Virus record (IMG/VR): IMGVR_UViG_3300005095_000072
Coordinates: 1-64,000 of that record
Reading direction: 5' to 3' (one strand)
Source: a virus
Length of the DNA: 64,000 nucleotides
Shown here: one piece after another, positions 1-64,000 of the stretch
Position numbering within the stretch: position 1 is the first letter of the stretch
How the letters are laid out: the number at the start of each line of letters is the position of its first letter
Made by a program: the position numbers and the translations under genes
The notes under the pieces: model-generated
What the model saw: only the letters and a program-made list of their open reading frames with translations
What the model was told of the DNA's origin: nothing
Database searches by the model: none

Positions 1-534
1 GATATTTTAACTTTAAATAATACTATTACTGAAAAGATAAATGGATTAAATATTAGAAATAATAACGGGATTATCGAAGATTTAAATGGTAATATATTTA
101 CAGCTCCTTTAATAGATATACAAATAAGACCACAAGCTGAAGAAACAGCAGAAGCTAATCAATTTGAAACTTTAAATCTAGATTTATTAGATTATACCAT
201 AGGTAATATTGAACGTATTCAGCAAGATGATGGTGAAGATTATATTCTTATTGAAGAAGATGGTATTTATGATTTCTTTATTCGAATAAATTTATATCAC
301 GATTTATATAGAGCTATATATTTGACAAAAAATGATGAGGTTATAGCAGGTAGTTTTTCACAAATAACCGACGATACTTCAAATGAAAATACTTGGGCAT
401 CTCTTGTTTCATATGCTACAGTAATATGTAATCCTGGTGATAAATTAAAAGTTAAGTATAGAACTAAAAGTGATTATGGAAATTGGAATGTTGTTAAAGT
501 TAGAAGAATAGGAGTTTTAAATGTTAATGACTGA
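1..534 (+). CDS. Tail fibre protein, C-terminal part (partial)
   Basis: The reading frame is open from the first base of the window to a TGA at 532-534, so the start lies upstream; 177 residues are visible. The visible part is polar and rich in Asn, Asp and Ile, with alternating hydrophobic residues typical of beta structure. The last 100 residues (aromatic-rich, ending in a Lys/Arg-rich strand) look like a compact beta-sandwich head, as found at fibre tips. It overlaps the next gene by 14 bases and heads a row of fibre genes. Tail fibre identity is inferred from composition and neighbours; no catalytic motif is seen. Confidence 0.5.
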   Translation, partial: DILTLNNTITEKINGLNIRNNNGIIEDLNGNIFTAPLIDIQIRPQAEETAEANQFETLNLDLLDYTIGNIERIQQDDGEDYILIEEDGIYDFFIRINLYHDLYRAIYLTKNDEVIAGSFSQITDDTSNENTWASLVSYATVICNPGDKLKVKYRTKSDYGNWNVVKVRRIGVLNVND

Positions 535-1069
535 TAGAGAATTATTTTCAAAAACAATAAGATTTTTTTGTAAAAATACTGGATTCATTATTAAAGAAGG
601 TATATTAAAATACGAAAATATAAAATTAAAAAAGAAAAATATAAATTTACCTTCTAAAGAGGAATTTGAACAAAAATATATAGAATTTGAATTACAAAAT
701 AATTTAAATAATAAATATAATTCTTGTTCTTCTTATATTTATAAATATTACTCAAGTGTTAAACAACAATCTGACTTAGCAGATAAACTTCAATATGAGG
801 TTATATTAAAAGCTAAAGAAGATGAAAATGGTGAACTAATTTATCCTAACTTAGAAAAGAATATCTTAGATAGGATAGTTAGATTTAATAACGGTGAAAG
901 TTTAGAAGATATTATATCTGATATAACGGATGAAGATAAAATAGCTTTTGAACAATTAATTAAAGTAGGTATTAGAGTTAGTTGGGTTCAATCTTGTAAA
1001 CAAGAACTTAAATTAGCTATACAGGAAAATAGAGAACCTAATTATCCTAATTATCCAGAAGGAGTATAA
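521..1069 (+). CDS. Tail-fibre region hypothetical protein
   Basis: A 182-residue protein that I do not recognise. The ATG at 521 has an AGGAG six bases upstream; a second ATG lies two codons in. The middle is Asn/Lys/Tyr-rich and the C-terminal half is acidic and probably helical, ending in a Pro/Asn-rich tail. It overlaps the previous fibre gene by 14 bases and abuts the beta-helical spike gene that follows with no gap, so it is probably translated with them and may be a connector or small fibre subunit. That role is inference from position only. Confidence 0.45.
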   Translation: MLMTDRELFSKTIRFFCKNTGFIIKEGILKYENIKLKKKNINLPSKEEFEQKYIEFELQNNLNNKYNSCSSYIYKYYSSVKQQSDLADKLQYEVILKAKEDENGELIYPNLEKNILDRIVRFNNGESLEDIISDITDEDKIAFEQLIKVGIRVSWVQSCKQELKLAIQENREPNYPNYPEGV

Positions 1070-2332
1070 ATGGCTAGTGTTATAAAAAGTAAACAAGGTA
1101 ATATGATTATAGATAGTACAGGTGTTGATTCTATATTAGAATTTAAAGAAAATGGAATCCCTAAGTTTACATCTCAAGATTTATTAAATAATCTTAATGA
1201 TGTAAACATTTTAAAAGAAAAACCATTAAAGTTTGATAAAACAGTAACAGTAGGTAATAGTGGAGATTACGGAAGTATAAATGAGGCATTAGAAGCCTTA
1301 AGCGAGTATTTTCCACTGTATAAAGCAGGTGGAGTAAATGTAGAAATAAAGTTATTAGCTGGGTTCGTTATGAGAGAACAAGTTATAGTTAATGGTATAG
1401 ATTTAGGATTTATTACTATAACTGGGGAGGATGATGAGACTGTAATAAGTAGAGAAAGTTTAACATTTAAAGTTTCTGATTTAATAGATGAAGATCCTGA
1501 TGAAAGATATCCAGCATTTAGTGCTATAAGAGGAGCTACTTTACCTAAAATAGGTCAATTATTTAATATGGATACGACTGGAGAAGATGGCAAAGAATAT
1601 AATGGTTTATTTGCTATTAATAATTCAAATATTTTAGTTTTACCTTATTGCGGTGTTAAAAATGCTAGTGCATACGGTGCTTTAATTTATATAGGCTCAA
1701 AAATGGTCGCTCATTATGGAATATTTACAGGATGTGGTAAGTATGGAATTAGAGTAATAAGAAGTTCAATCCTTGAAGCTAGATATGTGGATGTTAGTAA
1801 TTCTTATATAGGAATACGAGTTGATTATGCTTCTACTGCTCAAATAGATAGTTCTATTGGTAATGATTGTGATTATGCTGGTTTATATATTAAAAACGCA
1901 AGTATAGTATCAGCATATTCATCAAGTTATAAAAATTCTGGAGTTTTAGGCGTATATTTTATAAGTTCACACGGTGATATAAGTTTATCTGATATTACAG
2001 ATTCTGGAACATATGGTTTAAGTTCAACTTATGGATCTATTGTAAATGCAACATCTGTTAATGTTTCTGGGGCAGGTTCGTACGGTGCCCGGGCTTACAA
2101 AAATTCAATATTAAACATTAGTAGCGGCGTTAGTAGAAATTGTGGTAGTTTAAGTATTGTTGCTGAAAGAGGATGTTATATAAATGCTAATGAAACAGAT
2201 TGCCAATCTAATGGTGATAATGAGTATTATGTTGGAGATACTGGTATTATAGATATATCTGGTTATACTGGTGATGCTAGAACTAATGTATCTACAAACA
2301 GTTGGAGTGCTTCTGGTGCTATTAATAATTAA
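1070..2332 (+). CDS. Tail spike with parallel beta-helix
   Basis: 420 residues. The N-terminal about 60 residues resemble the start of the fibre at 2811: both open with a short Ser/Lys/Gln/Gly/Asn stretch followed by two isoleucines and an Asp or Asn. This suggests a shared virion-attachment domain. From about residue 60 the protein has short repeated turns (Gly, Ser, Asn, Tyr alternating with Ile/Val), with a motif near 60-75 like the first coils of pectate-lyase-type right-handed beta-helices. Such proteins bind or cleave surface polysaccharide. No catalytic acid pair can be assigned by eye. Start follows the preceding stop directly with a GGAG-type ribosome site. Confidence 0.65.
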   Translation: MASVIKSKQGNMIIDSTGVDSILEFKENGIPKFTSQDLLNNLNDVNILKEKPLKFDKTVTVGNSGDYGSINEALEALSEYFPLYKAGGVNVEIKLLAGFVMREQVIVNGIDLGFITITGEDDETVISRESLTFKVSDLIDEDPDERYPAFSAIRGATLPKIGQLFNMDTTGEDGKEYNGLFAINNSNILVLPYCGVKNASAYGALIYIGSKMVAHYGIFTGCGKYGIRVIRSSILEARYVDVSNSYIGIRVDYASTAQIDSSIGNDCDYAGLYIKNASIVSAYSSSYKNSGVLGVYFISSHGDISLSDITDSGTYGLSSTYGSIVNATSVNVSGAGSYGARAYKNSILNISSGVSRNCGSLSIVAERGCYINANETDCQSNGDNEYYVGDTGIIDISGYTGDARTNVSTNSWSASGAINN

Positions 2333-2347
2333 ACAAGAGGAGAGTAA

Positions 2348-2800
2348 ATGTACGCATATACAATAACTCATACTGGTAAAGTATGGTTAATAGATGATAG
2401 TCAAGAAGGTGTAGTTATACCACCTTGGTGTTATAATAAAGAAGGTTATCATGTAGTAGAAGAACTACCACAAGATATCAAAGACTTATTAGAACAAGAA
2501 GAAAGAGCTAAAGAGATTGAAAAGTTAAAAGATGAATTTAACGAAGGTATTATTAAATACTTAAATTCAACTTGTTTAGAATATGGTTTTACAGGTGATA
2601 GTCAAACTCAACCTTTTAGAGCTGTTGCAAACTATGTTGGTTTTGATAACGAATATAGAGAGATAGCAGAAAAGTTAGGGGCGTGGATAGCGTCTGTATT
2701 TAAAGTTGCTGAGGCTATTGAAGCTGATGTATTAGCAGGTAATAGAGAGATGCCAACACTCGATGAAGTATTAGCAGAATTACCTGTATTCCAAGAATAG
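2348..2800 (+). CDS. Tail fibre assembly-like protein
   Basis: 150 residues. The N-terminal 40 residues are a small beta-rich segment. The middle (about 50-75) is a charged helix. The C-terminal part contains the pattern G-F-x-G-D-S-Q-T-Q-P-F, then a conserved-looking helical stretch ending E-M-P-T-x-D-E-V-L. That C-terminal pattern resembles small proteins encoded beside fibre genes and thought to help attach or fold them. It lies between two fibre/spike genes with an AGAGGAGAG ribosome site. The role is an inference from context and general resemblance. Confidence 0.45.
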   Translation: MYAYTITHTGKVWLIDDSQEGVVIPPWCYNKEGYHVVEELPQDIKDLLEQEERAKEIEKLKDEFNEGIIKYLNSTCLEYGFTGDSQTQPFRAVANYVGFDNEYREIAEKLGAWIASVFKVAEAIEADVLAGNREMPTLDEVLAELPVFQE

Positions 2801-2810
2801 GGGTATAAAT

Positions 2811-5327
2811 ATGGGATTAGAACTTAAAAGTCAAAACGGTTCTTTAATAATAAATCCTGAAGATGGTAATGATATACAAGAAATTATATTACCACGTTCA
2901 GGTGTATATGGAAAAGATCAAGTTTATAATAAAGAAGAGATTAATAAATTTCCTAGAGTATCTACTATCGTTAATAATGCTTTATTAAACCCTGAATCTA
3001 TCAATATTTCAAATACAGAAATTAAAAAAGCTCATGCAGTAGTCACTTATACAGGTAATGGTGATACACAAGCTATTAATACTGGTATAAGTTCAGTAGA
3101 TTTTACACAATCTAATAATGGTAGCGGTAATAATGGTAGCGGATATTATCACGATAGAAATGCTGGTGATTGTATAGTAAAAAATGACGCAGGTAGTATT
3201 ATAGAAGAAGGTGAATGTAAAGTAAATTTAAGTAAAGTACATATAAAATGTAGAAGTGATGCTTTTGACAATATAGTTTTTGATGGATTACGAGGAGTTA
3301 GTAAATATATATTTACTAATAAATCAGATAGTGAAGGTTCAGGAACAACAAATGTCTTACAAGAGTTTAATGGTTCTGGTGTTGTTTTGGGTAATGGCGA
3401 TGATCAAAACAAAGATGGTAGTACATATATGTTATATCAAACATTATACACTCATATTAGATGGGGTAAAACTAACCATAATAGAAGATTTATAGAAGCT
3501 TATAACCCTATAACAAAAGAAGGTATGATAATCTATGGTGGTAGCGGTATCCAAAATCATGAAATACCACATAGTATGCAAACTGAAATAGATTTTGCTA
3601 TCGTTAAATCTTTAACACAAAGTAGACAATGGAACGGTGGTATAACAGGGAGTAGTAGATTAACAAAAACATATTGGAATGCTGGAAGTGAGTATAATAA
3701 CATTGCTTGTGTTTTAAACACCGAGAATCCAATTTTATCCACTTACAGTATGGACACACAGACAAACGGTGATGGTGATGTTTATATAGTTTACTATAAT
3801 TGCAATTCAGAAACTTTTATATCAGGAACGTATGTAGGTGATGGTAGCCATACGAGTATAATAAAAACTAAAAATTTATTAGGTGAAAATGTAAAACTAA
3901 GAAATCTTATAATTAAAAATATAAATAATATTGGATCTTGGAATCTCTTTGATACTTCTCGAGGTGATAATTTAAGATTGCAATTAAACGACTCCGTAGG
4001 TGAAGATACAATTGAATGTAAAATAAATAATGGATATTTTATTCCTAAACATTCAGGGTTAAATACACCAGGAACACAATATTTTTATTATGGTTATATA
4101 GATACTAATGCTAGTGAAATACCTGATGATACTTACTATAATCAACCTACAGATAACACTAACTTATTAATAAATCAAGGTAATTTTAGTTATACTAATG
4201 GTTTAGATATAAATGGTTATAAAAAAGAAAATGAAATATATACCGGAACTGTTTTAACTAATAATGATCTAGAAGGATTAAAATGGGTAGGTAAATATAA
4301 AAATAGTAATAGTTATAGATTTGAAGATAGAAGACCTAATGTAGGTATATATGAAAAAGAAGATGCTGATGATAATAGATTAGTGTTTCTACCTGAAACT
4401 GGTAAATTTTATGAAACATCGGGTGGTGATTTAATTACTAATGGAAAATTTGACAAAAATTTAGACGGCTGGTTTGCTGGGGAGGGAAGTGAAATATCAT
4501 TAGTAGATAATGGTATAAAAGTAAAAGTCACAGATACAACTTCCATTGCGTGGTCTGAAGGTAAAACATTAGTAAGACTTAAAAAAGGTGAAAAATATAA
4601 ATTAAAATTCACTAAAACTGAAGACGGTGGGTCAACATACGGTGGTTATATAGCTATAAATAACGAAATTGATTTTATAACAGAATATTTAGGTCCAGGG
4701 AATCTAGGAACGTTTGAGTATACCTTTACAGCTCAAACAACAGGAGAAGTTGAACTTGTTATTCGTGTACGTGAAGCCGGAGGAGATATAGGAGATTATA
4801 TAGTAATTGATGACATATCTCTATTTAAAGCTGAACCTGATATATCAGATACACCAATAGACCCTATTTCCTTTTTACCTTATCCAGTATATTTTGAAAA
4901 CGGTATACCGCAAAAAATAGAAACAAATGATATGTTACCTATAAATATATTAAAAAATCTAGAAGTTGTAGAAGATATCAAAGCTAGAAATATATATGCT
5001 GATAATTTATTTGGACAAGGATATGAATGGGTTGATGAAACTGATAAAAAAAGAATGGATGTTAATTATTTTAACGATTCTGATTATCCTATTTTTGTAT
5101 CTGTATATTTAAGAGATGATGGTGATAGTGATATTAGTTATTTTCATTCTTTATTAAAAGTAGATAACTTACTTGTAGACAGGCATGGATCAAATTCTAT
5201 TGGATCTAGTGTAGGATTTACTGTCAGTGGACTTGTACCCCCGAAATCTTATTATAGAGTGTATACAATTAGTAATGGTGCAACTAAAATAGAATTTTGG
5301 AAAGAATATAGAAAGGTTAAGAAATGA
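2811..5327 (+). CDS. Tail fibre/spike with carbohydrate-binding-like domain
   Basis: 838 residues, the largest virion protein here. The N-terminus shares the attachment-like start of the spike at 1070. Residues about 60-520 are Gly/Asn/Thr/Tyr-rich beta structure. Residues about 538-680 begin with N-G-x-F-D-x-N-L-D-G-W and continue as a jelly roll, the signature of family 4/9 carbohydrate-binding modules. The C-terminal 120 residues form a separate beta domain (possible receptor head). It overlaps the next gene by four bases. Likely a host-surface-binding fibre; whether it has enzymatic activity cannot be told. Confidence 0.65.
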   Translation: MGLELKSQNGSLIINPEDGNDIQEIILPRSGVYGKDQVYNKEEINKFPRVSTIVNNALLNPESINISNTEIKKAHAVVTYTGNGDTQAINTGISSVDFTQSNNGSGNNGSGYYHDRNAGDCIVKNDAGSIIEEGECKVNLSKVHIKCRSDAFDNIVFDGLRGVSKYIFTNKSDSEGSGTTNVLQEFNGSGVVLGNGDDQNKDGSTYMLYQTLYTHIRWGKTNHNRRFIEAYNPITKEGMIIYGGSGIQNHEIPHSMQTEIDFAIVKSLTQSRQWNGGITGSSRLTKTYWNAGSEYNNIACVLNTENPILSTYSMDTQTNGDGDVYIVYYNCNSETFISGTYVGDGSHTSIIKTKNLLGENVKLRNLIIKNINNIGSWNLFDTSRGDNLRLQLNDSVGEDTIECKINNGYFIPKHSGLNTPGTQYFYYGYIDTNASEIPDDTYYNQPTDNTNLLINQGNFSYTNGLDINGYKKENEIYTGTVLTNNDLEGLKWVGKYKNSNSYRFEDRRPNVGIYEKEDADDNRLVFLPETGKFYETSGGDLITNGKFDKNLDGWFAGEGSEISLVDNGIKVKVTDTTSIAWSEGKTLVRLKKGEKYKLKFTKTEDGGSTYGGYIAINNEIDFITEYLGPGNLGTFEYTFTAQTTGEVELVIRVREAGGDIGDYIVIDDISLFKAEPDISDTPIDPISFLPYPVYFENGIPQKIETNDMLPINILKNLEVVEDIKARNIYADNLFGQGYEWVDETDKKRMDVNYFNDSDYPIFVSVYLRDDGDSDISYFHSLLKVDNLLVDRHGSNSIGSSVGFTVSGLVPPKSYYRVYTISNGATKIEFWKEYRKVKK

Positions 5328-5983
5328 TTAAATACTATATAGATGAAAATAATAACTTATACGCCAATCCTTTAAATACAGAAGGATTGACTGAATATGA
5401 GTTCCCAATATGGAATGGTAAACCTTTACCACAACATAAGAATTTAGATCAAGTTCAAAAAGATGAAAATAGCAACTATTATGATCTATATAACGAAGAT
5501 GGGACACCTAAATTAGATGAAATTATAGTTAATTTAAAGAAAAAACTTAATAAACAAATTCTTTCTATTTCTAAAGATAAACTTTCTAAAGCTGAAAAAA
5601 TAGTATCTGAAAATCCTAGTTACACAGAGGATTATTTTGGTAAAGTTTATCAGCGTAAATATGAAAGAGCTGTAGATTGTATTACCAATGACGCTAATTG
5701 TGATAAACTTCAAAATCAAGCGGATTCTTTTAACTTAGATGTTAAAGATTACGCTCAATTAGTTATCAACATGCACGATTTATGGTATGATAAATTAGAT
5801 TCTTTTATAGACTTAATCGAATACACTCGTGTTAAGCTTAGAGATATTGTAAACACTTCTACAGATTTAGATTTACTATCTAGGATTAAAAACTCACTAT
5901 CAACTTTAAAAGATGAATTCGACGATTCAACAACTAGAGAGGATATCGATGTTTTCATAGATAATTTAGTAAGCAGTGAGTAG
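5324..5983 (+). CDS. Fibre-associated protein (assembly chaperone candidate)
   Basis: 219 residues. The first 50 residues are Tyr/Asn/Pro-rich, like the start of fibre-attached or fibre-assembly proteins. From about 65 onward it is predicted helical with many Lys/Asp/Leu repeats and probable coiled coil. Its ATG overlaps the fibre stop codon (ATGA), so translation is probably coupled. Position directly after the main fibre suggests a chaperone or capping protein, but I recognise no family. Confidence 0.4.
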   Translation: MIKYYIDENNNLYANPLNTEGLTEYEFPIWNGKPLPQHKNLDQVQKDENSNYYDLYNEDGTPKLDEIIVNLKKKLNKQILSISKDKLSKAEKIVSENPSYTEDYFGKVYQRKYERAVDCITNDANCDKLQNQADSFNLDVKDYAQLVINMHDLWYDKLDSFIDLIEYTRVKLRDIVNTSTDLDLLSRIKNSLSTLKDEFDDSTTREDIDVFIDNLVSSE

Positions 5984-5993
5984 AGGAGGGGTA

Positions 5994-6464
5994 GTGAAAA
6001 AAAGAACATTATCTATAGCTTTTTATAAAGGAGATGGGAGTATTATAGATAAGGTTATAAGAAAATGGACTAAGTCTAGTTATTCTCATGTAGAAATTCT
6101 AATTAACACAAATAATTTCTTTTCAAGCTCCTGGAGAGATAAAGGAGTTAGATATAAAGTCTTTATCCCTGCTCCTAAAAACTGGGATATATATGAATTG
6201 TCTGTTTTAACAGAAGAACAATATAATTCATTTATATCTTTTTTTATGCAGACTTGCAGATGTAAATATGATTTAACAAATATATTTTTAACTCAGTTTA
6301 TATCTTTAAATTTAGAGAATCCAAATAAGTATATATGTTCTGAGTGGTGTGGAACTGTTTTAGATTTATTAAAAATTGTTAAAGTAGACCTTCCTTATAA
6401 ATATAATCCTGAAAATCTTTTTCAACTACTAAGAAGTCAAGGTTTTATTAAAAATGAGTTATAA
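5994..6464 (+). CDS. Papain-like (YiiX/NlpC-P60-type) cysteine peptidase or amidase
   Basis: 156 residues from a GTG at 5994, chosen because AGGAGG lies six bases upstream; an in-frame GTG at 5976 lacks a site. His32 sits in S-Y-S-H-V-E-I and Cys115 in Y-I-C-S-E-W-C. This His-before-Cys order is that of the circularly permuted YiiX/YaeF branch of NlpC/P60 enzymes. Members hydrolyse peptide or amide bonds, often in cell-wall or lipid-linked substrates. It opens the lysis region, so a cell-wall role is plausible, but it could be a virion enzyme. Confidence 0.6.
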   Translation: MKKRTLSIAFYKGDGSIIDKVIRKWTKSSYSHVEILINTNNFFSSSWRDKGVRYKVFIPAPKNWDIYELSVLTEEQYNSFISFFMQTCRCKYDLTNIFLTQFISLNLENPNKYICSEWCGTVLDLLKIVKVDLPYKYNPENLFQLLRSQGFIKNEL

Positions 6465-6894
6465 TGATAGAATTATGGTGGAGACAAAAATAATGGAAGA
6501 AGCTAAACTAGAAGAGTTTATTGAGATGAAACAGATGTTAAAATCTCTTGCTAATGATATGCATGAGATAAAAGAAAGTCAGAAGCAACTTGTAGAAATA
6601 GCATTTGAACAGAGAGCTATTAGGGATGAATTTTCTCAACAAAGAGTAGATATTGAAGCTAAAATAAAAAGAGTTCATAGCAGAATTGATAAAATTACTG
6701 ATAAACTAGATGAACTTGAAAAGAGAGAAATAGAATTAGATAAGCGAGAGGTTGTTATAGATAGTTTAGTTTTAAAAGTAAAAGACTTAGAAAATATAAA
6801 GAGGGAAGTAGCAGTTTTTATGTTTAAGTTCTTTGGAACTATAATTTTAACAGGTTCATTAGTTGGTTTTATTATATTTAAGTTAGTTAAGTAA
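6454..6894 (+). CDS. XhlA-like coiled-coil membrane protein
   Basis: Up to 146 residues. A long heptad-rich helix (about 20-115) carries many Glu/Lys/Arg and is followed by one C-terminal transmembrane segment (about 122-142) ending F-K-L-V-K. This layout matches hemolysin XhlA-like holin partners. The ATG at 6454 overlaps the preceding gene by 11 bases; an in-frame ATG at 6493 has a better-placed GGTGGAG and could be the true start. Lying between a peptidase and a holin candidate, it is probably part of the lysis cassette. Confidence 0.45.
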   Translation: MSYNDRIMVETKIMEEAKLEEFIEMKQMLKSLANDMHEIKESQKQLVEIAFEQRAIRDEFSQQRVDIEAKIKRVHSRIDKITDKLDELEKREIELDKREVVIDSLVLKVKDLENIKREVAVFMFKFFGTIILTGSLVGFIIFKLVK

Positions 6895-6916
6895 AACAAA
6901 AATAAAGGAAGATAAA

Positions 6917-7234
6917 ATGAAAATTTTTAAAAAACAGTATTATATTCTAGGAGTTATATTAACTATAGTTATAGCTACAATTAATTATAATTATCTTAGT
7001 ACAAAAAGTGAAGTTAAAAAAGTAGAACAAGAAATATCGCAAATAGAAGAGTCTAATATGGAGTATGACTATGATAAAGAATTGTATTTCAAATGTAACA
7101 CAACTTTGATAGCTGATAGTGATAAAAGTATTAGCTATTGTGAGAATGTAGTGTGTAATGAACCCCTTTTATTAGGAGAGGATTTTTACTGTAAGAAAAA
7201 TCAAGAAGTAAATATAACAAAGGAAGAACAATGA
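6917..7234 (+). CDS. Membrane-anchored lysis-region hypothetical protein
   Basis: 105 residues with one N-terminal transmembrane helix (about 8-26) preceded by basic residues, then a short coiled coil and a C-terminal part with five cysteines (pairs near 60-80 and 92), so probably exported with disulphides. AAGGA site upstream; its stop overlaps the next gene's ATG by four bases. The family is not recognised. The setting among lysis genes suggests a periplasmic regulator or antiholin-like role, as inference only. Confidence 0.45.
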   Translation: MKIFKKQYYILGVILTIVIATINYNYLSTKSEVKKVEQEISQIEESNMEYDYDKELYFKCNTTLIADSDKSISYCENVVCNEPLLLGEDFYCKKNQEVNITKEEQ

Positions 7235-7542
7235 ATAAAGAAGTATCAATATTTGATTGGAGTAGGTATAAAAGAATAATCCTATCTTTGATTATAGTAA
7301 CTACAGTATATTTTGCATTGTATAGTGAAGCTGTTTTAAGTTATCTTGCACCACAAGTACAAGTGGGTTTAGTAGGTATCATAAAAGCTTATATGGGAGC
7401 ATTGTTTGGGTTTATAGTAGCTCTTAAAGTTGCACCTGCTAAAGTAAATTGGAGTAAACCTATATTTAGTATAGAGTCAGGAGCATTTGTAAGAGTTATA
7501 CTTGTTTTAACTTTTATGTATGTGTCTATATATTATGCTTAA
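7231..7542 (+). CDS. Holin candidate (three transmembrane segments)
   Basis: 103 residues with three hydrophobic stretches at about 12-30, 47-72 and 85-102, short charged ends and a basic loop: the shape of a class I holin. Holins oligomerise in the inner membrane and release the endolysin. It overlaps the upstream gene by four bases (GGAAGAACA-ATG site) and is followed, after 94 bases, by the lytic transglycosylase. A reading frame one base behind stays open past its stop (see 7543-7634). Assignment rests on topology and position. Confidence 0.55.
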   Translation: MNKEVSIFDWSRYKRIILSLIIVTTVYFALYSEAVLSYLAPQVQVGLVGIIKAYMGALFGFIVALKVAPAKVNWSKPIFSIESGAFVRVILVLTFMYVSIYYA

Positions 7543-7634
7543 GGAAGACAGACCCTAATGCAAAATATATAGGGGATAAGGATATAAATAGTGTTTTCTC
7601 TAAAGGAAACTATGATGAATATAATAGGAGATAA
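7543..7634 (+). other. Gap before endolysin with a startless open frame
   Basis: This gap between the holin candidate and the transglycosylase holds no gene with a start codon. In the frame one base behind the holin, 7503-7634 is open and its last 30 codons read like protein, rich in Asp, Asn, Lys and Tyr and ending N-R-R. It has no ATG, GTG or TTG start. Either it is the remnant of a lost gene or it is reached by frameshifting; no canonical slippery heptamer is visible. TATAAATA occurs at 7583-7590. Confidence 0.25.
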
Positions 7635-7636
7635 AA

Positions 7637-8257
7637 ATGACTAAAAAATGGTATTTGATTGTTGTAGTTCTATTGGTAGTTTTAGCAGATTTTAGTCATG
7701 CTTGGTCTTGCAAATGGACAGCTCCTTATTTTAGAAAATACACTAATCAGTATTTTGGTATAGATTACCCTTATCAATTATTTATAGCACAAGGAGCAAC
7801 TGAAAGTCATTGTAGAGCTAGAGTTATATCTAATGATGGAGTAGGTAGTCAAGGTATAGGACAGATAACTTGGAGATGGTGGAAACATAAGCTTAGAAAA
7901 CAAGATATACCTAATCTCAGAACTATTGATAACCAAACAAAAGCACAAGTTTATATAATGAAAGTTATGTATGATAGTATGAATAAAAAGCTACCTATCT
8001 GCTATAATAAAGGCTGGGTAGCTTTTCAAATGTATAATGGCGGTAATCTTGTTCTTAAAGAAGTTAAACGAGCTAAAGTGTGTAAGCATAATGTAGCTAA
8101 AATCTTTTGTAGAAGAAAGATAATCCATTTTAATAATGGAACTTCTAGGAGTGCTTGTAATATAAACTACAAGTATTCTGAGGAAATATATAGCAAAGCT
8201 AAAAGGTGGTATGGATACAACCCTGATTTATACAAAGGTAGGTGGAAATTTTGGTAA
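7637..8257 (+). CDS. Secreted lytic transglycosylase (endolysin)
   Basis: 206 residues. Residues 1-22 form a signal peptide or signal-arrest helix (basic start, hydrophobic core, A-D-F-S-H-A region). The soluble part is an SLT/goose-lysozyme-like domain: Glu56 in A-T-E-S-H-C is the likely catalytic acid, G-I-G-Q-I-T follows at 73-78, and A-F-Q-M-Y-N-G-G near 130 matches the late substrate-binding motif. Six or more cysteines suggest periplasmic disulphides. It would cleave the glycan strand of peptidoglycan. Export signal plus neighbouring holin and spanins fit a lysis role. Confidence 0.8.
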   Translation: MTKKWYLIVVVLLVVLADFSHAWSCKWTAPYFRKYTNQYFGIDYPYQLFIAQGATESHCRARVISNDGVGSQGIGQITWRWWKHKLRKQDIPNLRTIDNQTKAQVYIMKVMYDSMNKKLPICYNKGWVAFQMYNGGNLVLKEVKRAKVCKHNVAKIFCRRKIIHFNNGTSRSACNINYKYSEEIYSKAKRWYGYNPDLYKGRWKFW

Positions 8258-8267
8258 GGAAAACAAG

Positions 8268-8621
8268 ATGAACTATTTAAAGTTGATTTGGTCTTTTGTT
8301 AGTGATGGAAGTATATTATCTTATTTAACTATTGGGCTATTAGCTTTAAATGGGTTATCAATATATACTGCTAAAAAGTATTATGACAAATATACTATTT
8401 TAAATAATAACTACACAGTAACCCTAAACCAACTAAAAGAAGATTGTCAAGCTGAAAAAGATAAAATTTTAAAAGATTTAACCAACTGTAATGTAGCTAT
8501 GGATAATTTATCTGATTATGTAAATCAACAAGAACTTATAAAAAATAAAACTAAAAAAAGAAAAAGTTATATAAGAAAAAACTCTGTAAATGGGTATATA
8601 GATTTTATGGATATTCCTTAA
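8268..8621 (+). CDS. i-spanin-like inner membrane protein
   Basis: 117 residues from ATG 8268 (AAGGAAAACAAG upstream; an earlier in-frame ATG inside the endolysin gene has no ribosome site). A single transmembrane helix lies at about 15-35, followed by a helical coiled-coil stretch of about 50 residues with two cysteines, then a basic tail. This is the layout of Rz-type inner-membrane spanins. It follows the endolysin and precedes a small lipoprotein, the usual order. Spanins fuse inner and outer membranes at the end of lysis. Confidence 0.55.
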   Translation: MNYLKLIWSFVSDGSILSYLTIGLLALNGLSIYTAKKYYDKYTILNNNYTVTLNQLKEDCQAEKDKILKDLTNCNVAMDNLSDYVNQQELIKNKTKKRKSYIRKNSVNGYIDFMDIP

Positions 8622-8632
8622 GAGGTAAAGAG

Positions 8633-8944
8633 ATGAAAATAGTATATTATATATTAGTTACAATGCTTGTATTAAGCTTGAATAGTTGTGAGGGTAAGTC
8701 GAAGGTTGTAGAGAGTGGAAAAGTTATTATACCTGATTTCTTATTACAAGAAGAGAAAGAACCTAAAAAACCTAAAGTCCATCAAAAGTTAAAAACAGAA
8801 GTGGCAAACTATATAGTAGATTATAAAGAAAGTCTTGAAAATGCAAACCTTAAACTAAAATTTATTAGGTTTTTATATTACCTACAAATAGGAAAGGTAG
8901 ATAAACTATCTGATTTTACAAAAAATAAAAAGGAAGAACAATGA
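8633..8944 (+). CDS. o-spanin-like outer-membrane lipoprotein
   Basis: 103 residues. The N-terminus is a lipoprotein signal peptide with lipobox L-N-S-C (Cys19), so the mature protein would be lipid-anchored. The mature part has a Glu/Lys/Pro-rich linker and then a helical segment, as in Rz1-type outer-membrane spanins, although it is longer than the classic ones. Directly downstream of the i-spanin candidate (11 bases) and overlapping the next gene by four bases. It implies a two-membrane (Gram-negative) host. Confidence 0.55.
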   Translation: MKIVYYILVTMLVLSLNSCEGKSKVVESGKVIIPDFLLQEEKEPKKPKVHQKLKTEVANYIVDYKESLENANLKLKFIRFLYYLQIGKVDKLSDFTKNKKEEQ

Positions 8945-9312
8945 AAATTATAGCAGGTGCAGTGAAAACTAAAGATGATGGATTACACAGTATAACCTTA
9001 GAAGACTATCCTGATAAAAGCTTTATGTATCATAGTCAGTTTAAAAAGTGGTACTGGAGATTTAAAGATGAGATGAATTGGCAAGAAGTTAAAGATAAAC
9101 AACTTATAAAAAGATTAGAAAAGTTAAAAGTGTCTATGTCATCTAAAGCTAGTGAAGATATAACAACTAGAGCTACTAAGAAATTGTTTGATATTTTATA
9201 TGCAGATAAAAAGAACATTTATAGTGTTGAGAAAATAGATTATAACAAGTTTAAGGTAGAGATTAAAGTAGACGGGAAAGTTGTTTCAGGGATAGTTGAG
9301 TTTAAGAAGTAA
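8941..9312 (+). CDS. Hypothetical protein
   Basis: 123 residues, start within GGAAGAACA-ATG, overlapping the lipoprotein gene by four bases. No signal peptide or membrane helix. The N-terminal half has several Trp/Tyr/Phe residues in short strands (a W-Y-W-R-F pattern near 38-42), then a helix and a C-terminal beta hairpin. I do not recognise it. It starts a run of four or five small soluble proteins of unknown role. Confidence 0.4.
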   Translation: MKIIAGAVKTKDDGLHSITLEDYPDKSFMYHSQFKKWYWRFKDEMNWQEVKDKQLIKRLEKLKVSMSSKASEDITTRATKKLFDILYADKKNIYSVEKIDYNKFKVEIKVDGKVVSGIVEFKK

Positions 9313-9324
9313 AAAGGAATAGTT

Positions 9325-9735
9325 ATGGCAATGTCTTTACAAAGTTTAGTAGGTAGAGTACCTAATTATCAAGATTTTAAGATAGAAGAAATAAGAGCTA
9401 AAGGCGGAACTGTAATCTCTTATAGAGATAGAGAAAATGGAAAAGCTTTAGAAACTTTAGATAAATTGATAAATATTTATACTTTTAAACCTTATTTAAA
9501 ACATTTAAAAGTTTTAAAAACAGATATGATACCTATGGGGGTAAATAAAGGACAGGTGTTAGTTCAAATAGGTTATCCAAATGTAGGAACTGATATAACA
9601 GAGCTACAAGCTTTGAAGTCTTTTATAGAAGATATGGAAAATAGCACAGATAAATTTGCTAAAGATTTATATTTAACAAACCCAACTATTGTAAAAGAGT
9701 CTATAAGAATATTAGGTAGAACACCTATTATATGA
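9325..9735 (+). CDS. Hypothetical protein
   Basis: 136 residues, soluble, mixed alpha/beta. AAAAGGAA lies ahead of the ATG. The middle region reads Q-V-L-V-Q-I-G-Y-P-N-V-G and the C-terminal helix is rich in Lys/Glu. No known motif. It could be a small virion or regulatory protein; nothing in the sequence decides. Confidence 0.4.
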   Translation: MAMSLQSLVGRVPNYQDFKIEEIRAKGGTVISYRDRENGKALETLDKLINIYTFKPYLKHLKVLKTDMIPMGVNKGQVLVQIGYPNVGTDITELQALKSFIEDMENSTDKFAKDLYLTNPTIVKESIRILGRTPII

Positions 9736-9745
9736 AAGGTAAGTT

Positions 9746-10024
9746 ATGAAAATAATATCTTTAAGTTCAAAGAGTAGTAAAGAAACTTTTTACCCTTGTG
9801 ATGTTTTTGGGTTTAGGTATGTTATAACAGATGGAAAAGATATACTAAATCTTAACACAGGTGAAGTTAGAACTATATCACAATATAAAAAAGATATGAA
9901 AAGTTGTAAAAATAAATATGAGGATATCTATTTTCCAAGTAAGGAAAAAGCTTTAGAAACTTTTGAAAAAGCAGGAGGCAGTAAAGAATTTCCAACTTAT
10001 AAAGTATCTAAGGTATATTATTAA
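9746..10024 (+). CDS. Hypothetical protein
   Basis: 92 residues, soluble, with two cysteines (about 18 and 52) and a beta-rich start. It has an AAAGG-type site and sits 10 bases after the preceding gene. No family recognised. Its compact size and mixed charge resemble the many small early proteins of large phages. Confidence 0.4.
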   Translation: MKIISLSSKSSKETFYPCDVFGFRYVITDGKDILNLNTGEVRTISQYKKDMKSCKNKYEDIYFPSKEKALETFEKAGGSKEFPTYKVSKVYY

Positions 10025-10034
10025 AGGTTTAAAA

Positions 10035-10535
10035 ATGACTTATGATGAAATAAAAGAAGATGTTATTAAGATTATAAACACTATGACTAGATTTCCTATA
10101 ATGGATAATCTTATAGATAACCCTACACCTGAAGAGATTGAAAGAGCTATGCTTGATGGTGTAGAGGATATAAATAACTTTAAGCCTGTAACTGATTATG
10201 ATGTAGAAACTTTATATAATAAAGGTAGCAGGTGGAGAAGAGTATTTCATTTAGCAACTGAAATAAATATTTATAGAACTTTGGTAAAAGATTGGGTAGC
10301 TAATGGATTAGATGCTTCTATTGAAGAGTTTAACTTACCTAATAAACTACCTGATTATCAAAGCTTACTAGCAGATTTAGAACAGAAGTTTGAAAACTCT
10401 GTAAATGCTTTAAAAGCAGGGAAACCTGTTGTTAGGTTAGGTCATTATAGAACAAATAATTCAAGTACATATAGAAGTTCTGCTTATGCTAGTTCTATAT
10501 GTAGTAATTTAAGTAGTGGCAGAAAGATTTGTTAA
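10035..10535 (+). CDS. Hypothetical protein
   Basis: 166 residues from ATG 10035, preferred because TTAAAGG lies just upstream; an upstream in-frame start would lie within the previous gene. Mostly helical up to about 135, then a Ser/Thr/Tyr-rich low-complexity tail ending in two cysteines. No recognised motif. The tail composition would suit a structural or surface-exposed protein, but this is a guess. Confidence 0.4.
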   Translation: MTYDEIKEDVIKIINTMTRFPIMDNLIDNPTPEEIERAMLDGVEDINNFKPVTDYDVETLYNKGSRWRRVFHLATEINIYRTLVKDWVANGLDASIEEFNLPNKLPDYQSLLADLEQKFENSVNALKAGKPVVRLGHYRTNNSSTYRSSAYASSICSNLSSGRKIC

Positions 10536-10554
10536 TTATTATAAAAGGACTTAT

Positions 10555-10914
10555 ATGTTAAAAATTATATCTAAGGTAGATAATTCTGTAAAGAAAGACT
10601 TAAAAGGTTATATAGTAGGTAGAACTGATTTTAAAAGAAAAAGCTATATCCCTTTAATTAAGAACTTACATAAAAAAGATTTAAAAGATAAGTTAGATGA
10701 GTATCAAGCTAAAAAAGCTTTTTTTAATCTTATAAATAAAGGTGCTAAAGAGTGGTTTAAATATTTCGGTGATAATCAGTGGAACAGTTGGAGAGACTAT
10801 TTTCCTGTAGAGTTAAGAAAAGCTTTAGCAGAAGAGATGTATCAAGATTTTGTTAATGATAAACCTGATATAATTCCCGAACCAAAGGAAAAAATAATAA
10901 GTCTTTCTAAGTAG
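10555..10914 (+). CDS. Hypothetical protein
   Basis: 119 residues from ATG 10555 (AAAAGGA upstream). Basic (many Lys), helical, with an aromatic stretch W-F-K-Y-F...W-N-S-W near 65-80. No family recognised. It is the last gene before the 322-base structured region at 10915-11236. Confidence 0.4.
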   Translation: MLKIISKVDNSVKKDLKGYIVGRTDFKRKSYIPLIKNLHKKDLKDKLDEYQAKKAFFNLINKGAKEWFKYFGDNQWNSWRDYFPVELRKALAEEMYQDFVNDKPDIIPEPKEKIISLSK

Positions 10915-11236
10915 GTTAGCTTTTATATCTCAACTATGTATATAGTATTGTCAGAGGTTAAAGGCTTTGCTATAAAGATGAGAAATATGCCAATAACTCA
11001 TAAAAATCTCCTCCTCCAAAAGGTGATTTGCTCTTTTATATAGCTATTTATTACCAACTGCTTTAACCTCTGATTTATAAGTTTTATGTATTTAGGTATG
11101 TAGCAGGTGTTTATAGTAGTGTGCAAAAACTAGAATTGAGTTCAACTGTAAAAGCCATCGGTGTGATAAAATCTTACCTCCTTATGTTAAGTTACATCTG
11201 CTACATCTCTAAGTATATAAATTGTAAAGGAAAGAG
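10915..11236 (+). ncRNA. Probable structured RNA between genes
   Basis: No credible ORF lies in this gap. Two long self-pairing domains are visible. Domain 1: 10951-10963 (TCAGAGGTTAAAG) pairs perfectly over 13 bases with 11061-11073; inside it, 10969-10974 pairs with 11039-11044 and a small hairpin encloses a run of CTCC repeats (11008-11017) resembling an anti-Shine-Dalgarno. Domain 2: about 11084-11096 and 11099-11110 pair with about 11194-11205 and 11209-11221 (roughly 25 bp, differences being G-U). Domain 2 ends at the ribosome site of the gene at 11237. It could be a free small RNA or a leader controlling 11237. No known RNA family is recognised. Confidence 0.6.
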
Positions 11237-11806
11237 ATGAAAGAGATAAAAACTGCAAAATATAATAGTAAAGAGTTTCCATTAGAGAGAAAGCTTATAG
11301 ATGTAACTAAGTTCGACAGTTTTAATCAAACTAAAAGAGATTGTTTATTAACTTCTTTAGCTCAATTTAAAAATTTAAGTTATGAATTGTTGAAAGATAT
11401 AAGATGGTCTATCAATAGTGCTGATATAAACCATCATCTTTTAAAAATAGCTAGAGCTTCGGGTGAATTAAATATATACTATAGAAAGATTGAAATTTCT
11501 AACTATTTCACAATTAAGCCTATTGTTTTTCAAGGCGAATATCTTATTAACCTACCTAGAAAATCCAAAATAGAGATTGTAGAGAATGTAGAAAACAACT
11601 ATATAAAGTTTTTGTATAGATATAAAATAAAAAATACAACTGATTTAGTGGGTTATAAAATTAAACTTGTAAAAATTGGTGTTATGTTTGTAGCACCTGA
11701 AAAAGAAAAATATAAGTATATAGGAAGTATAAAAACTATGATAGGTCAAATGCTTGTATATGTATATCAATCTAAAAAAGAGTTCAAAGATTTAGACAAT
11801 GGTTGA
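11237..11806 (+). CDS. Hypothetical protein upstream of PP-loop enzyme
   Basis: 189 residues, soluble, mixed alpha/beta, basic. AAAGGAAAGAG lies before the ATG, right after the structured RNA's last helix. It overlaps the PP-loop gene by eight bases, so the two are probably co-translated and may act together. No motif recognised. Confidence 0.45.
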   Translation: MKEIKTAKYNSKEFPLERKLIDVTKFDSFNQTKRDCLLTSLAQFKNLSYELLKDIRWSINSADINHHLLKIARASGELNIYYRKIEISNYFTIKPIVFQGEYLINLPRKSKIEIVENVENNYIKFLYRYKIKNTTDLVGYKIKLVKIGVMFVAPEKEKYKYIGSIKTMIGQMLVYVYQSKKEFKDLDNG

Positions 11807-13169
11807 GTTTCATAAATTTCCTTTAGAGTTAAAACCTAAAGATATAAACTCTTCTGACATTGTTAATCCCTCTAAGGTAGTTACACCTTTAGAAGCAATT
11901 ATTTTACTGTATTATGCAACTTTAGATGCTAAAGAGTATAAAGAATGTCATATACCTTATGAGTTTAAAGAGTATGCAGAGTTTATGTATAATGAAGCAG
12001 GGTTTGATACTTCTTTATTAATTGTTGATTTAAAGCTAAAAGAGATAAACTATCCTTTAGATGAAGATTTAATAATAAATTTATTTACAGGCGGGAAAGA
12101 TAGTTTTACTTCTTATGTTAAGTATTCTCATTTGAATTTGAAGTCTAAAGAGAAGAACATATTTATAAAAGGATTAAATAAAGCTTATGTTTATGAATAT
12201 AAACAAGCTGAGTTCTTAGCTAACTATTTAAATATTGATTTAGATATTGTTGAAGTACATCTCCCTAAATTGTTAAATCAACCTGAGCATCCTATGAAAA
12301 ATTTATTGACTTATATGTTAGCTATAGAGTTCTATAAAGTAATACCCTCTATTTTTTCTTTCGGCTATGTTGAAGGAACTCTCCATAATAATTTAGGAGA
12401 AGAACTAGAAGAAGAGGACGAAGAAGAAAGTAAGAAACTAGATGAGTTTATACTTGAAGGCAAAAAAGGTAATTTCAGAGGGAGTTATCAATCACAACTT
12501 GTTACAGGTGATTCAGTAGAAGCATCTATCTTGTCTAAGTTTTTATTATGGCAGGTATATGGATATTTCTCTGATAATACAACAGGAACTAAAGATGAGG
12601 TAGAAGCATATCAATATATGAACTCTTATGGAGTAGGACACGAAAGTGCATCTTGTATGATGTTAGTTAATTTTAAGGTTAATATGAGAAATGTACAGTT
12701 ACCAAGATGGACTTTAAATATTGAAGGTAAAAATGTAATAGCAGGTTATCTTGTTAAGGAAGATAAATCAATATTGTATTTATATCAGTTAAAAGATATG
12801 CTAGAGGATAGCTCTAAAGGGTTAAATTTAAAAGTTATAGATACATTAGGTAATTTGGTATTAATTAAAGATAAAAGCTCTCTAAAGCTAAATATGGTAT
12901 ATAAAAAAGATTTCATAGGAGATTATGAATGTGTAGGAAGTTGTTTTAAGTGTGCTGAAAGACATTTAGTATATGAAAGACACTTTGGTTATAATTATAA
13001 TCCTAAGTTCATACAACGATGTATAGAAGTCTTGATTAAGTTCATGGTTACAAAAGAAAATAAAAATAATGTAGATACAACTTCATACACTAAAGATGTA
13101 TTAAAAATAAAGTGGAGTGAAATACCTAAGAAGTATCAAAAGAGATTACAGAGAGATAATTTTATATAA
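11799..13169 (+). CDS. QueC-like PP-loop ATP pyrophosphatase
   Basis: 456 residues. A PP-loop T-G-G-K-D-S lies at 97-102, which in this superfamily adenylates the substrate. A C-terminal cysteine cluster C378-x3-C382-x2-C385 followed by A-E-R recalls the zinc site of QueC (7-cyano-7-deazaguanine synthase). An acidic insertion lies near 200-215. It is much longer than bacterial QueC (about 230 residues). QueC-type enzymes in phages serve deazaguanine DNA modification or tRNA queuosine; no other pathway gene is in the window. A different PP-loop activity such as thiolation or amidation is possible. Confidence 0.5.
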   Translation: MVEFHKFPLELKPKDINSSDIVNPSKVVTPLEAIILLYYATLDAKEYKECHIPYEFKEYAEFMYNEAGFDTSLLIVDLKLKEINYPLDEDLIINLFTGGKDSFTSYVKYSHLNLKSKEKNIFIKGLNKAYVYEYKQAEFLANYLNIDLDIVEVHLPKLLNQPEHPMKNLLTYMLAIEFYKVIPSIFSFGYVEGTLHNNLGEELEEEDEEESKKLDEFILEGKKGNFRGSYQSQLVTGDSVEASILSKFLLWQVYGYFSDNTTGTKDEVEAYQYMNSYGVGHESASCMMLVNFKVNMRNVQLPRWTLNIEGKNVIAGYLVKEDKSILYLYQLKDMLEDSSKGLNLKVIDTLGNLVLIKDKSSLKLNMVYKKDFIGDYECVGSCFKCAERHLVYERHFGYNYNPKFIQRCIEVLIKFMVTKENKNNVDTTSYTKDVLKIKWSEIPKKYQKRLQRDNFI

Positions 13170-13189
13170 ATTTTTTAAAGGATAGCACG

Positions 13190-13390
13190 ATGTTAGATAA
13201 GATAGATTTACTTTTGTTTAGGTTGTTTTTATACATAAAGCTCAAGGTAAGAACTAAAGTCTATATTGATTGTAACACTTTGATTTTTGAAATGGAATAT
13301 AAAAACACTATTTATAAGCAATATGATTATGATAAGAGTTGTAAAAAAGATATAGTAAGATGGTTAAAAAGTGTAAGGAAGTATAAATAA
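13190..13390 (+). CDS. Hypothetical small protein
   Basis: 66 residues, basic, with an amphipathic N-terminal helix and alternating aromatic residues. AAAGGA site nine bases before the ATG. Lies between the PP-loop gene and the SNF2-like helicase, with gaps of 20 and 2 bases. No family recognised. Confidence 0.4.
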   Translation: MLDKIDLLLFRLFLYIKLKVRTKVYIDCNTLIFEMEYKNTIYKQYDYDKSCKKDIVRWLKSVRKYK

Positions 13391-13392
13391 AA

Positions 13393-15267
13393 ATGCACTT
13401 AATTAAATGGAAGAAAATAAAGAACTTTAATTTACTTGATAAGGTAGATAATGATTACTTAAATAAGAAGTATCAATTAAGACCTTTCCAAAAAGAGGGA
13501 GTACAGTTCTTAAGGTTTTCTTTTCATTCTATTTTAGCATTACCCACTGGGTTAGGAAAAACATTTACATCTTTATCTGCATACACTTATTTAAAAACAA
13601 GATTTAACAAACATGGTAAAGATTTAAAATTAATTTATGTATCAGAGAAAAGTATATTACCTCAAACTAACTATGAGGATTTACCTAAATTCTTTTATGG
13701 TTTATCTAGTGTTATGATATTTGAAAACACTAAAACTCAAAGAGATAAATTGTATGATGAATTTGTAGAAGAACAGAGAGATATTTTGTTTTTGAACTAT
13801 CACACATTGAGAAATGACTTTGATATAATTAAGCAAATGGTGAAGTTCATTGAGAAAGAACAAGGTAATAAAATTATATTTATATATGACGAAGCAGATA
13901 ATTTATCAGGAGAAACTTCGCAAATACATAAAGTAGCTAAAGATTTGTCTAATATGTCTTATAGAGCTTGGGCTTTAACAGCTACACCTACAAAAGGTAA
14001 CTTAGAACATATATTTAATATTTTTAGAGCGATAGGGGTTAAGGTTATAAGTAAAGCTCAATTTAGAAAAGATTATTGTATTACAGAAAAGAATTATATA
14101 GCTTCTATTAAATATCAAGGTAATAAAGTGGGTGTAGTATTCGGACAGCCAACTAAAAATATAGGAGTTATATTTAGAGGCTCATTTAGAAAGTTATTAT
14201 ATATTGCTAAGTATTACCATAGAATAGAACTTTTAGGAGTTCCAACTCATGGAAGCTTAAAGTTTTTCAATAAAAATAAAATGACTTTTCAGTTCATATT
14301 ACCTTTAAAGTTCGTAGGAAAAAGCACTATATCTCTTAGGTTATACAATGATAAGGAAAAGACTAAAAAAGATATTTATTTAGATATATCAATGTTTCCT
14401 AGTGAAAGTATTATTGGTTATAAGAACATAGATAAGTTCAAAGAAACCTTTAGAGATTATATTATAGTTAAAAGTAAAAAAGAGGTGGCTAAGGATATAC
14501 CTCCATTTACAAGGCATAAACTATCTTTAATTGAAGATAAAGTGACTTTCTTAGCTATTCAAAAGTATTATATTGAAGAAGATAGATACAACTACACTAA
14601 AATAAATATAGCATTAACAACTCCCCAGCTGTTAGATGAAAGTATTGATTATTATTATATAAATGAAAAAGTAAAAGAGTTAATACGGCTTATATATAAG
14701 TTCAAGGAAGCAGATGAAAAAGCTATAATATTTAATCCTTATAGCTCTTCATTGGTTAGAGTGATAGAGATATTAGTAAAAGAGGGCTATTTAAAAGAAA
14801 ATGAGTTCTCAGTTATTTATGGAGATACTGAGGATAGAGATGAAGAGAAGCAAAGATACCTAAATGATAAAGAGTGCAGATTTTTATTTATTACAACTGC
14901 AGGAGGTAAAGGGTTGAACTTACAAGTTACTTCTCATTTGGTCTTTTTAACTTTACCTATTGATGCGGGTATGTTAATACAGTTAGCAGGGAGGTTAGCT
15001 AGACTTGGATTAACTGTTAAACATCTTAATTTGTGGTTTTTATTACAGAATAACACTTATGATATTGATATGTATAATTTAGTATTTAATCAAATAGCAT
15101 TTATTCATAAATATAACCCAGACTTATTAGATGAAGGTCTTTTTGATGAAGCTTATGAGAAGAACTTTGTAAAAATAGAAAATGATAAAGATAGAGATAA
15201 ATTTTTGAAAAAGAGCTTATCTAATAGAAAAGCACGATATTTAGGAAAATATAAGAAAGGGATATAA
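13393..15267 (+). CDS. SNF2-like superfamily 2 helicase/translocase with inserted domain
   Basis: 624 residues. Q-like motif L-R-P-F-Q-K-E-G near 29-36; Walker A P-T-G-L-G-K-T 51-57; motif II Y-D-E-A-D 165-169; motif III T-A-T-P 196-199. The second RecA lobe ends with G-K-G-L-N-L-Q and L-I-Q-L-A-G-R-L-A-R (motifs V and VI). This is the SNF2/phage-UvsW type of dsDNA translocase. Residues about 235-338 interrupt the usual lobe linkage with a basic, beta-rich segment that I cannot assign. It may remodel forks or branched DNA. Weak ribosome site (AAGGAAG, 11 bases away). Confidence 0.75.
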   Translation: MHLIKWKKIKNFNLLDKVDNDYLNKKYQLRPFQKEGVQFLRFSFHSILALPTGLGKTFTSLSAYTYLKTRFNKHGKDLKLIYVSEKSILPQTNYEDLPKFFYGLSSVMIFENTKTQRDKLYDEFVEEQRDILFLNYHTLRNDFDIIKQMVKFIEKEQGNKIIFIYDEADNLSGETSQIHKVAKDLSNMSYRAWALTATPTKGNLEHIFNIFRAIGVKVISKAQFRKDYCITEKNYIASIKYQGNKVGVVFGQPTKNIGVIFRGSFRKLLYIAKYYHRIELLGVPTHGSLKFFNKNKMTFQFILPLKFVGKSTISLRLYNDKEKTKKDIYLDISMFPSESIIGYKNIDKFKETFRDYIIVKSKKEVAKDIPPFTRHKLSLIEDKVTFLAIQKYYIEEDRYNYTKINIALTTPQLLDESIDYYYINEKVKELIRLIYKFKEADEKAIIFNPYSSSLVRVIEILVKEGYLKENEFSVIYGDTEDRDEEKQRYLNDKECRFLFITTAGGKGLNLQVTSHLVFLTLPIDAGMLIQLAGRLARLGLTVKHLNLWFLLQNNTYDIDMYNLVFNQIAFIHKYNPDLLDEGLFDEAYEKNFVKIENDKDRDKFLKKSLSNRKARYLGKYKKGI

Positions 15268-15452
15268 TGGAGAAAAGAGTTAGAATATATCTATATGAGT
15301 TAAAAGATAGAGAAGGAAAGCTTATTGATACTCATATAACTAAGCAAGAAGTAACTCCTAAAAATAGAAGATTCTTTAAAGGGCTAATGAAAATGAAGTA
15401 CGGTGGAAATGTAGTATCTATAAGGAAAAAGAGAGGAGTTTATTATGAATAA
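15267..15452 (+). CDS. Hypothetical small protein
   Basis: 61 residues, strongly basic, with beta-like spacing. The ATG overlaps the helicase stop by one base and the gene itself overlaps the next by eight, so it is translationally coupled. No family recognised; a small nucleic-acid-binding protein would fit the charge. Confidence 0.4.
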   Translation: MEKRVRIYLYELKDREGKLIDTHITKQEVTPKNRRFFKGLMKMKYGGNVVSIRKKRGVYYE

Positions 15453-15717
15453 AGATAACTATAAGTTTATATGCAATATTAATATAAAAAATAATGGTGA
15501 TTGGTGGAGATATATTCAAGAGCAGTTGAACACTAAAAAAGTTAGATATGAACTTAGAAAAGGTGCAACTGATATTTATAAAAATAAATTAGGAGATTCT
15601 TATAGAAGATTGTTTATTCATCAAGATGATGTACCTATGTATAAAAAGATAGATGAAAATTATAATTATATAATAAAACTATTGATTAGCAAGGGAAGAC
15701 AAAATGGCAGAAAATAA
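15445..15717 (+). CDS. Hypothetical small protein
   Basis: 90 residues, basic, alpha/beta. It overlaps its neighbours on both sides (8 and 14 bases), inside the helicase-loader-helicase gene run. AGAGGAG is present before the ATG. No motif recognised. Confidence 0.4.
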   Translation: MNKDNYKFICNINIKNNGDWWRYIQEQLNTKKVRYELRKGATDIYKNKLGDSYRRLFIHQDDVPMYKKIDENYNYIIKLLISKGRQNGRK

Positions 15718-16252
15718 AGAACAAGTTTGTCCTTTATGCAGAGGAAGAGGGGCTGTTTTAAAAGACGGAAAATTTAAAAAATGCAAGTGCATCATAGAAA
15801 AAGAGATTAAGAGTTATCTTAAACCTTTAGAGAAATACAAAGTAAATAAAAAGCTAGATATATCAAATATTGATAAAGATATATTGTTCTATAAGAATGT
15901 AAAATATACTTCTTTTATGAATAGAGTTAAATCATTTTTGTTTAAGAAGTTCTTTGATGGAGAACCTGATTATTTAATAGTAACAGGAGGAGAATACACT
16001 TCTTATTATGTGGTAGGAGAAGAAAGAGACTTCCACTATATAGATTATCTTTTCTTGATATTAGGGAGAGATAATTATAACCAAAGCTTACAAACAACTA
16101 TGCTAACATTGTTAAATGATAGGAAAATAAACAACTTAAAAACTTGGATATATATTTATCCTAATACCTCAAAAAGTAAGCTTGTTGATTTATATGGAGA
16201 AGAGTTCTACGAGTTTATAATGGATAAAGAACTGCAAAAAGTAATTAAATAA
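15704..16252 (+). CDS. DnaC-like helicase loader candidate, P-loop lost
   Basis: 182 residues. The N-terminus has a zinc knuckle C-P-L-C-R-G-R-G...C-K-C (residues about 8-29), as in DnaC/DnaI-type loaders. A later stretch (L-I-V-T-G-G-E-Y-T near 90) occupies the place of a Walker A but lacks the G-K-S/T. A C-terminal motif, L-V-D-L-Y-G-E-E-F-Y, resembles the AAA+ region where loaders read S-x-L-x-x-x-Y-G-x-R. It lies 12 bases before the DnaB-like helicase, the usual place for a loader. Loader identity is inference; it would have to act without ATP hydrolysis. Confidence 0.4.
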   Translation: MAENKEQVCPLCRGRGAVLKDGKFKKCKCIIEKEIKSYLKPLEKYKVNKKLDISNIDKDILFYKNVKYTSFMNRVKSFLFKKFFDGEPDYLIVTGGEYTSYYVVGEERDFHYIDYLFLILGRDNYNQSLQTTMLTLLNDRKINNLKTWIYIYPNTSKSKLVDLYGEEFYEFIMDKELQKVIK

Positions 16253-16264
16253 GGAATTGAAGAG

Positions 16265-17710
16265 ATGGGTATTATAGGGAATAAAGGAAAAGACTATGCA
16301 CTTAATATTCTTAAAACTATATTGTATAATAAGGTTACGACTGAGTTTGATTATATAGAGGGTAGAGAGGAATTAGTATTTAAAGAAGAAGGACAATTAA
16401 AATTCTATGAGTTCATCCTAGAGTATTATAGAAAATATGATGTTATACCATCTTTAAAATATTGTAAAGAGTTCTTTAGTGCAGAGAAAGACAATCCTGC
16501 TAAGATGGTATATAATCAAATTAGACAGAAGTCAGTAGAAAAGATAAAAGATAATATTAGAGCTACAATAGATTTACAGTTAAGAACTTCTTTATATGTA
16601 GTATCTAAGAATATTGCTAAAGAGTTTCAAGCAGACCTTAAATTAGGTAATCCCTCTGAATTAGAAAGCACAGTAGATAAGTTACAAGAAGACTTAATTT
16701 TTATAAAAAACAACTTAGCAGAAAAGAAGTCTGTTGAAGGGTTACTACACGAGAAAACAAATGCTAAAGATAAGTATCTAAGTAAGTATAAAAAGAGAAA
16801 ACTAAACGATGGTTACTATATAGCTAAGTTTGGTGTAGATTTGTTAGACAATACAATAGGTGGTATCCATTCAGTCGATTTTATATCTATTGTGGGATAT
16901 GTTAAGCAGTTTAAATCTACACTAGCTAGACAAATAGGTTATAACTTTCTAACACAGGTAAAAAATGTAGTCTTTATAACTTTAGAGATGAGTTATGATG
17001 ATATTGAAAATCATTTTTATACACTCCATGCAAATAATACTAAAAGATTTGGATTTGATAAACCTAAGATAACGAATAAAGCTGTAAAGGAAGCAACTTT
17101 AGATGGAGAAGCAGAAGAGTATTTTTTAGACACTGTTATACCCGATTTTACAGAGGCGGAGGATTTAGGCTCATTGTATATTAAACAACCTGAGGGTAAT
17201 TATACATTAGACCATTTAAAATCAGACTTAAATAAAATACATAAAAATATCATGCCCATTGATTTAGTTATTATTGATAGTCCTCTTCAGATGTATCCTT
17301 ATTTAGGTAGTAGAAGAAGTAGAGAGGAAATGAACACAATGATAGCAGATATAAGGAATTTGTCTTTAACTTTTAATGGTGGTGAAGGACTTCCTATTAT
17401 AGCTACATTTCAGATTAATAGAAGTGGTTACGATGAAATGCTTAGAGGTAAAAGGAACTTATATGATTTAACTGCTATTGCTGAATATAATGAAGTTGAG
17501 AGGTCATCTACTCATGTAATATCTACAGCTCAAACAGAAGATATGAGAGAAAGTAATGAAGTACAGTTACAACATTTAGCAAGTAGAGAAACTGAGTTAT
17601 TTGAAACTAAGAAAGTTATGATAGACCCTCAAACAGGTGTTTATTTTAATACAGACAATAAGTTCGACGAAGAAGATGTCGATAGCATCATTGATGAGAT
17701 AGATATTTAA
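16265..17710 (+). CDS. DnaB-like replicative helicase with atypical Walker A
   Basis: 481 residues. An N-terminal helical domain (1-150) and linker are followed by a RecA-fold core from about 185. The P-loop reads G-Y-V-K-Q-F-K-S (211-218): the Lys-Ser is kept but the preceding Gly is Phe. H1a-like I-T-L-E-M lies near 239, Walker B-like L-V-I-I-D-S-P near 338, and the sensor A-T-F-Q-I-N-R-S-G follows. The order and spacing match DnaB/T4 gp41 family hexamers that unwind DNA at the fork. The next-door DnaC-like gene supports this. The altered P-loop may still bind ATP. Confidence 0.7.
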   Translation: MGIIGNKGKDYALNILKTILYNKVTTEFDYIEGREELVFKEEGQLKFYEFILEYYRKYDVIPSLKYCKEFFSAEKDNPAKMVYNQIRQKSVEKIKDNIRATIDLQLRTSLYVVSKNIAKEFQADLKLGNPSELESTVDKLQEDLIFIKNNLAEKKSVEGLLHEKTNAKDKYLSKYKKRKLNDGYYIAKFGVDLLDNTIGGIHSVDFISIVGYVKQFKSTLARQIGYNFLTQVKNVVFITLEMSYDDIENHFYTLHANNTKRFGFDKPKITNKAVKEATLDGEAEEYFLDTVIPDFTEAEDLGSLYIKQPEGNYTLDHLKSDLNKIHKNIMPIDLVIIDSPLQMYPYLGSRRSREEMNTMIADIRNLSLTFNGGEGLPIIATFQINRSGYDEMLRGKRNLYDLTAIAEYNEVERSSTHVISTAQTEDMRESNEVQLQHLASRETELFETKKVMIDPQTGVYFNTDNKFDEEDVDSIIDEIDI

Positions 17711-17721
17711 GGGGGTTGAAG

Positions 17722-17898
17722 ATGAAAGGATACACTGTTTTAGAATTAGCTGAAATGAAAGGAATACATAAAGCTAATATTGAGATAATGAGTAAAGAGA
17801 GAACTGATATTATAAAAGTAAGAAAAGAAGAACTTATAAAATTAGAAGAGTTCATTATAGAACTATTGGATTTATTACTCTTTGAAAAATCTAAATAA
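17722..17898 (+). CDS. Small helix-turn-helix protein
   Basis: 58 residues from ATG 17722 (GGGGG site seven bases before). Residues 3-33 read as a helix-turn-helix (Y-T-V-L-E-L-A-E-M-K-G-I...I-M-S-K-E-R), as in MerR/excisionase-type proteins, followed by one acidic amphipathic helix that could dimerise. Possibly a small DNA-binding regulator. It is located between the helicase and a membrane protein gene. Confidence 0.45.
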   Translation: MKGYTVLELAEMKGIHKANIEIMSKERTDIIKVRKEELIKLEEFIIELLDLLLFEKSK

Positions 17899-17909
17899 AG
17901 AGGTTTAAA

Positions 17910-18116
17910 ATGACAATAGAACAAATCATAGTATATGTATATCTTTATATAGGAGTTTTTGTTGCACTTCAAATATTATCTGAGAATACATATATGGAGA
18001 GTTTATGGGAAGATTTTAAGTATTTTTGGAAGGACTTATCTTTTTGGATAACAGTATTTGCTTTAATTGTAGGGTGGGTAGTTTTCTTTTATATTTATTT
18101 ACAAGATGAACAGTAA
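17910..18116 (+). CDS. Small membrane protein (two TM helices)
   Basis: 68 residues with hydrophobic helices at about 5-24 and 45-63 separated by an acidic/aromatic loop. AAGAGG site. Such small inner-membrane proteins are common early phage products (for example, superinfection exclusion or host-membrane modulators), but no family is recognised. Confidence 0.45.
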   Translation: MTIEQIIVYVYLYIGVFVALQILSENTYMESLWEDFKYFWKDLSFWITVFALIVGWVVFFYIYLQDEQ

Positions 18117-18131
18117 AAGGTAGGTAATTTT

Positions 18132-18200
18132 ATGCTGTTAATTATGTATATTACATCTAAGAGATTAAAAAATATAAAGATTCTAAAGATAAAAAGGTAG
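18132..18200 (+). CDS. Possible 22-residue basic peptide
   Basis: A short frame with ATG 18132, preceded by AAAAGGTAGG, the same ribosome-site style as its neighbours (for example before 18208 and 24945). The peptide starts hydrophobic and ends Lys/Arg-rich. It fills the 91-base gap between two genes. It may be a real microprotein or a chance frame. Confidence 0.25.
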   Translation: MLLIMYITSKRLKNIKILKIKR

Positions 18201-18207
18201 GTGTATA

Positions 18208-18696
18208 ATGAATGAAACAAATAATAAAAATAAAATATGTATAAAACCTAAGCAAGGTTATGGAACTGTGTGTTTAAATTGTATGTATTTTGCTAACACA
18301 TACAATAATTATATTACAGCAGAAACAGAGTATTTTGAACCAGATTTTTTGGGTGCTTTATTGAAATGTAATTCTAAAATAGTTAGCAAAAAACCAATTG
18401 AAAGTTATATTCATATATTTAATAAAGACCAATTAGTTGATATATTAAATCATTTAGACAATATAAATTTGTATTTTACAATGTTTAAGTCTAGTGTAGA
18501 TGATTGTATAAAAACTAAGTTAGTATTTAGGTTTAACACAGAAGAAAATAAAGAAACTGTTTTTAGATACCAAACAAGCACAGCTATTCAAGCTTTACAA
18601 GTGCAAGAGTTCATAAATAAGTGGATAGAAGATAATAAACATAAAATAAATAAAATAAAATTCAACCTTGTAGGGGAGGACAAAGATGATAAGTAG
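18208..18696 (+). CDS. Hypothetical cysteine-containing protein
   Basis: 162 residues with C-L-N-C-M-Y-F near 22-28 and a further Cys near 55, suggesting a metal site in the N-terminal third; the rest is mixed alpha/beta with an acidic C-terminus. Overlaps the next gene by 11 bases. No family recognised. Confidence 0.4.
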   Translation: MNETNNKNKICIKPKQGYGTVCLNCMYFANTYNNYITAETEYFEPDFLGALLKCNSKIVSKKPIESYIHIFNKDQLVDILNHLDNINLYFTMFKSSVDDCIKTKLVFRFNTEENKETVFRYQTSTAIQALQVQEFINKWIEDNKHKINKIKFNLVGEDKDDK

Positions 18697-18913
18697 TTTT
18701 ATAATGGCAGGGGCATTTTATACTTTTTCTGCTAAAACATTTGAAGATATGCAGGTCGCTTATATTAAAAATAAAGAACCTAAGCAGGTTATAATAGCAG
18801 TTCAACCTTTAAAATGTGATAGGGTTATTGAAAATAAAACTAAAATGTATTCTATATGTGTAGCAGATGGTAAAAAGTTATACACTCATTATAGTAATAT
18901 TCAAATAAAATAA
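18686..18913 (+). CDS. Hypothetical protein with possible signal sequence
   Basis: 75 residues. GGGAGG lies six bases before the ATG. The first 16 residues are hydrophobic and could be a signal or membrane anchor (weak). Two cysteines (about 44 and 58) sit in the beta-rich remainder, compatible with an exported disulphide protein. Overlaps the preceding gene. No family recognised. Confidence 0.4.
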   Translation: MISSFIMAGAFYTFSAKTFEDMQVAYIKNKEPKQVIIAVQPLKCDRVIENKTKMYSICVADGKKLYTHYSNIQIK

Positions 18914-18924
18914 AAGGAAGAACG

Positions 18925-19566
18925 ATGGAAAAAATAAAACAAATAGACAATTTCAAAGATTATATAGAGTTAGCTCTAAGAACTGAATCTATAAATAATC
19001 CTCTATGTGCTACAGATGGACTTCATAGATTATTACATGGAACTATTGGTGTAGTTACAGAAGTAAATGAACTAAGAGTAGCTTTAAATCTTAATGACAA
19101 TGTAAATACATTAGAAGAGATTGGAGATATATTTTGGTATATAGCTATAATTACAAACTGCTTGGTGGAAGATTTTAATTTTAAAGATAATGAGAATAGT
19201 CATTTAGTGGAAGATATAAACTTCTTACTCTTTGAAGCTATAACACCAACTGATAATATCTTTGATAAGATATACAATAGCTCAACTGATAGCTTAGATT
19301 TGCTAAAGAAAGTCTTATTCTATAATAAACCTGTCATAAATGTTATAGATGATTTAGGAATTAACTTGTTAAATACAGCTTTATATGCTTCTGAGTTAGT
19401 TAGACAAATGGGTGAAGATATATCTGTAGTATTAGCTACAAATATAAATAAGTTAAAAGCTAGATACCCTGAGAAGTACTCAGATAGTAAAGCAGATGAA
19501 AGAGACTTAAATACAGAAAGAGATATACTTACTGATTCTTTTACTATTAAACCTTTAGAAGACTAG
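18925..19566 (+). CDS. MazG-like nucleotide pyrophosphohydrolase
   Basis: 213 residues. The pattern G-x3-T-E-V-N-E-L-R...E-E-I-G-D-I-x-W-Y near 37-75 is the metal-binding EExxE/ExxD signature of all-alpha NTP pyrophosphatases. The C-terminal K-A-R-Y-P-E-K-Y-S...R-D-L-N-x-E motif is typical of phage MazG-like enzymes. The two halves are separated by about 80 extra residues. Such enzymes hydrolyse (d)NTPs or (p)ppGpp-related nucleotides and support the phage nucleotide economy. AAGGAAGAACG site. Confidence 0.65.
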   Translation: MEKIKQIDNFKDYIELALRTESINNPLCATDGLHRLLHGTIGVVTEVNELRVALNLNDNVNTLEEIGDIFWYIAIITNCLVEDFNFKDNENSHLVEDINFLLFEAITPTDNIFDKIYNSSTDSLDLLKKVLFYNKPVINVIDDLGINLLNTALYASELVRQMGEDISVVLATNINKLKARYPEKYSDSKADERDLNTERDILTDSFTIKPLED

Positions 19567-19599
19567 GTAGTGAAATAGTTTTCTAAAAAAGGATAAATA

Positions 19600-19935
19600 A
19601 TGAAGATTATAGCAATGAAGTCATCAACGGTAAAATTTACAGCACCTAAAATCGAAAATATGTTTGTTAGAGAGCTGAAAAGACTTCCTAAGTTAAATAA
19701 AATATTTTCTAATATAGTAACTGTAGTTACTAAAAAGCTTAGAGATAAGACAGAATTTATTTTTAGTTTAAATTTCAATGAAGCTTTGAGTAATGATTTA
19801 AAAGAAAAATATAGTATGCTTGTAAAGATGTCTATCGCTCATAAGCTTAAGGGTAGTAATTACAGAGTAGAGATAAAGCAGATTAAATCTGTTAAGGATA
19901 ATGAGTTAAGATATAAGGTTATAGTGTATATTTAA
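19600..19935 (+). CDS. Hypothetical basic protein
   Basis: 111 residues, rich in Lys, with beta strands alternating with helices. AAAGGA site before the ATG. It is the last gene of the operon before the conserved promoter at 19946. No motif recognised; a nucleic-acid-binding role would fit its charge. Confidence 0.4.
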   Translation: MKIIAMKSSTVKFTAPKIENMFVRELKRLPKLNKIFSNIVTVVTKKLRDKTEFIFSLNFNEALSNDLKEKYSMLVKMSIAHKLKGSNYRVEIKQIKSVKDNELRYKVIVYI

Positions 19936-19945
19936 TTATATCATA

Positions 19946-19980
19946 TTTAAGCTAGTTTTAAGTTTATTATGATATAATTA
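19946..19980 (+). promoter_or_regulatory. Conserved promoter P1
   Basis: TATAAT at 19973-19978 inside TATGATATAATTA, with TTTTAAG at 19956-19962 and a further TTTAAG at 19946. Almost the same 35 bases occur at 23267 and 31320. The TTTAAG-rich upstream element in place of a TTGACA box is the style of Campylobacterota sigma-70 promoters. It drives the leader and helicase gene that follow. Confidence 0.75.
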
Positions 19981-19984
19981 TAGA

Positions 19985-20383
19985 TGGTTAAAAAGTTAAA
20001 GCTCTTTGGCTATTGTTCTTTTTATGTTTATATTTGTTTAGAGAAAATTATAATATAAGTAGCTTTATATAAAAGTTTATGTAATCGCAATTTATATTCC
20101 ATAATATAGAGTTTCAAACTAAGTGCTATATAAGATTTGTTAGAAAAAATAATATAGAGGGCTGTTAAATGGCTATATAAAGCAAAAGTATTATAAAAGA
20201 GTATCAAAGTATATCTTAGTCATCTATGGCTCTTAGAATCTAGTTTAAGAGTGATTAAGATATATAATCAAGCAAATATAAATATATGTTCTTTAAAAAG
20301 ATAATGTTAAAAATCTAAATATTACTAAAGCTTATAGTATCTCTAATCCTTAAAGATTTTAAAAATTCTAATAAGGAAAGAAA
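19985..20383 (+). ncRNA. Long structured 5' leader, copy 1
   Basis: About 400 untranslated bases between P1 and the helicase start. Blocks shared in the same order with the leader at 31356-31771: GTTTAGAGAAA (20036), TGTTAAAT (20163) and the 19-base TTATAAAAGAGTATCAAAG (20191-20209). A hairpin after the first block (ATATAA-gtagc-TTTATAT, about 20053) has a counterpart with a different stem sequence in the second leader, which suggests a conserved fold. The 3' part carries the left panhandle arm (20314-20348). Function unknown; an expression or stability element for the downstream mRNA is inferred. Confidence 0.65.
20314..20348 (+). repeat. Left panhandle arm of helicase mRNA
   Basis: Bases 20314-20337 are the perfect reverse complement of 22331-22354 (24 bp), and after a small internal loop 20341-20348 complements 22322-22329 (8 bp). 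The arms flank the whole helicase gene, so the mRNA can close on itself. Confidence 0.75.
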
Positions 20384-22297
20384 ATGAAAAAATTTGATAA
20401 ATTTCAAAGAGATATTATAAATTATGAAGTAAAAGAGGATTCATGTCTTACAGTCCAAGCAGGTGCAGGTAGTGGTAAATCAACTACAATGGTCGGAAAG
20501 TGTATGAGATTGATTGAAGATGGATTAAATCCTAGTTCGATATTGATGACTACATTTTCTAATAAGTCTGTGAGAGATTTAAAACATAAATTTAAAGCAA
20601 TGTATCCTAATCAAATAAAGTTACCTCAGATAACAACTTTACATAGTTTTGGTATTTACCTTTTAAAAGAGGTTATAGGTCTTGATTTTAAAGTTATAAA
20701 TGAAAGTCAAGCTACTAAGCTAATGTTAGAGGTGTTAGAAGAGGAAGGCTTTTTTGAAGATGTAGAAGATAAGCAAAAATACCCTTTTGCTAAAACAGTT
20801 CAAGAATATATAGCTGTTTATAAAGAGCAGAACTTAGGGTATCTTGAAATATTGTCAGATAAAGACTTTGATATTTTTCAATATTCAAATGAAGTAACTA
20901 AGGTCTTTAATCGTTTTCAATTCTTAAGAATAGCAAAAGCATATCATAACAAAAAACAAAGTGAAGAGGTCTTAGACTTCGGAGATTTGGTATATGAAGC
21001 TTTTCATATCTTAAGAGAAAATGAAGAGATTTTAGAAGATGTTAGAAAAATGTTTAAGTTTGCTATAATCGACGAAGCTCAAGATATTAATCAAGTTCAA
21101 TGGGATTTGATTATGCTTATCTTTCAAGGAAAGAAACTTGTCGCTGTTGGTGATAGAGTCCAAAATATCTATAATTTTAGATATTCTATGCCTGAGAACT
21201 TTACTCCTGATTATTTAGGTAAATTTTTCTCTAATGTTAAAGAATTAGAGTTAAAATATAACTATAGGAGTAAAAAAGAGATAGTGGAATTTGGAAACAT
21301 TGTGAGAGTCATTGCAGGTAATACTTTGCAGTTGTTACCATATCAAGAGAGCAAACCTGACTCTGTGAGATTTGAAGCTGTATATGATAATGTACAAGAA
21401 GGTAATAAAGTTGCTGAAATCATAAAGGATTTGGTAGAAAATCAAGGTTACGATTATAAAGATATTAGTATAGTTATTCGTGGCAATGCTGTTATTAAAA
21501 CTATAGTTGAACCTTCTCTTATTAAAGAGAAAATCCCTTATCTTATTAAAAATAATACCACTGGGGCAAAAATGACAGATAGGCTTTCAACGGAGTTGTT
21601 TTTTAATGCTTTGTCTGTAGTCTATGATATAAATGATAAGTTTGCTTTTGTGGATTTTTTAAGAGAGTTGGATTATCCTTTGGAAGAAATAGAAAAAGTA
21701 TCAGATTTTCTGCAAAATAATCCTTTAGAAGATGTTACGAGCTTAGATGATGAGTTCATAACAGATTTGTATAATAATTTTGTATCTATGCATGATTTGC
21801 TTGATGGTTATGATAAAGTTGAAATCATCTTATCTGATATATATCATATTATTAAAAATAATGTAAATTCGGTCTATGGTGGGGATTTAAGTTTAGTGTA
21901 TAAATCTATTGTAAATCTTTGGTATAACATCAAGGCTGAAAATACAGAGAGTAGTATAAAAGAGACTCTCCAAGAGATGATAGTAAGGGTAAGAGATTTT
22001 GATGAAGCAAAAGAAGCAAACAAAGTACAGTTAGGAACTATCCATAGTTTTAAAGGATTGGAAAGTAAAGTATCTATAGTTTGTGGATTTACAAGCTTTC
22101 GCCCTAAGAAAGACCCTCTTAATGATGAAGCAAATATGCTTTATGTGCAAGTATCAAGAGCTATGGAAAAGCTATTTATAGTAAATAGCTACAATTTTGT
22201 TAGCAAGAATTTTAAAACAAGTGAAGGTTATATAAATGAGTATCTTTCAAGTGCTGTTTTAAAATATAAAAGGCTTAGAGGTTTGATAAGAGGTTAA
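20384..22297 (+). CDS. UvrD/Rep-like SF1A DNA helicase (copy with leader)
   Basis: 637 residues. Q motif region then Walker A G-A-G-S-G-K-S-T (27-34), motif Ia T-T-F-S-N-K-S, motif II I-I-D-E-A-Q-D near 227, motif III A-V-G-D-R-V-Q-N-I-Y-N-F, motif V G-T-I-H-S-F-K-G-L-E and motif VI Y-V-Q-V-S-R-A. This is a complete 3'-5' SF1A helicase of the UvrD/PcrA/Rep type. It is clearly paralogous to the gene at 26723, which shares the same motif variants. Unlike that copy it has its own promoter, a 400-base leader and flanking complementary arms. It uses ATC, GTC and CTC codons more than its neighbours, suggesting high expression. Confidence 0.85.
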   Translation: MKKFDKFQRDIINYEVKEDSCLTVQAGAGSGKSTTMVGKCMRLIEDGLNPSSILMTTFSNKSVRDLKHKFKAMYPNQIKLPQITTLHSFGIYLLKEVIGLDFKVINESQATKLMLEVLEEEGFFEDVEDKQKYPFAKTVQEYIAVYKEQNLGYLEILSDKDFDIFQYSNEVTKVFNRFQFLRIAKAYHNKKQSEEVLDFGDLVYEAFHILRENEEILEDVRKMFKFAIIDEAQDINQVQWDLIMLIFQGKKLVAVGDRVQNIYNFRYSMPENFTPDYLGKFFSNVKELELKYNYRSKKEIVEFGNIVRVIAGNTLQLLPYQESKPDSVRFEAVYDNVQEGNKVAEIIKDLVENQGYDYKDISIVIRGNAVIKTIVEPSLIKEKIPYLIKNNTTGAKMTDRLSTELFFNALSVVYDINDKFAFVDFLRELDYPLEEIEKVSDFLQNNPLEDVTSLDDEFITDLYNNFVSMHDLLDGYDKVEIILSDIYHIIKNNVNSVYGGDLSLVYKSIVNLWYNIKAENTESSIKETLQEMIVRVRDFDEAKEANKVQLGTIHSFKGLESKVSIVCGFTSFRPKKDPLNDEANMLYVQVSRAMEKLFIVNSYNFVSKNFKTSEGYINEYLSSAVLKYKRLRGLIRG

Positions 22298-22309
22298 AAT
22301 CCTCTTATC
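22283..22309 (+). terminator. Hairpin across helicase stop codon
   Basis: A perfect 10-bp stem (22283-22292 with 22300-22309) has a loop containing the helicase stop codon. No clear U-run follows, so it may stabilise the 3' end rather than terminate. It sits just before the right panhandle arm. Confidence 0.45.
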
Positions 22310-22321
22310 ATAAATGTATAT

Positions 22322-22354
22322 GATTAGAGTCTATAAGCTTTAGTAATATTTAGA
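22322..22354 (+). repeat. Right panhandle arm of helicase mRNA
   Basis: Reverse complement of 20314-20348 (24 + 8 bp). It ends directly before the AGAGAGG ribosome site of the gene at 22366, so pairing could also affect translation of that gene. Confidence 0.75.
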
Positions 22355-22365
22355 GAGGTAAAAAG

Positions 22366-23271
22366 ATGAGTGAAAATCAAGATATAAAGCTGTTAGAAAA
22401 AACAGACGATTTACTATGGGTAGTAGAAAATGAAAAGTTTGTCTATGATAGTGGCAACTGGTTTTGTATAGCTGAAAGCTGTGAAGGTTGTGAGTATAAA
22501 GAGGTATGTCAGTATGAAGAAGATGAACTTGAAATATCTCTTATTAAAGCTACAAGACGAAATGTAGGGGCAGGGTTTAAGGAAGATATAGGAGATGAAC
22601 CATCTTCTGAGAAAATAGATATAAATAAATTAGAAAAGTATCAAAATAAACATCTTAAGTGGATTGATAATGAAAAAGGTTATTTACCTATAAGTAATAA
22701 GAGGATATATAAAAAGATTATAAATATAAAAGAAACCAACTATAAAAAGAATGAAATACCTTTCGTTTTATATAGTGAAGATGATGAAGCTTATTATTGT
22801 GTTAGACAAGTTTGTTCTAATTGTAAATATCTTGATAAGTGCAAGGTAGAGTTACAAGAGAAAGACTTTCAAATGTTAGTAGTGTCTAATGATATTCGTA
22901 GTCAAGAACCTAGAGGATTTACAATTTTATCTAAAGAACCAAATTGGGTTTCTGTCTTTGTTAACGACAATCTGAGACAGGAAAAAGGGTTATTAGATTT
23001 TATAGATTTTATTTTTAGAGAAGAGTTAAGGGTAGATGTAAAATCAGACCAAGCTTATTTTACATATCTTGATAATAGATTTTTCTTTGATAGAACTTTA
23101 CTTTATAAATTAAATTACAATTGTTTGAAATATCAAGAAACTGAAAAAGTAGAGTATAAGAGAGAGATAGAAAAGTTAATTAAACACTTTAAAGAAGATT
23201 ATAACAACTTTAAGGAAAATGAGTTAGGAAAAACAGTTAAAATAGCAAATATAAAAAATTTAAAGATTTAA
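22366..23271 (+). CDS. Protein with two tandem four-cysteine motifs
   Basis: 301 residues. Two copies of the pattern W/Y-x-C-x(4-5)-C-x2-C-x-Y-x(3)-C lie near 39-55 and 140-157, each followed by a beta strand with Leu/Val. Each may bind zinc or an iron-sulphur cluster; the spacing loosely recalls the Fe-S region of XPD/DinG helicases but no helicase core is present. The C-terminal 100 residues are helical and Lys-rich. Located between a helicase and the sigma-like gene. Unrecognised family. Confidence 0.45.
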   Translation: MSENQDIKLLEKTDDLLWVVENEKFVYDSGNWFCIAESCEGCEYKEVCQYEEDELEISLIKATRRNVGAGFKEDIGDEPSSEKIDINKLEKYQNKHLKWIDNEKGYLPISNKRIYKKIINIKETNYKKNEIPFVLYSEDDEAYYCVRQVCSNCKYLDKCKVELQEKDFQMLVVSNDIRSQEPRGFTILSKEPNWVSVFVNDNLRQEKGLLDFIDFIFREELRVDVKSDQAYFTYLDNRFFFDRTLLYKLNYNCLKYQETEKVEYKREIEKLIKHFKEDYNNFKENELGKTVKIANIKNLKI

Positions 23272-23301
23272 GCTTGTTTTAAAGTTATTATGATATAATT
23301 A
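23267..23301 (+). promoter_or_regulatory. Conserved promoter P3
   Basis: TATAAT at 23294-23299 within TATGATATAATTA; TTTTAAA at 23277-23283; TTTAAG at 23267. It overlaps the end of the upstream gene and leaves only a short leader of about 30 bases before the sigma-like gene, unlike P1 and P2. Confidence 0.7.
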
Positions 23302-23336
23302 AATATCTAAAAATTTTAAGGAAAAAGGTGGGTAAT

Positions 23337-24416
23337 ATGGCATTATATAAGACTATTGAAATTTTGGAAAAGTCTATATGGGAGCAGTTGAGAATAGCAG
23401 GATTAAAAGAGATAGCAGAACAAGAGAAAATAAATATAGCATCTCTTTTATGGAACTTATCTTCTAAATATTTATCGTATTATATAGAGGATATTAAAGA
23501 AGAACTTTTATATGATATGTTTGTTGATGTATATCTTAGAAAGTTGGAGCAGTTAGAAGAAACTTATAACAAGAAACAAAAATTATACACTTTCTTATAT
23601 AGTATAATGAAGAACTCTCTTATATATCATAGTAATAAAAGGTTACAAGTATTACAAATGCAAAAAGATGTAAATCCTATTGAAGACGAAAGTGAAGGTG
23701 AAGCTTGGGATAGAGTTACAATGGGTAAATCTTCTGTTAAAACTACATCCACTTATGGTGATGATTTATATTATGATAGTTTAATAGAGGATTATACTAA
23801 TCTTCTAAATAGTATTCTCCTTGAAGAGAGAGAAGTAGATAACCCTAAAAAAGTTATAGATAGTCTTAAAAAGAAAATAGATAAGCTTAAAGAACAAAAA
23901 TATAAAGCTGAGGGGTTTATGTCTAATGAAAAAATAGTATCTAGTAAGTTTGCAGATATGTATAGACCTGATTACAATGATATAGATGTAGAGGGAGAAG
24001 AAGATTATAAAAAATATGTAGATATGTTAAAAAATAAGCTGTTAGAGAAAGTTTATAAGTTCAGACAAGAATATATTAAAAGTTGGGATGATAAAAAGTT
24101 AAAAGTCATAGATTTACTAATTAATGATTTTTCTTTTAGTGAGATAGCATATCTGTATGGGGTAACAGGGGTTACTATTTCTAAGTGGGTAGAACAGATT
24201 AAAGATGCTTTTATAGAGGTAGGAGAAGAGTTAGAGTTTTTTACAGATGATAACTCTCTCATAAATTCTATCATAGATTGGCTAGATTGTGTAGATGAAA
24301 GTAAAAACACTAAAAAGATTTTAAGAATAGATATGAGTATCGTAGAACAAAATGTTTGTAATTTGTTTGGAGAAGACTTTCTTAGAGAGATAAAGCAATA
24401 TGAAAACAAAAGGTAA
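23337..24416 (+). CDS. Sigma-factor-like protein
   Basis: 359 residues from ATG 23337 (AAGGTGGG upstream; an in-frame GTG at 23328 overlaps that site). Residues about 55-105 resemble sigma-70 region 2: E-L-L-Y-D-M-F-V-D-V-Y-L-R, then L-Y-T-F-L-Y-S-I-M-K-N-S-L-I-Y-H. Residues about 250-290 form a region-4-like helix-turn-helix (D-F-S-F-S-E-I-A-Y-L-Y-G-V-T-x-x-T-I-S-K-W). An acidic linker of about 130 residues separates them. It could redirect host RNA polymerase to late phage promoters, as T4 gp55 does. It is transcribed from P3. Divergent, so a different HTH regulator is possible. Confidence 0.5.
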   Translation: MALYKTIEILEKSIWEQLRIAGLKEIAEQEKINIASLLWNLSSKYLSYYIEDIKEELLYDMFVDVYLRKLEQLEETYNKKQKLYTFLYSIMKNSLIYHSNKRLQVLQMQKDVNPIEDESEGEAWDRVTMGKSSVKTTSTYGDDLYYDSLIEDYTNLLNSILLEEREVDNPKKVIDSLKKKIDKLKEQKYKAEGFMSNEKIVSSKFADMYRPDYNDIDVEGEEDYKKYVDMLKNKLLEKVYKFRQEYIKSWDDKKLKVIDLLINDFSFSEIAYLYGVTGVTISKWVEQIKDAFIEVGEELEFFTDDNSLINSIIDWLDCVDESKNTKKILRIDMSIVEQNVCNLFGEDFLREIKQYENKR

Positions 24417-24933
24417 AAGCTTTAAGTGGCAAAAGCTAACTAAAGAAGAGATAAGTAATATTATCTCTTTTATCAATAATAGTGTAGATTTTGTAGATGT
24501 ATTAGAGAAGAACTGTAATATTAGTTTATCTCATAATCAATTACCTACAAACATATTTTGTCCTTTTCATGATGATATAGATGAACCCTCTGCTAGGGTG
24601 TATGCGAATAACTCTGGTATGTATTGTTACGGTTGTGGTAGGAATTATACTTCCTATGATGTTGTGAAAATTGTAAATGGCTTTAAATTCGCTCAGGTGG
24701 TCGATTATTTTAAAAGCGAGTATAATATTGAGATTAATCAAGATTCGCTCTTAGATGGGAATTATGAGCTGAACAGGAGGGTATCTTATTATATCAATAA
24801 GCTAAGAGATAGTGATAAGCAATTATCTAAAAAAGATATAGATAAAATATCTTTTTATCTCAAAAGCTCTTTTGCTAAGGATAGATTATCAGTTAATTTA
24901 AAGAAAACTGTAAATAGTATTATATATCAATAA
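24400..24933 (+). CDS. Primase zinc-finger (CHC2) protein
   Basis: 177 residues. C54-x2-H57 and C76-x2-C79 in C-P-F-H...Y-C-Y-G-C-G form the CHC2 zinc-binding domain that in DnaG-type primases recognises the template start site. After it comes V-V-D-Y-F-K-S-E-Y-N-I, the usual helix, then a basic helical tail; no RNA-polymerase or Toprim domain follows. The matching Toprim part is encoded at 51036, about 26 kb away. It overlaps the sigma-like gene by 17 bases. Confidence 0.75.
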   Translation: MKTKGKSFKWQKLTKEEISNIISFINNSVDFVDVLEKNCNISLSHNQLPTNIFCPFHDDIDEPSARVYANNSGMYCYGCGRNYTSYDVVKIVNGFKFAQVVDYFKSEYNIEINQDSLLDGNYELNRRVSYYINKLRDSDKQLSKKDIDKISFYLKSSFAKDRLSVNLKKTVNSIIYQ

Positions 24934-24944
24934 AAGGTGGGTAG

Positions 24945-26708
24945 ATGAAGTGCGACATTAATTTAGTAAGCTTAGTTCATTTAGATTTGTTAGAAGATGT
25001 TGAATATAGAAATGCACTTATAAAAAGCGAAGATAGAATAAAAGAAACTATATGTAAAAAAGTTCCTTATGATGGATTATTTAGAAAAGAGCTATTAGAA
25101 AAAAGTAAAACTTTCAAATGGTTAAAAGATGTTGAAACTATTTTGATACATAATACAAATGGAGAAGTTACTGACGAAGATTTTTTAATGGAGTTCGCAG
25201 ATAATCTGTTAGATGAAGCTTTGGAAATAAGTAAAGATTTAGTAGGAATTGAAGAGGATTTACCTTTAATAGCACTAGATTTAGAAACAACTGGGTTAGA
25301 TACTTCTGTTACAAGTGAAGGTGGAGAACTAAAAATAAAATCTGAAATTGTAGGAGTCTGTTTAGCTAGTTCATCAGATAGAGGTTATTATCTACCTGTA
25401 ATGCATACAGAAGAGGATGGGGTTAAGAACTTAGATTTAAAAGCTGTATTAAAGATGTTACAGTATTTAGTTGATAACTCTTTTATTATTTATCATAATT
25501 ATTACTATGATGGTAGTATCTTAGCTAATAATAAAATTAGATTGAATTATAACTATGCTGACACTCTTCTCATTGCAGATAGTATAGGTATGAAAGAATG
25601 GGACGGTGTTTTTGGGATAGGATTGAAGTTCTTATCTCAATATTGGTTAGATAGAAAAATGTTAGAGATACACGAGATGTTAGGTAGAAAAGATATTGTT
25701 ATGTTTAACTCTTTAGCTAGTAATGACGCTGTTGTTTATGGAGCAAGTGATGCTATGAACACCTATGGGTTATTTGAAGTAATGGTGTTAAATGCTGATG
25801 ATGAAGATAACCCTTATATATTTAATAAAACTGCTATGAAGTTAGATGTTAAGACTTTAAATCATATAATTTCAATGTTTAGGTGGGGATTACCTATTGA
25901 TTATGAAGCTCTTAAAAGAAGTATATACACTTTAGAAAGACGGATTATGATTATGCAAAGGGTTTATGCTGATTATGAAATAACTGATGGGTATTCTATT
26001 TCAAGTGCAGAACAAGTTAATTTTATGTTAGGTAAATTTTTCTCTGATAGATATTTAGAGAGATATGGAATGGAGCTAACTGTTGATTCTGATTTGAACT
26101 CTAAAGTTATGAAAGATTTGAAAAAGAAACTATTTGATGATTTTGGATTAGAGTTAAAAATAAAGAAACTAAAGAACTCGGAAAAGTTACAGTTCGCAAC
26201 TAGAAAAATAGGAAAAAGTGGAGTACCTGTTTTAGTGTGGGTGCAAAATAATATAGATAAGTGGGATTTTATAGACGAAGACGAAAGAAATGATGTTTAT
26301 TGGCTTTGTAAATTAATTGAAAATTATAGAAGTATGATAACTGAACAAGGTCGTCTTGGGAAGATGTATCGTTATGCTTATAATGATAGTAACAATATGG
26401 TTAGAGTTGGAATTAAACTTAACTTCAACGGGGCTGATACAAAAAGACTAAGTAATATGAGTGGAAAAGGCTCTGATAGAATTAGCTTGAATATTACTAA
26501 AACTGGGAAAGTAAATGCTAAGTTTATAGCAGGAGATGGTATCTGTGGTATAAATGCACAAGGTGTTCCCTCAACTCCTCATAAAACTATTAAAGCTAAA
26601 CGGCTGAAAGTTTTACCTGATGATATGCTTGATTATCTTTCTGAGGAATACTCTTTATTAGATGAATATCACAAAGATTTGTTGATAAATATATCTGCTA
26701 AGAAGTAA
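24945..26708 (+). CDS. Family A DNA polymerase, N-terminal part (exonuclease and start of polymerase)
   Basis: 587 residues. The 3'-5' exonuclease has Exo I D-L-E-T-T-G (112-117), Exo II around Y-H-N-Y-Y-Y-D near 185-191 and Exo III around V-Y-G-A-S-D-A near 264. From about 300 it follows the polymerase thumb/palm start, including G-A-D-T-K-R-L-S-N-M and the Q-G-V-P segment (equivalent of the TGRLSS...LQNIP region) near 500-545. The protein stops about 35 residues later, before motif A (DYSQIE-type), and motifs B and C are absent. No second piece is visible in the window. It may pair with a separately encoded C-terminal half. Confidence 0.7.
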   Translation: MKCDINLVSLVHLDLLEDVEYRNALIKSEDRIKETICKKVPYDGLFRKELLEKSKTFKWLKDVETILIHNTNGEVTDEDFLMEFADNLLDEALEISKDLVGIEEDLPLIALDLETTGLDTSVTSEGGELKIKSEIVGVCLASSSDRGYYLPVMHTEEDGVKNLDLKAVLKMLQYLVDNSFIIYHNYYYDGSILANNKIRLNYNYADTLLIADSIGMKEWDGVFGIGLKFLSQYWLDRKMLEIHEMLGRKDIVMFNSLASNDAVVYGASDAMNTYGLFEVMVLNADDEDNPYIFNKTAMKLDVKTLNHIISMFRWGLPIDYEALKRSIYTLERRIMIMQRVYADYEITDGYSISSAEQVNFMLGKFFSDRYLERYGMELTVDSDLNSKVMKDLKKKLFDDFGLELKIKKLKNSEKLQFATRKIGKSGVPVLVWVQNNIDKWDFIDEDERNDVYWLCKLIENYRSMITEQGRLGKMYRYAYNDSNNMVRVGIKLNFNGADTKRLSNMSGKGSDRISLNITKTGKVNAKFIAGDGICGINAQGVPSTPHKTIKAKRLKVLPDDMLDYLSEEYSLLDEYHKDLLINISAKK

Positions 26709-26722
26709 AAAAGTAGGAAAAG

Positions 26723-28720
26723 ATGAAACGACTTAAAAAGGCAAAAAGAAACACACTTATAAAAATTGATGGTGTTACCTTAGATAAATATCAAAGTAAA
26801 GTTTATAAGAAAAATATTGATAATAATGAAGCACTTATAATTCAAGCAGTGGCAGGAGCAGGTAAATCTACTACAATGATATATAAAGCTTATAGGTATA
26901 TTGTTAAAGATAAGGTAGAACCTGAAAAAATATTATTAACAACTTTTAGTAATAAATCTGCTAGAGATTTAAAGAATAAATTTAAAAAGGTTGCTAGAGG
27001 AAAGATAACAGGAAGTCCTATTATCACAACTATTCATTCTTTTGGTATTCATATTATTAAAAAATATTTAGGTAATACAACTCCTATCATATTATCTGAG
27101 TGGAAGTCAATATTACTTATAAGAGAGATAGCAGATGATATAGGTTTATTTGTAACAGAAGACGATATACCATTAAAAAAGAAAGAGCAAACTGTAATAG
27201 CTAGAAAAATCTATGAAGCTTTAGACTATTTAAAATCTAATATGATAATAAATAGTATTGATAAGTTCAAGGAAAAAGACTTTAATATTCACGATTACAA
27301 AAACTATGAAGCTTATTTTACTTCTATAGCTTTTAATGAAGTTGCATACAGGTATGAAAAGCAAAAAGAAAAGTTAAAGATGTATGATTACCACGATTTA
27401 GTTTTTAAGATATATTCTATATTAGTTCATCAACCTACAATATTGAAAAAAGTCAAAAAAGATTTAGAAGTATTTATTATAGATGAAGCACAAGATTTAG
27501 ACAGTTCTCAATGGGCTATGCTGTTGCTGTTAGCTAAAGGAAAAAAGCTCATAGCTGTTGGAGATAAAATGCAGAACATATATAATTTTAGATATTCTGT
27601 ACCTCATAATTTTACTGTAGAGTATTTATCAAAACATTTCAAAAAAGTTCATAAGTTACCTTTGGTAAATAATTATAGAAGTACAAAAAATATAGTAAAT
27701 GTTTCTAATTTAGTCCGTAAGTTATATAAGGATGAGTTAGAAGCTGTAGCTATAAAAAGCAAAGAACAGAACTCTGTTAAGATAATATATGCTAGAAGTA
27801 ATATCCAAGAGGGTAAATTAATAACTGACAATATAAAAAGATTGAGAAAAGAGGGGTATAACTATAAAGATATAACTATCATCTGTAGGAGTAATAGTTA
27901 TATAAAAACTGTAGTTGAACCTGCTTTAGTTAGAGACAATCTACCATATAATATTTTAACTAAGTCTGTCGCTAAGAAACTAACAGATAAAGTATCTAAT
28001 CAAATATACTTCAATATTTTATCATTAATAGTTAATCCAAATGATTTTACAGCTTTAGCAGACTTATCTGCTTATATTAGAGATTGTGGGGAGAAATTTC
28101 AAAACGATTTAACTAAACAATTATTAAAGTATGGTGATATAAGGAAAGTTAGATTTGATACTAAACAGGCTAAATATAAGCTAGATAAAGTAATAAAAGT
28201 ATATCAGTATATATTTGCTATAAGAAAGAATTTAAGGTCTGTAAATGAAATGCACAAAGCTTTAGATGTTATATCTTATTTAGTTCGCTCAGAGTTCAAG
28301 GAAGATATATTATCAAAGAAAGAACAAGATACTATTGAAAAGGTTATTACTAATTGGGTTAATTATTATGCTAAGGACGGCATAGTAGATGTATTTGAGA
28401 ACTTAAATCAAGTACTATTCGAGATAGATAGTTTTGATGAAGACGAAGAAGTGGATAAAGTTAAGGTAGGAACTATTCATTCTCAAAAAGGACTTGATAA
28501 TCCTGTTTCTATTGTATCAGGCTTTAATACATATAAGCCAAGATCAGACCCTTTAAATGATGAGTGCAATATGTTATATGTACAGTTATCTCGTGCAGTA
28601 GATAAACTAATAATAATAGTTTCAGATAAGTATGTCTTAAAAGATGGAACTGTGTTAAATGGTAATATATTAGCTCCTATGAAAAAGATATTAGATGTCG
28701 TTTATTTTAATAAACAGTAA
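26723..28720 (+). CDS. UvrD/Rep-like SF1A DNA helicase (second copy)
   Basis: 665 residues. Walker A A-G-A-G-K-S-T (44-50), T-T-F-S-N-K-S-A, I-I-D-E-A-Q-D near 252, A-V-G-D-K-M-Q-N-I-Y-N-F-R-Y-S, G-T-I-H-S-Q-K-G-L-D and Y-V-Q-L-S-R-A. Motif wording closely matches the helicase at 20384, so the two arose by duplication. This copy is translated from an ordinary ribosome site 14 bases after the truncated polymerase gene, with no leader or arms. A fork or repair helicase. Confidence 0.85.
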   Translation: MKRLKKAKRNTLIKIDGVTLDKYQSKVYKKNIDNNEALIIQAVAGAGKSTTMIYKAYRYIVKDKVEPEKILLTTFSNKSARDLKNKFKKVARGKITGSPIITTIHSFGIHIIKKYLGNTTPIILSEWKSILLIREIADDIGLFVTEDDIPLKKKEQTVIARKIYEALDYLKSNMIINSIDKFKEKDFNIHDYKNYEAYFTSIAFNEVAYRYEKQKEKLKMYDYHDLVFKIYSILVHQPTILKKVKKDLEVFIIDEAQDLDSSQWAMLLLLAKGKKLIAVGDKMQNIYNFRYSVPHNFTVEYLSKHFKKVHKLPLVNNYRSTKNIVNVSNLVRKLYKDELEAVAIKSKEQNSVKIIYARSNIQEGKLITDNIKRLRKEGYNYKDITIICRSNSYIKTVVEPALVRDNLPYNILTKSVAKKLTDKVSNQIYFNILSLIVNPNDFTALADLSAYIRDCGEKFQNDLTKQLLKYGDIRKVRFDTKQAKYKLDKVIKVYQYIFAIRKNLRSVNEMHKALDVISYLVRSEFKEDILSKKEQDTIEKVITNWVNYYAKDGIVDVFENLNQVLFEIDSFDEDEEVDKVKVGTIHSQKGLDNPVSIVSGFNTYKPRSDPLNDECNMLYVQLSRAVDKLIIIVSDKYVLKDGTVLNGNILAPMKKILDVVYFNKQ

Positions 28721-28739
28721 AAACAATAAAGGAAAGAAG

Positions 28740-29570
28740 ATGTTAAGATTTATAAGATACCAACTTTTTAAACATTTTAATTTATATAGAAGTGAGTTCA
28801 TCACAACTAGAGCTTTAGTCCCTATTAAGTTATTTGATGAAAAGTATTTAAAGAATGAAATAGATAGATATATTTTAAGTGAAAAGGTCGATAAACTTCA
28901 AAAGAAAAAAGAAAAGCTAGTTAAAGAAACTAAAGAGTTAGAGCAGGGGTTATCTCATTTTAAAGGTAAAGTAGATAAAGAACTGTTTGATTTAATGAAG
29001 CAGTATTTAGAGTTAAGAGAGAAATTAGCTACCTCTAAAGAAGATTTAGAAGATATACAAAAAATGAAAGAAGACTTTTTAAATCAAGATAGTAGTAATA
29101 AAAAACAAAAAACTATAAAAAAGAAACCTAAATATGAAAAGAAAACTAAATTATATAAACATCTTGCTAGTATATATCATCCAGATAAAGCACCAAAAGA
29201 TAAGAAAGATTTGTATAAAGATATATTTATAGAACTTAATGAAATTTATAGATTAGGTGATTATAAGGCTTTAGTGAAGTTTCAAAAAAGAGTTAAACAG
29301 ATGTTATTTAAAAGTAAAAGAGTTTCTTTTTTAAGGAAAGTATTAAAGCAGTTAAAACAAGAGATAGCTATGTATTCTAAACAACTGGAAGAAGCTAAGA
29401 AGACTGAAATATATAAAAATTATATTATGTGTAAGGATAATCCTTATTATATGAGTGTGTATATCAGAAAAGAGAGACATAAGTTACAAAGAACTATAGA
29501 AGAATTAGAAAATATTTATTACAGCTCAATAAGAAATAGTATTACAAGATATGAGTATAACATTTTGTAA
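28740..29570 (+). CDS. J-domain protein (DnaJ-like co-chaperone)
   Basis: 276 residues from ATG 28740 (AAAGGAAAGA upstream). Residues about 137-170 match the J domain: L-Y-K-H-L-A-S-I-Y-H-P-D-K-A with the invariant H147-P148-D149, then helix III. It is preceded by a coiled coil (50-115) and followed by another helical segment. J domains stimulate Hsp70/DnaK ATPase, and phage copies can redirect DnaK to replication or assembly complexes. It follows the helicase in the replication cluster. Confidence 0.65.
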   Translation: MLRFIRYQLFKHFNLYRSEFITTRALVPIKLFDEKYLKNEIDRYILSEKVDKLQKKKEKLVKETKELEQGLSHFKGKVDKELFDLMKQYLELREKLATSKEDLEDIQKMKEDFLNQDSSNKKQKTIKKKPKYEKKTKLYKHLASIYHPDKAPKDKKDLYKDIFIELNEIYRLGDYKALVKFQKRVKQMLFKSKRVSFLRKVLKQLKQEIAMYSKQLEEAKKTEIYKNYIMCKDNPYYMSVYIRKERHKLQRTIEELENIYYSSIRNSITRYEYNIL

Positions 29571-29580
29571 AGGATTAAGT

Positions 29581-30000
29581 ATGGATAAGAACAAAACCAT
29601 AGATGAAAATATAAAGATAAGAGAAAGATGGAATAATCTTATAGGAACTGATGTTAGATACCACTTTGGAGAGTGGGTGTTTAATACAGAACCTAATTTA
29701 AAAGATTCTCAATATTTTGTTATAGAGGATATAGAGAAGAGAGAAATACTTGGTGGAGTTCTTTTTGTAGTTAAAAATGACCATATTTTTATAGATAAGA
29801 TATATTCAACTACAAAAGGTTATGGAACTAAGTTACTCGATATAGTTATAGCTATCAGTAGAACTATGTATAATAATTTACCTATTTTATTAAAGGTATA
29901 TAATGATAATGTCTTAGGGTTTTATCTTAAGAATTATTTTAAAATAAAAGATGTACGAAATGATTATAAGCTCATGGAGTATTTTAAAGATTCTAAATAA
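29581..30000 (+). CDS. GNAT-like acetyltransferase candidate
   Basis: 139 residues from ATG 29581 (AAAGGA six bases away; an upstream in-frame ATG overlaps the previous gene). The order of strands with I-F-I-D-K-I-Y, then G-Y-G-T-K-L-L-D, then L-K-V-Y-N-D-N-V-L-G-F-Y resembles GNAT motifs A and B (acetyl-CoA loop and the N..A..FY element). Substrate unknown. Weak but consistent match. Confidence 0.45.
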   Translation: MDKNKTIDENIKIRERWNNLIGTDVRYHFGEWVFNTEPNLKDSQYFVIEDIEKREILGGVLFVVKNDHIFIDKIYSTTKGYGTKLLDIVIAISRTMYNNLPILLKVYNDNVLGFYLKNYFKIKDVRNDYKLMEYFKDSK

Positions 30001-30011
30001 AAGGAAGAACT

Positions 30012-30692
30012 ATGGAAGTTGGAACTCAAGAATATCTTGTCAATGATATAGAAACTGTAATTAAATACATCGGTGAAAAGATTGGTGTAGATTATGAAGT
30101 AACTTTAGACAATGAAGATAGCAGTAGAGGTAGTATAGTAATTTTTGAGTTAGAAGAGGAGGAGCATTTAGCTTTGAGAAACTTCATAAGTAAAAATAGC
30201 TTATGGTTAGAGGATAACAAACAAGATGATAGTATTAGGTTTAAACTTTTAGAAAGACGAGTTTCCTATAAAGAAGCACTTGAGATATGTTCTGAACAAG
30301 GTTGGAGATTAATCTCTAAAAATGATATAGATAATCCAAAATTAATAGAGCTATTGAGAGAGAAACAACCTAAAAATTTTATATGGTGCAAGGAAGAAGC
30401 ACCTAGAAAATCTGAGTGGGATTCTATGGTAGCTACTCATCAATATGCTATATATTTTGAAAATGATAAGATTGAACTGTGTGATATATCTCCTCTGAGG
30501 TTAGAAAGAGTCATTGTAAAGATAGACAAGAATAAAGTTAATATAGGTGATAAGGTAGTACATAATAACAAAATAAAGACAGTAACTCATATAGTATATA
30601 GAGTAGAAGATTTAACAGAAATATATAGATTAAACAGTGAAGACGAGTGGTTAAAAAGAAGTGAGTTCATAACTAAAGAGGATTTAAGATGA
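30012..30692 (+). CDS. Hypothetical protein
   Basis: 226 residues, acidic, soluble. The centre carries W-R-L-I-S-K-N-D-I-D and F-I-W-C-K-E-E-A, suggesting a small alpha/beta domain, and the last 60 residues look like an SH3-like barrel (I-G-D-K-V-V-H-N...). AAGGAAGAAC site; overlaps the next gene by four bases. No family recognised. Confidence 0.4.
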   Translation: MEVGTQEYLVNDIETVIKYIGEKIGVDYEVTLDNEDSSRGSIVIFELEEEEHLALRNFISKNSLWLEDNKQDDSIRFKLLERRVSYKEALEICSEQGWRLISKNDIDNPKLIELLREKQPKNFIWCKEEAPRKSEWDSMVATHQYAIYFENDKIELCDISPLRLERVIVKIDKNKVNIGDKVVHNNKIKTVTHIVYRVEDLTEIYRLNSEDEWLKRSEFITKEDLR

Positions 30693-30928
30693 AAAAAGCT
30701 AAAAATAGAACAGTAAGCATCGATGAGATTATAGACTTCTTAGATGAGAATAATTTTAGTTATATGTTGAACTTAGGTTATGTTAGTGGTATAGGTATAA
30801 ATGTTTTAAGAATAAAATTTTATGATAAAGATGGAGAACCTATAAACGATTTAAGGTTTATTATAGATGTATATCAAGATGTAATAGAACAGTTACAAAG
30901 TGAGTTAAAAAGGAACGGATTATTATGA
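30689..30928 (+). CDS. Hypothetical small protein
   Basis: 79 residues, acidic C-terminal helix, overlapping both neighbours by four bases (ATGA junctions). No motif recognised. Confidence 0.4.
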   Translation: MKKAKNRTVSIDEIIDFLDENNFSYMLNLGYVSGIGINVLRIKFYDKDGEPINDLRFIIDVYQDVIEQLQSELKRNGLL

Positions 30929-31290
30929 TATATGTTAGCAATTTTGCTAGTCTTAGAAAGATAGACAAAGATAATAAATATAAAGATTTAGAAAGAGTTG
31001 CTATTGTTAGGTATAAGTTAAAATTCTTAGATAATTTTTCTAATTTGAAGTTCGATAGATTTATAGCTCCAAGTTCAAGATTGTTAGATGAGTTTAAAGC
31101 ATGTAAAGTAAATCAAGATTTTTATAAGAGAGTTTATTTAAAGAAGTTAGATAAGATAGGTCATAAAAAGTTATATAGTAGATATAAGAATAAAATCTTG
31201 TTATGTTATTGTGGTAAAGGTAAATTTTGTCATAGATATTTGTTTATGGATTATATGCTTAAAAATGGTTATAATGTTAAGGAAATATAA
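30925..31290 (+). CDS. DUF488/DUF4326-like protein
   Basis: 121 residues. The ending L-L-C-Y-C-G-K-G-K-F-C-H-R-Y-L-F-M-D-Y is the hallmark C-x-C...CHR motif of DUF488/DUF4326-type proteins, and the N-terminus Y-V-S-N-F-A fits. The biochemical role of these families is not established. Last gene before promoter P2. Confidence 0.6.
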   Translation: MIYVSNFASLRKIDKDNKYKDLERVAIVRYKLKFLDNFSNLKFDRFIAPSSRLLDEFKACKVNQDFYKRVYLKKLDKIGHKKLYSRYKNKILLCYCGKGKFCHRYLFMDYMLKNGYNVKEI

Positions 31291-31319
31291 TCTTATAGAA
31301 AATTCAAAATTATATTAGA

Positions 31320-31355
31320 TTTAAGCTAGTTTTAAGAATTAGTATGGTATAATTA
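31320..31355 (+). promoter_or_regulatory. Conserved promoter P2
   Basis: TATAAT at 31348-31353; TTTTAAG at 31330-31336; TTTAAG at 31320. The first 17 bases (TTTAAGCTAGTTTTAAG) are identical to P1. Drives the second long leader. Confidence 0.75.
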
Positions 31356-31771
31356 TCTTAGATAAAGAGGTAAAAGGCTTTATCTATGTTCTTTATCTTT
31401 ATGGTGTTTAGAGAAATTTTATAAGCTAGTATGCTTATATGAAGATTTAAGTAAATCCAAATCATCTAAGCTTTAGGTGGTGGGGTGTTAAATTGGATTA
31501 TAAGAGGAAATCTTATAAAAGAGTATCAAAGCTTAAGAGGTTTAATAAAAGCTCTTATATCTCAATTCTATTAAGATATAATGGTAAATCTTTTGAGTAT
31601 TCAAGCATTATAAAGATAGTGTTATTTAAAAATTTAATGTTAATTGGAAATATCCTTTATAAGGCTAGTTCCTTAGTCATAAAAAATATCTATCTATTTA
31701 TGCTTATTTTTATAAGTAGGTATAGATAGGTTAAATCCTAAAATTTTAAAAATTCTTATAAGGAGCAAATT
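31356..31771 (+). ncRNA. Long structured 5' leader, copy 2
   Basis: About 415 untranslated bases. Shares GTTTAGAGAAA (31406), TGTTAAAT (31486) and a 19-base identity (31513-31531) with the leader at 19985. Visible hairpins: 31359-31367 with 31378-31386 (9 bp); ATAAGC-tagtat-GCTTAT about 31421; AATCCA about 31455 with TGGATT about 31494, enclosing an inner stem; ATAAGA-ggaaa-TCTTAT about 31500; TAAGAG with CTCTTA about 31534-31557. The 3' part holds the left panhandle arm 31643-31678. A 78-codon TTG-started frame inside is probably chance. Confidence 0.65.
31643..31678 (+). repeat. Left panhandle arm, 31772 mRNA
   Basis: Pairs base for base with 32589-32624: 36 consecutive pairs, of which five are G-U or U-G in the + strand RNA and none is a true mismatch. 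This strand-specific wobble points to selection on RNA. Confidence 0.85.
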
Positions 31772-32581
31772 ATGGCAGAGAAAAAAGGAACTAGTTTAGT
31801 AGGTAAAGTTGTTGAAGTTGGTGGAAAAGAGTATAAAGTCATCGATGAAACAAAAAGTGTTCTTAAATGTGAGGATTCAAAAGGTGTTACAAAAAATATC
31901 TTAAAGAAAGCAAAAGCATTTAAAAGCTTAAAAATCATTGGTGATGCAGAAGCTCATGAGGCTAAAGAAACAAAAAAACCTACAAAAGAGGAGAAAGAGG
32001 TCGAGAAAAAATCATCTCCAAAAGCTGAGGTAAAACCTGTTGCTAAAGAGATAGACCCTGATGAGTGGGATAAGGAAAGTGGAAAACTTCTCTTAGAAGC
32101 TGAAGCAGAGGGGCAAGATAGTCCAGACTTCCTTTATGAGAGTTATCGTCATGTTGAGTTTTGGGTATATTCAATCCAAAGAGCTACAAAGGCTCAGAGA
32201 GTAGAATATATAAAAGCAAAGCTCAAAAAAGAGGGTAAAAATAGTCCATTTGGATTAATGTTATCTTCTTATAAAAGAGGTAACAAAATCAATCTTGATA
32301 GAGCGAAGCTCATCGATATGGTTTTAGTTGATAGAGTGCAAGAAGGTAAAAGAGTCAAAAAGCTAAATGTTGCTAAAATCATGGAAGAGCTTGATAAGCT
32401 TAAAGGTAGAAGTAGAAGCAAAATCAAGAGAGAAGAGTATGAAAGACTTATTCATCTTGTTCCTGATGACGGTATCGATGGTTTTCAAGGTTGGGCTTTC
32501 TATATGATAAGTGGAGAGTTTTACAGAGATATAGGTCTTAAGCTTACAACTAAAGAGCTTGAAGCTTTTGATTTATATTAA
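31772..32581 (+). CDS. Hypothetical protein enclosed by RNA panhandle
   Basis: 269 residues, family unknown. Residues 5-50 look like a small SH3/KOW-type beta barrel (G-K-V-V-E-V-G-G-K-E-Y-K-V-I), followed by a Lys/Glu linker (60-100) and a helical C-terminal domain (115-269) with W-V-Y-S-I-Q-R and F-Q-G-W-A-F-Y. Rich in Lys, likely nucleic-acid binding. Codon choice (ATC, GTC, CTC, CTT) differs from surrounding genes, suggesting strong expression. It has its own promoter, a 415-base leader and flanking complementary arms. Probably an abundant early protein. Confidence 0.6.
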   Translation: MAEKKGTSLVGKVVEVGGKEYKVIDETKSVLKCEDSKGVTKNILKKAKAFKSLKIIGDAEAHEAKETKKPTKEEKEVEKKSSPKAEVKPVAKEIDPDEWDKESGKLLLEAEAEGQDSPDFLYESYRHVEFWVYSIQRATKAQRVEYIKAKLKKEGKNSPFGLMLSSYKRGNKINLDRAKLIDMVLVDRVQEGKRVKKLNVAKIMEELDKLKGRSRSKIKREEYERLIHLVPDDGIDGFQGWAFYMISGEFYRDIGLKLTTKELEAFDLY

Positions 32582-32588
32582 GATATAA

Positions 32589-32624
32589 GGCTAGGGAGCT
32601 AGTCTTATAAAGGATATTTTCAAT
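32589..32624 (+). repeat. Right panhandle arm, 31772 mRNA
   Basis: Pairs with 31643-31678 over 36 bases. It begins seven bases after the stop codon and ends 26 bases before the next start codon. Confidence 0.85.
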
Positions 32625-32650
32625 ATTCTAAAAATTCTAAGGAGTAAATC

Positions 32651-33289
32651 ATGAGTTTAAAAGTTAGAAAGTTAGGTGACTATGGTTGGGCTGTATATAA
32701 AGATAGTAAAGTAGAATTTACTGTTAATGGTTTAACTGACCTAGTAGATAATCTAAGGAATATAGGGTTAGAGGATAAAGCAATAAACTCTATGATAGAT
32801 GAAGCTAACCTATTTGCTAATAAATGGTATATGGGTATAGATTTAGAGTCAGATGGAGTTTATCCTGATGAACCTACCTATGTTGATTGGATATATGAAT
32901 ATGAGAAGTTTAATGATAAGTTCGGCTATAAAGATTGGAGAGAGCTTAGGTTAGCTTTAGCAAAAACTGACTATAGTAAGCTGTCTGATATAGAAAAACA
33001 AGCTTATGGAAAGTGGGAAGTCTATGAAATAGAGGAGAAAACTGCTACAGCTTGTTTTGGCTGTGTTAAAAGTATGGCTAAGGTTGTTAGTTTAGGAAAT
33101 ATGCAAAAAGTTATAAGCTCCATCCCTAAAGAGTATCATAGCTTACCTGTAACATTGGATTTGGATAGAGATTACACTTGGAGTGAAGTAGAGAGAATCT
33201 TTGTAGTTTCTAAGGGGGATTTAGAATTAAATGAATGTAGTTTCTTTATGTATGAAGGCTGTCAAGTTATCATTGAAGGAGGTGCATAA
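32651..33289 (+). CDS. Hypothetical protein
   Basis: 212 residues, acidic, soluble. Contains a T-A-C-F-G-C-V cysteine pair near 136-139 and several Trp residues (W-Y-M-G-I-D-L, W-I-Y-E-Y, W-R-E-L). Start preceded by TAAGGAGTAAATC. It is the last gene before a strong terminator at 33295, so it probably ends the P2 transcript. No family recognised. Confidence 0.45.
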   Translation: MSLKVRKLGDYGWAVYKDSKVEFTVNGLTDLVDNLRNIGLEDKAINSMIDEANLFANKWYMGIDLESDGVYPDEPTYVDWIYEYEKFNDKFGYKDWRELRLALAKTDYSKLSDIEKQAYGKWEVYEIEEKTATACFGCVKSMAKVVSLGNMQKVISSIPKEYHSLPVTLDLDRDYTWSEVERIFVVSKGDLELNECSFFMYEGCQVIIEGGA

Positions 33290-33294
33290 AGCTT

Positions 33295-33327
33295 AAGGTT
33301 AGATGATTTCTCACCTAACCTTTTTAA
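33295..33327 (+). terminator. Rho-independent terminator
   Basis: AAGGTTAG (33295-33302) pairs with CTAACCTT (33315-33322), followed by further T residues and AATTA. Ends the transcript of the 31772-33289 pair. Confidence 0.75.
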
Positions 33328-33352
33328 TTAGTAAAAGTAGAAAGGAAAAAAG

Positions 33353-33694
33353 ATGTATCAAGTGAAAATAGTTAAAGATTTAAAAACTATAACTTTATTA
33401 GGTAGAACTAAGAAAGATGTACTGCAACAAGTTCAAACACTAAATCTTGCAAGTTTATTTGCAGAACAAAAAGCTGAGGTAAAACCTTTAAAAGTCATTG
33501 TAGAAGCTGAAAGTGATTCTAATGTTACAATGGTTTCTTACATAGATAATAAAGAAAAAGCTAAAGAGTATGTTAAAACTTACGGGTTAGGTGAGATATA
33601 TTCTATTTTAGAGTTTAATAATAAAGTTAAAAAATATCAAAACAATGAAGGTGTAGTTAAATCTGTACAAATATGTAAGGTTAAAAGTTTATAA
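33353..33694 (+). CDS. Hypothetical protein
   Basis: 113 residues, basic, alpha/beta. Two similar halves can be seen (a strand-helix-strand unit at 1-60 and another at 60-113), so it may be a duplicated small fold. AAAGGAAAAAAG site. No family recognised. Confidence 0.4.
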   Translation: MYQVKIVKDLKTITLLGRTKKDVLQQVQTLNLASLFAEQKAEVKPLKVIVEAESDSNVTMVSYIDNKEKAKEYVKTYGLGEIYSILEFNNKVKKYQNNEGVVKSVQICKVKSL

Positions 33695-33748
33695 AAAGAC
33701 TTTGTATAAAATACAGTAGCTAAATAAATAAGAACAGGAGGTATATAT

Positions 33749-35089
33749 GTGGAAGAACTAAAAGAGTTAAAAGTTGGTGAGAAATTTAAGTATCTATCTC
33801 AAGAATACGAGATAGTAGATATAACCGACAGTGGGGTGATGATACAAAGAGTTAAAAGGTTAGATAATGAGTTAGCTATATTTGTTAAGTTCAACTCAGA
33901 GAGATTTTATAAGGTATTTAAAGAGTTCAATATAGAGAACTTAGAAATACCTGATGTAGAGGACGGAGATGATGAAGGCTTAGATGTAGAGCTTGTTAAG
34001 ATGAATGAAGAAACAAAGGAATGGGAAAGTGACCCTTATTTAAAGTTTCTTTTTATGCTACAAAAAAGCAACACGAAGTTAGAAAACAGAAAAGAGGTTA
34101 CGGCTTACTTAAAGGAAGAACTTTTAAAAGATGATGAATTGAAGTTCTATCGTAGGCTAGTTATGGAGTTATGGCTTAGAAGAGCAGGTCTTATAGCTTT
34201 TGACAGAGATATTTTGTATAAGGCTATTGAAAAGGTAAAGAGAAGACCTGAAAGTTACTCCTCTTTAGAGATAGTAAATAATCTTTTAAAGCAGGTAGAT
34301 AAGCACTTAAACAGAGGAGAACCTTTAACACTAAAAGAAGCTAAAGAGCTTGTTAAGTATCTACCTTATGAAGCTGAAGATATAGTAGTCTTAATGCTAG
34401 ATGGATTTGATACAGGTGACGAGTTGTGGCTAACAGATTTAACTGTTGAGAAATTGTTAAAAGAGACATCTCATATAGCAGAACAAAGTAAAGGTGGTTC
34501 AATAAAAGAGCCTGACAATGTATATAATAAAGATAGCAAAATAAAAATTGCTAGAATCAAAAATTTTAAGAAGGAGATAGAAGAGATGGGACTAGAAAGT
34601 TTGTCAGATAAAACAGTAGCAGAAATGCTAAAAGCTTTAGAAGAAGAGGCAGATAAAAGAGGTCTGTTTGAAGATGAAGAATCAGAGGAAACAGAAGATG
34701 AGGGGCTTGAGGAAGAGCTAGACGATGATGAAGATGACGAGGAAATCGAAGAGGAAGCAGAAGATGAAGACTTTGAGCCTTATACAAAAGAGGAGCTTGA
34801 AGAGCTAGAGTTAGATGAACTTATTGAGATAGCAGAAGAAGACTTCGAGTTAAGTGTTCCAAAAAAAGCTAAAAAAGCAAAAGTTATAAAAATGATACTT
34901 GATGCACAAGAAGAAGAGCCTGAAGAGGAAGACATAGAAGATGAGGATGAAGAAGAGCTTGAAATGCCTGATTTTGAGAGTATGTCTTTAAGAGAGCTTA
35001 GAAAAGAAGCTAAAGAAGAGGGGATAGATATAAAAGGTCTATCAAAAGATGAATTGATTGAAGAGCTAAAAGCTTTATATGAAGAGTAG
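33749..35089 (+). CDS. Acidic protein with SAP/HeH-like C-terminal repeats
   Basis: 446 residues from GTG 33749, chosen because AGGAGGT lies six bases before it. Residues 5-50 form a small beta-barrel-like domain similar in pattern to the start of the 31772 protein; 95-270 are helical. Residues about 290-410 include long Glu/Asp runs. Two helix-extended-helix (SAP/HeH/Rho-N-like) units lie near 346-388 (Y-T-K-E-E-L-E-E-L...L-I-E-I-A) and 410-446 (M-S-L-R-E-L-R-K-E-A). Such units bind DNA or act as docking modules. RecA at 40117 ends in a similar unit. Confidence 0.5.
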   Translation: MEELKELKVGEKFKYLSQEYEIVDITDSGVMIQRVKRLDNELAIFVKFNSERFYKVFKEFNIENLEIPDVEDGDDEGLDVELVKMNEETKEWESDPYLKFLFMLQKSNTKLENRKEVTAYLKEELLKDDELKFYRRLVMELWLRRAGLIAFDRDILYKAIEKVKRRPESYSSLEIVNNLLKQVDKHLNRGEPLTLKEAKELVKYLPYEAEDIVVLMLDGFDTGDELWLTDLTVEKLLKETSHIAEQSKGGSIKEPDNVYNKDSKIKIARIKNFKKEIEEMGLESLSDKTVAEMLKALEEEADKRGLFEDEESEETEDEGLEEELDDDEDDEEIEEEAEDEDFEPYTKEELEELELDELIEIAEEDFELSVPKKAKKAKVIKMILDAQEEEPEEEDIEDEDEEELEMPDFESMSLRELRKEAKEEGIDIKGLSKDELIEELKALYEE

Positions 35090-35240
35090 CAGATAGTTTA
35101 AAAGGTTAGCAATAGCAGGTATATAAAATGCACAATCATCTCTTAGAGGGATAATCTCCCTCTAAGAGCTTTTACAAAGTTTATTATTTAAATAGATTTT
35201 GTAAAGGAAATATAAATACAAGACGATGAGGTAAAGAACA
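35090..35240 (+). promoter_or_regulatory. Gap with terminator hairpin and possible late promoter
   Basis: A perfect 11-bp stem (35140-35150 with 35158-35168) is followed by CTTTTAC, a weak U-run, and may terminate the upstream transcript. A second stem, 35169-35178 with 35198-35207, follows. TATAAATA at 35211-35218 could be a promoter -10 for the gene at 35241. Nothing else is seen. Confidence 0.45.
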
Positions 35241-35999
35241 ATGGCTAAGATAGATTTAGATGAATTGAAAAGAATAAGAGAGAAGTATCAAAAACAATTT
35301 ACAGAGCTTAGTGAAGTAATGAAAGCTTTAAAAGAGGATTCAGAGGTTAATTATAACAAAGCTAAAAAAGAGATTGAAAAATATAACAACACTTCTCTAA
35401 CATTAGCTAGTGTTACAGATAGAGTAATTAATAAGCATAAGAACTCTTTAAATGGGTTGAAAGACATACATAATAGTCTGTTTAATATTCAAAAAATAAG
35501 TGAACTGTTTAGAGCTGTGTATATAATAAGAGATACAGAGATATTGTCGGATGCTAAGAATTTATGGGATAATATCTCAGTTGAGTTCTCAGGAGACTTA
35601 GAAGTCGTAGAGCTGTTAAATACAAACACGGCAATAGAAAGAGAGCTGTATTATATCTTTAGAGGGGAGTATAGTAACTATTCCTATATAAGAGCATATA
35701 GTCAAAATTTAGATAATCTTGTTAAGTATATAGATAATCAAATATATGGGTTAAATCGTCTTGATAATCTTATTCAAAAGTTAGAGGGGATTAAGTTCAA
35801 TGAGATGTTTGCTGATGGCTCAGAGGGGAGCACTAATGTAGATGAGTATTCAGTCAGTATGTCAGATATTGATGAAGATGACTATAATACAACTTCATCT
35901 GTTTCTAAACCAAAAGCTAAAAGTAGAGAATCTATAAAGAAAACTAGAAAATCAAGACCTTCTTTAGGTAAAAGATTAAGAAGAGTCAAAGATGAGTAA
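35241..35999 (+). CDS. Coiled-coil hypothetical protein
   Basis: 252 residues. The first 70 residues are a charged coiled coil, the middle is helical, and the C-terminal 35 residues are a strongly basic Ser/Lys/Arg tail. GAGG site before the ATG. Two bases separate it from the Pif1-like helicase. The family is not recognised; a DNA-associated accessory protein is plausible. Confidence 0.4.
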   Translation: MAKIDLDELKRIREKYQKQFTELSEVMKALKEDSEVNYNKAKKEIEKYNNTSLTLASVTDRVINKHKNSLNGLKDIHNSLFNIQKISELFRAVYIIRDTEILSDAKNLWDNISVEFSGDLEVVELLNTNTAIERELYYIFRGEYSNYSYIRAYSQNLDNLVKYIDNQIYGLNRLDNLIQKLEGIKFNEMFADGSEGSTNVDEYSVSMSDIDEDDYNTTSSVSKPKAKSRESIKKTRKSRPSLGKRLRRVKDE

Positions 36000-36001
36000 A
36001 T

Positions 36002-37363
36002 ATGAATAGAACTAATAGAGCTACCTCAGAAGAACTTACTAAGTTATTAGTAGATAAGCTTGTTAAAGAGTTAAAGGAAGGACAGGATTTATTTCTTACA
36101 GGCTCAGGGGGAGTTGGAAAATCATATATAACTAGATTAATTGTTAAAGAGTTCAAAAGTCCAACTATCTTAGGTAGCACTAATCAGTCAGCTTTGAATA
36201 TAAATGGAGCAACTTTACATAAGGTGTTTAAGTTAGAAACCTGCAAAAATATCAAGCAGTTAAAGGCTTATGACAGAGATAAAATAAAGAAGTTACAAGC
36301 TAGATATAACAGAAGTGAAGAGATTGTTAAGGAGTGGCATTTCAGACCTATAAAAGAGGTCTTAAATAAAACAGACTTAATTTTAATAGATGAAATATCC
36401 ATGATAAGTAAAGACACTTTTGATTTGTTTATATACAGACTAAAATCTTTAGCAGATAAGAAAATCCCTATATTGGTTGTAGGGGATTTTTATCAGTTAC
36501 CACCTGTTAATTCAGATTTAGCTTTTCTTAGTAAATATTGGAAATTCAAAACTTATGAGTTAGCAGTTATAAAGAGAACTAATGAAGTTAAGTTCAGTAA
36601 AGCTCAAATTGCGATTAGAGAGGGGAAAAAGTCCAAGCTAGTAAAATCATTAATAGATGTGTTATCTTCTCGTAAAACAGCTCCTAGTGGTGATGCTTTG
36701 AGGTTATATCCTTTAAATAAGCAAGTAAAAGCTTATAATGCTAAGAAGTTAAAAGAGCTTGAAGAGAAATCTAATAATATTGTATATACTTTCAAAACAG
36801 AGTTAGTGTTTAAGGAAGATTATATACCTAATTTTAGGGTGGATAGTTTTATAAACTCTTTACAAGTGAAAGACAGTATTAAGCTAGTAGTAGGAGCTAG
36901 AATATTGTTTATAGCAACTTATGATGGATTATATTACAATGGAGAAAGAGGAACTATCTTAGATATAAACACAGTAACAGGAGTTATAAGAGTTAAAAAA
37001 GATAATGGTAGTATTGTAGAGGTTGAAAGATTTATATTTTCAGATAAAACATATACGGTAGTAGATGGTAAGCTAACTCTTAAAAAAGAAATTGAAGTAT
37101 CTCAGTATCCTATGATATTAGCTTATGCTGTTACTATTCATAAAACACAAGGAATGACTATTGACTCACAAATAGTAATAGATTGTAAAAATTTGTTTGC
37201 TGAAGGACAGTTTTATGTAGCTATATCAAGAGCAACTAGATTAAAGAACATATATTTAAAAGATGTTGATATAAATAAGCATATCAGACCTAATATAAAG
37301 GTAAAGCAGTTTTATAATAAGTTGAAAAAGAATAATCAACTTATAAGGTTGGAGAATTATTAA
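36002..37363 (+). CDS. Pif1/Dda-like SF1B DNA helicase
   Basis: 453 residues. Walker A G-S-G-G-V-G-K-S (34-41), then N-I-N-G-A-T-L-H-K-V (the Pif1/RecD motif Ia region), motif II I-D-E-I-S-M near 131, motif III V-V-G-D-F-Y-Q-L-P-P-V, and C-terminal T-I-H-K-T-Q-G-M-T and V-A-I-S-R-A (motifs V and VI). These are 5'-3' helicases that displace proteins and start recombination-dependent replication (T4 Dda is the comparison). Full length for the family. Confidence 0.85.
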   Translation: MNRTNRATSEELTKLLVDKLVKELKEGQDLFLTGSGGVGKSYITRLIVKEFKSPTILGSTNQSALNINGATLHKVFKLETCKNIKQLKAYDRDKIKKLQARYNRSEEIVKEWHFRPIKEVLNKTDLILIDEISMISKDTFDLFIYRLKSLADKKIPILVVGDFYQLPPVNSDLAFLSKYWKFKTYELAVIKRTNEVKFSKAQIAIREGKKSKLVKSLIDVLSSRKTAPSGDALRLYPLNKQVKAYNAKKLKELEEKSNNIVYTFKTELVFKEDYIPNFRVDSFINSLQVKDSIKLVVGARILFIATYDGLYYNGERGTILDINTVTGVIRVKKDNGSIVEVERFIFSDKTYTVVDGKLTLKKEIEVSQYPMILAYAVTIHKTQGMTIDSQIVIDCKNLFAEGQFYVAISRATRLKNIYLKDVDINKHIRPNIKVKQFYNKLKKNNQLIRLENY

Positions 37364-37387
37364 ATATTTTATAAATTGAGGTAAGAA

Positions 37388-37924
37388 ATGAACAAAGAAA
37401 AACAGATACAAGAGTATAAAGATAGAATGAAAAATATAACAACTGTAGCTTCAAGAAGAACTGGTTTAATTCTTGGTTATAGAGTTAGAATGTCTGTTAA
37501 TGGTAAAGAGCATAGAAAATCTTTTAATATAAGTGAATACAATTCAGTTTCATTGGCTTTAGATGAAGCTAAAAAGTATAGAGATAATTTGTTAAGTAAA
37601 AGAAAAACAAGAGAAGCACAGATAAGTAGTAGAACAGGTTATCCTAATATGACCATAAAAATAGATAAAGATAATTATTCTTTATTGGTTGTTTATGGTA
37701 GAGGTAGAGAGAAAGCATTTAGCATAGACCAGTATGGTTATAAAGTTGCTATGATACAAGGAGCTATATGGTTAAAGAACACTTTTAAGAATGTAAAATA
37801 TACAGAAGGATTATGGGATAATTTATCCACTAGAGTTGGTATGCTATATTTGAAAGATAGACTACCTAAAGAAAAATATGATAACATATTAGAAAAGACA
37901 CAGTTCTCTAATTCTGTAATGTAA
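37388..37924 (+). CDS. Tandem AP2-like DNA-binding domain protein
   Basis: 178 residues with two similar units (about 15-70 and 78-135). Each has three beta strands containing an aromatic/Lys pattern, followed by a helix (A-L-D-E-A-K-K-Y-R-D-N-L in the first), the layout of AP2/ERF-like DNA-binding domains found in phage endonucleases and integrases. No nuclease motif accompanies them. May be a transcriptional regulator. Confidence 0.4.
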   Translation: MNKEKQIQEYKDRMKNITTVASRRTGLILGYRVRMSVNGKEHRKSFNISEYNSVSLALDEAKKYRDNLLSKRKTREAQISSRTGYPNMTIKIDKDNYSLLVVYGRGREKAFSIDQYGYKVAMIQGAIWLKNTFKNVKYTEGLWDNLSTRVGMLYLKDRLPKEKYDNILEKTQFSNSVM

Positions 37925-37986
37925 TTAAAGGTAGAACTGTGTATAATAGTATGTATATTAAAAATAAATCTAAAAAAGGAGAAAGT

Positions 37987-38829
37987 ATGAGTATAAAAAG
38001 AAGAACTAAAAAGAAAGCTAAAGATGAAGAGGTTAAAGAGACTGCAAAAAAGTCATCTTGGAGAAATAAAGCTGAGAAGCTAAAAGAAGCTGAACCTGAG
38101 AAAACAGATATAGAGGTCTATAAGCTCGAAAAGAAAGACCAAAAAGGTAGAATAGGCTTTCCTTTAACAGATGAGAACGGTGATGTAGTGATGATAAAGG
38201 TTGTTTATTTTAAAACTAAGTTCAAGCAAACATTAGCAGATGGAAAGTGGCACTCTTTTGTAGCTCCTGAACATAATCCTGAGTTAATGGCTATGTGTGA
38301 AGCTCATCCTATGTTAGAGAAAAAAGTAGAGAGAGTGACTCCTATAATTGTTTATGAAACAGATAGAAAAGGCAAAGTTATAGGGGATAGCTATGATATT
38401 ATGGCTCTTAAGATAAACAACCCTAGATTAATAGAGTTACAGGAGATAGATGAAGAGGACAATCTTGCAGAAGTTGATGTTAGAGTATCATTGAACCCAT
38501 CTAAAGATGTTAAGTTCCAAGAGATGAGATTCAAAGCTCTTAAAGATTGTCTATGGAGAGATAAGCTAGACACAGAAGAGATAGTTAAAGAGGTCGAAGC
38601 TTATGCAGATAGTGGAAAGCTTGAAAATGTCTTAGCATTTACTTATGATGACGATAAAATAGAAGCACTAGTAAGTGATGAGGAGTATGATGAAGACGAA
38701 GAAGAGTATGAAGATGATGAGGTAACAGAAGAAGACATTGATGAAGAAGAGTATGAAGATGACAATATAGATGATGAAGAAGAGGAAGAACCTGCTCCAA
38801 AGAAAAGAGCTAGAAAGAGAAGGAGGTAA
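37987..38829 (+). CDS. Acidic-tailed protein, single-stranded-DNA-binding candidate
   Basis: 280 residues from ATG 37987, which has AAAAGGAGAAAG just upstream (an in-frame ATG 48 bases earlier has no site). A basic N-terminus (1-40) is followed by a beta-rich central domain (45-205). A very acidic segment (225-270, almost all Asp/Glu/Tyr) follows, then a final basic K-K-R-A-R-K-R-R-R. A globular core plus acidic tail resembles phage ssDNA-binding proteins such as T4 gp32 or T7 gp2.5, and it sits among recombination genes. The basic end is unusual. Function inferred. Confidence 0.4.
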   Translation: MSIKRRTKKKAKDEEVKETAKKSSWRNKAEKLKEAEPEKTDIEVYKLEKKDQKGRIGFPLTDENGDVVMIKVVYFKTKFKQTLADGKWHSFVAPEHNPELMAMCEAHPMLEKKVERVTPIIVYETDRKGKVIGDSYDIMALKINNPRLIELQEIDEEDNLAEVDVRVSLNPSKDVKFQEMRFKALKDCLWRDKLDTEEIVKEVEAYADSGKLENVLAFTYDDDKIEALVSDEEYDEDEEEYEDDEVTEEDIDEEEYEDDNIDDEEEEEPAPKKRARKRRR

Positions 38830-38831
38830 TT

Positions 38832-39239
38832 ATGTATCCTTCTGATATTTTTAGAAAAAGTGTCTTTTTAGTTATAGTATTAACTTTTGTGGGGATACCT
38901 TTATATAAGTCAGTAGCAGACAGACCTTTGATAGAGAAATATAGTGAAGGTGTTATGACTAATGTATCTCCTACAAAGCTATCTCATAAAGGTTGGTATT
39001 GGAAAACTTGGGAGGGGTGGATACCTTTAGGTATGACTTCTGATGGTGATGGTAATCCTATGCTTGATAAGTGGTATTTTAGTATAGATAATGTTTCTAA
39101 TCAAAAAGAGATTATATCTTGTATAAGAAACAATAAAAGAGTTAATCTTTACTACACTGATAATATTATAGTTCCATACAAACTAGGAGAAGACCATTTA
39201 GTATATAAATGTGAACCATCAAATAAAGATAAACAGTAG
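38832..39239 (+). CDS. Membrane-anchored protein of the KTWEG family
   Basis: 135 residues. One N-terminal transmembrane helix or signal (about 10-28), then Y-S-E-G-V...K-L-S-H-K-G-W-Y-W-K-T-W-E-G. This matches the Y-S-x-G-x-R-x-G...K-x-S-x-K-G-x-x-x-K-T-W-E-G signature of small exported proteins found in bacteria and phages, whose role is unknown. AAGGAGG site two bases after the preceding gene. Confidence 0.5.
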   Translation: MYPSDIFRKSVFLVIVLTFVGIPLYKSVADRPLIEKYSEGVMTNVSPTKLSHKGWYWKTWEGWIPLGMTSDGDGNPMLDKWYFSIDNVSNQKEIISCIRNNKRVNLYYTDNIIVPYKLGEDHLVYKCEPSNKDKQ

Positions 39240-39252
39240 GGTAAAACCTCTG

Positions 39253-39315
39253 TTTATCTCACTTAAGTAATTAAGGTTGTATTGTAGTAAGTATAAATTG
39301 TTTAAGTGAGATAAA
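39253..39315 (+). promoter_or_regulatory. Stem sequestering endonuclease VII start; possible late promoter in loop
   Basis: 39253-39266 (TTTATCTCACTTAA) is the perfect complement of 39302-39315, and the stem ends at the base before the ATG at 39316, so any mRNA starting upstream would hide the ribosome site. The loop contains TATAAAT at 39292-39298. A transcript starting about seven bases later would lack the left strand and be translatable. This mirrors the established control of T4 gene 49. Confidence 0.65.
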
Positions 39316-39936
39316 ATGGGTAAAGAACAGCAAAAGATACAGCTTAAAAGATTAAGGAAATTAAAACCTCTAGGAAATCAAGCACAGAGAGATTTTAAGT
39401 ATCCTTTGTATCAAATGTCAAATAAAGATATTAAAGAGGTTAGAGAGCTGTTATATGAAGAACAAAAAGGTATATGTCCTATATGTGAATATAAGATTGA
39501 TAAGAGTATAGCAGTATTAGACCATCTTCATAAAGAGAAAGGACAAGTAAATGGAGAAGATGGAGCAGGTGCTATCAGACAAATGCTCTGTTTTCAATGC
39601 AATTCTCTTGATGGCAAATTGTTAAAACAGTTTCAAAGGTCAGGGCTTAAGAAGTATATAAAGTTCGACCATTGGGTGGAAAATTATTTAAGATATATAA
39701 GAAAAAAACCTAAATTGATAAAAGGAAAGTTATATATCCACCCAACAGAAAAAGAAGATGATTTATATATGGGGAAACAGTTATTCAATAAATTAAATAA
39801 ACTGTATAAAGAAAAATATCCTAATAGAAAACCTTTAGAAGTACCTAAAAGTATAAAAACTAGAGGAAAGTTTAGGGGTAAATGGAAGATAACTAAAAAG
39901 TGGGAAGATTTGTTAAAGGAGTTCAACCTTGAATAA
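39316..39936 (+). CDS. Recombination endonuclease VII (Holliday junction resolvase)
   Basis: 206 residues. The endonuclease VII signature is complete: C54-P-I-C57, then V-L-D69-H70-L-H72, a G-x-V-x-G segment and L-C92-F-Q-C95-N96. The four cysteines hold zinc and the D-H-x-H/N residues form the His-Me catalytic site. A helical C-terminal part follows, as in T4 gp49. It resolves branched DNA before packaging. Adjacent to recA and helicase genes; its start is buried in a perfect stem (39253-39315). Confidence 0.8.
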   Translation: MGKEQQKIQLKRLRKLKPLGNQAQRDFKYPLYQMSNKDIKEVRELLYEEQKGICPICEYKIDKSIAVLDHLHKEKGQVNGEDGAGAIRQMLCFQCNSLDGKLLKQFQRSGLKKYIKFDHWVENYLRYIRKKPKLIKGKLYIHPTEKEDDLYMGKQLFNKLNKLYKEKYPNRKPLEVPKSIKTRGKFRGKWKITKKWEDLLKEFNLE

Positions 39937-40114
39937 AGGATTGATTATTTTAAGAAAGTACGATAAAGTTACAAAAGGTGGCAAAAATAAAAGAGTTATT
40001 TTCTTATGCAGACAGTGTAAAGAAAAAGTAGATATGAATTACACTTGGTATAAGAAGTATGTAGAAAAAGAGCAGTTGTGTAGAAATTGTCAAAAGAAGA
40101 ACAAGGAGAAATAA
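39929..40114 (+). CDS. Small zinc-ribbon-like protein
   Basis: 61 residues from TTG 39929 (AAAGGAG upstream), overlapping the resolvase by eight bases. C-x2-C near 27-30 and C-x2-C near 52-55 form a likely zinc ribbon in a strongly basic protein. It ends two bases before recA's ATG. Probably nucleic-acid binding; no family recognised. Confidence 0.45.
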   Translation: MNKGLIILRKYDKVTKGGKNKRVIFLCRQCKEKVDMNYTWYKKYVEKEQLCRNCQKKNKEK

Positions 40115-40116
40115 AG

Positions 40117-41508
40117 ATGGGTAAAGGTTTCACTAAAGATATAATAAAACAAATACAAACTAAGTTCGGAAAAGAAAATGAAGATATAATATACAACCCT
40201 GATAAACCTATTGATTCTGTTTCTAGTGGCTCAGTAGTAGCTGATATGATAGTAAGAGACAAAGGTGATGGAGGGCTGTTAATAAAAGGTAGAATGACCG
40301 AGATATTTGGACCTGAGTCTAGCGGAAAAACCACCTTTGCTTTGCAGTCCATAGTTCAAGCACAAGAAAAAGGGTGGGTAGGGGCTTTCTTAGATTATGA
40401 ACAAACTTTTGATTATGATTATGCAAGAGCTTTAGGAGTTAAGATTGATGATAGCTTAATAGTTATTCAACCTGACGATGCAGAACAAGGAGAGAAAGTC
40501 CTTAATTACCTTGTAGGAGTAGGTAAAGATAATAAATTCCTTAAAAACCCACCTGTAGAGCTTGATTATCTTATAATAGATAGTATCGCCGCTTGTGCAC
40601 CTCGTAAGCTTATAGCTATTGAAAATTCAACAGGAGAAGGAGGAACTAAAGCCCTCCACGCCGCCTATTGGAGTAACTTTATAAGAAAACTAAACAGTAT
40701 CGCTAAGAAAAGGAAGATAGCTATATATCTAACTAATCAAGTTCGTAATAAGTTTAGTATGGGAGGGCAATTCCAAGCACAAGCTATGAAAGACACAGGT
40801 ATAGGAGCAGGGTTTAGTCAAGATGCAGGTTGGACTACAACAGGAGGACAAGCTGTAAGGTTTTATATGTCTGTGAGAAATCTTGTTTATCAAGCTAAGA
40901 AGTTAAAAGAAGTTAGAGAAGTGAACGGTGTTGAAAAAGATGTTGATGAAGCTATGTGGGTAGAGTTCAAAAATGTTAAAAATAAAATATCAGCACCTTT
41001 TAGAAAAGGTAGAGTAGTTATAAGATATGGACAAGGAACTGATGATTTACCTCCTATATTAGATTATCTGAAAGCAAATAAAGTTATTGTTACAAGTGGA
41101 GCTAAATATGTTTATAACTCATTAGATGGTAATCTTGACATAGAAGCTATAGGGGAAAAGAAGTTCAAAAAGTTAATAACTGATGAAGTATTTGAAGATA
41201 TGAAAGAACAGTATAAGCAGTTAAAAGCTATGGAGAACCCATTTGAAAATATAGATGAAGATATGAAAGCATTTATAACTGATGAAGACGAAGAAGAGTT
41301 AGATGATAGCATAGAGTTTGAGGAAGTTGACACCAACGAAGAAAATACAGATTTTGGAGAGGAAGATATACCTTTGAAAGATATGAATATAAAACAACTT
41401 GAAGCTCTTGTAGAAGAACTAAAAGAAGAGGATGGTATAGAAATTAAAATTAAAGGTAAAAAAACTAAAGCAAAATTGGTAAAGGAACTTTCAAAGTATT
41501 ATGAGTAA
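40117..41508 (+). CDS. recA: RecA recombinase with C-terminal SAP-like domain
   Basis: 463 residues from ATG 40117 (CAAGGAGAAATAAAG upstream). Walker A G-P-E-S-S-G-K-T (65-72), catalytic region F-L-D-Y-E-Q-T near 95, Walker B L-I-I-D-S-I near 158, and L2 region with T-N-Q-V-R near 208. It is a RecA/UvsX-type strand-exchange protein. After an acidic stretch (390-425) the last 40 residues form a SAP/HeH-like unit (L-K-D-M-N-I-K-Q-L-E-A-L...L-V-K-E-L), an addition not found in cellular RecA. Confidence 0.85.
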   Translation: MGKGFTKDIIKQIQTKFGKENEDIIYNPDKPIDSVSSGSVVADMIVRDKGDGGLLIKGRMTEIFGPESSGKTTFALQSIVQAQEKGWVGAFLDYEQTFDYDYARALGVKIDDSLIVIQPDDAEQGEKVLNYLVGVGKDNKFLKNPPVELDYLIIDSIAACAPRKLIAIENSTGEGGTKALHAAYWSNFIRKLNSIAKKRKIAIYLTNQVRNKFSMGGQFQAQAMKDTGIGAGFSQDAGWTTTGGQAVRFYMSVRNLVYQAKKLKEVREVNGVEKDVDEAMWVEFKNVKNKISAPFRKGRVVIRYGQGTDDLPPILDYLKANKVIVTSGAKYVYNSLDGNLDIEAIGEKKFKKLITDEVFEDMKEQYKQLKAMENPFENIDEDMKAFITDEDEEELDDSIEFEEVDTNEENTDFGEEDIPLKDMNIKQLEALVEELKEEDGIEIKIKGKKTKAKLVKELSKYYE

Positions 41509-42343
41509 ATCAAACAATATAGATAGTATAAAAGTTAAGAAATCTAAGATACGAAAAAAGAGGATTAAAAAATCTTCTAAAGATAGCATTGTTAATAGTA
41601 GTACTAAAGAAATTAAGTTTCAAGATATGATTAATGATGTTACTTTAGGAGAAAGTGAAGAGTTGATTAAGCTTATTCCTAATAATTCCGTAGATTTAGT
41701 AATAACAGACCCTCCTTATCTTATGGATGCTGAAAGGAAGAATAATAGAGGAACTACTATTCACTCCTTACAAAAGTTCGACGATAAAGAGTTCTTAGCT
41801 TTATGCAATGGCTTTGATATAGATTTTTTCTTAGGTGAGTTTCAAAGAGTACTTAAAAAAGTAAATATGTTTATATTTTGTAGCAATAAACAGGTATCCT
41901 CTTTAATGAAGTGGGGAGAAGATAGAGGTTACATTGTTAATTTACTTGTGTGGCATAAATATAATGCAACTCCTTTTTCTAATGGAGTATATAAAGCAGA
42001 CGTTGAGTTCATAGTGCATATTAGAGAAGGTGGGAGCATTTTTAAAGGTAAATCAACTATAAAAAATAAAGTCTTTAAAATACCTAGTGTAGTGAGTAAG
42101 TATGGACATCCAACTGAAAAACCTGTATTCTTTTATCAAAGATTTATTGATTTATGTGCTAATGATGGAGATTTAATACTAGACCCATTTGCAGGTAGTG
42201 GCACTTTAGCAGAAGCTTGTAATCATCATAAAAACATAAAGAATTTGAAGTTTATCTTATTTGAAAAATCAGAGAAATACTATAAAGTTTGTAAAGAAAG
42301 GATTAAAGGAACTTCTAAAGATTGGAGTAGTTTTTTCAAATAG
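41501..42343 (+). CDS. DNA N4/N6 methyltransferase (beta class)
   Basis: 280 residues. Motif IV D70-P-P-Y73 precedes the AdoMet motif D-P-F-A-G-S-G-T near 227, the beta-class order, and K-Y-G-H-P-T-E-K-P just before it is the usual link. About 35 basic residues precede the core. It methylates adenine N6 or cytosine N4. It overlaps recA by eight bases, with no restriction enzyme beside it, so self-protection is the likely purpose. Confidence 0.8.
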   Translation: MSKSNNIDSIKVKKSKIRKKRIKKSSKDSIVNSSTKEIKFQDMINDVTLGESEELIKLIPNNSVDLVITDPPYLMDAERKNNRGTTIHSLQKFDDKEFLALCNGFDIDFFLGEFQRVLKKVNMFIFCSNKQVSSLMKWGEDRGYIVNLLVWHKYNATPFSNGVYKADVEFIVHIREGGSIFKGKSTIKNKVFKIPSVVSKYGHPTEKPVFFYQRFIDLCANDGDLILDPFAGSGTLAEACNHHKNIKNLKFILFEKSEKYYKVCKERIKGTSKDWSSFFK

Positions 42344-42382
42344 AACTTAGTATATTGTTGTAAAGATTTTAAGAGGAAAGAA

Positions 42383-42814
42383 ATGAAGCAAGTTATAGAC
42401 GATAGTGGAGTTATTGATAGTAGTGTAAAAAGATTATATGATTTGATAAAAGATATAGCAGTTATCATTATTCCTCTTTATAGAAAACCTATAACATTAT
42501 ACTTTAAAAATAGTAAAATATCTTACAATGAAATTGATAATCCTTTAGACGAAGAAGATGAGTATCTGACTATTCATTTAGAATTATCTGAACCTATTTC
42601 TTTATCTAGTATAGTTAGTTATGGAGAGTCAATAACTAAAGATAATTATTTGAGTAATCCTCAATATTTTGTTTTTAAACAGTTATTAGAAACTGAAATT
42701 GAAAACAGATTTAGAAAGTATATGAATTGCACTGTAGAAATTGAAGATATAAATGATGGGTTAAGCAATGATGAATTGATATATGAAATCAATGTAAAGG
42801 TTTATAATGGGTAA
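42383..42814 (+). CDS. Hypothetical protein
   Basis: 143 residues, acidic, alpha/beta; AAGAGGAAAG site. It overlaps the SbcC N-terminal gene by eight bases, so it may be an accessory of that complex. No motif recognised. Confidence 0.4.
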   Translation: MKQVIDDSGVIDSSVKRLYDLIKDIAVIIIPLYRKPITLYFKNSKISYNEIDNPLDEEDEYLTIHLELSEPISLSSIVSYGESITKDNYLSNPQYFVFKQLLETEIENRFRKYMNCTVEIEDINDGLSNDELIYEINVKVYNG

Positions 42815-44021
42815 AGGAAAAAACATATATACATTAAAATTACATAACTTTCAAAGAATAAAAGAACAAGAGCTTAAATTCTTTGGATTTACAGTAATTG
42901 AAGGAGCATCAGACTTAGGTAAATCTTCTATAAGAAGAGCTATTAGCTTAGTAACTCAAAATCAATGGAATAAATCTTTTGTTAGAGACGGAGAGAAGAG
43001 CTGTATTGTTAATTTTAGTTCTAATGATTTTAAGATAGAGTGTAATAGAGGGGGTAAACTAAACAAGTTCAAGTTAGTTAAAGATGGTAAAACATACATC
43101 TATGAAAAAACAGGAAAAGATGTACCAGAGAAAATAAAAGAAGTAGGCTTCGATTATCTGCATTTAAAAAATGAAAAGCTGAACTTAAATATAGTAGGGC
43201 AGTTCGACCCTCTCTTTATGGTAGGCTTTAATACAACTATGAATACAAATATTTTAAATAGTATCTTTGATATTGATTATATTGAAAAAGCAGGGGAGTT
43301 ATTAGTCAAGGACTTTAATTCTCAAAAAAGAGAACTGAAAAGAGAATTACAGGCTTTAGAGAAAAAAGAAAAAGAGCTACAATACAACAAAGAGCTTTTA
43401 GAAAAATATACCAACTTAGAAAAAGCTTTATCTGTAGTAGATAGAATATCTTTATATAAAGATTATTTCAATAAAGAGAAAGAGGTCAGTATTTTAGATT
43501 TAAGGCTTAAAAAGCTTCAAGGTATATCAAAGTATAGAGAAGTTATTAAAAAGCTAAATAAGCTTAGTTCTGTGGCTCAAAAAAGGGTTAAATATATAAA
43601 AGATTTAAAGATAATCCAAAAGAGGATAAATTTATATAACAATATTGTTATAATTGATGATATAAACCATTTAAAAGAAATCCACTTAGAAAGAGAAGAG
43701 TTAGAAAAAGAGCTTAAAAATTTATTTAAGAAAAATGAACTATTAAAATATATTAGCATTGTTAAGTCTATTAACCACTATAACCATATATTTTTAGAGT
43801 ATAGTATTAAGTCAATGAAAGTAGAACTTATAAAGAAAGTAGAAAGTTATTATAAGATAGATAAGTACTTAAGTATATATGAAAAGTATCAAAAAGTGCA
43901 AAAAGATATTAAGCTTATTGTTAAGAGATATAAAGAAGTTAAAAAGAAATTAGATAATATGACTTGTCCAACTTGTGGTAGTGTATTATCTAAAGTTCAT
44001 AATCATAAAGGAAAGAGATGA
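42807..44021 (+). CDS. SbcC/Rad50-like ATPase, N-terminal half ending in zinc hook
   Basis: 404 residues. The N-terminal lobe carries Walker A G-A-S-D-L-G-K-S (33-40) after L-H-N-F-Q-R-I, typical of SMC/SbcC proteins. From about 165 to 380 it is coiled coil. C387-P-T-C390, the zinc-hook motif, lies 14 residues from the end. There is no returning coiled coil, signature or Walker B; those lie in the separate protein at 49650. With the SbcD-like nuclease at 44482 it should form a Mre11-Rad50-type (T4 gp46/47) end-processing complex. Confidence 0.75.
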   Translation: MGKGKNIYTLKLHNFQRIKEQELKFFGFTVIEGASDLGKSSIRRAISLVTQNQWNKSFVRDGEKSCIVNFSSNDFKIECNRGGKLNKFKLVKDGKTYIYEKTGKDVPEKIKEVGFDYLHLKNEKLNLNIVGQFDPLFMVGFNTTMNTNILNSIFDIDYIEKAGELLVKDFNSQKRELKRELQALEKKEKELQYNKELLEKYTNLEKALSVVDRISLYKDYFNKEKEVSILDLRLKKLQGISKYREVIKKLNKLSSVAQKRVKYIKDLKIIQKRINLYNNIVIIDDINHLKEIHLEREELEKELKNLFKKNELLKYISIVKSINHYNHIFLEYSIKSMKVELIKKVESYYKIDKYLSIYEKYQKVQKDIKLIVKRYKEVKKKLDNMTCPTCGSVLSKVHNHKGKR

Positions 44022-44473
44022 AAATTAAAGCAAGTGTATATAATAAACAACCTATTTTAATGATAGAGGAAATAAAAGATAACAACAAATATATAAATAT
44101 GGATTCTGTAGCTCCTGATGTAGTTCAAACAATAACTAGAGAGTATGTAGAGGCAGAACTTAGAATAGTCGCAGACGAAGCCCAATCATTGTCTATGTTT
44201 AAGGATGAGGCTGTTAAGAAATTAACAAAACAGTATGTAGAGAATCACATGGTTGTAGAAAGGCATTACACAGAAATACCTTACACACATTCATATATAG
44301 CTAGATTAAAAGTTGCAGAAGATAAAGATATACAAGAACTAAGAGTGTGTAAAGAAAAGGTTATAAATTTAGAAACTGCTGTTGAGTTACAAAAACAGAT
44401 GATAGACTCAAAAGATAAGATAATAGAAGAGCTAAAAAATAGAACTATATGGGATTATATATCTATATGGTGA
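44018..44473 (+). CDS. Hypothetical helical protein
   Basis: 151 residues, mostly helical with a coiled coil near 105-140, overlapping the SbcC half by four bases and preceding the SbcD-like gene by eight. It could be a structural partner of that complex, but no family is recognised. Confidence 0.4.
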   Translation: MKIKASVYNKQPILMIEEIKDNNKYINMDSVAPDVVQTITREYVEAELRIVADEAQSLSMFKDEAVKKLTKQYVENHMVVERHYTEIPYTHSYIARLKVAEDKDIQELRVCKEKVINLETAVELQKQMIDSKDKIIEELKNRTIWDYISIW

Positions 44474-44481
44474 GGTAATCT

Positions 44482-45543
44482 ATGGAGAAGTTAGTAGATA
44501 GTTTCTTTGTCATAAAAGACCCTCATAACAGATTTGGTTTTAATGTTCCTATATCAAGGCAAGATACCTATTTTGATGAGATTAAAGATAAATATAAACA
44601 TTTAAAAGAGCTTGGAAAAAAGTATAATGTTAAAAAGCTTTATATAGCAGGGGATATAAATGACATAAAGACTTTACATCTATGGTTATTTAAACATACT
44701 AAATTGAACTCAAAAGTATTAGAAGATTTAAAAGAGCAGTTTAATATTTTTACGATAGCAGGTAATCACGATTTACCTTATTCATCTAAAGAGTATAAAC
44801 AGGAAAGTGTCTATCAGCACTATGTAGATAACAATTTAATCAACGATATTGATAATAGATATATAGTTCATAAAAGTTATATAATTGTAGGACTAGACTT
44901 TGAATCAAAGATAAAGAACTTAGAAGATAGACTTAAAAAAGTAAATGCTAAATTTAAGAGATTGAAGAGTAAATACCCTCAAAAAAAGATGATTGTAATG
45001 TTTCATGAACATATAACACCTAATCCTGATAATGAACCTGAGTTAAAGTATTCAACTTATTTTAGTTATGATTATTTAGCTAAGAAGTATAAATATATAG
45101 ATATGTTTATAGCAGGTCATTACCATAAAGGCTACCCAACTACAACATATAAAAGAAAGATATTTGTAAATCCTTTTAATTTTGCAAGGTTAGCTAGAAG
45201 TAACTACACTTTAGATGGCTCACATAAACCAACTGTAACAATGGTTAGATTTTATAAAAACAAAGATAAAATTATTGTTAAGTATAAAGATATAGTATTG
45301 AGGCATAAACCTTTTGAGGAAGCTATCAAGATAGATAAAATATTAGAAGAAGCTAAGGCTGAACTTTCTATAGATGAGTTTGTAAGCAATATAAACTCTT
45401 TAGATGATATTAAGTCAATGCTTAGTGATGATAATCTTTCAATGTATGATATTGATAAGCTTGATGAAGCTAACCTAAGTGATGAAGTTAAGGAAAAAAT
45501 AAAGTATTACATATCTTCTGCTAAAGAAAGTCAAAGAGGGTAA
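44482..45543 (+). CDS. SbcD/Mre11-like metallophosphoesterase nuclease
   Basis: 353 residues. Calcineurin-like motifs in order: K-D-P-H near 12, A-G-D-I-N-D near 55, A-G-N-H-D-L near 95, M-F-H-E-H near 175 and A-G-H-Y-H-K-G near 215. Fold and length match SbcD/Mre11/T4 gp47 exo-endonucleases that act with SbcC. The C-terminal third is acidic and helical. Positioned between the two SbcC halves. Confidence 0.8.
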   Translation: MEKLVDSFFVIKDPHNRFGFNVPISRQDTYFDEIKDKYKHLKELGKKYNVKKLYIAGDINDIKTLHLWLFKHTKLNSKVLEDLKEQFNIFTIAGNHDLPYSSKEYKQESVYQHYVDNNLINDIDNRYIVHKSYIIVGLDFESKIKNLEDRLKKVNAKFKRLKSKYPQKKMIVMFHEHITPNPDNEPELKYSTYFSYDYLAKKYKYIDMFIAGHYHKGYPTTTYKRKIFVNPFNFARLARSNYTLDGSHKPTVTMVRFYKNKDKIIVKYKDIVLRHKPFEEAIKIDKILEEAKAELSIDEFVSNINSLDDIKSMLSDDNLSMYDIDKLDEANLSDEVKEKIKYYISSAKESQRG

Positions 45544-45547
45544 AAAG

Positions 45548-46498
45548 ATGAGTGAAAATTCTAATAGACGAGTAATTAGTAGGAAATACCAAAGACCAAT
45601 ATATGTATCTTATAGTATGTATAAATGTTATAAGAGCTGTAAAGAATGGTTTAGGCAGAAGTATATACTTAAAAAACAAGTAACATCTGACAATGAAGAT
45701 TATAATGGTTATCATAGTGCAGTAGGTAAAGCTATTCAAGCAGTTTTTGAAAATGTTATAAATAAAGGTATCAACTATAAAGATTTAGATATTTTATTTC
45801 AAAAAATAGACAAAGATATAATCAATATTTCAAATATCTTATATAGCGATATTGATAAGATAAACTCAATGGATAGAGTTGTTAGTATTGATGGAAACAC
45901 TATTATAAAAGAGTTCGAGCCAACTCATATAAAATCTCTAAGTGGTGGAACTTTAAAAAGTGCTAGGATTGATTTTATAAGAGAGGTGATATCTGTTTAT
46001 AAAAACCCTTTAAAAACTTTGTTAAGTACTTATGATGTTAAACATATATCAAGTGAAGTGAAATTAAGTTACCTAAATAAAGAGTTGAACTTAAATATGA
46101 ATGGAATATTAGACTTTCTAATTTATGATAAAGCTTCAGATAGTTATATTATATTTGATGGGAAAAGAACTTATAATCCTGATTATATAGATAAAGAACA
46201 GCTAATATTTTATAAAATACTTGTAGAGAAGAACTATAAAAAGAAAGTTAAAAAACTAGGCTTTATAGATTTTACAACAGGTGAAACACATCTTATTAAA
46301 GTAACTGAAAAAGATGTTAAAGAGTATCTAAAAGATTTATCTAAGTTTGCTAATGATTATAGTAATATAGAGAAAGAACAAAAATGTAAAATAGGCTACC
46401 ACTGTAATTGGTGTCCTATAAATAATGATTGTTTAGTTTATAGCAAAAAGACTGTATATGATGGTAAGAAATTAAAATATCAAAAGATTAAAGGGTAA
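45548..46498 (+). CDS. Cas4/RecB-like PD-(D/E)XK exonuclease with Fe-S cysteines
   Basis: 316 residues. The core shows G-I-L-D-F-L-I-Y-D...Y-I-I-F-D-G-K-R (motifs II and III of PD-(D/E)XK nucleases, about 185-210). C280, C286, C289 and C295 with C27 or C31 near the N-terminus resemble the 4Fe-4S staple of Cas4/AddB-type nucleases. No CRISPR is present, so a recombination role beside RecA and SbcCD is more likely. Confidence 0.7.
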   Translation: MSENSNRRVISRKYQRPIYVSYSMYKCYKSCKEWFRQKYILKKQVTSDNEDYNGYHSAVGKAIQAVFENVINKGINYKDLDILFQKIDKDIINISNILYSDIDKINSMDRVVSIDGNTIIKEFEPTHIKSLSGGTLKSARIDFIREVISVYKNPLKTLLSTYDVKHISSEVKLSYLNKELNLNMNGILDFLIYDKASDSYIIFDGKRTYNPDYIDKEQLIFYKILVEKNYKKKVKKLGFIDFTTGETHLIKVTEKDVKEYLKDLSKFANDYSNIEKEQKCKIGYHCNWCPINNDCLVYSKKTVYDGKKLKYQKIKG

Positions 46499-46501
46499 AA
46501 G

Positions 46502-46633
46502 ATGGCATGGATACCTTTTCTAAATGACGAAGAGAACGAGAGCTTTAGGGATCTATTTGAAGAAATAGATATAAGTGATTCTGAACAAGAATATTACCCT
46601 TGTGAAGATGATGCAGAGGAAGACAATGACTAA
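46502..46633 (+). CDS. Small acidic protein
   Basis: 43 residues from ATG 46502 (AAAGGG upstream, three bases after the nuclease stop). About one third of residues are Asp or Glu, with W-I-P-F near the start. It overlaps the next gene by eight bases. The ribosome site, tight packing and biased composition make it a plausible real gene, perhaps a DNA-mimic-like or regulatory peptide. Confidence 0.4.
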   Translation: MAWIPFLNDEENESFRDLFEEIDISDSEQEYYPCEDDAEEDND

Positions 46634-47051
46634 GCTAAGTAGAATAGATTTAGTAGCTTTGTGTAGCAATTATTGTGATTTATATGAGAAAGAATCAACT
46701 AGCAAACAATTAGAGTTTTATAAAACAAAATTAGGAGTTAAGGTTAATAGAAAATCTAGCAACACTTTTGTTAGGATTTATAATTCATTTGCTAGAGAAG
46801 AGTATAAGATAGGTGATAAAGATGATATGAGTGTCAATAAACTACTATATTTTGTTTTTAGGGCAATACCTTATAAAGTTCCTTTAGGTGATATGAATAA
46901 ATATCTTTTAGACACTAAGTTAGATGTAGATGTTAATCAAATATCTAAGAAAGAGAAAAAAGAACTGGTAGAGAAAACTGTTAATGACAAGTTAAATAAA
47001 TATTGGAAAGAAAAAGGATACATAGATGGGAAAAGTGAAGAAGATAAATGA
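46626..47051 (+). CDS. Hypothetical protein
   Basis: 141 residues from ATG 46626 (AGAGGAAGA upstream; a longer in-frame start would bury the small acidic gene). Helical, basic, with two cysteines near 12-16. Overlaps both neighbours. No family recognised. Confidence 0.4.
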   Translation: MTKLSRIDLVALCSNYCDLYEKESTSKQLEFYKTKLGVKVNRKSSNTFVRIYNSFAREEYKIGDKDDMSVNKLLYFVFRAIPYKVPLGDMNKYLLDTKLDVDVNQISKKEKKELVEKTVNDKLNKYWKEKGYIDGKSEEDK

Positions 47052-47313
47052 AGATGAAATACTTGAAAAGTTTGAAGAACTTAAGTTAGATGAAAAGAAT
47101 TTATCTAAGCAGAAAACTAAGTTAGAGTTAGAGCTTGATAGGTTAGAGGAAGAACTGAATGAGCTTGAAGAGGATTTATCCAAAGATTTAGGTAAAGATA
47201 TATCTATTAACTCAGAAGAAGACTTAGAGGATTTAGAGTTAATTAAGAAAGATTATCTAAAAAAAGCTAACGAGCTTATAGAAGAAATAGAGGAGCTTGA
47301 AAAAGATGGCTAA
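47026..47313 (+). CDS. Coiled-coil hypothetical protein
   Basis: 95 residues, almost entirely Leu/Glu/Lys/Asp heptads: one long acidic coiled coil. Overlaps the neighbours by 26 and 8 bases. Could be a scaffold or a coiled-coil partner for the split SbcC; no evidence beyond composition and place. Confidence 0.4.
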   Translation: MGKVKKINEDEILEKFEELKLDEKNLSKQKTKLELELDRLEEELNELEEDLSKDLGKDISINSEEDLEDLELIKKDYLKKANELIEEIEELEKDG

Positions 47314-47494
47314 ATATCTTAAGCAAAATGGAGATAGAGTTAAATTTAACAACTGCTATGTCAAGATTGACAATAAAGGTAGATTGTATATAGAGGAGGG
47401 TAGTGTAAAGAGGTATGTAGTTAAATGCAACGGCAATATTGATTATGCTACAAAAGATAAAATAAAAGAAGTTACTAAAACAAATAGAACTTAA
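47306..47494 (+). CDS. Hypothetical small basic protein
   Basis: 62 residues from ATG 47306 (AGGAG ten bases upstream). Small beta-rich fold with two cysteines and many Lys. Overlaps the coiled-coil gene by eight bases. No family recognised. Confidence 0.4.
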   Translation: MAKYLKQNGDRVKFNNCYVKIDNKGRLYIEEGSVKRYVVKCNGNIDYATKDKIKEVTKTNRT

Positions 47495-47520
47495 TTTTAA
47501 AAGTTATAAAAGGATAAAAG

Positions 47521-48285
47521 ATGGGATTACAGATATTTAGTATAGATATAGAAACAACTGGTTTATCTCCTGATAACTCAGATTTATTGGAAATAGGGTT
47601 AGCTTATTATGATTTTGAAAAGATGAAAGGAAAGACTTATCAAGAGATGTTAAGTGAAGTTCCTAAAAGAAAAATCATAACTAAGTTAAAGAAGTATAAT
47701 CAACTTCAAGGAAATATAGTTGCTTTTGAAATGCACTTAACAAGTGGGCTTTTACAGAACTATAAAAATTTAGATAAGGTTGAAGATATTGAACTTGAAG
47801 AAGATGTAGTTGTAGCTCACAGCTCTTTTGATGTTATAATACAGATATATAAATTTATGCTTGATGTAGGATATATTACAGATAAAGAGTTAAAAGAAAA
47901 AGGATTAGAGTTTTTAACAGCAAACTACTATAATCTAGACGATGTTGTTTCTATAGTTAAAGATTATAATTTCAGAAAAACAATAACGGTAGCAGGTAAA
48001 AATGTAGCAAGTTTTGATATACCTTATTTACAAAACTTGCTACTTGAATGGAATAAGTATATGAGAGTTCGTCATAGAGTATTTGATCCTACAGTATTTT
48101 TCTATGATAAGAGCTTAGATAGACTTCCTGATTTAAAACAATGTATGGATATCGCTAAAAATACAGATGAGAGTTTTCCTAGTGGAGAAGTTGCTCATGA
48201 TTCTTTAAGTGATTGTTTAGATGTGTTAAAATTGATACACTATGTAAATAATAGATATGATATATCTAAAACTTTAATAAATTAA
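47521..48285 (+). CDS. DnaQ-like 3'-5' exonuclease
   Basis: 254 residues. Exo I S-I-D-I-E-T-T-G (4-11), Exo II V-A-S-F-D-I-P-Y near 162-169, and Exo III H-D-S-L-S-D near 226-231: a DEDDh nuclease of the polymerase III epsilon/RNase T type. It precedes the sliding clamp by 13 bases, so it may proofread or process ends with the polymerase, adding to the exonuclease already in the 24945 protein. Confidence 0.8.
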   Translation: MGLQIFSIDIETTGLSPDNSDLLEIGLAYYDFEKMKGKTYQEMLSEVPKRKIITKLKKYNQLQGNIVAFEMHLTSGLLQNYKNLDKVEDIELEEDVVVAHSSFDVIIQIYKFMLDVGYITDKELKEKGLEFLTANYYNLDDVVSIVKDYNFRKTITVAGKNVASFDIPYLQNLLLEWNKYMRVRHRVFDPTVFFYDKSLDRLPDLKQCMDIAKNTDESFPSGEVAHDSLSDCLDVLKLIHYVNNRYDISKTLIN

Positions 48286-48298
48286 AAGGAGATAATAA

Positions 48299-49477
48299 AT
48301 GTCAGAAGAGAAAAAGAGAAGAAGACCTAAAGCTATGAGAAGCAAAAAGGCAAAAGATATTAAAAATGATATAAACACTGAAGTAGAGGATAATTACACT
48401 GTAGCTACTTCAAGTATCGGAGATAGTGCTAAGTTTTCTTTAACAAAAGACCAAATAGCTAGAATTGTAAAAGCTATGAAACCTGTTGTAAGAGAAGATA
48501 AGTTCAAAGTTGAGGTGAATCCTGCAGGTAGTAATATAATTGTATCTGTTGATGAACAAGGATTTCAAATAGGTGTTAATCTTGGAGTGCAAACTATAAA
48601 AACTAACGAAAAGTTTGTATTTTACATAGATAAATCTATTTTGCAAAGGCTTTCTGGTATAGTAGCAGATGAAATAAAATTCGATATAACTTCTGAGAAT
48701 ATGAAGTTAGATATAGCAGGAACTGCTCTTAATTTAGGTTTAACTATTGAAGAGTTTGATGTAGATTTAAACTATAAAAGTGATATATCTGAGGTTAAAC
48801 CCAATGACTGGTTAAGTGAAATGTTAAACCGTATATCTGTTAGTAAAATAGCAGATGGTAGCCCTCTCGCACCTGTTATAGCTTTAGGAAAAGACATAAG
48901 ATATGGCTCATTAAAAAACTTGTCTCTGTATAAAAAAGGCTTTAGCAAAATAAATGTTAATGTATTACCTGAGTTTGTGAATTTTATGAAAAATGCTACA
49001 ACTTTAGGAGATAACATAGAGTTTATACAAGACAATGAAAACAAGCAATTTATAGTGAAAGTAGATAATGTTATCTATAAGACTTCTATGCTTGATATTC
49101 AATTTCCTGCTGATGTTGCTAAAATGCTAGAAGAGTTAGAAAGTGAAAGCACAGCCGAGTTTAGTAGAACTAACTTATTGCTATCTTTAGAGAGATTATC
49201 TATTCCTCTTATAGGGGCAAAAACACCTGAAATAAATATTGCTTTTCAAGAGGACAAACAAAATGCTTGGGTAGTGGTTTATAGTGTAGGTAATCAAGCG
49301 AGTAATGATATATGGGAAGCGTCTTTTGTAGAAGGAACTTCAAGTGCTATTGTAAATATATACAACTTAATGGGAGCTTTAGGGGTGGTAGATGAGAATG
49401 TTACAATAATCAACTATCAAAACTTCTTAGTGGTAAGAGATACAGTACAAGATATTTTATTAGCTAAATATCTATAA
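48299..49477 (+). CDS. DNA polymerase sliding clamp (DnaN-like)
   Basis: 392 residues. After a basic 45-residue extension the sequence shows three similar alpha/beta domains: F-S-L-T-K-D-Q-I-A-R-I-V-K near 55, the second from about 155, and the third F-S-R-T-N-L-L-L-S-L-E-R-L near 284. It closes with N-I-Y-N-L-M-G-A-L...V-R-D, the bacterial beta-clamp pattern. It would tether the polymerase to DNA. Homology is weak, so assignment is by pattern and context (next to the DnaQ-like gene). Followed by a strong terminator. Confidence 0.6.
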   Translation: MSEEKKRRRPKAMRSKKAKDIKNDINTEVEDNYTVATSSIGDSAKFSLTKDQIARIVKAMKPVVREDKFKVEVNPAGSNIIVSVDEQGFQIGVNLGVQTIKTNEKFVFYIDKSILQRLSGIVADEIKFDITSENMKLDIAGTALNLGLTIEEFDVDLNYKSDISEVKPNDWLSEMLNRISVSKIADGSPLAPVIALGKDIRYGSLKNLSLYKKGFSKINVNVLPEFVNFMKNATTLGDNIEFIQDNENKQFIVKVDNVIYKTSMLDIQFPADVAKMLEELESESTAEFSRTNLLLSLERLSIPLIGAKTPEINIAFQEDKQNAWVVVYSVGNQASNDIWEASFVEGTSSAIVNIYNLMGALGVVDENVTIINYQNFLVVRDTVQDILLAKYL

Positions 49478-49485
49478 GTAAGTTG

Positions 49486-49555
49486 TGAGTGTTTTGTATG
49501 TCATTGTTAAGTGGAGAAATGCAATGACACAAACACTCATCTTTTTCCTTTTCCT
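49486..49555 (+). terminator. Rho-independent terminator after clamp gene
   Basis: TGAGTGTTT and TGTCATTG (49486-49506) pair with 49522-49539 in a stem of about 18 bp with small bulges, followed directly by TCTTTTTCCTTTTCC. Confidence 0.75.
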
Positions 49556-49564
49556 CTAAGAAGT

Positions 49565-49624
49565 CAGCATGGTAGCTTAGATAAAAAGCAAACTTTACCC
49601 ATCGCAACTCTTGCTACCGTGCTG
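49565..49624 (+). promoter_or_regulatory. Stem-loop in leader of SbcC C-terminal gene
   Basis: CAGCATGGTAGC (49565-49576) pairs with 49613-49624 over 12 bp with one G-U, closing a 36-base A-rich loop. It lacks a U-run and ends 25 bases before the start at 49650. Possibly a small RNA or a leader element. Confidence 0.5.
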
Positions 49625-49649
49625 TTGGATTTATAAATTTTAAGGATAA

Positions 49650-50345
49650 ATGAGTATGACTGGTATAACTTTAGAACAAGTAAAAGAAAGAAAAAACTAC
49701 TTAAAAGCTGTTACAGATGTCTTGGAAAAAGATTGTACTATTTTAAAATCTGATATAGATAATTTAACTAAAGATATATTGATATTAGAGAAGGCTAATG
49801 AGTTCATAACCTTATCCATTGAGAATAAAGTGTCTTTAGTTAAAGATAGAGTAGAAGAGCTTGTAAATTCAGGCTTAAATGCTATATTTAGAAAAGATAT
49901 ACAGTTTCAAATAAAAGCTAGTGTTAAATATTCTAAAACAGTTTTTGATTTAGTTATAAAGAAAAAAGAAGTAGAAGGGCTTACAGAAGCTCATGGAGGT
50001 GGGGTACTTTCATTAGTAGCTTTTATTTTAAGAGTAGTTGTAGTTATGTTATCTAGCAGACGGAGGTTTATAGTCTTTGATGAGAGCTTAAGTCAAGTAT
50101 CTGCTAAGTATCAACCTTTATTATCTGAGTTCATAAGTAAGCTATGTAAAGAACTAGATTTTACATTTGTTTTAATAAGTCATCAACCTTTATTATCTCA
50201 ATATGCAGATATTGTTTATGAAGCACAAGATAAAGGAAAAGAGACTATATTTATTCAAAAAGGATTAAAAGATGGAAATTGTAGTAACAAAAAACAACAA
50301 AGAGTACGAAGTAGAAAAGCTAAACTTAGTTCTAGGAGAAAATGA
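49650..50345 (+). CDS. SbcC/Rad50-like ATPase, C-terminal half
   Basis: 231 residues. A short coiled coil (10-75) is followed by the ABC signature region H-G-G-G-V-L-S (115-121), Walker B F-I-V-F-D-E (140-145), D-loop S-L-S-Q-V and switch L-I-S-H-Q. There is no Walker A; that lies in the separate protein at 42807. Together the two would form one complete head. Its coiled coil is far shorter than the partner's. The last 24 residues overlap the next gene by 74 bases and are basic. Confidence 0.7.
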   Translation: MSMTGITLEQVKERKNYLKAVTDVLEKDCTILKSDIDNLTKDILILEKANEFITLSIENKVSLVKDRVEELVNSGLNAIFRKDIQFQIKASVKYSKTVFDLVIKKKEVEGLTEAHGGGVLSLVAFILRVVVVMLSSRRRFIVFDESLSQVSAKYQPLLSEFISKLCKELDFTFVLISHQPLLSQYADIVYEAQDKGKETIFIQKGLKDGNCSNKKQQRVRSRKAKLSSRRK

Positions 50346-50481
50346 TAAGCCTGAAAAGCTAGAAGTTACCTATCTATATGAAGATAGTGAAGGCAGTTTA
50401 AGATATGGAACTGTAGAACTTGATTTAGAGGATAAGGGTAATCAATCAACTGTGTATAATGGGTATATGAATCTAAAATAA
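50272..50481 (+). CDS. Hypothetical small protein
   Basis: 69 residues, acidic, beta-rich. It starts inside the SbcC half (74-base overlap, AAAAGGA site eight bases before the ATG), a long overlap for this genome. No family recognised. Confidence 0.4.
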   Translation: MEIVVTKNNKEYEVEKLNLVLGENDKPEKLEVTYLYEDSEGSLRYGTVELDLEDKGNQSTVYNGYMNLK

Positions 50482-50509
50482 AAAGATAATCCAAAGGAGA
50501 TATTGAATA

Positions 50510-51088
50510 ATGAATGATACATACAGAGACACAAAAATAGAAAAAGTATTGAAGTTAAAATCATTAAGAGATGAAGATAAGGATTTTTATGTTAAAGCTC
50601 TAAATAGTGATATAGTTTTATATAGCATAGATGATAAAGCTAGTATTCTCACAAATGAGTTAAGTTGCACTAAGTTCGACTATGATAGTTTAGATATTTA
50701 TTCTACAGATGGAACTATGTTAGATAGCTCTTTTATAAAAGAAGACAGTAAAACTGTTATAGCAAACACTTTAAGTGCTTTGGATTTAGTTTCTAAGAGT
50801 GCTAAGGATGATATAGAATTTATAAAAAATGTATCTATTTATTTAGATAATAACAATATTAGATTTATTGTAGAGTTAAATGATAAACTAGATACTGATG
50901 ATATTTCTAAGTTCGTAGGTAAAGAGTTCAGCAATCTTAATTTTGTTAAAAAGATTTATATAATGAACTCAGGACAGTATAATAAAAAAGTAAGTATGTA
51001 TTACTTGAACACAGGGTTTAAACATAGAGATAGCAATGGAAAAAGAAACATTCAAAAAAACACCAAAAAGAACTTTAAAACTAAATAA
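50510..51088 (+). CDS. Hypothetical protein
   Basis: 192 residues, acidic until the last 25, which are Lys/Asn-rich. AAAGGAGAT site. Overlaps the Toprim primase gene by 53 bases. It may be an accessory or divergent N-terminal part of primase, but no motif is recognised. Confidence 0.4.
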   Translation: MNDTYRDTKIEKVLKLKSLRDEDKDFYVKALNSDIVLYSIDDKASILTNELSCTKFDYDSLDIYSTDGTMLDSSFIKEDSKTVIANTLSALDLVSKSAKDDIEFIKNVSIYLDNNNIRFIVELNDKLDTDDISKFVGKEFSNLNFVKKIYIMNSGQYNKKVSMYYLNTGFKHRDSNGKRNIQKNTKKNFKTK

Positions 51089-51743
51089 AGAGTATTCACA
51101 GAAAGATATAGAGAAAATATATAATCTCTCTATATCGTCCTCTAATAAGAAAAAAGCTTCAAGGTATATCAAAGGTCAAAGAGGGTTAAGAAATACAAAT
51201 ATAGGCTATATACTGAATGAACAGGATTATAAAATTCATAATAGTTTAGTTATCCCCCTTCATAATATATTTGGCAAGGTTGCAGGAGTAGAGCTTCGTA
51301 GTTTAGATGAAGAACAAGTTAGATATAATAAACTATATTCAAATAAATTGTATATCCCTCTATATGGTTTTCCAAATAAACATACAACTTCTAATTATGT
51401 TATTTTAACTGAAGGAGTTTTTGACACTTTATCTTTGATAGAATTAGGTTACAACTCAGTTACAGGGTTAAGAGCTTCTGTATCAAGTTTAGTTTTACAC
51501 TATATGGCTATCTTCTTTGATAAGATAATCATAGCTTTTGATAATGATAGTGCAGGGAGAAATGGAACTAAAAAAATATATGATTTTTATAACAAGTATT
51601 ATTCAGATATTGAGATAGATATATTAGATATTGACTATTCTTTATTTGATGTGAACACTAAAGATATAAATGATATATTTAAGCTATTCAAAGATAAAGG
51701 AAAGAAGTATTTAAAGGAAGTTATAGAAGAGACTTTGTATTAA
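51036..51743 (+). CDS. DnaG-type primase catalytic (Toprim) protein
   Basis: 235 residues. The N-terminal part (45-112) matches the primase RNA-polymerase subdomain (G-L-R-N...I-P-L-H-N-I-F-G-K-V-A-G-V-E-L-R-S-L...Y-N-K). The Toprim motif follows: T-E126-G-V-F-D130 and A-F-D169-N-D171-S-A-G. The zinc finger is missing and lies in the separate protein at 24400. A short C-terminal tail replaces the helicase-interaction domain. Makes RNA primers for lagging-strand synthesis. Confidence 0.75.
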   Translation: MEKETFKKTPKRTLKLNKEYSQKDIEKIYNLSISSSNKKKASRYIKGQRGLRNTNIGYILNEQDYKIHNSLVIPLHNIFGKVAGVELRSLDEEQVRYNKLYSNKLYIPLYGFPNKHTTSNYVILTEGVFDTLSLIELGYNSVTGLRASVSSLVLHYMAIFFDKIIIAFDNDSAGRNGTKKIYDFYNKYYSDIEIDILDIDYSLFDVNTKDINDIFKLFKDKGKKYLKEVIEETLY

Positions 51744-51770
51744 ATACATAAATTAAAACAAGGAGAACTT

Positions 51771-52466
51771 ATGAAAGTGATAGGCGAAACAGTAGAAAAT
51801 TTTGGAGATACAACTGAAGAGATTATAAAAGAAGAAGAGATAAGAGAAACAACAGAACCTGCAGGGGTTAAAACCAAAGGTAGGTCTTTTTATGGTAATT
51901 TAACAATAACTACATTTGTTAAAGAAAGAGACTTTGAAAAAGGTGAGTTCATACTAGGAGTAGACTTTTCAACAGATAAGCAAGATAGCATAGTAGCTTT
52001 TGAAATAGAGGATAAAAAGCTAACTGATATTTTTAATAAGTCTGTTAATAGTCAAGTTAATAGAAGTGGGTTAGAGATGTTTTTAACTAAAGGTTTCTTA
52101 AAAGCTATTCAAGATAGCATAGACCTAAATAAATTTGAAAAGTCTTTAAATGAAGTCGATGAAAAGTTTAAGGCTAAACTAGAGGAAGTTTATAGTTATG
52201 AAATATCTAATGGATTAATTGAAGAGAAAGAGTCTGATATATCAACTGTCGCTTCAAAAATAGAAGAGGTCGAGCAAAAGAAAGATAAAAAAGATAACCA
52301 ACCTAAGGTAATTGACATATCTCTTGATGAAAAATCCAACACTGGTGATATAGAAGATGATGAAATACCTGAAAATTACCAACCATTGAAGTCTAGTGTA
52401 AAGGTTGATGAAGAGATAGAAGAAAAAGAACCTTCTTTGGAGTCTGTAGCTAAGTTGTCTATATAG
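51771..52466 (+). CDS. Hypothetical acidic protein
   Basis: 231 residues. Residues 30-115 look like a beta-rich globular domain with a helix; from about 140 the protein is acidic and probably disordered, with Glu/Asp/Lys repeats and a short C-terminal L-E-S-V-A-K-L-S. AAGGAG site. Last gene of the replication run. A DNA-binding core with an acidic tail is conceivable but unsupported by a family match. Confidence 0.4.
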   Translation: MKVIGETVENFGDTTEEIIKEEEIRETTEPAGVKTKGRSFYGNLTITTFVKERDFEKGEFILGVDFSTDKQDSIVAFEIEDKKLTDIFNKSVNSQVNRSGLEMFLTKGFLKAIQDSIDLNKFEKSLNEVDEKFKAKLEEVYSYEISNGLIEEKESDISTVASKIEEVEQKKDKKDNQPKVIDISLDEKSNTGDIEDDEIPENYQPLKSSVKVDEEIEEKEPSLESVAKLSI

Positions 52467-52591
52467 CTTAGAACTGCTTAGCAGATGAACAAAATGATAA
52501 GTTGGGTTAGTTTGTTTAGTTAAAAATGTATATATAAATATGAGATTTGCTTTAGCTTATCTCAATAAAAATTCTTAAGTAAGGAGCAGAA
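52467..52591 (+). promoter_or_regulatory. Thioredoxin leader: promoter candidate and loop complementary to gene end
   Basis: TATATATAAAT at about 52529-52539, preceded by TTGTTTAGTTAAAAA, is a possible promoter. A hairpin with stem TGAGAT/ATCTCA (52541-52546 and 52559-52564) exposes a 12-base loop, TTGCTTTAGCTT. This loop is the exact complement of 52981-52992 across the gene's own stop codon. Confidence 0.5.
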
Positions 52592-52987
52592 ATGCCAGAA
52601 GTTAAAGACGAGTGTCAAGTTGTAGAGGTAAATAGCTTAAATGAGTTCAATAAAGTTCTAAATGAGAATGAACTTGTTATGGTAGATTTTTGGGCTGAGT
52701 GGTGTGGACCTTGTCGTATGTTACATCCTGTGTTAGATGAAGTGAAAAAAGAAGCACTTTTTAGAAACAGAGGTTTAGTAATAGCAAAGGTAAATGTTGA
52801 TAAAGCAGAAGAGGTAGCAATCCATAACAATATAAGAAGTATCCCAACTTTGAGATATTTCAAAAATGGTGAGCTACAAAAAGAGACTGTAGGGCTACAA
52901 AGCTTAGATGCTATAAAAGAGGTTATCAATAGTATAGATGATGAAGGTAGAAGAAACCCAACTGTAGAAGATATGCAGTTAAGCTAA
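52592..52987 (+). CDS. Thioredoxin
   Basis: 131 residues. Active site W37-C38-G39-P40-C41 in V-D-F-W-A-E-W-C-G-P-C, and the cis-proline region S-I-P-T-L near 89. It carries a C-terminal extension of about 20 polar residues beyond the usual 105-110. It probably supplies electrons to the phage ribonucleotide reductase at 61717. Single-gene transcript with its own leader and a terminator; AAGGAG site. Confidence 0.9.
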   Translation: MPEVKDECQVVEVNSLNEFNKVLNENELVMVDFWAEWCGPCRMLHPVLDEVKKEALFRNRGLVIAKVNVDKAEEVAIHNNIRSIPTLRYFKNGELQKETVGLQSLDAIKEVINSIDDEGRRNPTVEDMQLS

Positions 52988-52992
52988 AGCAA
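52980..52992 (+). repeat. 3' arm complementary to thioredoxin leader loop
   Basis: Thirteen bases spanning the stop codon are the exact reverse complement of 52547-52559, twelve of which form the loop of the leader hairpin. Confidence 0.55.
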
Positions 52993-53002
52993 GTGCAAAA
53001 GG

Positions 53003-53036
53003 AAAAAGACAGGGAGTTAATTCTCTGTCTTTCTTT
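53003..53036 (+). terminator. Rho-independent terminator after thioredoxin
   Basis: AAAGACAG...AG (53005-53016) pairs with CTCTGTCTTT (53023-53032), followed by CTTTAAG. Ends the thioredoxin transcript. Confidence 0.7.
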
Positions 53037-53087
53037 AAGTATATAAGAGTATGTTTAAAGACAGACAGAATAAAGGTTAAGGTATAT

Positions 53088-53231
53088 ATGGAGAAGTTAA
53101 GAAAGAGATTGAAAGTAGCTAATAGATTAATAGCATTATTTTTAATAGAGTTATTAACTCCTATAACTTTTAAAAGTTTTCATATACAATATCCTAAAAT
53201 GGATAAGAAGTTTGAAAATCAATATATCTAA
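53088..53231 (+). CDS. Small basic amphipathic protein
   Basis: 47 residues from ATG 53088 (AAGG just upstream). A basic start is followed by a hydrophobic helix (about 14-24), then a Phe/Lys-rich end, so it may touch the membrane. It overlaps the next gene by 20 bases. Plausible by ribosome site and packing; no family recognised. Confidence 0.35.
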   Translation: MEKLRKRLKVANRLIALFLIELLTPITFKSFHIQYPKMDKKFENQYI

Positions 53232-53742
53232 ACTCTTATATTATTCTCCATTAAAGAAAAGTAAAAGAGGTAAAGAGGTTATAAGAATTCTTGCTGAAAC
53301 TTATAATAAACCTGAAGACTATATCTTAGAAAGATTTGCTATTTATCTTGGAGCTTTAATTAAAGCAAAAGTTAAAAAAGCTATAAAAACTCAAAGGATA
53401 AAAGGAAGACCTATGAAGATGGTTTATCCTTCTTTGTCTGAAAGCTATAAGAAAAGAAAGAATTATAAAAATAGAGATAAATTTTATTTGAATACTGAGA
53501 TGTTTTATAAAGAACTTAAAGCTTGGAAAAGAGGAGAAAATATTTATATTGGGTTTCCTAAGAGATTAAAGCATAAGAACGGAGCATATTTATCTGATAT
53601 ATTAGTATATCTTGAAAAAGGAACTAGCAGGATACCTCCTAGACCTTTATTTTCAGTAGTAGTTACAAGTATAGCTAAGAACATTATATATTATTTATAT
53701 AGCTTTGTTAAAAAAGTAGCAAAAAACGAAATAAAATTGTAA
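53212..53742 (+). CDS. HK97 gp10/virion-morphogenesis-like tail completion protein candidate
   Basis: 176 residues from TTG 53212. The C-terminal third reads W-K-R-G-E-N-I-Y-I-G-F-P, then L-E-K-G-T-S-R-I-P-P-R-P-L-F. This resembles tail completion/head-tail joining proteins (HK97 gp10 or phage virion morphogenesis family), in which a glycine-threonine is followed by a P-A-R-P-F motif. Its place among DNA-metabolism genes is odd for a virion protein, so confidence is limited. Confidence 0.4.
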   Translation: MKINISKLLYYSPLKKSKRGKEVIRILAETYNKPEDYILERFAIYLGALIKAKVKKAIKTQRIKGRPMKMVYPSLSESYKKRKNYKNRDKFYLNTEMFYKELKAWKRGENIYIGFPKRLKHKNGAYLSDILVYLEKGTSRIPPRPLFSVVVTSIAKNIIYYLYSFVKKVAKNEIKL

Positions 53743-53753
53743 AAGGGTTTAAG

Positions 53754-54662
53754 ATGAATAGAAAAGTTTATAAGTGTTCTAACTGTGGTGATTTTCATTC
53801 TTTTATTATTAATATATCTGCTGGAAAAACTTTAGCAAGATGTAGTAATTGTAATTGGGTGTATTTAGAGAACGATTTGATAGAAAAAGGTTATCAACCT
53901 ACATCTAATTGTAATGATTTGGTGGATAGTGTATCTTATAGTTTAAAAATTACTTCAATAGAAGAGTTAAAAAACAAACATAACACTAAGCATAGTGCAG
54001 AGAAAATTTTTAATAATTATTTTAGTAATTTCAAAATTACTAAAAATAGTGATGTAAATCCTGCTACACAGATAGCTTGTCAAGTTTATCTAAAACATTT
54101 ATCAAATGATGAGATAAAAGGGCTATTAAGAAACCAAGTTCATAATGCTTATAAAATGTTAAAAGATGCAATGAATCTTTTAGATAATGGGCTTTTAACA
54201 TATTCTAAACCTATATTTAAAGGTCATCAAGTTCCTTATAGTCAAATAGAAGCAACTTTTGACATAATAGCTATTCATTATTACAGAGAGTTAAATCAAG
54301 CTCAACAAGAAGTATATGAGAGCTTAGTAAAAGAACAGGAGAATTTAAAAGCAAAGGCAAAATTTGTTTATTTAGCAGTTAAATTTAAAAAATATCTTAA
54401 CAAGTGGAAAAGAAATCTAAACAATTTAAAGTTAGTAAATAAAATAAAAGAAACTTTATCCCAACCTAATATTTATAAAAAAGATTATATAATTCTTTAT
54501 AGGAGTCAAAAATATATTATATACTTAGATTTGTTCTCTTATAAATATATGAGAGTTGGGCTTAAAATAGGCGAACCTAAAAATGATGAGTTCTATGCAG
54601 ATATATATTTAAACATTGCAGGAAATATAGTTATTGTTAGTAAGCAAACTGTGTATATTTAA
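53754..54662 (+). CDS. Zinc-ribbon hypothetical protein
   Basis: 302 residues. The N-terminus has C-S-N-C (8-11) and C-S-N-C (28-31), a zinc ribbon. The middle (about 90-215) is helical and ends with a beta-rich domain. No catalytic motif. AAAGGG site. It may bind nucleic acid; family not recognised. Confidence 0.45.
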   Translation: MNRKVYKCSNCGDFHSFIINISAGKTLARCSNCNWVYLENDLIEKGYQPTSNCNDLVDSVSYSLKITSIEELKNKHNTKHSAEKIFNNYFSNFKITKNSDVNPATQIACQVYLKHLSNDEIKGLLRNQVHNAYKMLKDAMNLLDNGLLTYSKPIFKGHQVPYSQIEATFDIIAIHYYRELNQAQQEVYESLVKEQENLKAKAKFVYLAVKFKKYLNKWKRNLNNLKLVNKIKETLSQPNIYKKDYIILYRSQKYIIYLDLFSYKYMRVGLKIGEPKNDEFYADIYLNIAGNIVIVSKQTVYI

Positions 54663-54694
54663 TATGAAAATTCTATAAATTGTAAAGGTATAAA

Positions 54695-55162
54695 ATGGAT
54701 TATATAGTAGATGGAGTAAAGATTTTAGAAATTATGAAGCACGAGCCTAAACCATTACCTTGTGAAAAATGTTATGGCTCATGTTGTGGTAAGAAAGTAC
54801 ATTTCTCTAAAAAAGATTTAAAGAGGATACAAAAGAAATACACTTCTTTAATTGAGAAATTAAAAATATATGCAGTTCAATTAGATAAAAAGACTTTTCA
54901 GTTTGAATCAGATTTAGAGAGTTATAAAAAAGATTGGTATTGTATCTTTTATGATAAAAATAGTAACAAATGTTTGATATATGAGGAAAGACCTCAGGTA
55001 TGTAGAATGTATGGAAAGTCTAAACTATTATTATGTCCTTTTGAAGGGATGGATTATGTACCTGAAAAAGGAAGTGCAGAAGAACAAGATTTAGTTATAC
55101 AAACTCAGATTAAACAATCTCAAACTTTGTTAGGTAGTTTTAATAAACTAGCAAATATATAA
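54695..55162 (+). CDS. YkgJ-type CxxCxxCC zinc/iron-chelating protein
   Basis: 155 residues. C-x2-C-x3-C-C near 24-31 (P-C-E-K-C-Y-G-S-C-C-G) and W-Y-C-I-F-Y...C-L-I-Y-E-E-R-P-Q-V-C-R near 90-115 match the YkgJ/CxxCxxCC family (Zn/Fe-chelating cluster). These proteins may be oxidoreductases or modification enzymes; the substrate is unknown. TATAAATTG and AAAGG precede the start. Confidence 0.7.
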   Translation: MDYIVDGVKILEIMKHEPKPLPCEKCYGSCCGKKVHFSKKDLKRIQKKYTSLIEKLKIYAVQLDKKTFQFESDLESYKKDWYCIFYDKNSNKCLIYEERPQVCRMYGKSKLLLCPFEGMDYVPEKGSAEEQDLVIQTQIKQSQTLLGSFNKLANI

Positions 55163-55179
55163 ATTCTAGGAGGAAAAAG

Positions 55180-55521
55180 ATGGGAGATTTTTTAAATATA
55201 AGACATTATTTAGAAAATATAATAGATAGAGTGGAGGATTTAAAAGCAGGTCTTGATGAAGAGAATTTAATAAAGATAAAATGTAGTGATATATGGGATG
55301 GGATAGCAGGTAATATTTATCTTGATAAAGATATGAGAATGATATATCTAACAAGTGAAACTACATTTAAAAGATTATATAAAGAAACTGAGTTCTCTAA
55401 TATAAATGAAAGCTCTTGGTTAGTTTTTAAAATAGAAGATACTGAACTATTTGCAATAGATATAGATTATTCTATTGTCTTAGAAGATATTTACCAAAGA
55501 TTTACAGAGGAAGAACTGTGA
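55180..55521 (+). CDS. Hypothetical protein
   Basis: 113 residues, acidic, alpha/beta; AGGAGG site. It overlaps the methyltransferase-like gene by four bases, which suggests a joint role. No motif recognised. Confidence 0.4.
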   Translation: MGDFLNIRHYLENIIDRVEDLKAGLDEENLIKIKCSDIWDGIAGNIYLDKDMRMIYLTSETTFKRLYKETEFSNINESSWLVFKIEDTELFAIDIDYSIVLEDIYQRFTEEEL

Positions 55522-56324
55522 GGCAAAGAACTATAAAAGATATGTTAGATATATTTCATCAGATAGCTAGTAATGGTTATTCTTTAAATCAAGTATATTC
55601 AGATTTTTTAGAGATAACTGCTATTTCTTTTAGAACTTCTGTTGTAGATGAAAAAACAAGAGAGAAGATAGAAGAACAATATAGTAGATTTTTAGATAAA
55701 TATAAAGCAGATAATATGAAATTGTTTGCTAAAGTTTTAGCAGTACTAGTTGAGTTACAAGAACAAGAGTATAGAGATTATTTAGGAGAGTTAGCAAGTG
55801 AAGTTGCTATATTGAGTAATAAGAAAGGTCAAGTCTTTACACCTTTACATATTTCAGATATGATGGTAAAAATGACTTTAAATCAAGATAGTATTAAGAA
55901 AGCATATAAAGAACAGGGTTATATAACTATTTTAGAACCCTCTGCAGGGACTGGTGCATTTTTAGTATCTATAGCTAGACAAGGAATAAAAGGGGAGTTA
56001 CCTTGTAATTTTCAAAAGGAAATAAAGATTCAAGCTTGGGAACTAGATAGAACTGTTTTCTTTGGACTGTATATTCAAGCTTGTCTATTAGGGTTAGATG
56101 CTGAGATAATAAATGGAAACACTTTAACAAGAGAGGTTTATGAAAGATGGATAACTCCTGTATCTCATATAAATAGAATGGAAAGCATTATATCTAATAT
56201 TTTTACTAAACCTAAAGAACAGGATATATTTAAAGATAGTGATGTTAAACTTGATAGGTCTATAAAAGATAGGATAGCAAAGATGAGTGAGAGACTAAAA
56301 AGAGGTGATTTTGATGAAGATTAA
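55518..56324 (+). CDS. N6-adenine methyltransferase-like protein lacking NPPY
   Basis: 268 residues from GTG 55518. F-T-P-L-H-I-S-D-M-M and the AdoMet motif L-E-P-S-A-G-T-G-A-F (139-148) identify the type I/IIG adenine methylase fold. The expected catalytic N-P-P-Y/F after the G-N-T-L segment is replaced by S-N-I-F-T-K-P near 230. The target-recognition part is absent. It may be an AdoMet-binding protein or a non-catalytic partner. Confidence 0.6.
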   Translation: MRQRTIKDMLDIFHQIASNGYSLNQVYSDFLEITAISFRTSVVDEKTREKIEEQYSRFLDKYKADNMKLFAKVLAVLVELQEQEYRDYLGELASEVAILSNKKGQVFTPLHISDMMVKMTLNQDSIKKAYKEQGYITILEPSAGTGAFLVSIARQGIKGELPCNFQKEIKIQAWELDRTVFFGLYIQACLLGLDAEIINGNTLTREVYERWITPVSHINRMESIISNIFTKPKEQDIFKDSDVKLDRSIKDRIAKMSERLKRGDFDED

Positions 56325-56430
56325 AAATTATTCTCAAAATTGGATTTTAAGAGCTAAAGATAGTTATCATAAGTTAGAGAGTGTTTTAGATGTTTTCTTT
56401 CTTAAAATAGCTAATTTTGTTAAGTTGTAA
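56314..56430 (+). CDS. Small basic hypothetical protein
   Basis: 38 residues from ATG 56314 (AGAGGTG upstream), overlapping the methyltransferase-like gene by 11 bases and ending nine bases before the kinase gene. Basic and helical with a hydrophobic end. Fills what would otherwise be a 115-base gap. No family recognised. Confidence 0.35.
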   Translation: MKIKNYSQNWILRAKDSYHKLESVLDVFFLKIANFVKL

Positions 56431-56439
56431 GGAAATAAG

Positions 56440-57135
56440 ATGAGTAAAGAGAAAAGAAAAAATTTATATATCAATACAGAGGGGTTAGATAAGTCAGGTA
56501 AATCAACTTTACTGAATCAAATAAATGGTTACTTTAATAGTAAATTTTTTACAGTAGCAGAGGAACTAGAAATTGGTAAAGAGAGTCCATTTGACTTAAG
56601 TAGAGCTATAAGGTCTTATTTGTCTTTTAGCTCCGAAGAACTTGTCATAGATAAAGAATTATATAATAAGATGGCAGGGATTTTATTTACAGCAAATAGA
56701 TTTAGGCTTGAAGCTTATGTAAAATCTCAAACAACAGTTAAACATCTTATTATGGGTAGAGGTATAGTATCAACTTTAGTATATGCAGAGATAGATGATT
56801 TACATTATAATAATTTGATAAAAGAAATAAACTTAACTAAGCAGTTAATCACTCAACCTGATATTATATTTTACCTCGATATAGATATGAACACTTATAT
56901 AAATAGATTAGGTAATAACTATTCTGAGTTAGAGAGCTATGAAGCAGATATACATAGTTTTAACAAATATAAAGCTCGTTATGCTAAATACCTTGATGTT
57001 ATGGAGAAAAGTGGAGTACAGGTTATTAAGTTAGATGGTAGGGATAAACCTGAAATTATCTATAACAATTTTGTTATAGAGATAATAAAAGCAAGACCAG
57101 ATTTAAACAATAAAAATAGTATATATTTTATATAA
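56440..57135 (+). CDS. tmk: Thymidylate (dTMP) kinase
   Basis: 231 residues. P-loop E14-G-L-D-K-S-G-K-S-T23, the Tmk-specific E-G-x-D-x-S-G-K-S/T. The later M-G-R-G-I-V-S-T-L-V-Y near 105 is the D/G-R-x-x-x-S motif, and I-F-Y-L-D-I-D-M near 140 the L-x-L-D-x-x segment. It phosphorylates dTMP to dTDP. Together with ThyX (58463) it gives the phage its own dTTP supply. AAGGAAATAAG site. Confidence 0.75.
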   Translation: MSKEKRKNLYINTEGLDKSGKSTLLNQINGYFNSKFFTVAEELEIGKESPFDLSRAIRSYLSFSSEELVIDKELYNKMAGILFTANRFRLEAYVKSQTTVKHLIMGRGIVSTLVYAEIDDLHYNNLIKEINLTKQLITQPDIIFYLDIDMNTYINRLGNNYSELESYEADIHSFNKYKARYAKYLDVMEKSGVQVIKLDGRDKPEIIYNNFVIEIIKARPDLNNKNSIYFI

Positions 57136-57147
57136 AGAGGATTAAAT

Positions 57148-57375
57148 ATGAGACTAGAGGGTATTAAAACAGGTAAAAGTTTTATGTTCGCTGAGATTGA
57201 GTTACTTGCAGATAAAATGAACTTTAAGTTAGAAGAGTTGGGGGGAAATATTATAGGTAAAAACTTTTTAGTATTGGAAAATCCTTATAAAAAAGATGAA
57301 CTATATTCTTTTATTTTAACTGATGTTAATCCTGCTTACATTTATACTTGTATTTATGCAAATAGTAAGGATTAG
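57148..57375 (+). CDS. Hypothetical small protein
   Basis: 75 residues, alpha/beta, AAGAGGA site, between the dTMP kinase and a methyltransferase. No family recognised. Confidence 0.4.
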   Translation: MRLEGIKTGKSFMFAEIELLADKMNFKLEELGGNIIGKNFLVLENPYKKDELYSFILTDVNPAYIYTCIYANSKD

Positions 57376-57378
57376 TCT

Positions 57379-57987
57379 GTGAGTAAACACTTAAAAGGAA
57401 CTTCTTTAGCAGGTGGTAGTAATATACACCAAAGGGTAGAAAATGATTTTTATGCAACTGACCCAAAATCTGTAGAAGATTTGCTTATAAATTATGATAT
57501 TGATGGAAGTTCTTTTTATGAACCTTGTTGTGGGCAAGGTCATATATCTAAAGTGTTAGAATGGTATTATCCTAAAGCTAAACATTATGCATCTGATTTA
57601 GTATATAGAGGTTATGGACAGGGAAATATAGATTTTTTAAATACAAGCATTAATAACTTACCTATTAAAGGTAAAAAAGTAGATTGGATAATAACTAACC
57701 CACCTTTTAAGTTAGCACAAGAGTTTATAGATAAAAGCTTACAACTTACAAATATTGGTGTAGCTATATTCTTGAAAATTCAGTTTTTAGAAGGACAAAA
57801 AAGAAAAGAATGGCATCAAAAATTACCTTTGAACTTTGTATATGTTTTTAGCTCAAGGCAGTTAGTTCTTAATAATGGAGAGAGGATTAACCCTAAAACA
57901 GGAAAAGAATGGTCAAGTACTATGTGCTTTGCTTGGTTTATCTGGAAACATGGGTATAGTGGAGAACCAATAATAAGGTGGGTATGA
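57379..57987 (+). CDS. Phage N6-adenine DNA methyltransferase
   Basis: 202 residues from GTG 57379 (AAGGA eight bases before). N-D-F-Y-A-T-D-P near 22-29 is the usual start of this group; motif I Y-E-P-C-C-G-Q-G-H near 47-55; motif IV I-T-N107-P-P-F110. It is a compact adenine-N6 methyltransferase without a target-recognition domain. It ends in a one-base overlap with the next gene. Confidence 0.75.
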   Translation: MSKHLKGTSLAGGSNIHQRVENDFYATDPKSVEDLLINYDIDGSSFYEPCCGQGHISKVLEWYYPKAKHYASDLVYRGYGQGNIDFLNTSINNLPIKGKKVDWIITNPPFKLAQEFIDKSLQLTNIGVAIFLKIQFLEGQKRKEWHQKLPLNFVYVFSSRQLVLNNGERINPKTGKEWSSTMCFAWFIWKHGYSGEPIIRWV

Positions 57988-58460
57988 TGAAAAAAGAAAT
58001 AGATGATAGCTTTGTAACAGCTTGGGGGCAGGTTACTTTAAAAACAGATGCTAGTGGCAGTAGGTTAAAAGATTTTAATTTCAGACAATTTATGGCAAAG
58101 TTTATGTATGAACCTATTTTTTCAAATTTTGAAGAAACTTTTAAAAGTGCATTAGAGAAACAACTAGAGGGTTACATGCCTAACCACTTGAGAAAATATG
58201 TTAAATATGAGATAATACAAGATAAAAGTAATGTATCTATTGTACCTAAAAATGTATTTACAATTTTTCTTATGATGGGTAAAATACAATATGCTTTAGA
58301 TAAAATCCCTGAACTTTATTATGATAAAGAAAGATATGAAGATAACAAATTTCTTGTATATTATTTTAGAGATGAAAACAATGAAGGGTTTAATTTTATA
58401 AGAAAAGAAGAACTTGCTATAAAAAATATAATTTTAAATGAAGATAAGAAAAAGGATTAA
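57987..58460 (+). CDS. Hypothetical protein
   Basis: 157 residues from ATG 57987 (AAGGTGG five bases upstream; another ATG precedes it by one codon). Mixed alpha/beta with an acidic C-terminal tail. Lies between the methyltransferase and thyX. No motif recognised. Confidence 0.4.
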   Translation: MKKEIDDSFVTAWGQVTLKTDASGSRLKDFNFRQFMAKFMYEPIFSNFEETFKSALEKQLEGYMPNHLRKYVKYEIIQDKSNVSIVPKNVFTIFLMMGKIQYALDKIPELYYDKERYEDNKFLVYYFRDENNEGFNFIRKEELAIKNIILNEDKKKD

Positions 58461-58462
58461 AA

Positions 58463-59122
58463 ATGGAAGTAGAACTGTTACACAATACACCTTTACACAT
58501 AGCGAGTAAAGCTATAAGAACTGCTTGGCAGAGTTTTGATAAAAGTGATAACGGAGGACAAAAAGATAAAGAGCTTATAGATAGAGTAGGGAATAAGTTT
58601 AAACATAGTTCAACTTTAGAGCATCTGGTTTATACTTTTTATATTAAAGGAATAAGTAGAGCATTATTACAGGAATTAGCAAGGCATAGGATAGCAAGTC
58701 TTACCGTAAAATCAACTAGATACACATTAAAAGAATTGAAAGAGGAAAAAATAAAGTGGTTTAATATAGCAGGTGAAGTTACAGATGAAGCATACAACCT
58801 TGTAGAGAAATATTGTGTATTACCTAAAGACTTAGATTTTGAAGATGAAGTTAAATTTAAAATTGCTTTAGCTAATTCTTTAGGAACAATAGCTAACTCT
58901 AAATTATCAAATGATAGGATAAAGTATTTACTGCCTGAAAGTTATAAAACAGAGCTTACTTACACTATAAATGCTAGAAGCTTACAGAACTTTTTAAGTT
59001 TAAGAAGTGATAAATCGGCTTTATGGGAGATTAGGATATTAGCTCGTAAGTTGTATGAAGCTTTACCTAATGAACATAAATATTTATTTGGAGATTGTAT
59101 GAAGGATATAAAAAGAACTTAA
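58463..59122 (+). CDS. thyX: Flavin-dependent thymidylate synthase ThyX
   Basis: 219 residues. The ThyX signature R74-H-R76-x7-S84 (R-H-R-I-A-S-L-T-V-K-S-T-R-Y) is intact, as are the later L-S-x-R-S-D region and R-I-L-A-R near 198. It converts dUMP to dTMP with methylene-tetrahydrofolate, FAD and NADPH. It has two bases of spacing to the gene before and is in the same run as dTMP kinase. Confidence 0.9.
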   Translation: MEVELLHNTPLHIASKAIRTAWQSFDKSDNGGQKDKELIDRVGNKFKHSSTLEHLVYTFYIKGISRALLQELARHRIASLTVKSTRYTLKELKEEKIKWFNIAGEVTDEAYNLVEKYCVLPKDLDFEDEVKFKIALANSLGTIANSKLSNDRIKYLLPESYKTELTYTINARSLQNFLSLRSDKSALWEIRILARKLYEALPNEHKYLFGDCMKDIKRT

Positions 59123-59173
59123 AACATATTTTGATGAGTATTTAAGTATAGTGTAAAAATAGGAACATATAAA

Positions 59174-59509
59174 ATGAGTAAAAATAAAGACTGGAGAAAT
59201 AGTAGAATCTATAGAATATGGAAGATAACTGTTATAAGAAGAGATAGAGTTTGTCAAGTATGTGGCAGTAGAAAAAAGAGACAAGCACATCATATAAATT
59301 CTGCCAGATATTTTCCTCATTTAAGGTTTATAGCAGACAATGGTATATGCTTATGTTATAGTTGTCATTTTCATTTTTATCATATATTATTTAAAGGCGG
59401 AACTAAAAAGAAAACAACTAAAGAGGATTTTGTTAAATTTATGGAGATAGCAAAACATTATATTGAAGTAGGTAAAGGATTAAAAGGTGAGTCAAAAGGA
59501 AATATCTAA
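59174..59509 (+). CDS. HNH endonuclease
   Basis: 111 residues. C-Q-V-C-G near 26-30, A-H-H-I-N near 37-41, N-G-I-C-L-C-Y-S-C-H-F-H-F-Y near 56-69: a complete zinc-stapled HNH domain (two C-x2-C pairs plus H-H-N...H). It may be a free-standing homing endonuclease or a packaging-type nicking enzyme. It is inserted between thyX and a methylase gene, overlapping the latter by 23 bases; the nearby intein in nrdA has no endonuclease of its own. Confidence 0.75.
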   Translation: MSKNKDWRNSRIYRIWKITVIRRDRVCQVCGSRKKRQAHHINSARYFPHLRFIADNGICLCYSCHFHFYHILFKGGTKKKTTKEDFVKFMEIAKHYIEVGKGLKGESKGNI

Positions 59510-61094
59510 AGAACAGGTAGATTTATTTCATGTATCTAAGGTAAATAAGTTATCTAAAGCAAGACTTCATAAGTTAAGAGATATGGTGATATTTAAAAAC
59601 TCTCCATATCTTAATAAAGAAACTTTTGAAAAAGCATATAACAAATATAAAAAATATGTTAATTATAAATGGAAGAACTTACTTCATAAATCAGATGAAG
59701 AGTTATCTCAAATAATGATGGCTTGTGCTTATAATTATTATCTCAACAAAGACCATTATTTAAAACAAAGACCAGATGCAAATACAAGAGATTTAACTTT
59801 ATTCTTAGATACTAGATTATCTAAAGCCTATGATAGAAAAAATAAAATGTTATTGAAAAATAAGCTAGGTATAGTATTTCTTAATTATTTTGTTAAGGAA
59901 TTTATCATAGCAACCAGGGTAGATGGTAAAGAAGATAAGTCAGTATTGAAAACATCTGAAAATTGGAAACAGTTGTATAGAACTACAATAAAAACAGTTT
60001 ATCTTGGAGATGACCCAACCCCTGCAAATATATTTTCTACATTGAGGTTTAGTGATGGAGCACAGATACCATCTAATTTTAGACCTTTAAGTGCAGGTTG
60101 GATATTTTATAATTATGGTTTTTTACCTAATAAAGATAAAACTAAAGATATATATTTGCATTGTAGCTCTGAAGGGTTTTTAGGAAGATTGTTGTCGACT
60201 TTTTATATAGCATACCATAATCCTAATTATAATATACATTACTATACTATAGACCCAAATATTAATGTAGTAAAAGCTTTTGATGAAGTGGTAGAGTTTC
60301 TTAAAGATTATGGAAAAGTTAAGAACTGGTTTCCTAAGATTTTTAATATAGGTTCTGAACAAGATGAAGCTGATTTTTATAAATTGTATGGTAAGAAGTT
60401 CCATGTATCATTCACAAGCCCACCTTATTTTAATTTAGAAAAATATGCAGAGACTTATACAATACAGGCAGTCTTAGACATTGAAAATAAAACCAAAAAA
60501 GAATACTATGTAATTGATGATAAAAAAGAAAATATTACTTATATAGAAGCATTGAAGTTATATAGAAAGGGCAACACTGTTTTGTATAAAGATAATAATT
60601 TTAATATAGAAGAGAAACATAGTGAGAGTGATAAAATAGAAATAATAGATAGAGGTCAATACAGACAAGAACTTGCTAGTAAGTTAAAAATAGGTGATAA
60701 GATAAAGAGAAACAACTTGGTATATAAGATTATTAAAGTGAATAAAGTAGGTCAATCAATGAGATTTAAATCTTATGATGCTTGGAATGAGTATTTTTTG
60801 AGACCAACTGTAAAGAACATATATAACTGTTTAAACGATAGTTGTTATTTGTTGTTAAATGTAGTTAATATAAAAACTCATCCAACTTTAGAAAATGATA
60901 CCATTAGAATAGCAAAAGAGAATAATTTTAAACATATAGATACATTGAAGTTCAAAATACAAAGAGTACCGGGTTCTGTTAAACTTAAAGATGGTAGCAC
61001 AGTTCTCCTGAAAGAGTTTAAGAAAGATTGGGAACCGATATTTGTATTTCAAAAAGGAGAAGATAAAAATAAAGTTGTTAAATCTGACGAGTAA
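59487..61094 (+). CDS. Large DNA methylase-like protein (SPPY motif)
   Basis: 535 residues from GTG 59487 (AAAGGA upstream). Motif IV T-S-P-P-Y-F (310-315) fits an amino-methyltransferase of the N4-cytosine or N6-adenine type. The region 222-240 (Y-L-H-C-S-S-E-G-F-L-G-R-L-L-S) stands where phage methylases have D-x-x-A-G-x-G-G-R-L and keeps only part of it. An extra basic segment near 330-410 follows motif IV. R-P-T-V-K-N-I-Y-N-C and L-L-L-N-V complete the core. A protective or epigenetic phage methylase is likely. Confidence 0.6.
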   Translation: MSQKEISKEQVDLFHVSKVNKLSKARLHKLRDMVIFKNSPYLNKETFEKAYNKYKKYVNYKWKNLLHKSDEELSQIMMACAYNYYLNKDHYLKQRPDANTRDLTLFLDTRLSKAYDRKNKMLLKNKLGIVFLNYFVKEFIIATRVDGKEDKSVLKTSENWKQLYRTTIKTVYLGDDPTPANIFSTLRFSDGAQIPSNFRPLSAGWIFYNYGFLPNKDKTKDIYLHCSSEGFLGRLLSTFYIAYHNPNYNIHYYTIDPNINVVKAFDEVVEFLKDYGKVKNWFPKIFNIGSEQDEADFYKLYGKKFHVSFTSPPYFNLEKYAETYTIQAVLDIENKTKKEYYVIDDKKENITYIEALKLYRKGNTVLYKDNNFNIEEKHSESDKIEIIDRGQYRQELASKLKIGDKIKRNNLVYKIIKVNKVGQSMRFKSYDAWNEYFLRPTVKNIYNCLNDSCYLLLNVVNIKTHPTLENDTIRIAKENNFKHIDTLKFKIQRVPGSVKLKDGSTVLLKEFKKDWEPIFVFQKGEDKNKVVKSDE

Positions 61095-61204
61095 TGATTT
61101 AACAAAATCAGGATAGAGCTATCTTAAAGATAGAGGGGATTCGGGAGGGCGAAAAACAGTTGTATGACTTTGGACGGTTATATGACTTAGAAAAGGAGTC
61201 CATT
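61095..61204 (+). promoter_or_regulatory. Leader with direct repeats before secreted basic protein
   Basis: CTATCTTAAAGATAG (about 61111-61125) is a short palindrome, followed by an unusually G-rich stretch (GGGGATTCGGGAGGGCG). Two near-identical 12-base units, GTTGTATGACTT (61159-61170) and GTTATATGACTT (61177-61188), lie 18 bases apart. They may be operator or structural elements. No clear promoter is seen. Confidence 0.4.
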
Positions 61205-61519
61205 ATGAAAAGATTTATGCTAATGCTTGTAGCAATGGTAGGTGCACTATTCAGTGCTAGTTTTGGTGGTAACAAAGGTGGTAAAGCTTCCGACCTAACT
61301 GCTGTTAAAAAAGGTAAAGCAAGTCCTCTAAGATTTACTAAAGGTAAAAAAGGAACACCTGAGTTGAAAGCAGGTAAAGGAAGACTTACAGAAACCACTA
61401 AAAAAGCTATGGATAGAAGAACCAATGTAAAAGGTGGTGGAACTACAGCAAGAGGTAAAGTCGGAGGACCAAACACTCCTAAAGTAGCTCCTACAAGAAA
61501 ACCTAGAAGAAAAAAGTAA
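61205..61519 (+). CDS. Secreted, highly basic Gly/Lys-rich protein
   Basis: 104 residues from ATG 61205 (AAAGGAG seven bases upstream). Residues 1-20 are a clear signal peptide or membrane anchor (K-R then a Met/Leu/Val/Ala core, A-S cleavage region). The rest is almost only Gly, Lys, Arg, Thr, Pro and Ala, with no acidic clusters, no aromatic core and a final R-K-P-R-R-K-K. Codon use is less ATA-rich than neighbours. Possible roles include membrane or cell-wall interaction or DNA condensation; none is proven. Single-gene unit with a terminator. Confidence 0.55.
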   Translation: MKRFMLMLVAMVGALFSASFGGNKGGKASDLTAVKKGKASPLRFTKGKKGTPELKAGKGRLTETTKKAMDRRTNVKGGGTTARGKVGGPNTPKVAPTRKPRRKK

Positions 61520-61546
61520 TTTAGCTTTTAGGAAACCAACTTTTAG

Positions 61547-61590
61547 AAAGAGTAGTTAGAGTAAAACCTGCTACTCTTTTTCTATTTATA
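61547..61590 (+). terminator. Rho-independent terminator
   Basis: AAAGAGTAG (61547-61555) pairs perfectly with CTACTCTTT (61571-61579), followed by TTTCTATTTA. Separates the secreted-protein gene from nrdA. The remaining gap to 61716 is A/T-only sequence with a possible promoter around 61660-61705 (TTTTTAGACTTGTATATATTC) but no clear consensus box. Confidence 0.75.
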
Positions 61591-61716
61591 ATAACTTCAA
61601 TTAACTTACTTCAAACAATTTAATACAACTTAATTTCCAAATCTTTTTAATTGTTAATATTTAATAGAAAGTTTTTAGACTTGTATATATTCAAATAGTA
61701 ATATATAGGAGAAAAG

Positions 61717-64000
61717 ATGAAAAGAGATATAAGAGTCCAAAAGAGAAAAGGAAATCTTGAGCCTTTAGATATATCTAAAATTAGAAAGCAAACTAAAATA
61801 GCAGAGTTGTACGAAGATACAAGTTTGTCTGAGCTGGAGGTAGACTCACATTTACAATTTTATGATGGAATAAAAACAGAAGATATACAACAAACTCTTA
61901 TAAAAACAGCAGTAGATAAAATAAGTATAAGAAGACCTAATTGGACATTTGTAGCTTCTAGGTTGTTTTTATCTGATTTATGGCATAAGTTTGGTTTAGT
62001 ATATGGTAAAGATGAAAATGAAGTAACTCTAAAAGATGTTATTGATTACGGTATCAAAAGAAAGAAATATATAAGAACTTTAAATATTGATTATACAGAA
62101 GAGCAAATAAATGAACTTCATAATTATATGGATTTTGACAGAGACCATCAATTTACTTACTTAGGTATAAAAACTTTATATGACAGATATTTAGTAAAAG
62201 AAGATAACGGTTATCCTATTGAGATGCCACAATATATGTTTATGTTGATAGCTATGTATCTTGCTGGTAAAGAACAAGATAAAATGAATTGGACTAAGAA
62301 GTTCTATGATATGATAAGTAAGTTTGAAGTAATGATGGCAACCCCAACTCTTTCAAATGCCAGAACATTAAGACATCAATTAAGCTCCTGCTATGTAGGT
62401 TCAACTCCTGATAATATAGAAGGTATCTTTGATAGTTATAAAGAAATGGCACTGTTATCTAAATATGGTGGTGGTATCGGTTGGGACTGGTCTAAGGTAA
62501 GGGCTATGAAAGGAGAGATAGCTGGATTTAAAGGGGTAGCAGGTGGTGTAGTTCCTTTTCTTAAAATTGCTAATGATTTAGCAGTAGCAGTAGACCAGTT
62601 AGGCACTCGTGCTGGGAGTATAGCAGTTTTTCTACCAACTTGGCATTTAGATTTAATGGATTTCCTAGACTTAAAAAAGAACTCAGGAGAAGAGAGAAGA
62701 AGAACACACGATTTATTTCCTGCTTTATGGATAGACGATTATTTTATGGAATGTGTAGAGCTTGATAAAGATTGGTATTTATATGACCCTCATTCTGTAA
62801 AACAAAGATATAATATAGAACTAGACGAGTTACAAGGTAACGATTTAAAAAGAATGCTGGTTAAGTTAGCTAATGATGATAAAATCCTAAAAGAAAAATT
62901 TAAAGCCAAAGAGGTATGGAGAAAAGCACTAACCTCTTATTTTGAGTCAGGTAATCCTTTTTTAGCATTTAAGGATACAGCAAACAGAAGAAACCCAAAT
63001 AAGCATAATGGTATTATACGGTCATCCAATTTGTGTGTAACAGGTGATACGAAGATATTGACTAAAGAGTTCGGTGATATTGAGATAAATAAAGTAGTTA
63101 ATCAATCTTTAACTGTTTGGAATGGAAAAGAGTGGTCTGAAAATGTTACAATAACTCAAACTGCAATAGACTATCCTAATCTGTATAAAGTGATTATAAG
63201 TAATTTTGAAGATGGAAGAGCAGTTGAAATAAAAGCCACAGATTATCATAAATGGTATAATTCTATAGGAGAAGAATTTAGAACTAAAGATTTAAAAAAA
63301 GGTATGATTTTAGAAAGCTTTATGTTGCCTGATGGAAAAATTGAAAATAAATATGTAATCACTTATATTGAGAAGTTACTTTTACCTGAAGACACTTATT
63401 GTGCTTTAGAACCTAAAAGAAACAGGTTAATGTTTAATGGAGTCTTAACTGGTAATTGTACTGAAATCTACCAAAATACCGAGCCAAATGATTATAAATA
63501 TAACCTTTGGTTTAAAGGTTATGAAACTGCTCCTATAACTTTACATGAAAATAAAATTGTTAGTGTTATAGACCAGTCTGATACTTTAGATGGATATGAA
63601 GTCTTATACACTATAACTGTTAAAGAGCTTACAGGTGGAGAACATATTCTTTTTAATATTGAAGAGAAAAATGTATCTTTCTTTGGACAAGTAACTTGTA
63701 TAGAGAAAACACAAGGTCAAAATGGTAAAACTGCTGTTTGTAATCTTGCTAGTGTAAATCTATCTAAGATAAATACTAAAAAAGATTTTGAAAGAATTAT
63801 CCCTATAGCTATAAGAGCTTTAGATAATGTTATTGATTTGAATTATTACCCAACTAAAAAAGCTGAAAGAGCTAATAAAGAGAACAGAGCTATTGGTTTA
63901 GGTATGATGGGTGAAGCACAAATGTTAGCAGATAATAAGATAATGTTTGGAACTAAGCTACATCTTGAAAAGATAAATAGTATTTGTGAAATGTTTAGTT
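61717..64000 (+). CDS. nrdA: Class I ribonucleotide reductase large subunit NrdA, with intein (partial)
   Basis: 761 codons visible; the gene runs past the window end. Start ATG 61717 with TAGGAGAAAAG. An ATP-cone-like N-terminus (1-90) is followed by the NrdA barrel: L-S-S-C-Y-V-G, S-K-Y-G-G-G-I-G, then S-N-L before an intein at residues 440-580, and C-T-E-I after it, T-A-V-C-N-L-A-S-V-N-L-S and G-L-G-M-M-G. After splicing the chain reads S-N-L-C-T-E-I, where the Cys corresponds to the thiyl-radical Cys439 of E. coli NrdA. Reduces ribonucleotides; thioredoxin at 52592 is its likely electron donor. Confidence 0.9.
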   Translation, partial: MKRDIRVQKRKGNLEPLDISKIRKQTKIAELYEDTSLSELEVDSHLQFYDGIKTEDIQQTLIKTAVDKISIRRPNWTFVASRLFLSDLWHKFGLVYGKDENEVTLKDVIDYGIKRKKYIRTLNIDYTEEQINELHNYMDFDRDHQFTYLGIKTLYDRYLVKEDNGYPIEMPQYMFMLIAMYLAGKEQDKMNWTKKFYDMISKFEVMMATPTLSNARTLRHQLSSCYVGSTPDNIEGIFDSYKEMALLSKYGGGIGWDWSKVRAMKGEIAGFKGVAGGVVPFLKIANDLAVAVDQLGTRAGSIAVFLPTWHLDLMDFLDLKKNSGEERRRTHDLFPALWIDDYFMECVELDKDWYLYDPHSVKQRYNIELDELQGNDLKRMLVKLANDDKILKEKFKAKEVWRKALTSYFESGNPFLAFKDTANRRNPNKHNGIIRSSNLCVTGDTKILTKEFGDIEINKVVNQSLTVWNGKEWSENVTITQTAIDYPNLYKVIISNFEDGRAVEIKATDYHKWYNSIGEEFRTKDLKKGMILESFMLPDGKIENKYVITYIEKLLLPEDTYCALEPKRNRLMFNGVLTGNCTEIYQNTEPNDYKYNLWFKGYETAPITLHENKIVSVIDQSDTLDGYEVLYTITVKELTGGEHILFNIEEKNVSFFGQVTCIEKTQGQNGKTAVCNLASVNLSKINTKKDFERIIPIAIRALDNVIDLNYYPTKKAERANKENRAIGLGMMGEAQMLADNKIMFGTKLHLEKINSICEMFS
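63034..63456 (+). other. Mini-intein in nrdA
   Basis: 141 residues in frame. Block A: C-V-T-G-D-T-K-I-L-T at the start. Block B: A-T-D-Y-H-K-W-Y with the T-x-x-H signature. Blocks F/G: C-A-L-E-P-K-R-N-R then F-N-G-V-L-T-G-N, followed by the +1 Cys of the extein. The penultimate residue is Gly instead of the usual His. The spacing leaves no room for a homing endonuclease. It must excise for the reductase to work. Confidence 0.85.

Follow-up and report, generated by a model that had tools for sequence, protein, structure and literature searches.

Two structured leader RNAs in one phage genome, each joined to a long predicted duplex that encloses a single gene

A tailed phage genome carries, in two places, what appears to be a duplicated cis-acting RNA structure: a structured untranslated leader joined to a panhandle, a long duplex whose arms lie on either side of one gene. 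Judged from sequence comparison and folding, this structure is real. To our knowledge, pairing across an entire bacterial or phage gene is known in few cases. We suggest, with a probability of roughly 0.4, that each duplex is an RNase III processing stem separating the leader RNA, the enclosed gene, and the downstream operon.

The window analyzed here is a stretch of 64,000 bases, positions 1 to 64000 of a linear virus record of 118,425 bases in total. Nearly all genes of the record are carried on the + strand, and a tailed phage gene set is present (terminase, tail sheath, baseplate, and ribonucleotide reductase). The locus of the original finding (gene 31772) is referred to as copy B and the second locus (gene 20384) as copy A. 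Their features are as follows.

Copy A
19943 to 19978, + strand: promoter, a match to the same promoter sequence as in copy B
19984 to 20013, + strand: 5'-terminal hairpin H1, from the fold, 12 pairs
20023 to 20286, + strand: P1-closed domain (20023-20039 with 20270-20286; 20041-20042 with 20268-20269)
20192 to 20209, + strand: junction segment, same sequence as that of copy B
20209 to 20221 with 20253 to 20265, + strand: P4, inside the P1 domain
20314 to 20337, + strand: left panhandle arm, 24 pairs with 22331-22354, all Watson-Crick
20384 to 22297, + strand: enclosed gene, superfamily 1 DNA helicase, 637 aa (PHROG 1967, E 1e-70)
22331 to 22354, + strand: right panhandle arm, overlapping the next gene's ribosome-binding site (gene at 22366)
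22366 to 23271, + strand: next gene, 68 nt past the enclosed gene

Copy B
31318 to 31353, + strand: promoter, ATTTAAGCTAGTTTTAAG ... TATGGTATAAT, from its sequence match to the other copies
31359 to 31386, + strand: 5'-terminal hairpin H1, 9 pairs, mean pair probability 0.89
31393 to 31619, + strand: P1-closed domain (31393-31409 with 31603-31619; 31411-31412 with 31601-31602)
31514 to 31531, + strand: junction segment TATAAAAGAGTATCAAAG, 18 nt, identical in both leaders
31531 to 31598, + strand: hairpin domain P4 (31531-31543 with 31586-31598), with a 7-nt bulge and inner stem P4b
31620 to 31643, + strand: linker TGTTNTTTAAAAANNTAATGTTAA before the left arm, 21 of 24 positions identical with 20287-20310
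31643 to 31678, + strand: left arm of the panhandle, 36 pairs with 32589-32624
31692 to 31731, + strand: hairpin between the left arm and the ribosome-binding site, 18 pairs with G-U
31772 to 32581, + strand: enclosed gene, 269 aa, predicted N-terminal small beta domain at residues ~12-58
32589 to 32624, + strand: right arm of the panhandle, beginning 8 nt past the stop codon of the enclosed gene
32651 to 33289, + strand: next gene, 69 nt past the enclosed gene, with ribosome-binding site AAGGAG at 32640

The pairing of copy B was first proposed in an initial annotation of this DNA, and its coordinates proved exact. Its 36 pairs ran on without a mismatch; 31 of them were Watson-Crick and 5 were G-U or U-G. 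The loop that it closes was 910 nt (31679-32588), of which the coding region makes up 810. When + strand helices with partners at most 1.5 kb apart were searched for in the 64-kb window, this was the longest mismatch-free helix (G-U allowed). The runner-up had 20 pairs, and the best helix under the opposite-strand pairing rule had 18. When the full transcript of copy B was folded, the panhandle reached a mean pair probability of 0.99, and the duplex energy was -52 kcal/mol, versus -7 and -17 kcal/mol when the two arms were folded locally. The alternative fold of the left arm was a weak local hairpin, and that of the right arm was a local 11-pair hairpin (32584-32609). The ribosome-binding site of the enclosed gene (31760-31766) followed the left strand of the duplex after about 80 nt. 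Elsewhere in the window, a 20-pair hairpin including G-U (39253-39272 with 39296-39315), without a T run, occupied the gap between genes 38832-39239 and 39316-39936.

For a genome-wide ranking, each of the ~140 genes of the 118-kb record was scored by the best helix between the 250 nt upstream and the 150 nt downstream of it. Copy B ranked first with a score of 74.5 and copy A second with 53, while the third-ranked gene scored 34. Comparison with dinucleotide shuffles bore out the copy B helix (Gumbel p ~4e-10) and gave ~3e-6 for copy A and ~7e-3 for the third-ranked gene. A chance origin of the panhandles was excluded by the helix lengths, the ranking among ~140 genes, and the shuffle p-values. 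The panhandle of copy A contained no G-U pairs, also had a pair probability of 0.99 in its folded full transcript, and lay about 35 nt upstream of the ribosome-binding site of its enclosed gene (20371-20377).

The arms occupied the equivalent position in both leaders, with the right arm between the enclosed and the next gene at both loci. Their sequences were unrelated between the copies, and alignments were no better than those of shuffles. Cross-pairing between the arms of copies A and B scored 14.5 and 12.5, versus 74.5 and 53 for the true partners. The arm sets are private to each transcript. Since the arms stand at the same place but neither cross-pair nor align, the pairing was kept while the sequence was not.

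In the initial annotation, the fact that every departure from perfect complementarity in copy B was G-U or U-G had been taken as proof of an RNA duplex. For five of five transitions to be G-U, P was ~0.03 under symmetric mutation and ~0.05 with the actual strand composition. The + strand is G-rich (GC skew of 0.17-0.44 over 18-34 kb), a composition that favors G-U over A-C, and therefore this argument is weak; copy A, moreover, offers no G-U pair to add to it. The G-U-only pattern is suggestive, and the case is carried by the comparison of the paralogues. The broader proposal of an RNA feature around one gene was well supported by the second panhandle and the covariation of the leaders, though not by the G-U pattern from which it had been argued.

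The leaders of genes 31772 and 20384 were homologous, untranslated, about 400 nt long, and placed behind the same promoter. They were also the longest untranslated leaders in the genome, if a 78-codon TTG frame at 31493 is taken as spurious. The alignment z score was 12.5 with the promoter included, 8.6 for the transcribed part (global), and 9.0 from the start site to the left arm, and a leader profile search of the 118 kb matched only copies A and B. The two leaders were folded separately and then compared. The folds concurred in a hairpin at the expected 5' end, which in copy B begins at the transcript start deduced from the -10 box, followed in both leaders by a domain closed by P1, whose 17 pairs are extended by two more beyond a bulged A. 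Inside this domain, the 13-pair P4 led through a bulge of 7 nt to an inner stem carrying a conserved GCUCUUA. The junction segment preceded P4, and its exact matches in the window were only those at 20192 and 31514. In both leaders, P1 was followed by the conserved linker and directly afterward by the left arm. Also conserved between the copies was the ribosome-binding region (AATCCT..ATTTTAAAAATTCT.ATAAGGA) that separates the left arm from the start codon.

Between copies A and B, P1 showed 9 double compensatory changes, 1 single change, and no broken pair, and P4 showed 8, 2, and 0, respectively. Over the 32 pairs of P1 and P4, this amounts to 12 unchanged, 3 single, 17 double compensatory, and 0 broken. 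A full-leader MAFFT alignment misplaced the P4 region, and equal-length core segments were substituted for it. In the gapless alignment of these cores, including the inner stem, 98.7% of the cells were paired. None of 500 shuffled controls reached any of the covariation measures, and slid versions were 39-54% paired. The comparison is one of two paralogous copies in one genome, but it still provides good evidence for a conserved RNA fold, because the helices are anchored by the conserved junction sequence.

The host-type promoter (ATTTAAGCTAGTTTTAAG..TATGATATAAT) was present in five copies in the record, at 19970, 23291, 31345, 65936, and 73218. From its -10 box, transcription of copy B would start at ~31360. 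The copies at 23291, 65936, and 73218 (the last two in record coordinates) preceded short leaders and genes without a panhandle, and the gene behind the first of these (23328-24416) gave a weak sigma-factor match. A minus-strand extended -10 sequence at 19943 overlapped the promoter of copy A; its source was the palindromic TTATATCATA...TATGATATAA. A search of IMG/VR for the promoter pattern gave no matches. The same pattern stood before the tRNA-Phe gene of a Campylobacteraceae genome. In addition, a Campylobacterales genome contained contigs from a related phage whose terminase was 43-44% identical, and the gene order of the early-region block was the same in these contigs as in the window. 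The host of the phage is probably a Campylobacterales bacterium, because both the promoter pattern and the related phage contigs occur there.

Both leaders preceded long + strand operons. The protein encoded by gene 31772 had no match in Pfam or PHROG, and its AlphaFold model (mean pLDDT of 46, reaching ~75-80 only at residues 11-40) was too poor for a structure search. The helicase enclosed in copy A has a paralogue, since 20384-22297 and 26723-28720 both encode superfamily 1 helicases (38% identical); of the two, the panhandle encloses only 20384-22297.

Two relatives were available for comparison. One, found by a terminase alignment search, was the 55.8-kb IMG/VR contig IMGVR_UViG_3300005264_000018 (terminase 66% identical), which covers the structural half only. 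A homing-endonuclease-like gene that occurs once in the present record (record bases 95094-96671; L006:11094-12668) had five matching places in that structural half. The other was a distant relative, phage L060, whose helicase was 34% identical. An ortholog of gene 31772 was found in L060 (6429-7259; pairwise E 4e-6) with the same gene order, between the orthologs of 26723 and 33749, and behind a 340-nt leader. On this gene order, 31772 is not a mobile cassette but a core gene in its ancestral position. The L060 ortholog had no panhandle, its best enclosing helix (21.5) being at chance level, and its leader neither aligned to the leaders of copies A and B nor contained a similar leader RNA. 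No gene of either relative had an enclosing helix above 29. The leader and panhandle would thus be either an addition specific to this lineage or a structure lost in L060. Because the ortholog has neither a panhandle nor a similar leader RNA, the arrangement is inessential for gene 31772. Arms that diverge without compensation in related phages had been named in the initial annotation as evidence against the pairing. Such divergence was seen, but only in this distant relative, and that phage is also without the whole leader RNA. Ahead of the ortholog of gene 24400, L060 has ~760 nt (949-1710) without a + strand reading frame of 50 codons; this region folded better than shuffles (z -2.7), had no relevant Rfam match, and is possibly another large structured phage RNA.

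Wider searches returned no further copies. No match at gathering score was found in the window with Rfam 15, including group I and II introns, HEARO, GOLLD, ROOL, and riboswitches, and nothing relevant appeared when the two leaders were compared with Rfam 15 at E values up to 5. The 18-nt junction motif was found in 10 IMG/VR contigs, none of them in a leader context and apparently all within coding sequence. A covariance model built from the two copies recovered only copies A and B in this genome and the fetched relatives; it gave 0 matches in 399 Campylobacterales genomes, which is a weak negative given strict filters and a two-sequence model. A search of 397 genomes from the phylum with a profile built for the 31772 protein gave no match, and single-protein searches of IMG/VR (31772, 36002, 20384, and terminase) and the alignment of the two helicases did not yield a relative.

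If the duplexes are processing stems, the two transcripts, regarded as early on account of their host-type promoter, would each begin with the structured untranslated leader, continue into the left arm, and reach the right arm past the stop codon of the first gene. Once the right arm is transcribed, an uninterrupted RNA duplex of 24-36 pairs would form in the cell, long enough to be a substrate of RNase III. Cleavage would free the leader RNA and turn the first gene into a separate single-gene message with the helix ends as its borders, while the downstream operon would gain a new 5' end near its own ribosome-binding site. The first gene would thereby be uncoupled, in both level and lifetime, from the operon that follows, comparable to rRNA precursors and T7 early messages. 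RNase III is known to cut the duplexes flanking 16S and 23S rRNA as well as the 49-nt stem R1.1 of T7 mRNA (PMC8708148), and in Campylobacter jejuni it processes an sRNA precursor via an intramolecular duplex (PMC8687705). A long, near-uninterrupted duplex flanking the released unit, as expected of such a stem, was found at both loci, with 36 and 24 contiguous pairs. Pairing may be delayed by ribosomes on the enclosed gene and by the local hairpin of the right arm.

Several other roles were considered. The 5' hairpin, the structured leader, and the panhandle could together block exonucleases, namely, RNase J from the 5' end and 3'-5' enzymes from the end past the gene, so that the first message outlives the rest with no need for cleavage of the duplex. 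A hairpin at the inferred start site of both leaders and the enclosure of exactly one gene by the duplex in each copy are in line with this, as is the position of RNase J as the main RNA degradosome enzyme in Helicobacter, in the likely phylum of the host (PMC8322730). However, long duplexes without interruptions are themselves substrates of RNase III, and a short 3' hairpin would be equally protective without reaching back to the leader; we regard protection as rather unlikely. Alternatively, the panhandle could exchange with local hairpins and so make the ribosome-binding site of either the enclosed gene or the one after it more or less accessible, a mechanism with a known analogue in icaR (PMC3868564). 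In folds of the leader plus 40 nt, pairing of the conserved AATCCT with the ribosome-binding site AAGGA was predicted at 67%, and in copy A the right arm touches the corresponding site of the following gene. Control of the next gene, as suggested in the initial annotation, nevertheless did not hold for both copies: the stem ends 12 nt before the next start codon in copy A and 27 nt before it in copy B, and the ribosome-binding site is overlapped in copy A only. The computed access of the ribosome-binding site, without and then with the right arm, went from 0.44 to 0.16 in copy B and from 0.18 to 0.37 in copy A. These opposite shifts ruled out a simple ribosome-binding-site switch, and translational control seems unlikely.

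It is also conceivable, by analogy with the put RNAs, that the leader is a processive antitermination or RNA-polymerase-binding element, to which the panhandle is an accessory, for example for leader release. There are exactly two similar leaders, behind two of the five promoter copies and both heading long + strand operons, and the 18 nt of the junction segment are unchanged between them, in contrast to the covarying helices. In HK022, P_L and P_R are likewise each followed by a put RNA, and the two are similar (PMC9378689). However, put is ~70 nt with two stem-loops, compared with a branched domain of ~260-300 nt here; intrinsic terminator candidates in the region were at the chance level (4 found versus 3.9 expected), and the gene-enclosing arms are left unexplained. 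We consider such a role quite improbable. Even less credit is due to a DNA-level inverted repeat without RNA function, whether as the terminal repeats of a cassette, an invertible segment, or a template-switch product. The repeats do flank single genes, and template switching is able to create perfect inverted repeats. Against this, copies of a mobile element would have the same terminal repeats, whereas the arms neither cross-pair nor align beyond shuffles, a result hard to reconcile with a single element or recombinase. Moreover, the left arm forms a corresponding part of both leaders, in which RNA helices covary, and the enclosed gene 31772 holds its place in L060, hence is no recent cassette. 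A DNA element or cassette was rejected on account of the unrelated arms and the ancestral place of the gene in the relative.

Among known systems, the panhandle would work most like the RNase III stems of rRNA precursors, in which a duplex before and after a long unit likewise closes a loop in a longer transcript (PMC8708148). There the loop is rRNA, whereas here it is a translated phage gene and cleavage is inferred. In the icaR mRNA of Staphylococcus aureus, sequence past the gene base-pairs with the 5' leader of the same message, spanning the coding region, and the result is a possible substrate for RNase III, as it may be here (PMC3868564). The icaR pairing is a short motif over the ribosome-binding site, in contrast to the 24-36 pairs found here upstream of it; neither left arm contained the ribosome-binding site of its enclosed gene (31760-31766 and 20371-20377). 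The put RNAs of phage HK022 are similar in that a single phage has a pair of related structured leaders, both preceded by early promoters (PMC9378689), and the present leaders are also two sequence-related copies behind two promoters taken to be early. The put RNAs, with ~70 nt and two stem-loops, have no gene-enclosing arms, and the leader domain here, ~230-265 nt, consists of a closing helix and branches. The aapA1 type I toxin mRNA of Helicobacter pylori, which shares its phylum with the likely host, adopts a long-distance 5'-3' fold and is inactive until its 3' end is processed (PMC8322730). Type I toxin mRNAs encode hydrophobic toxins of ~30 aa and are paired with an antisense RNA, unlike the 269-aa protein and the 637-aa helicase encoded here, neither of which is a short hydrophobic peptide.

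Long-range pairing and structured leaders in cis are thus known, and the RNA fold, which is absent from Rfam, appears to be new. Two unrelated genes of one phage share a common structured leader with compensatory changes, and each has its own long enclosing duplex. More tentatively, and with doubt prevailing, we propose a new class of phage RNA: a leader with a conserved branched core, ending in a stem that holds an entire gene in its loop, used twice with privately matched arms as a general device to cut out or insulate single genes from polycistronic transcripts. The two loci should lend themselves to clean tests of how single genes are kept apart within long phage cotranscripts in hosts with RNase J-based mRNA decay.
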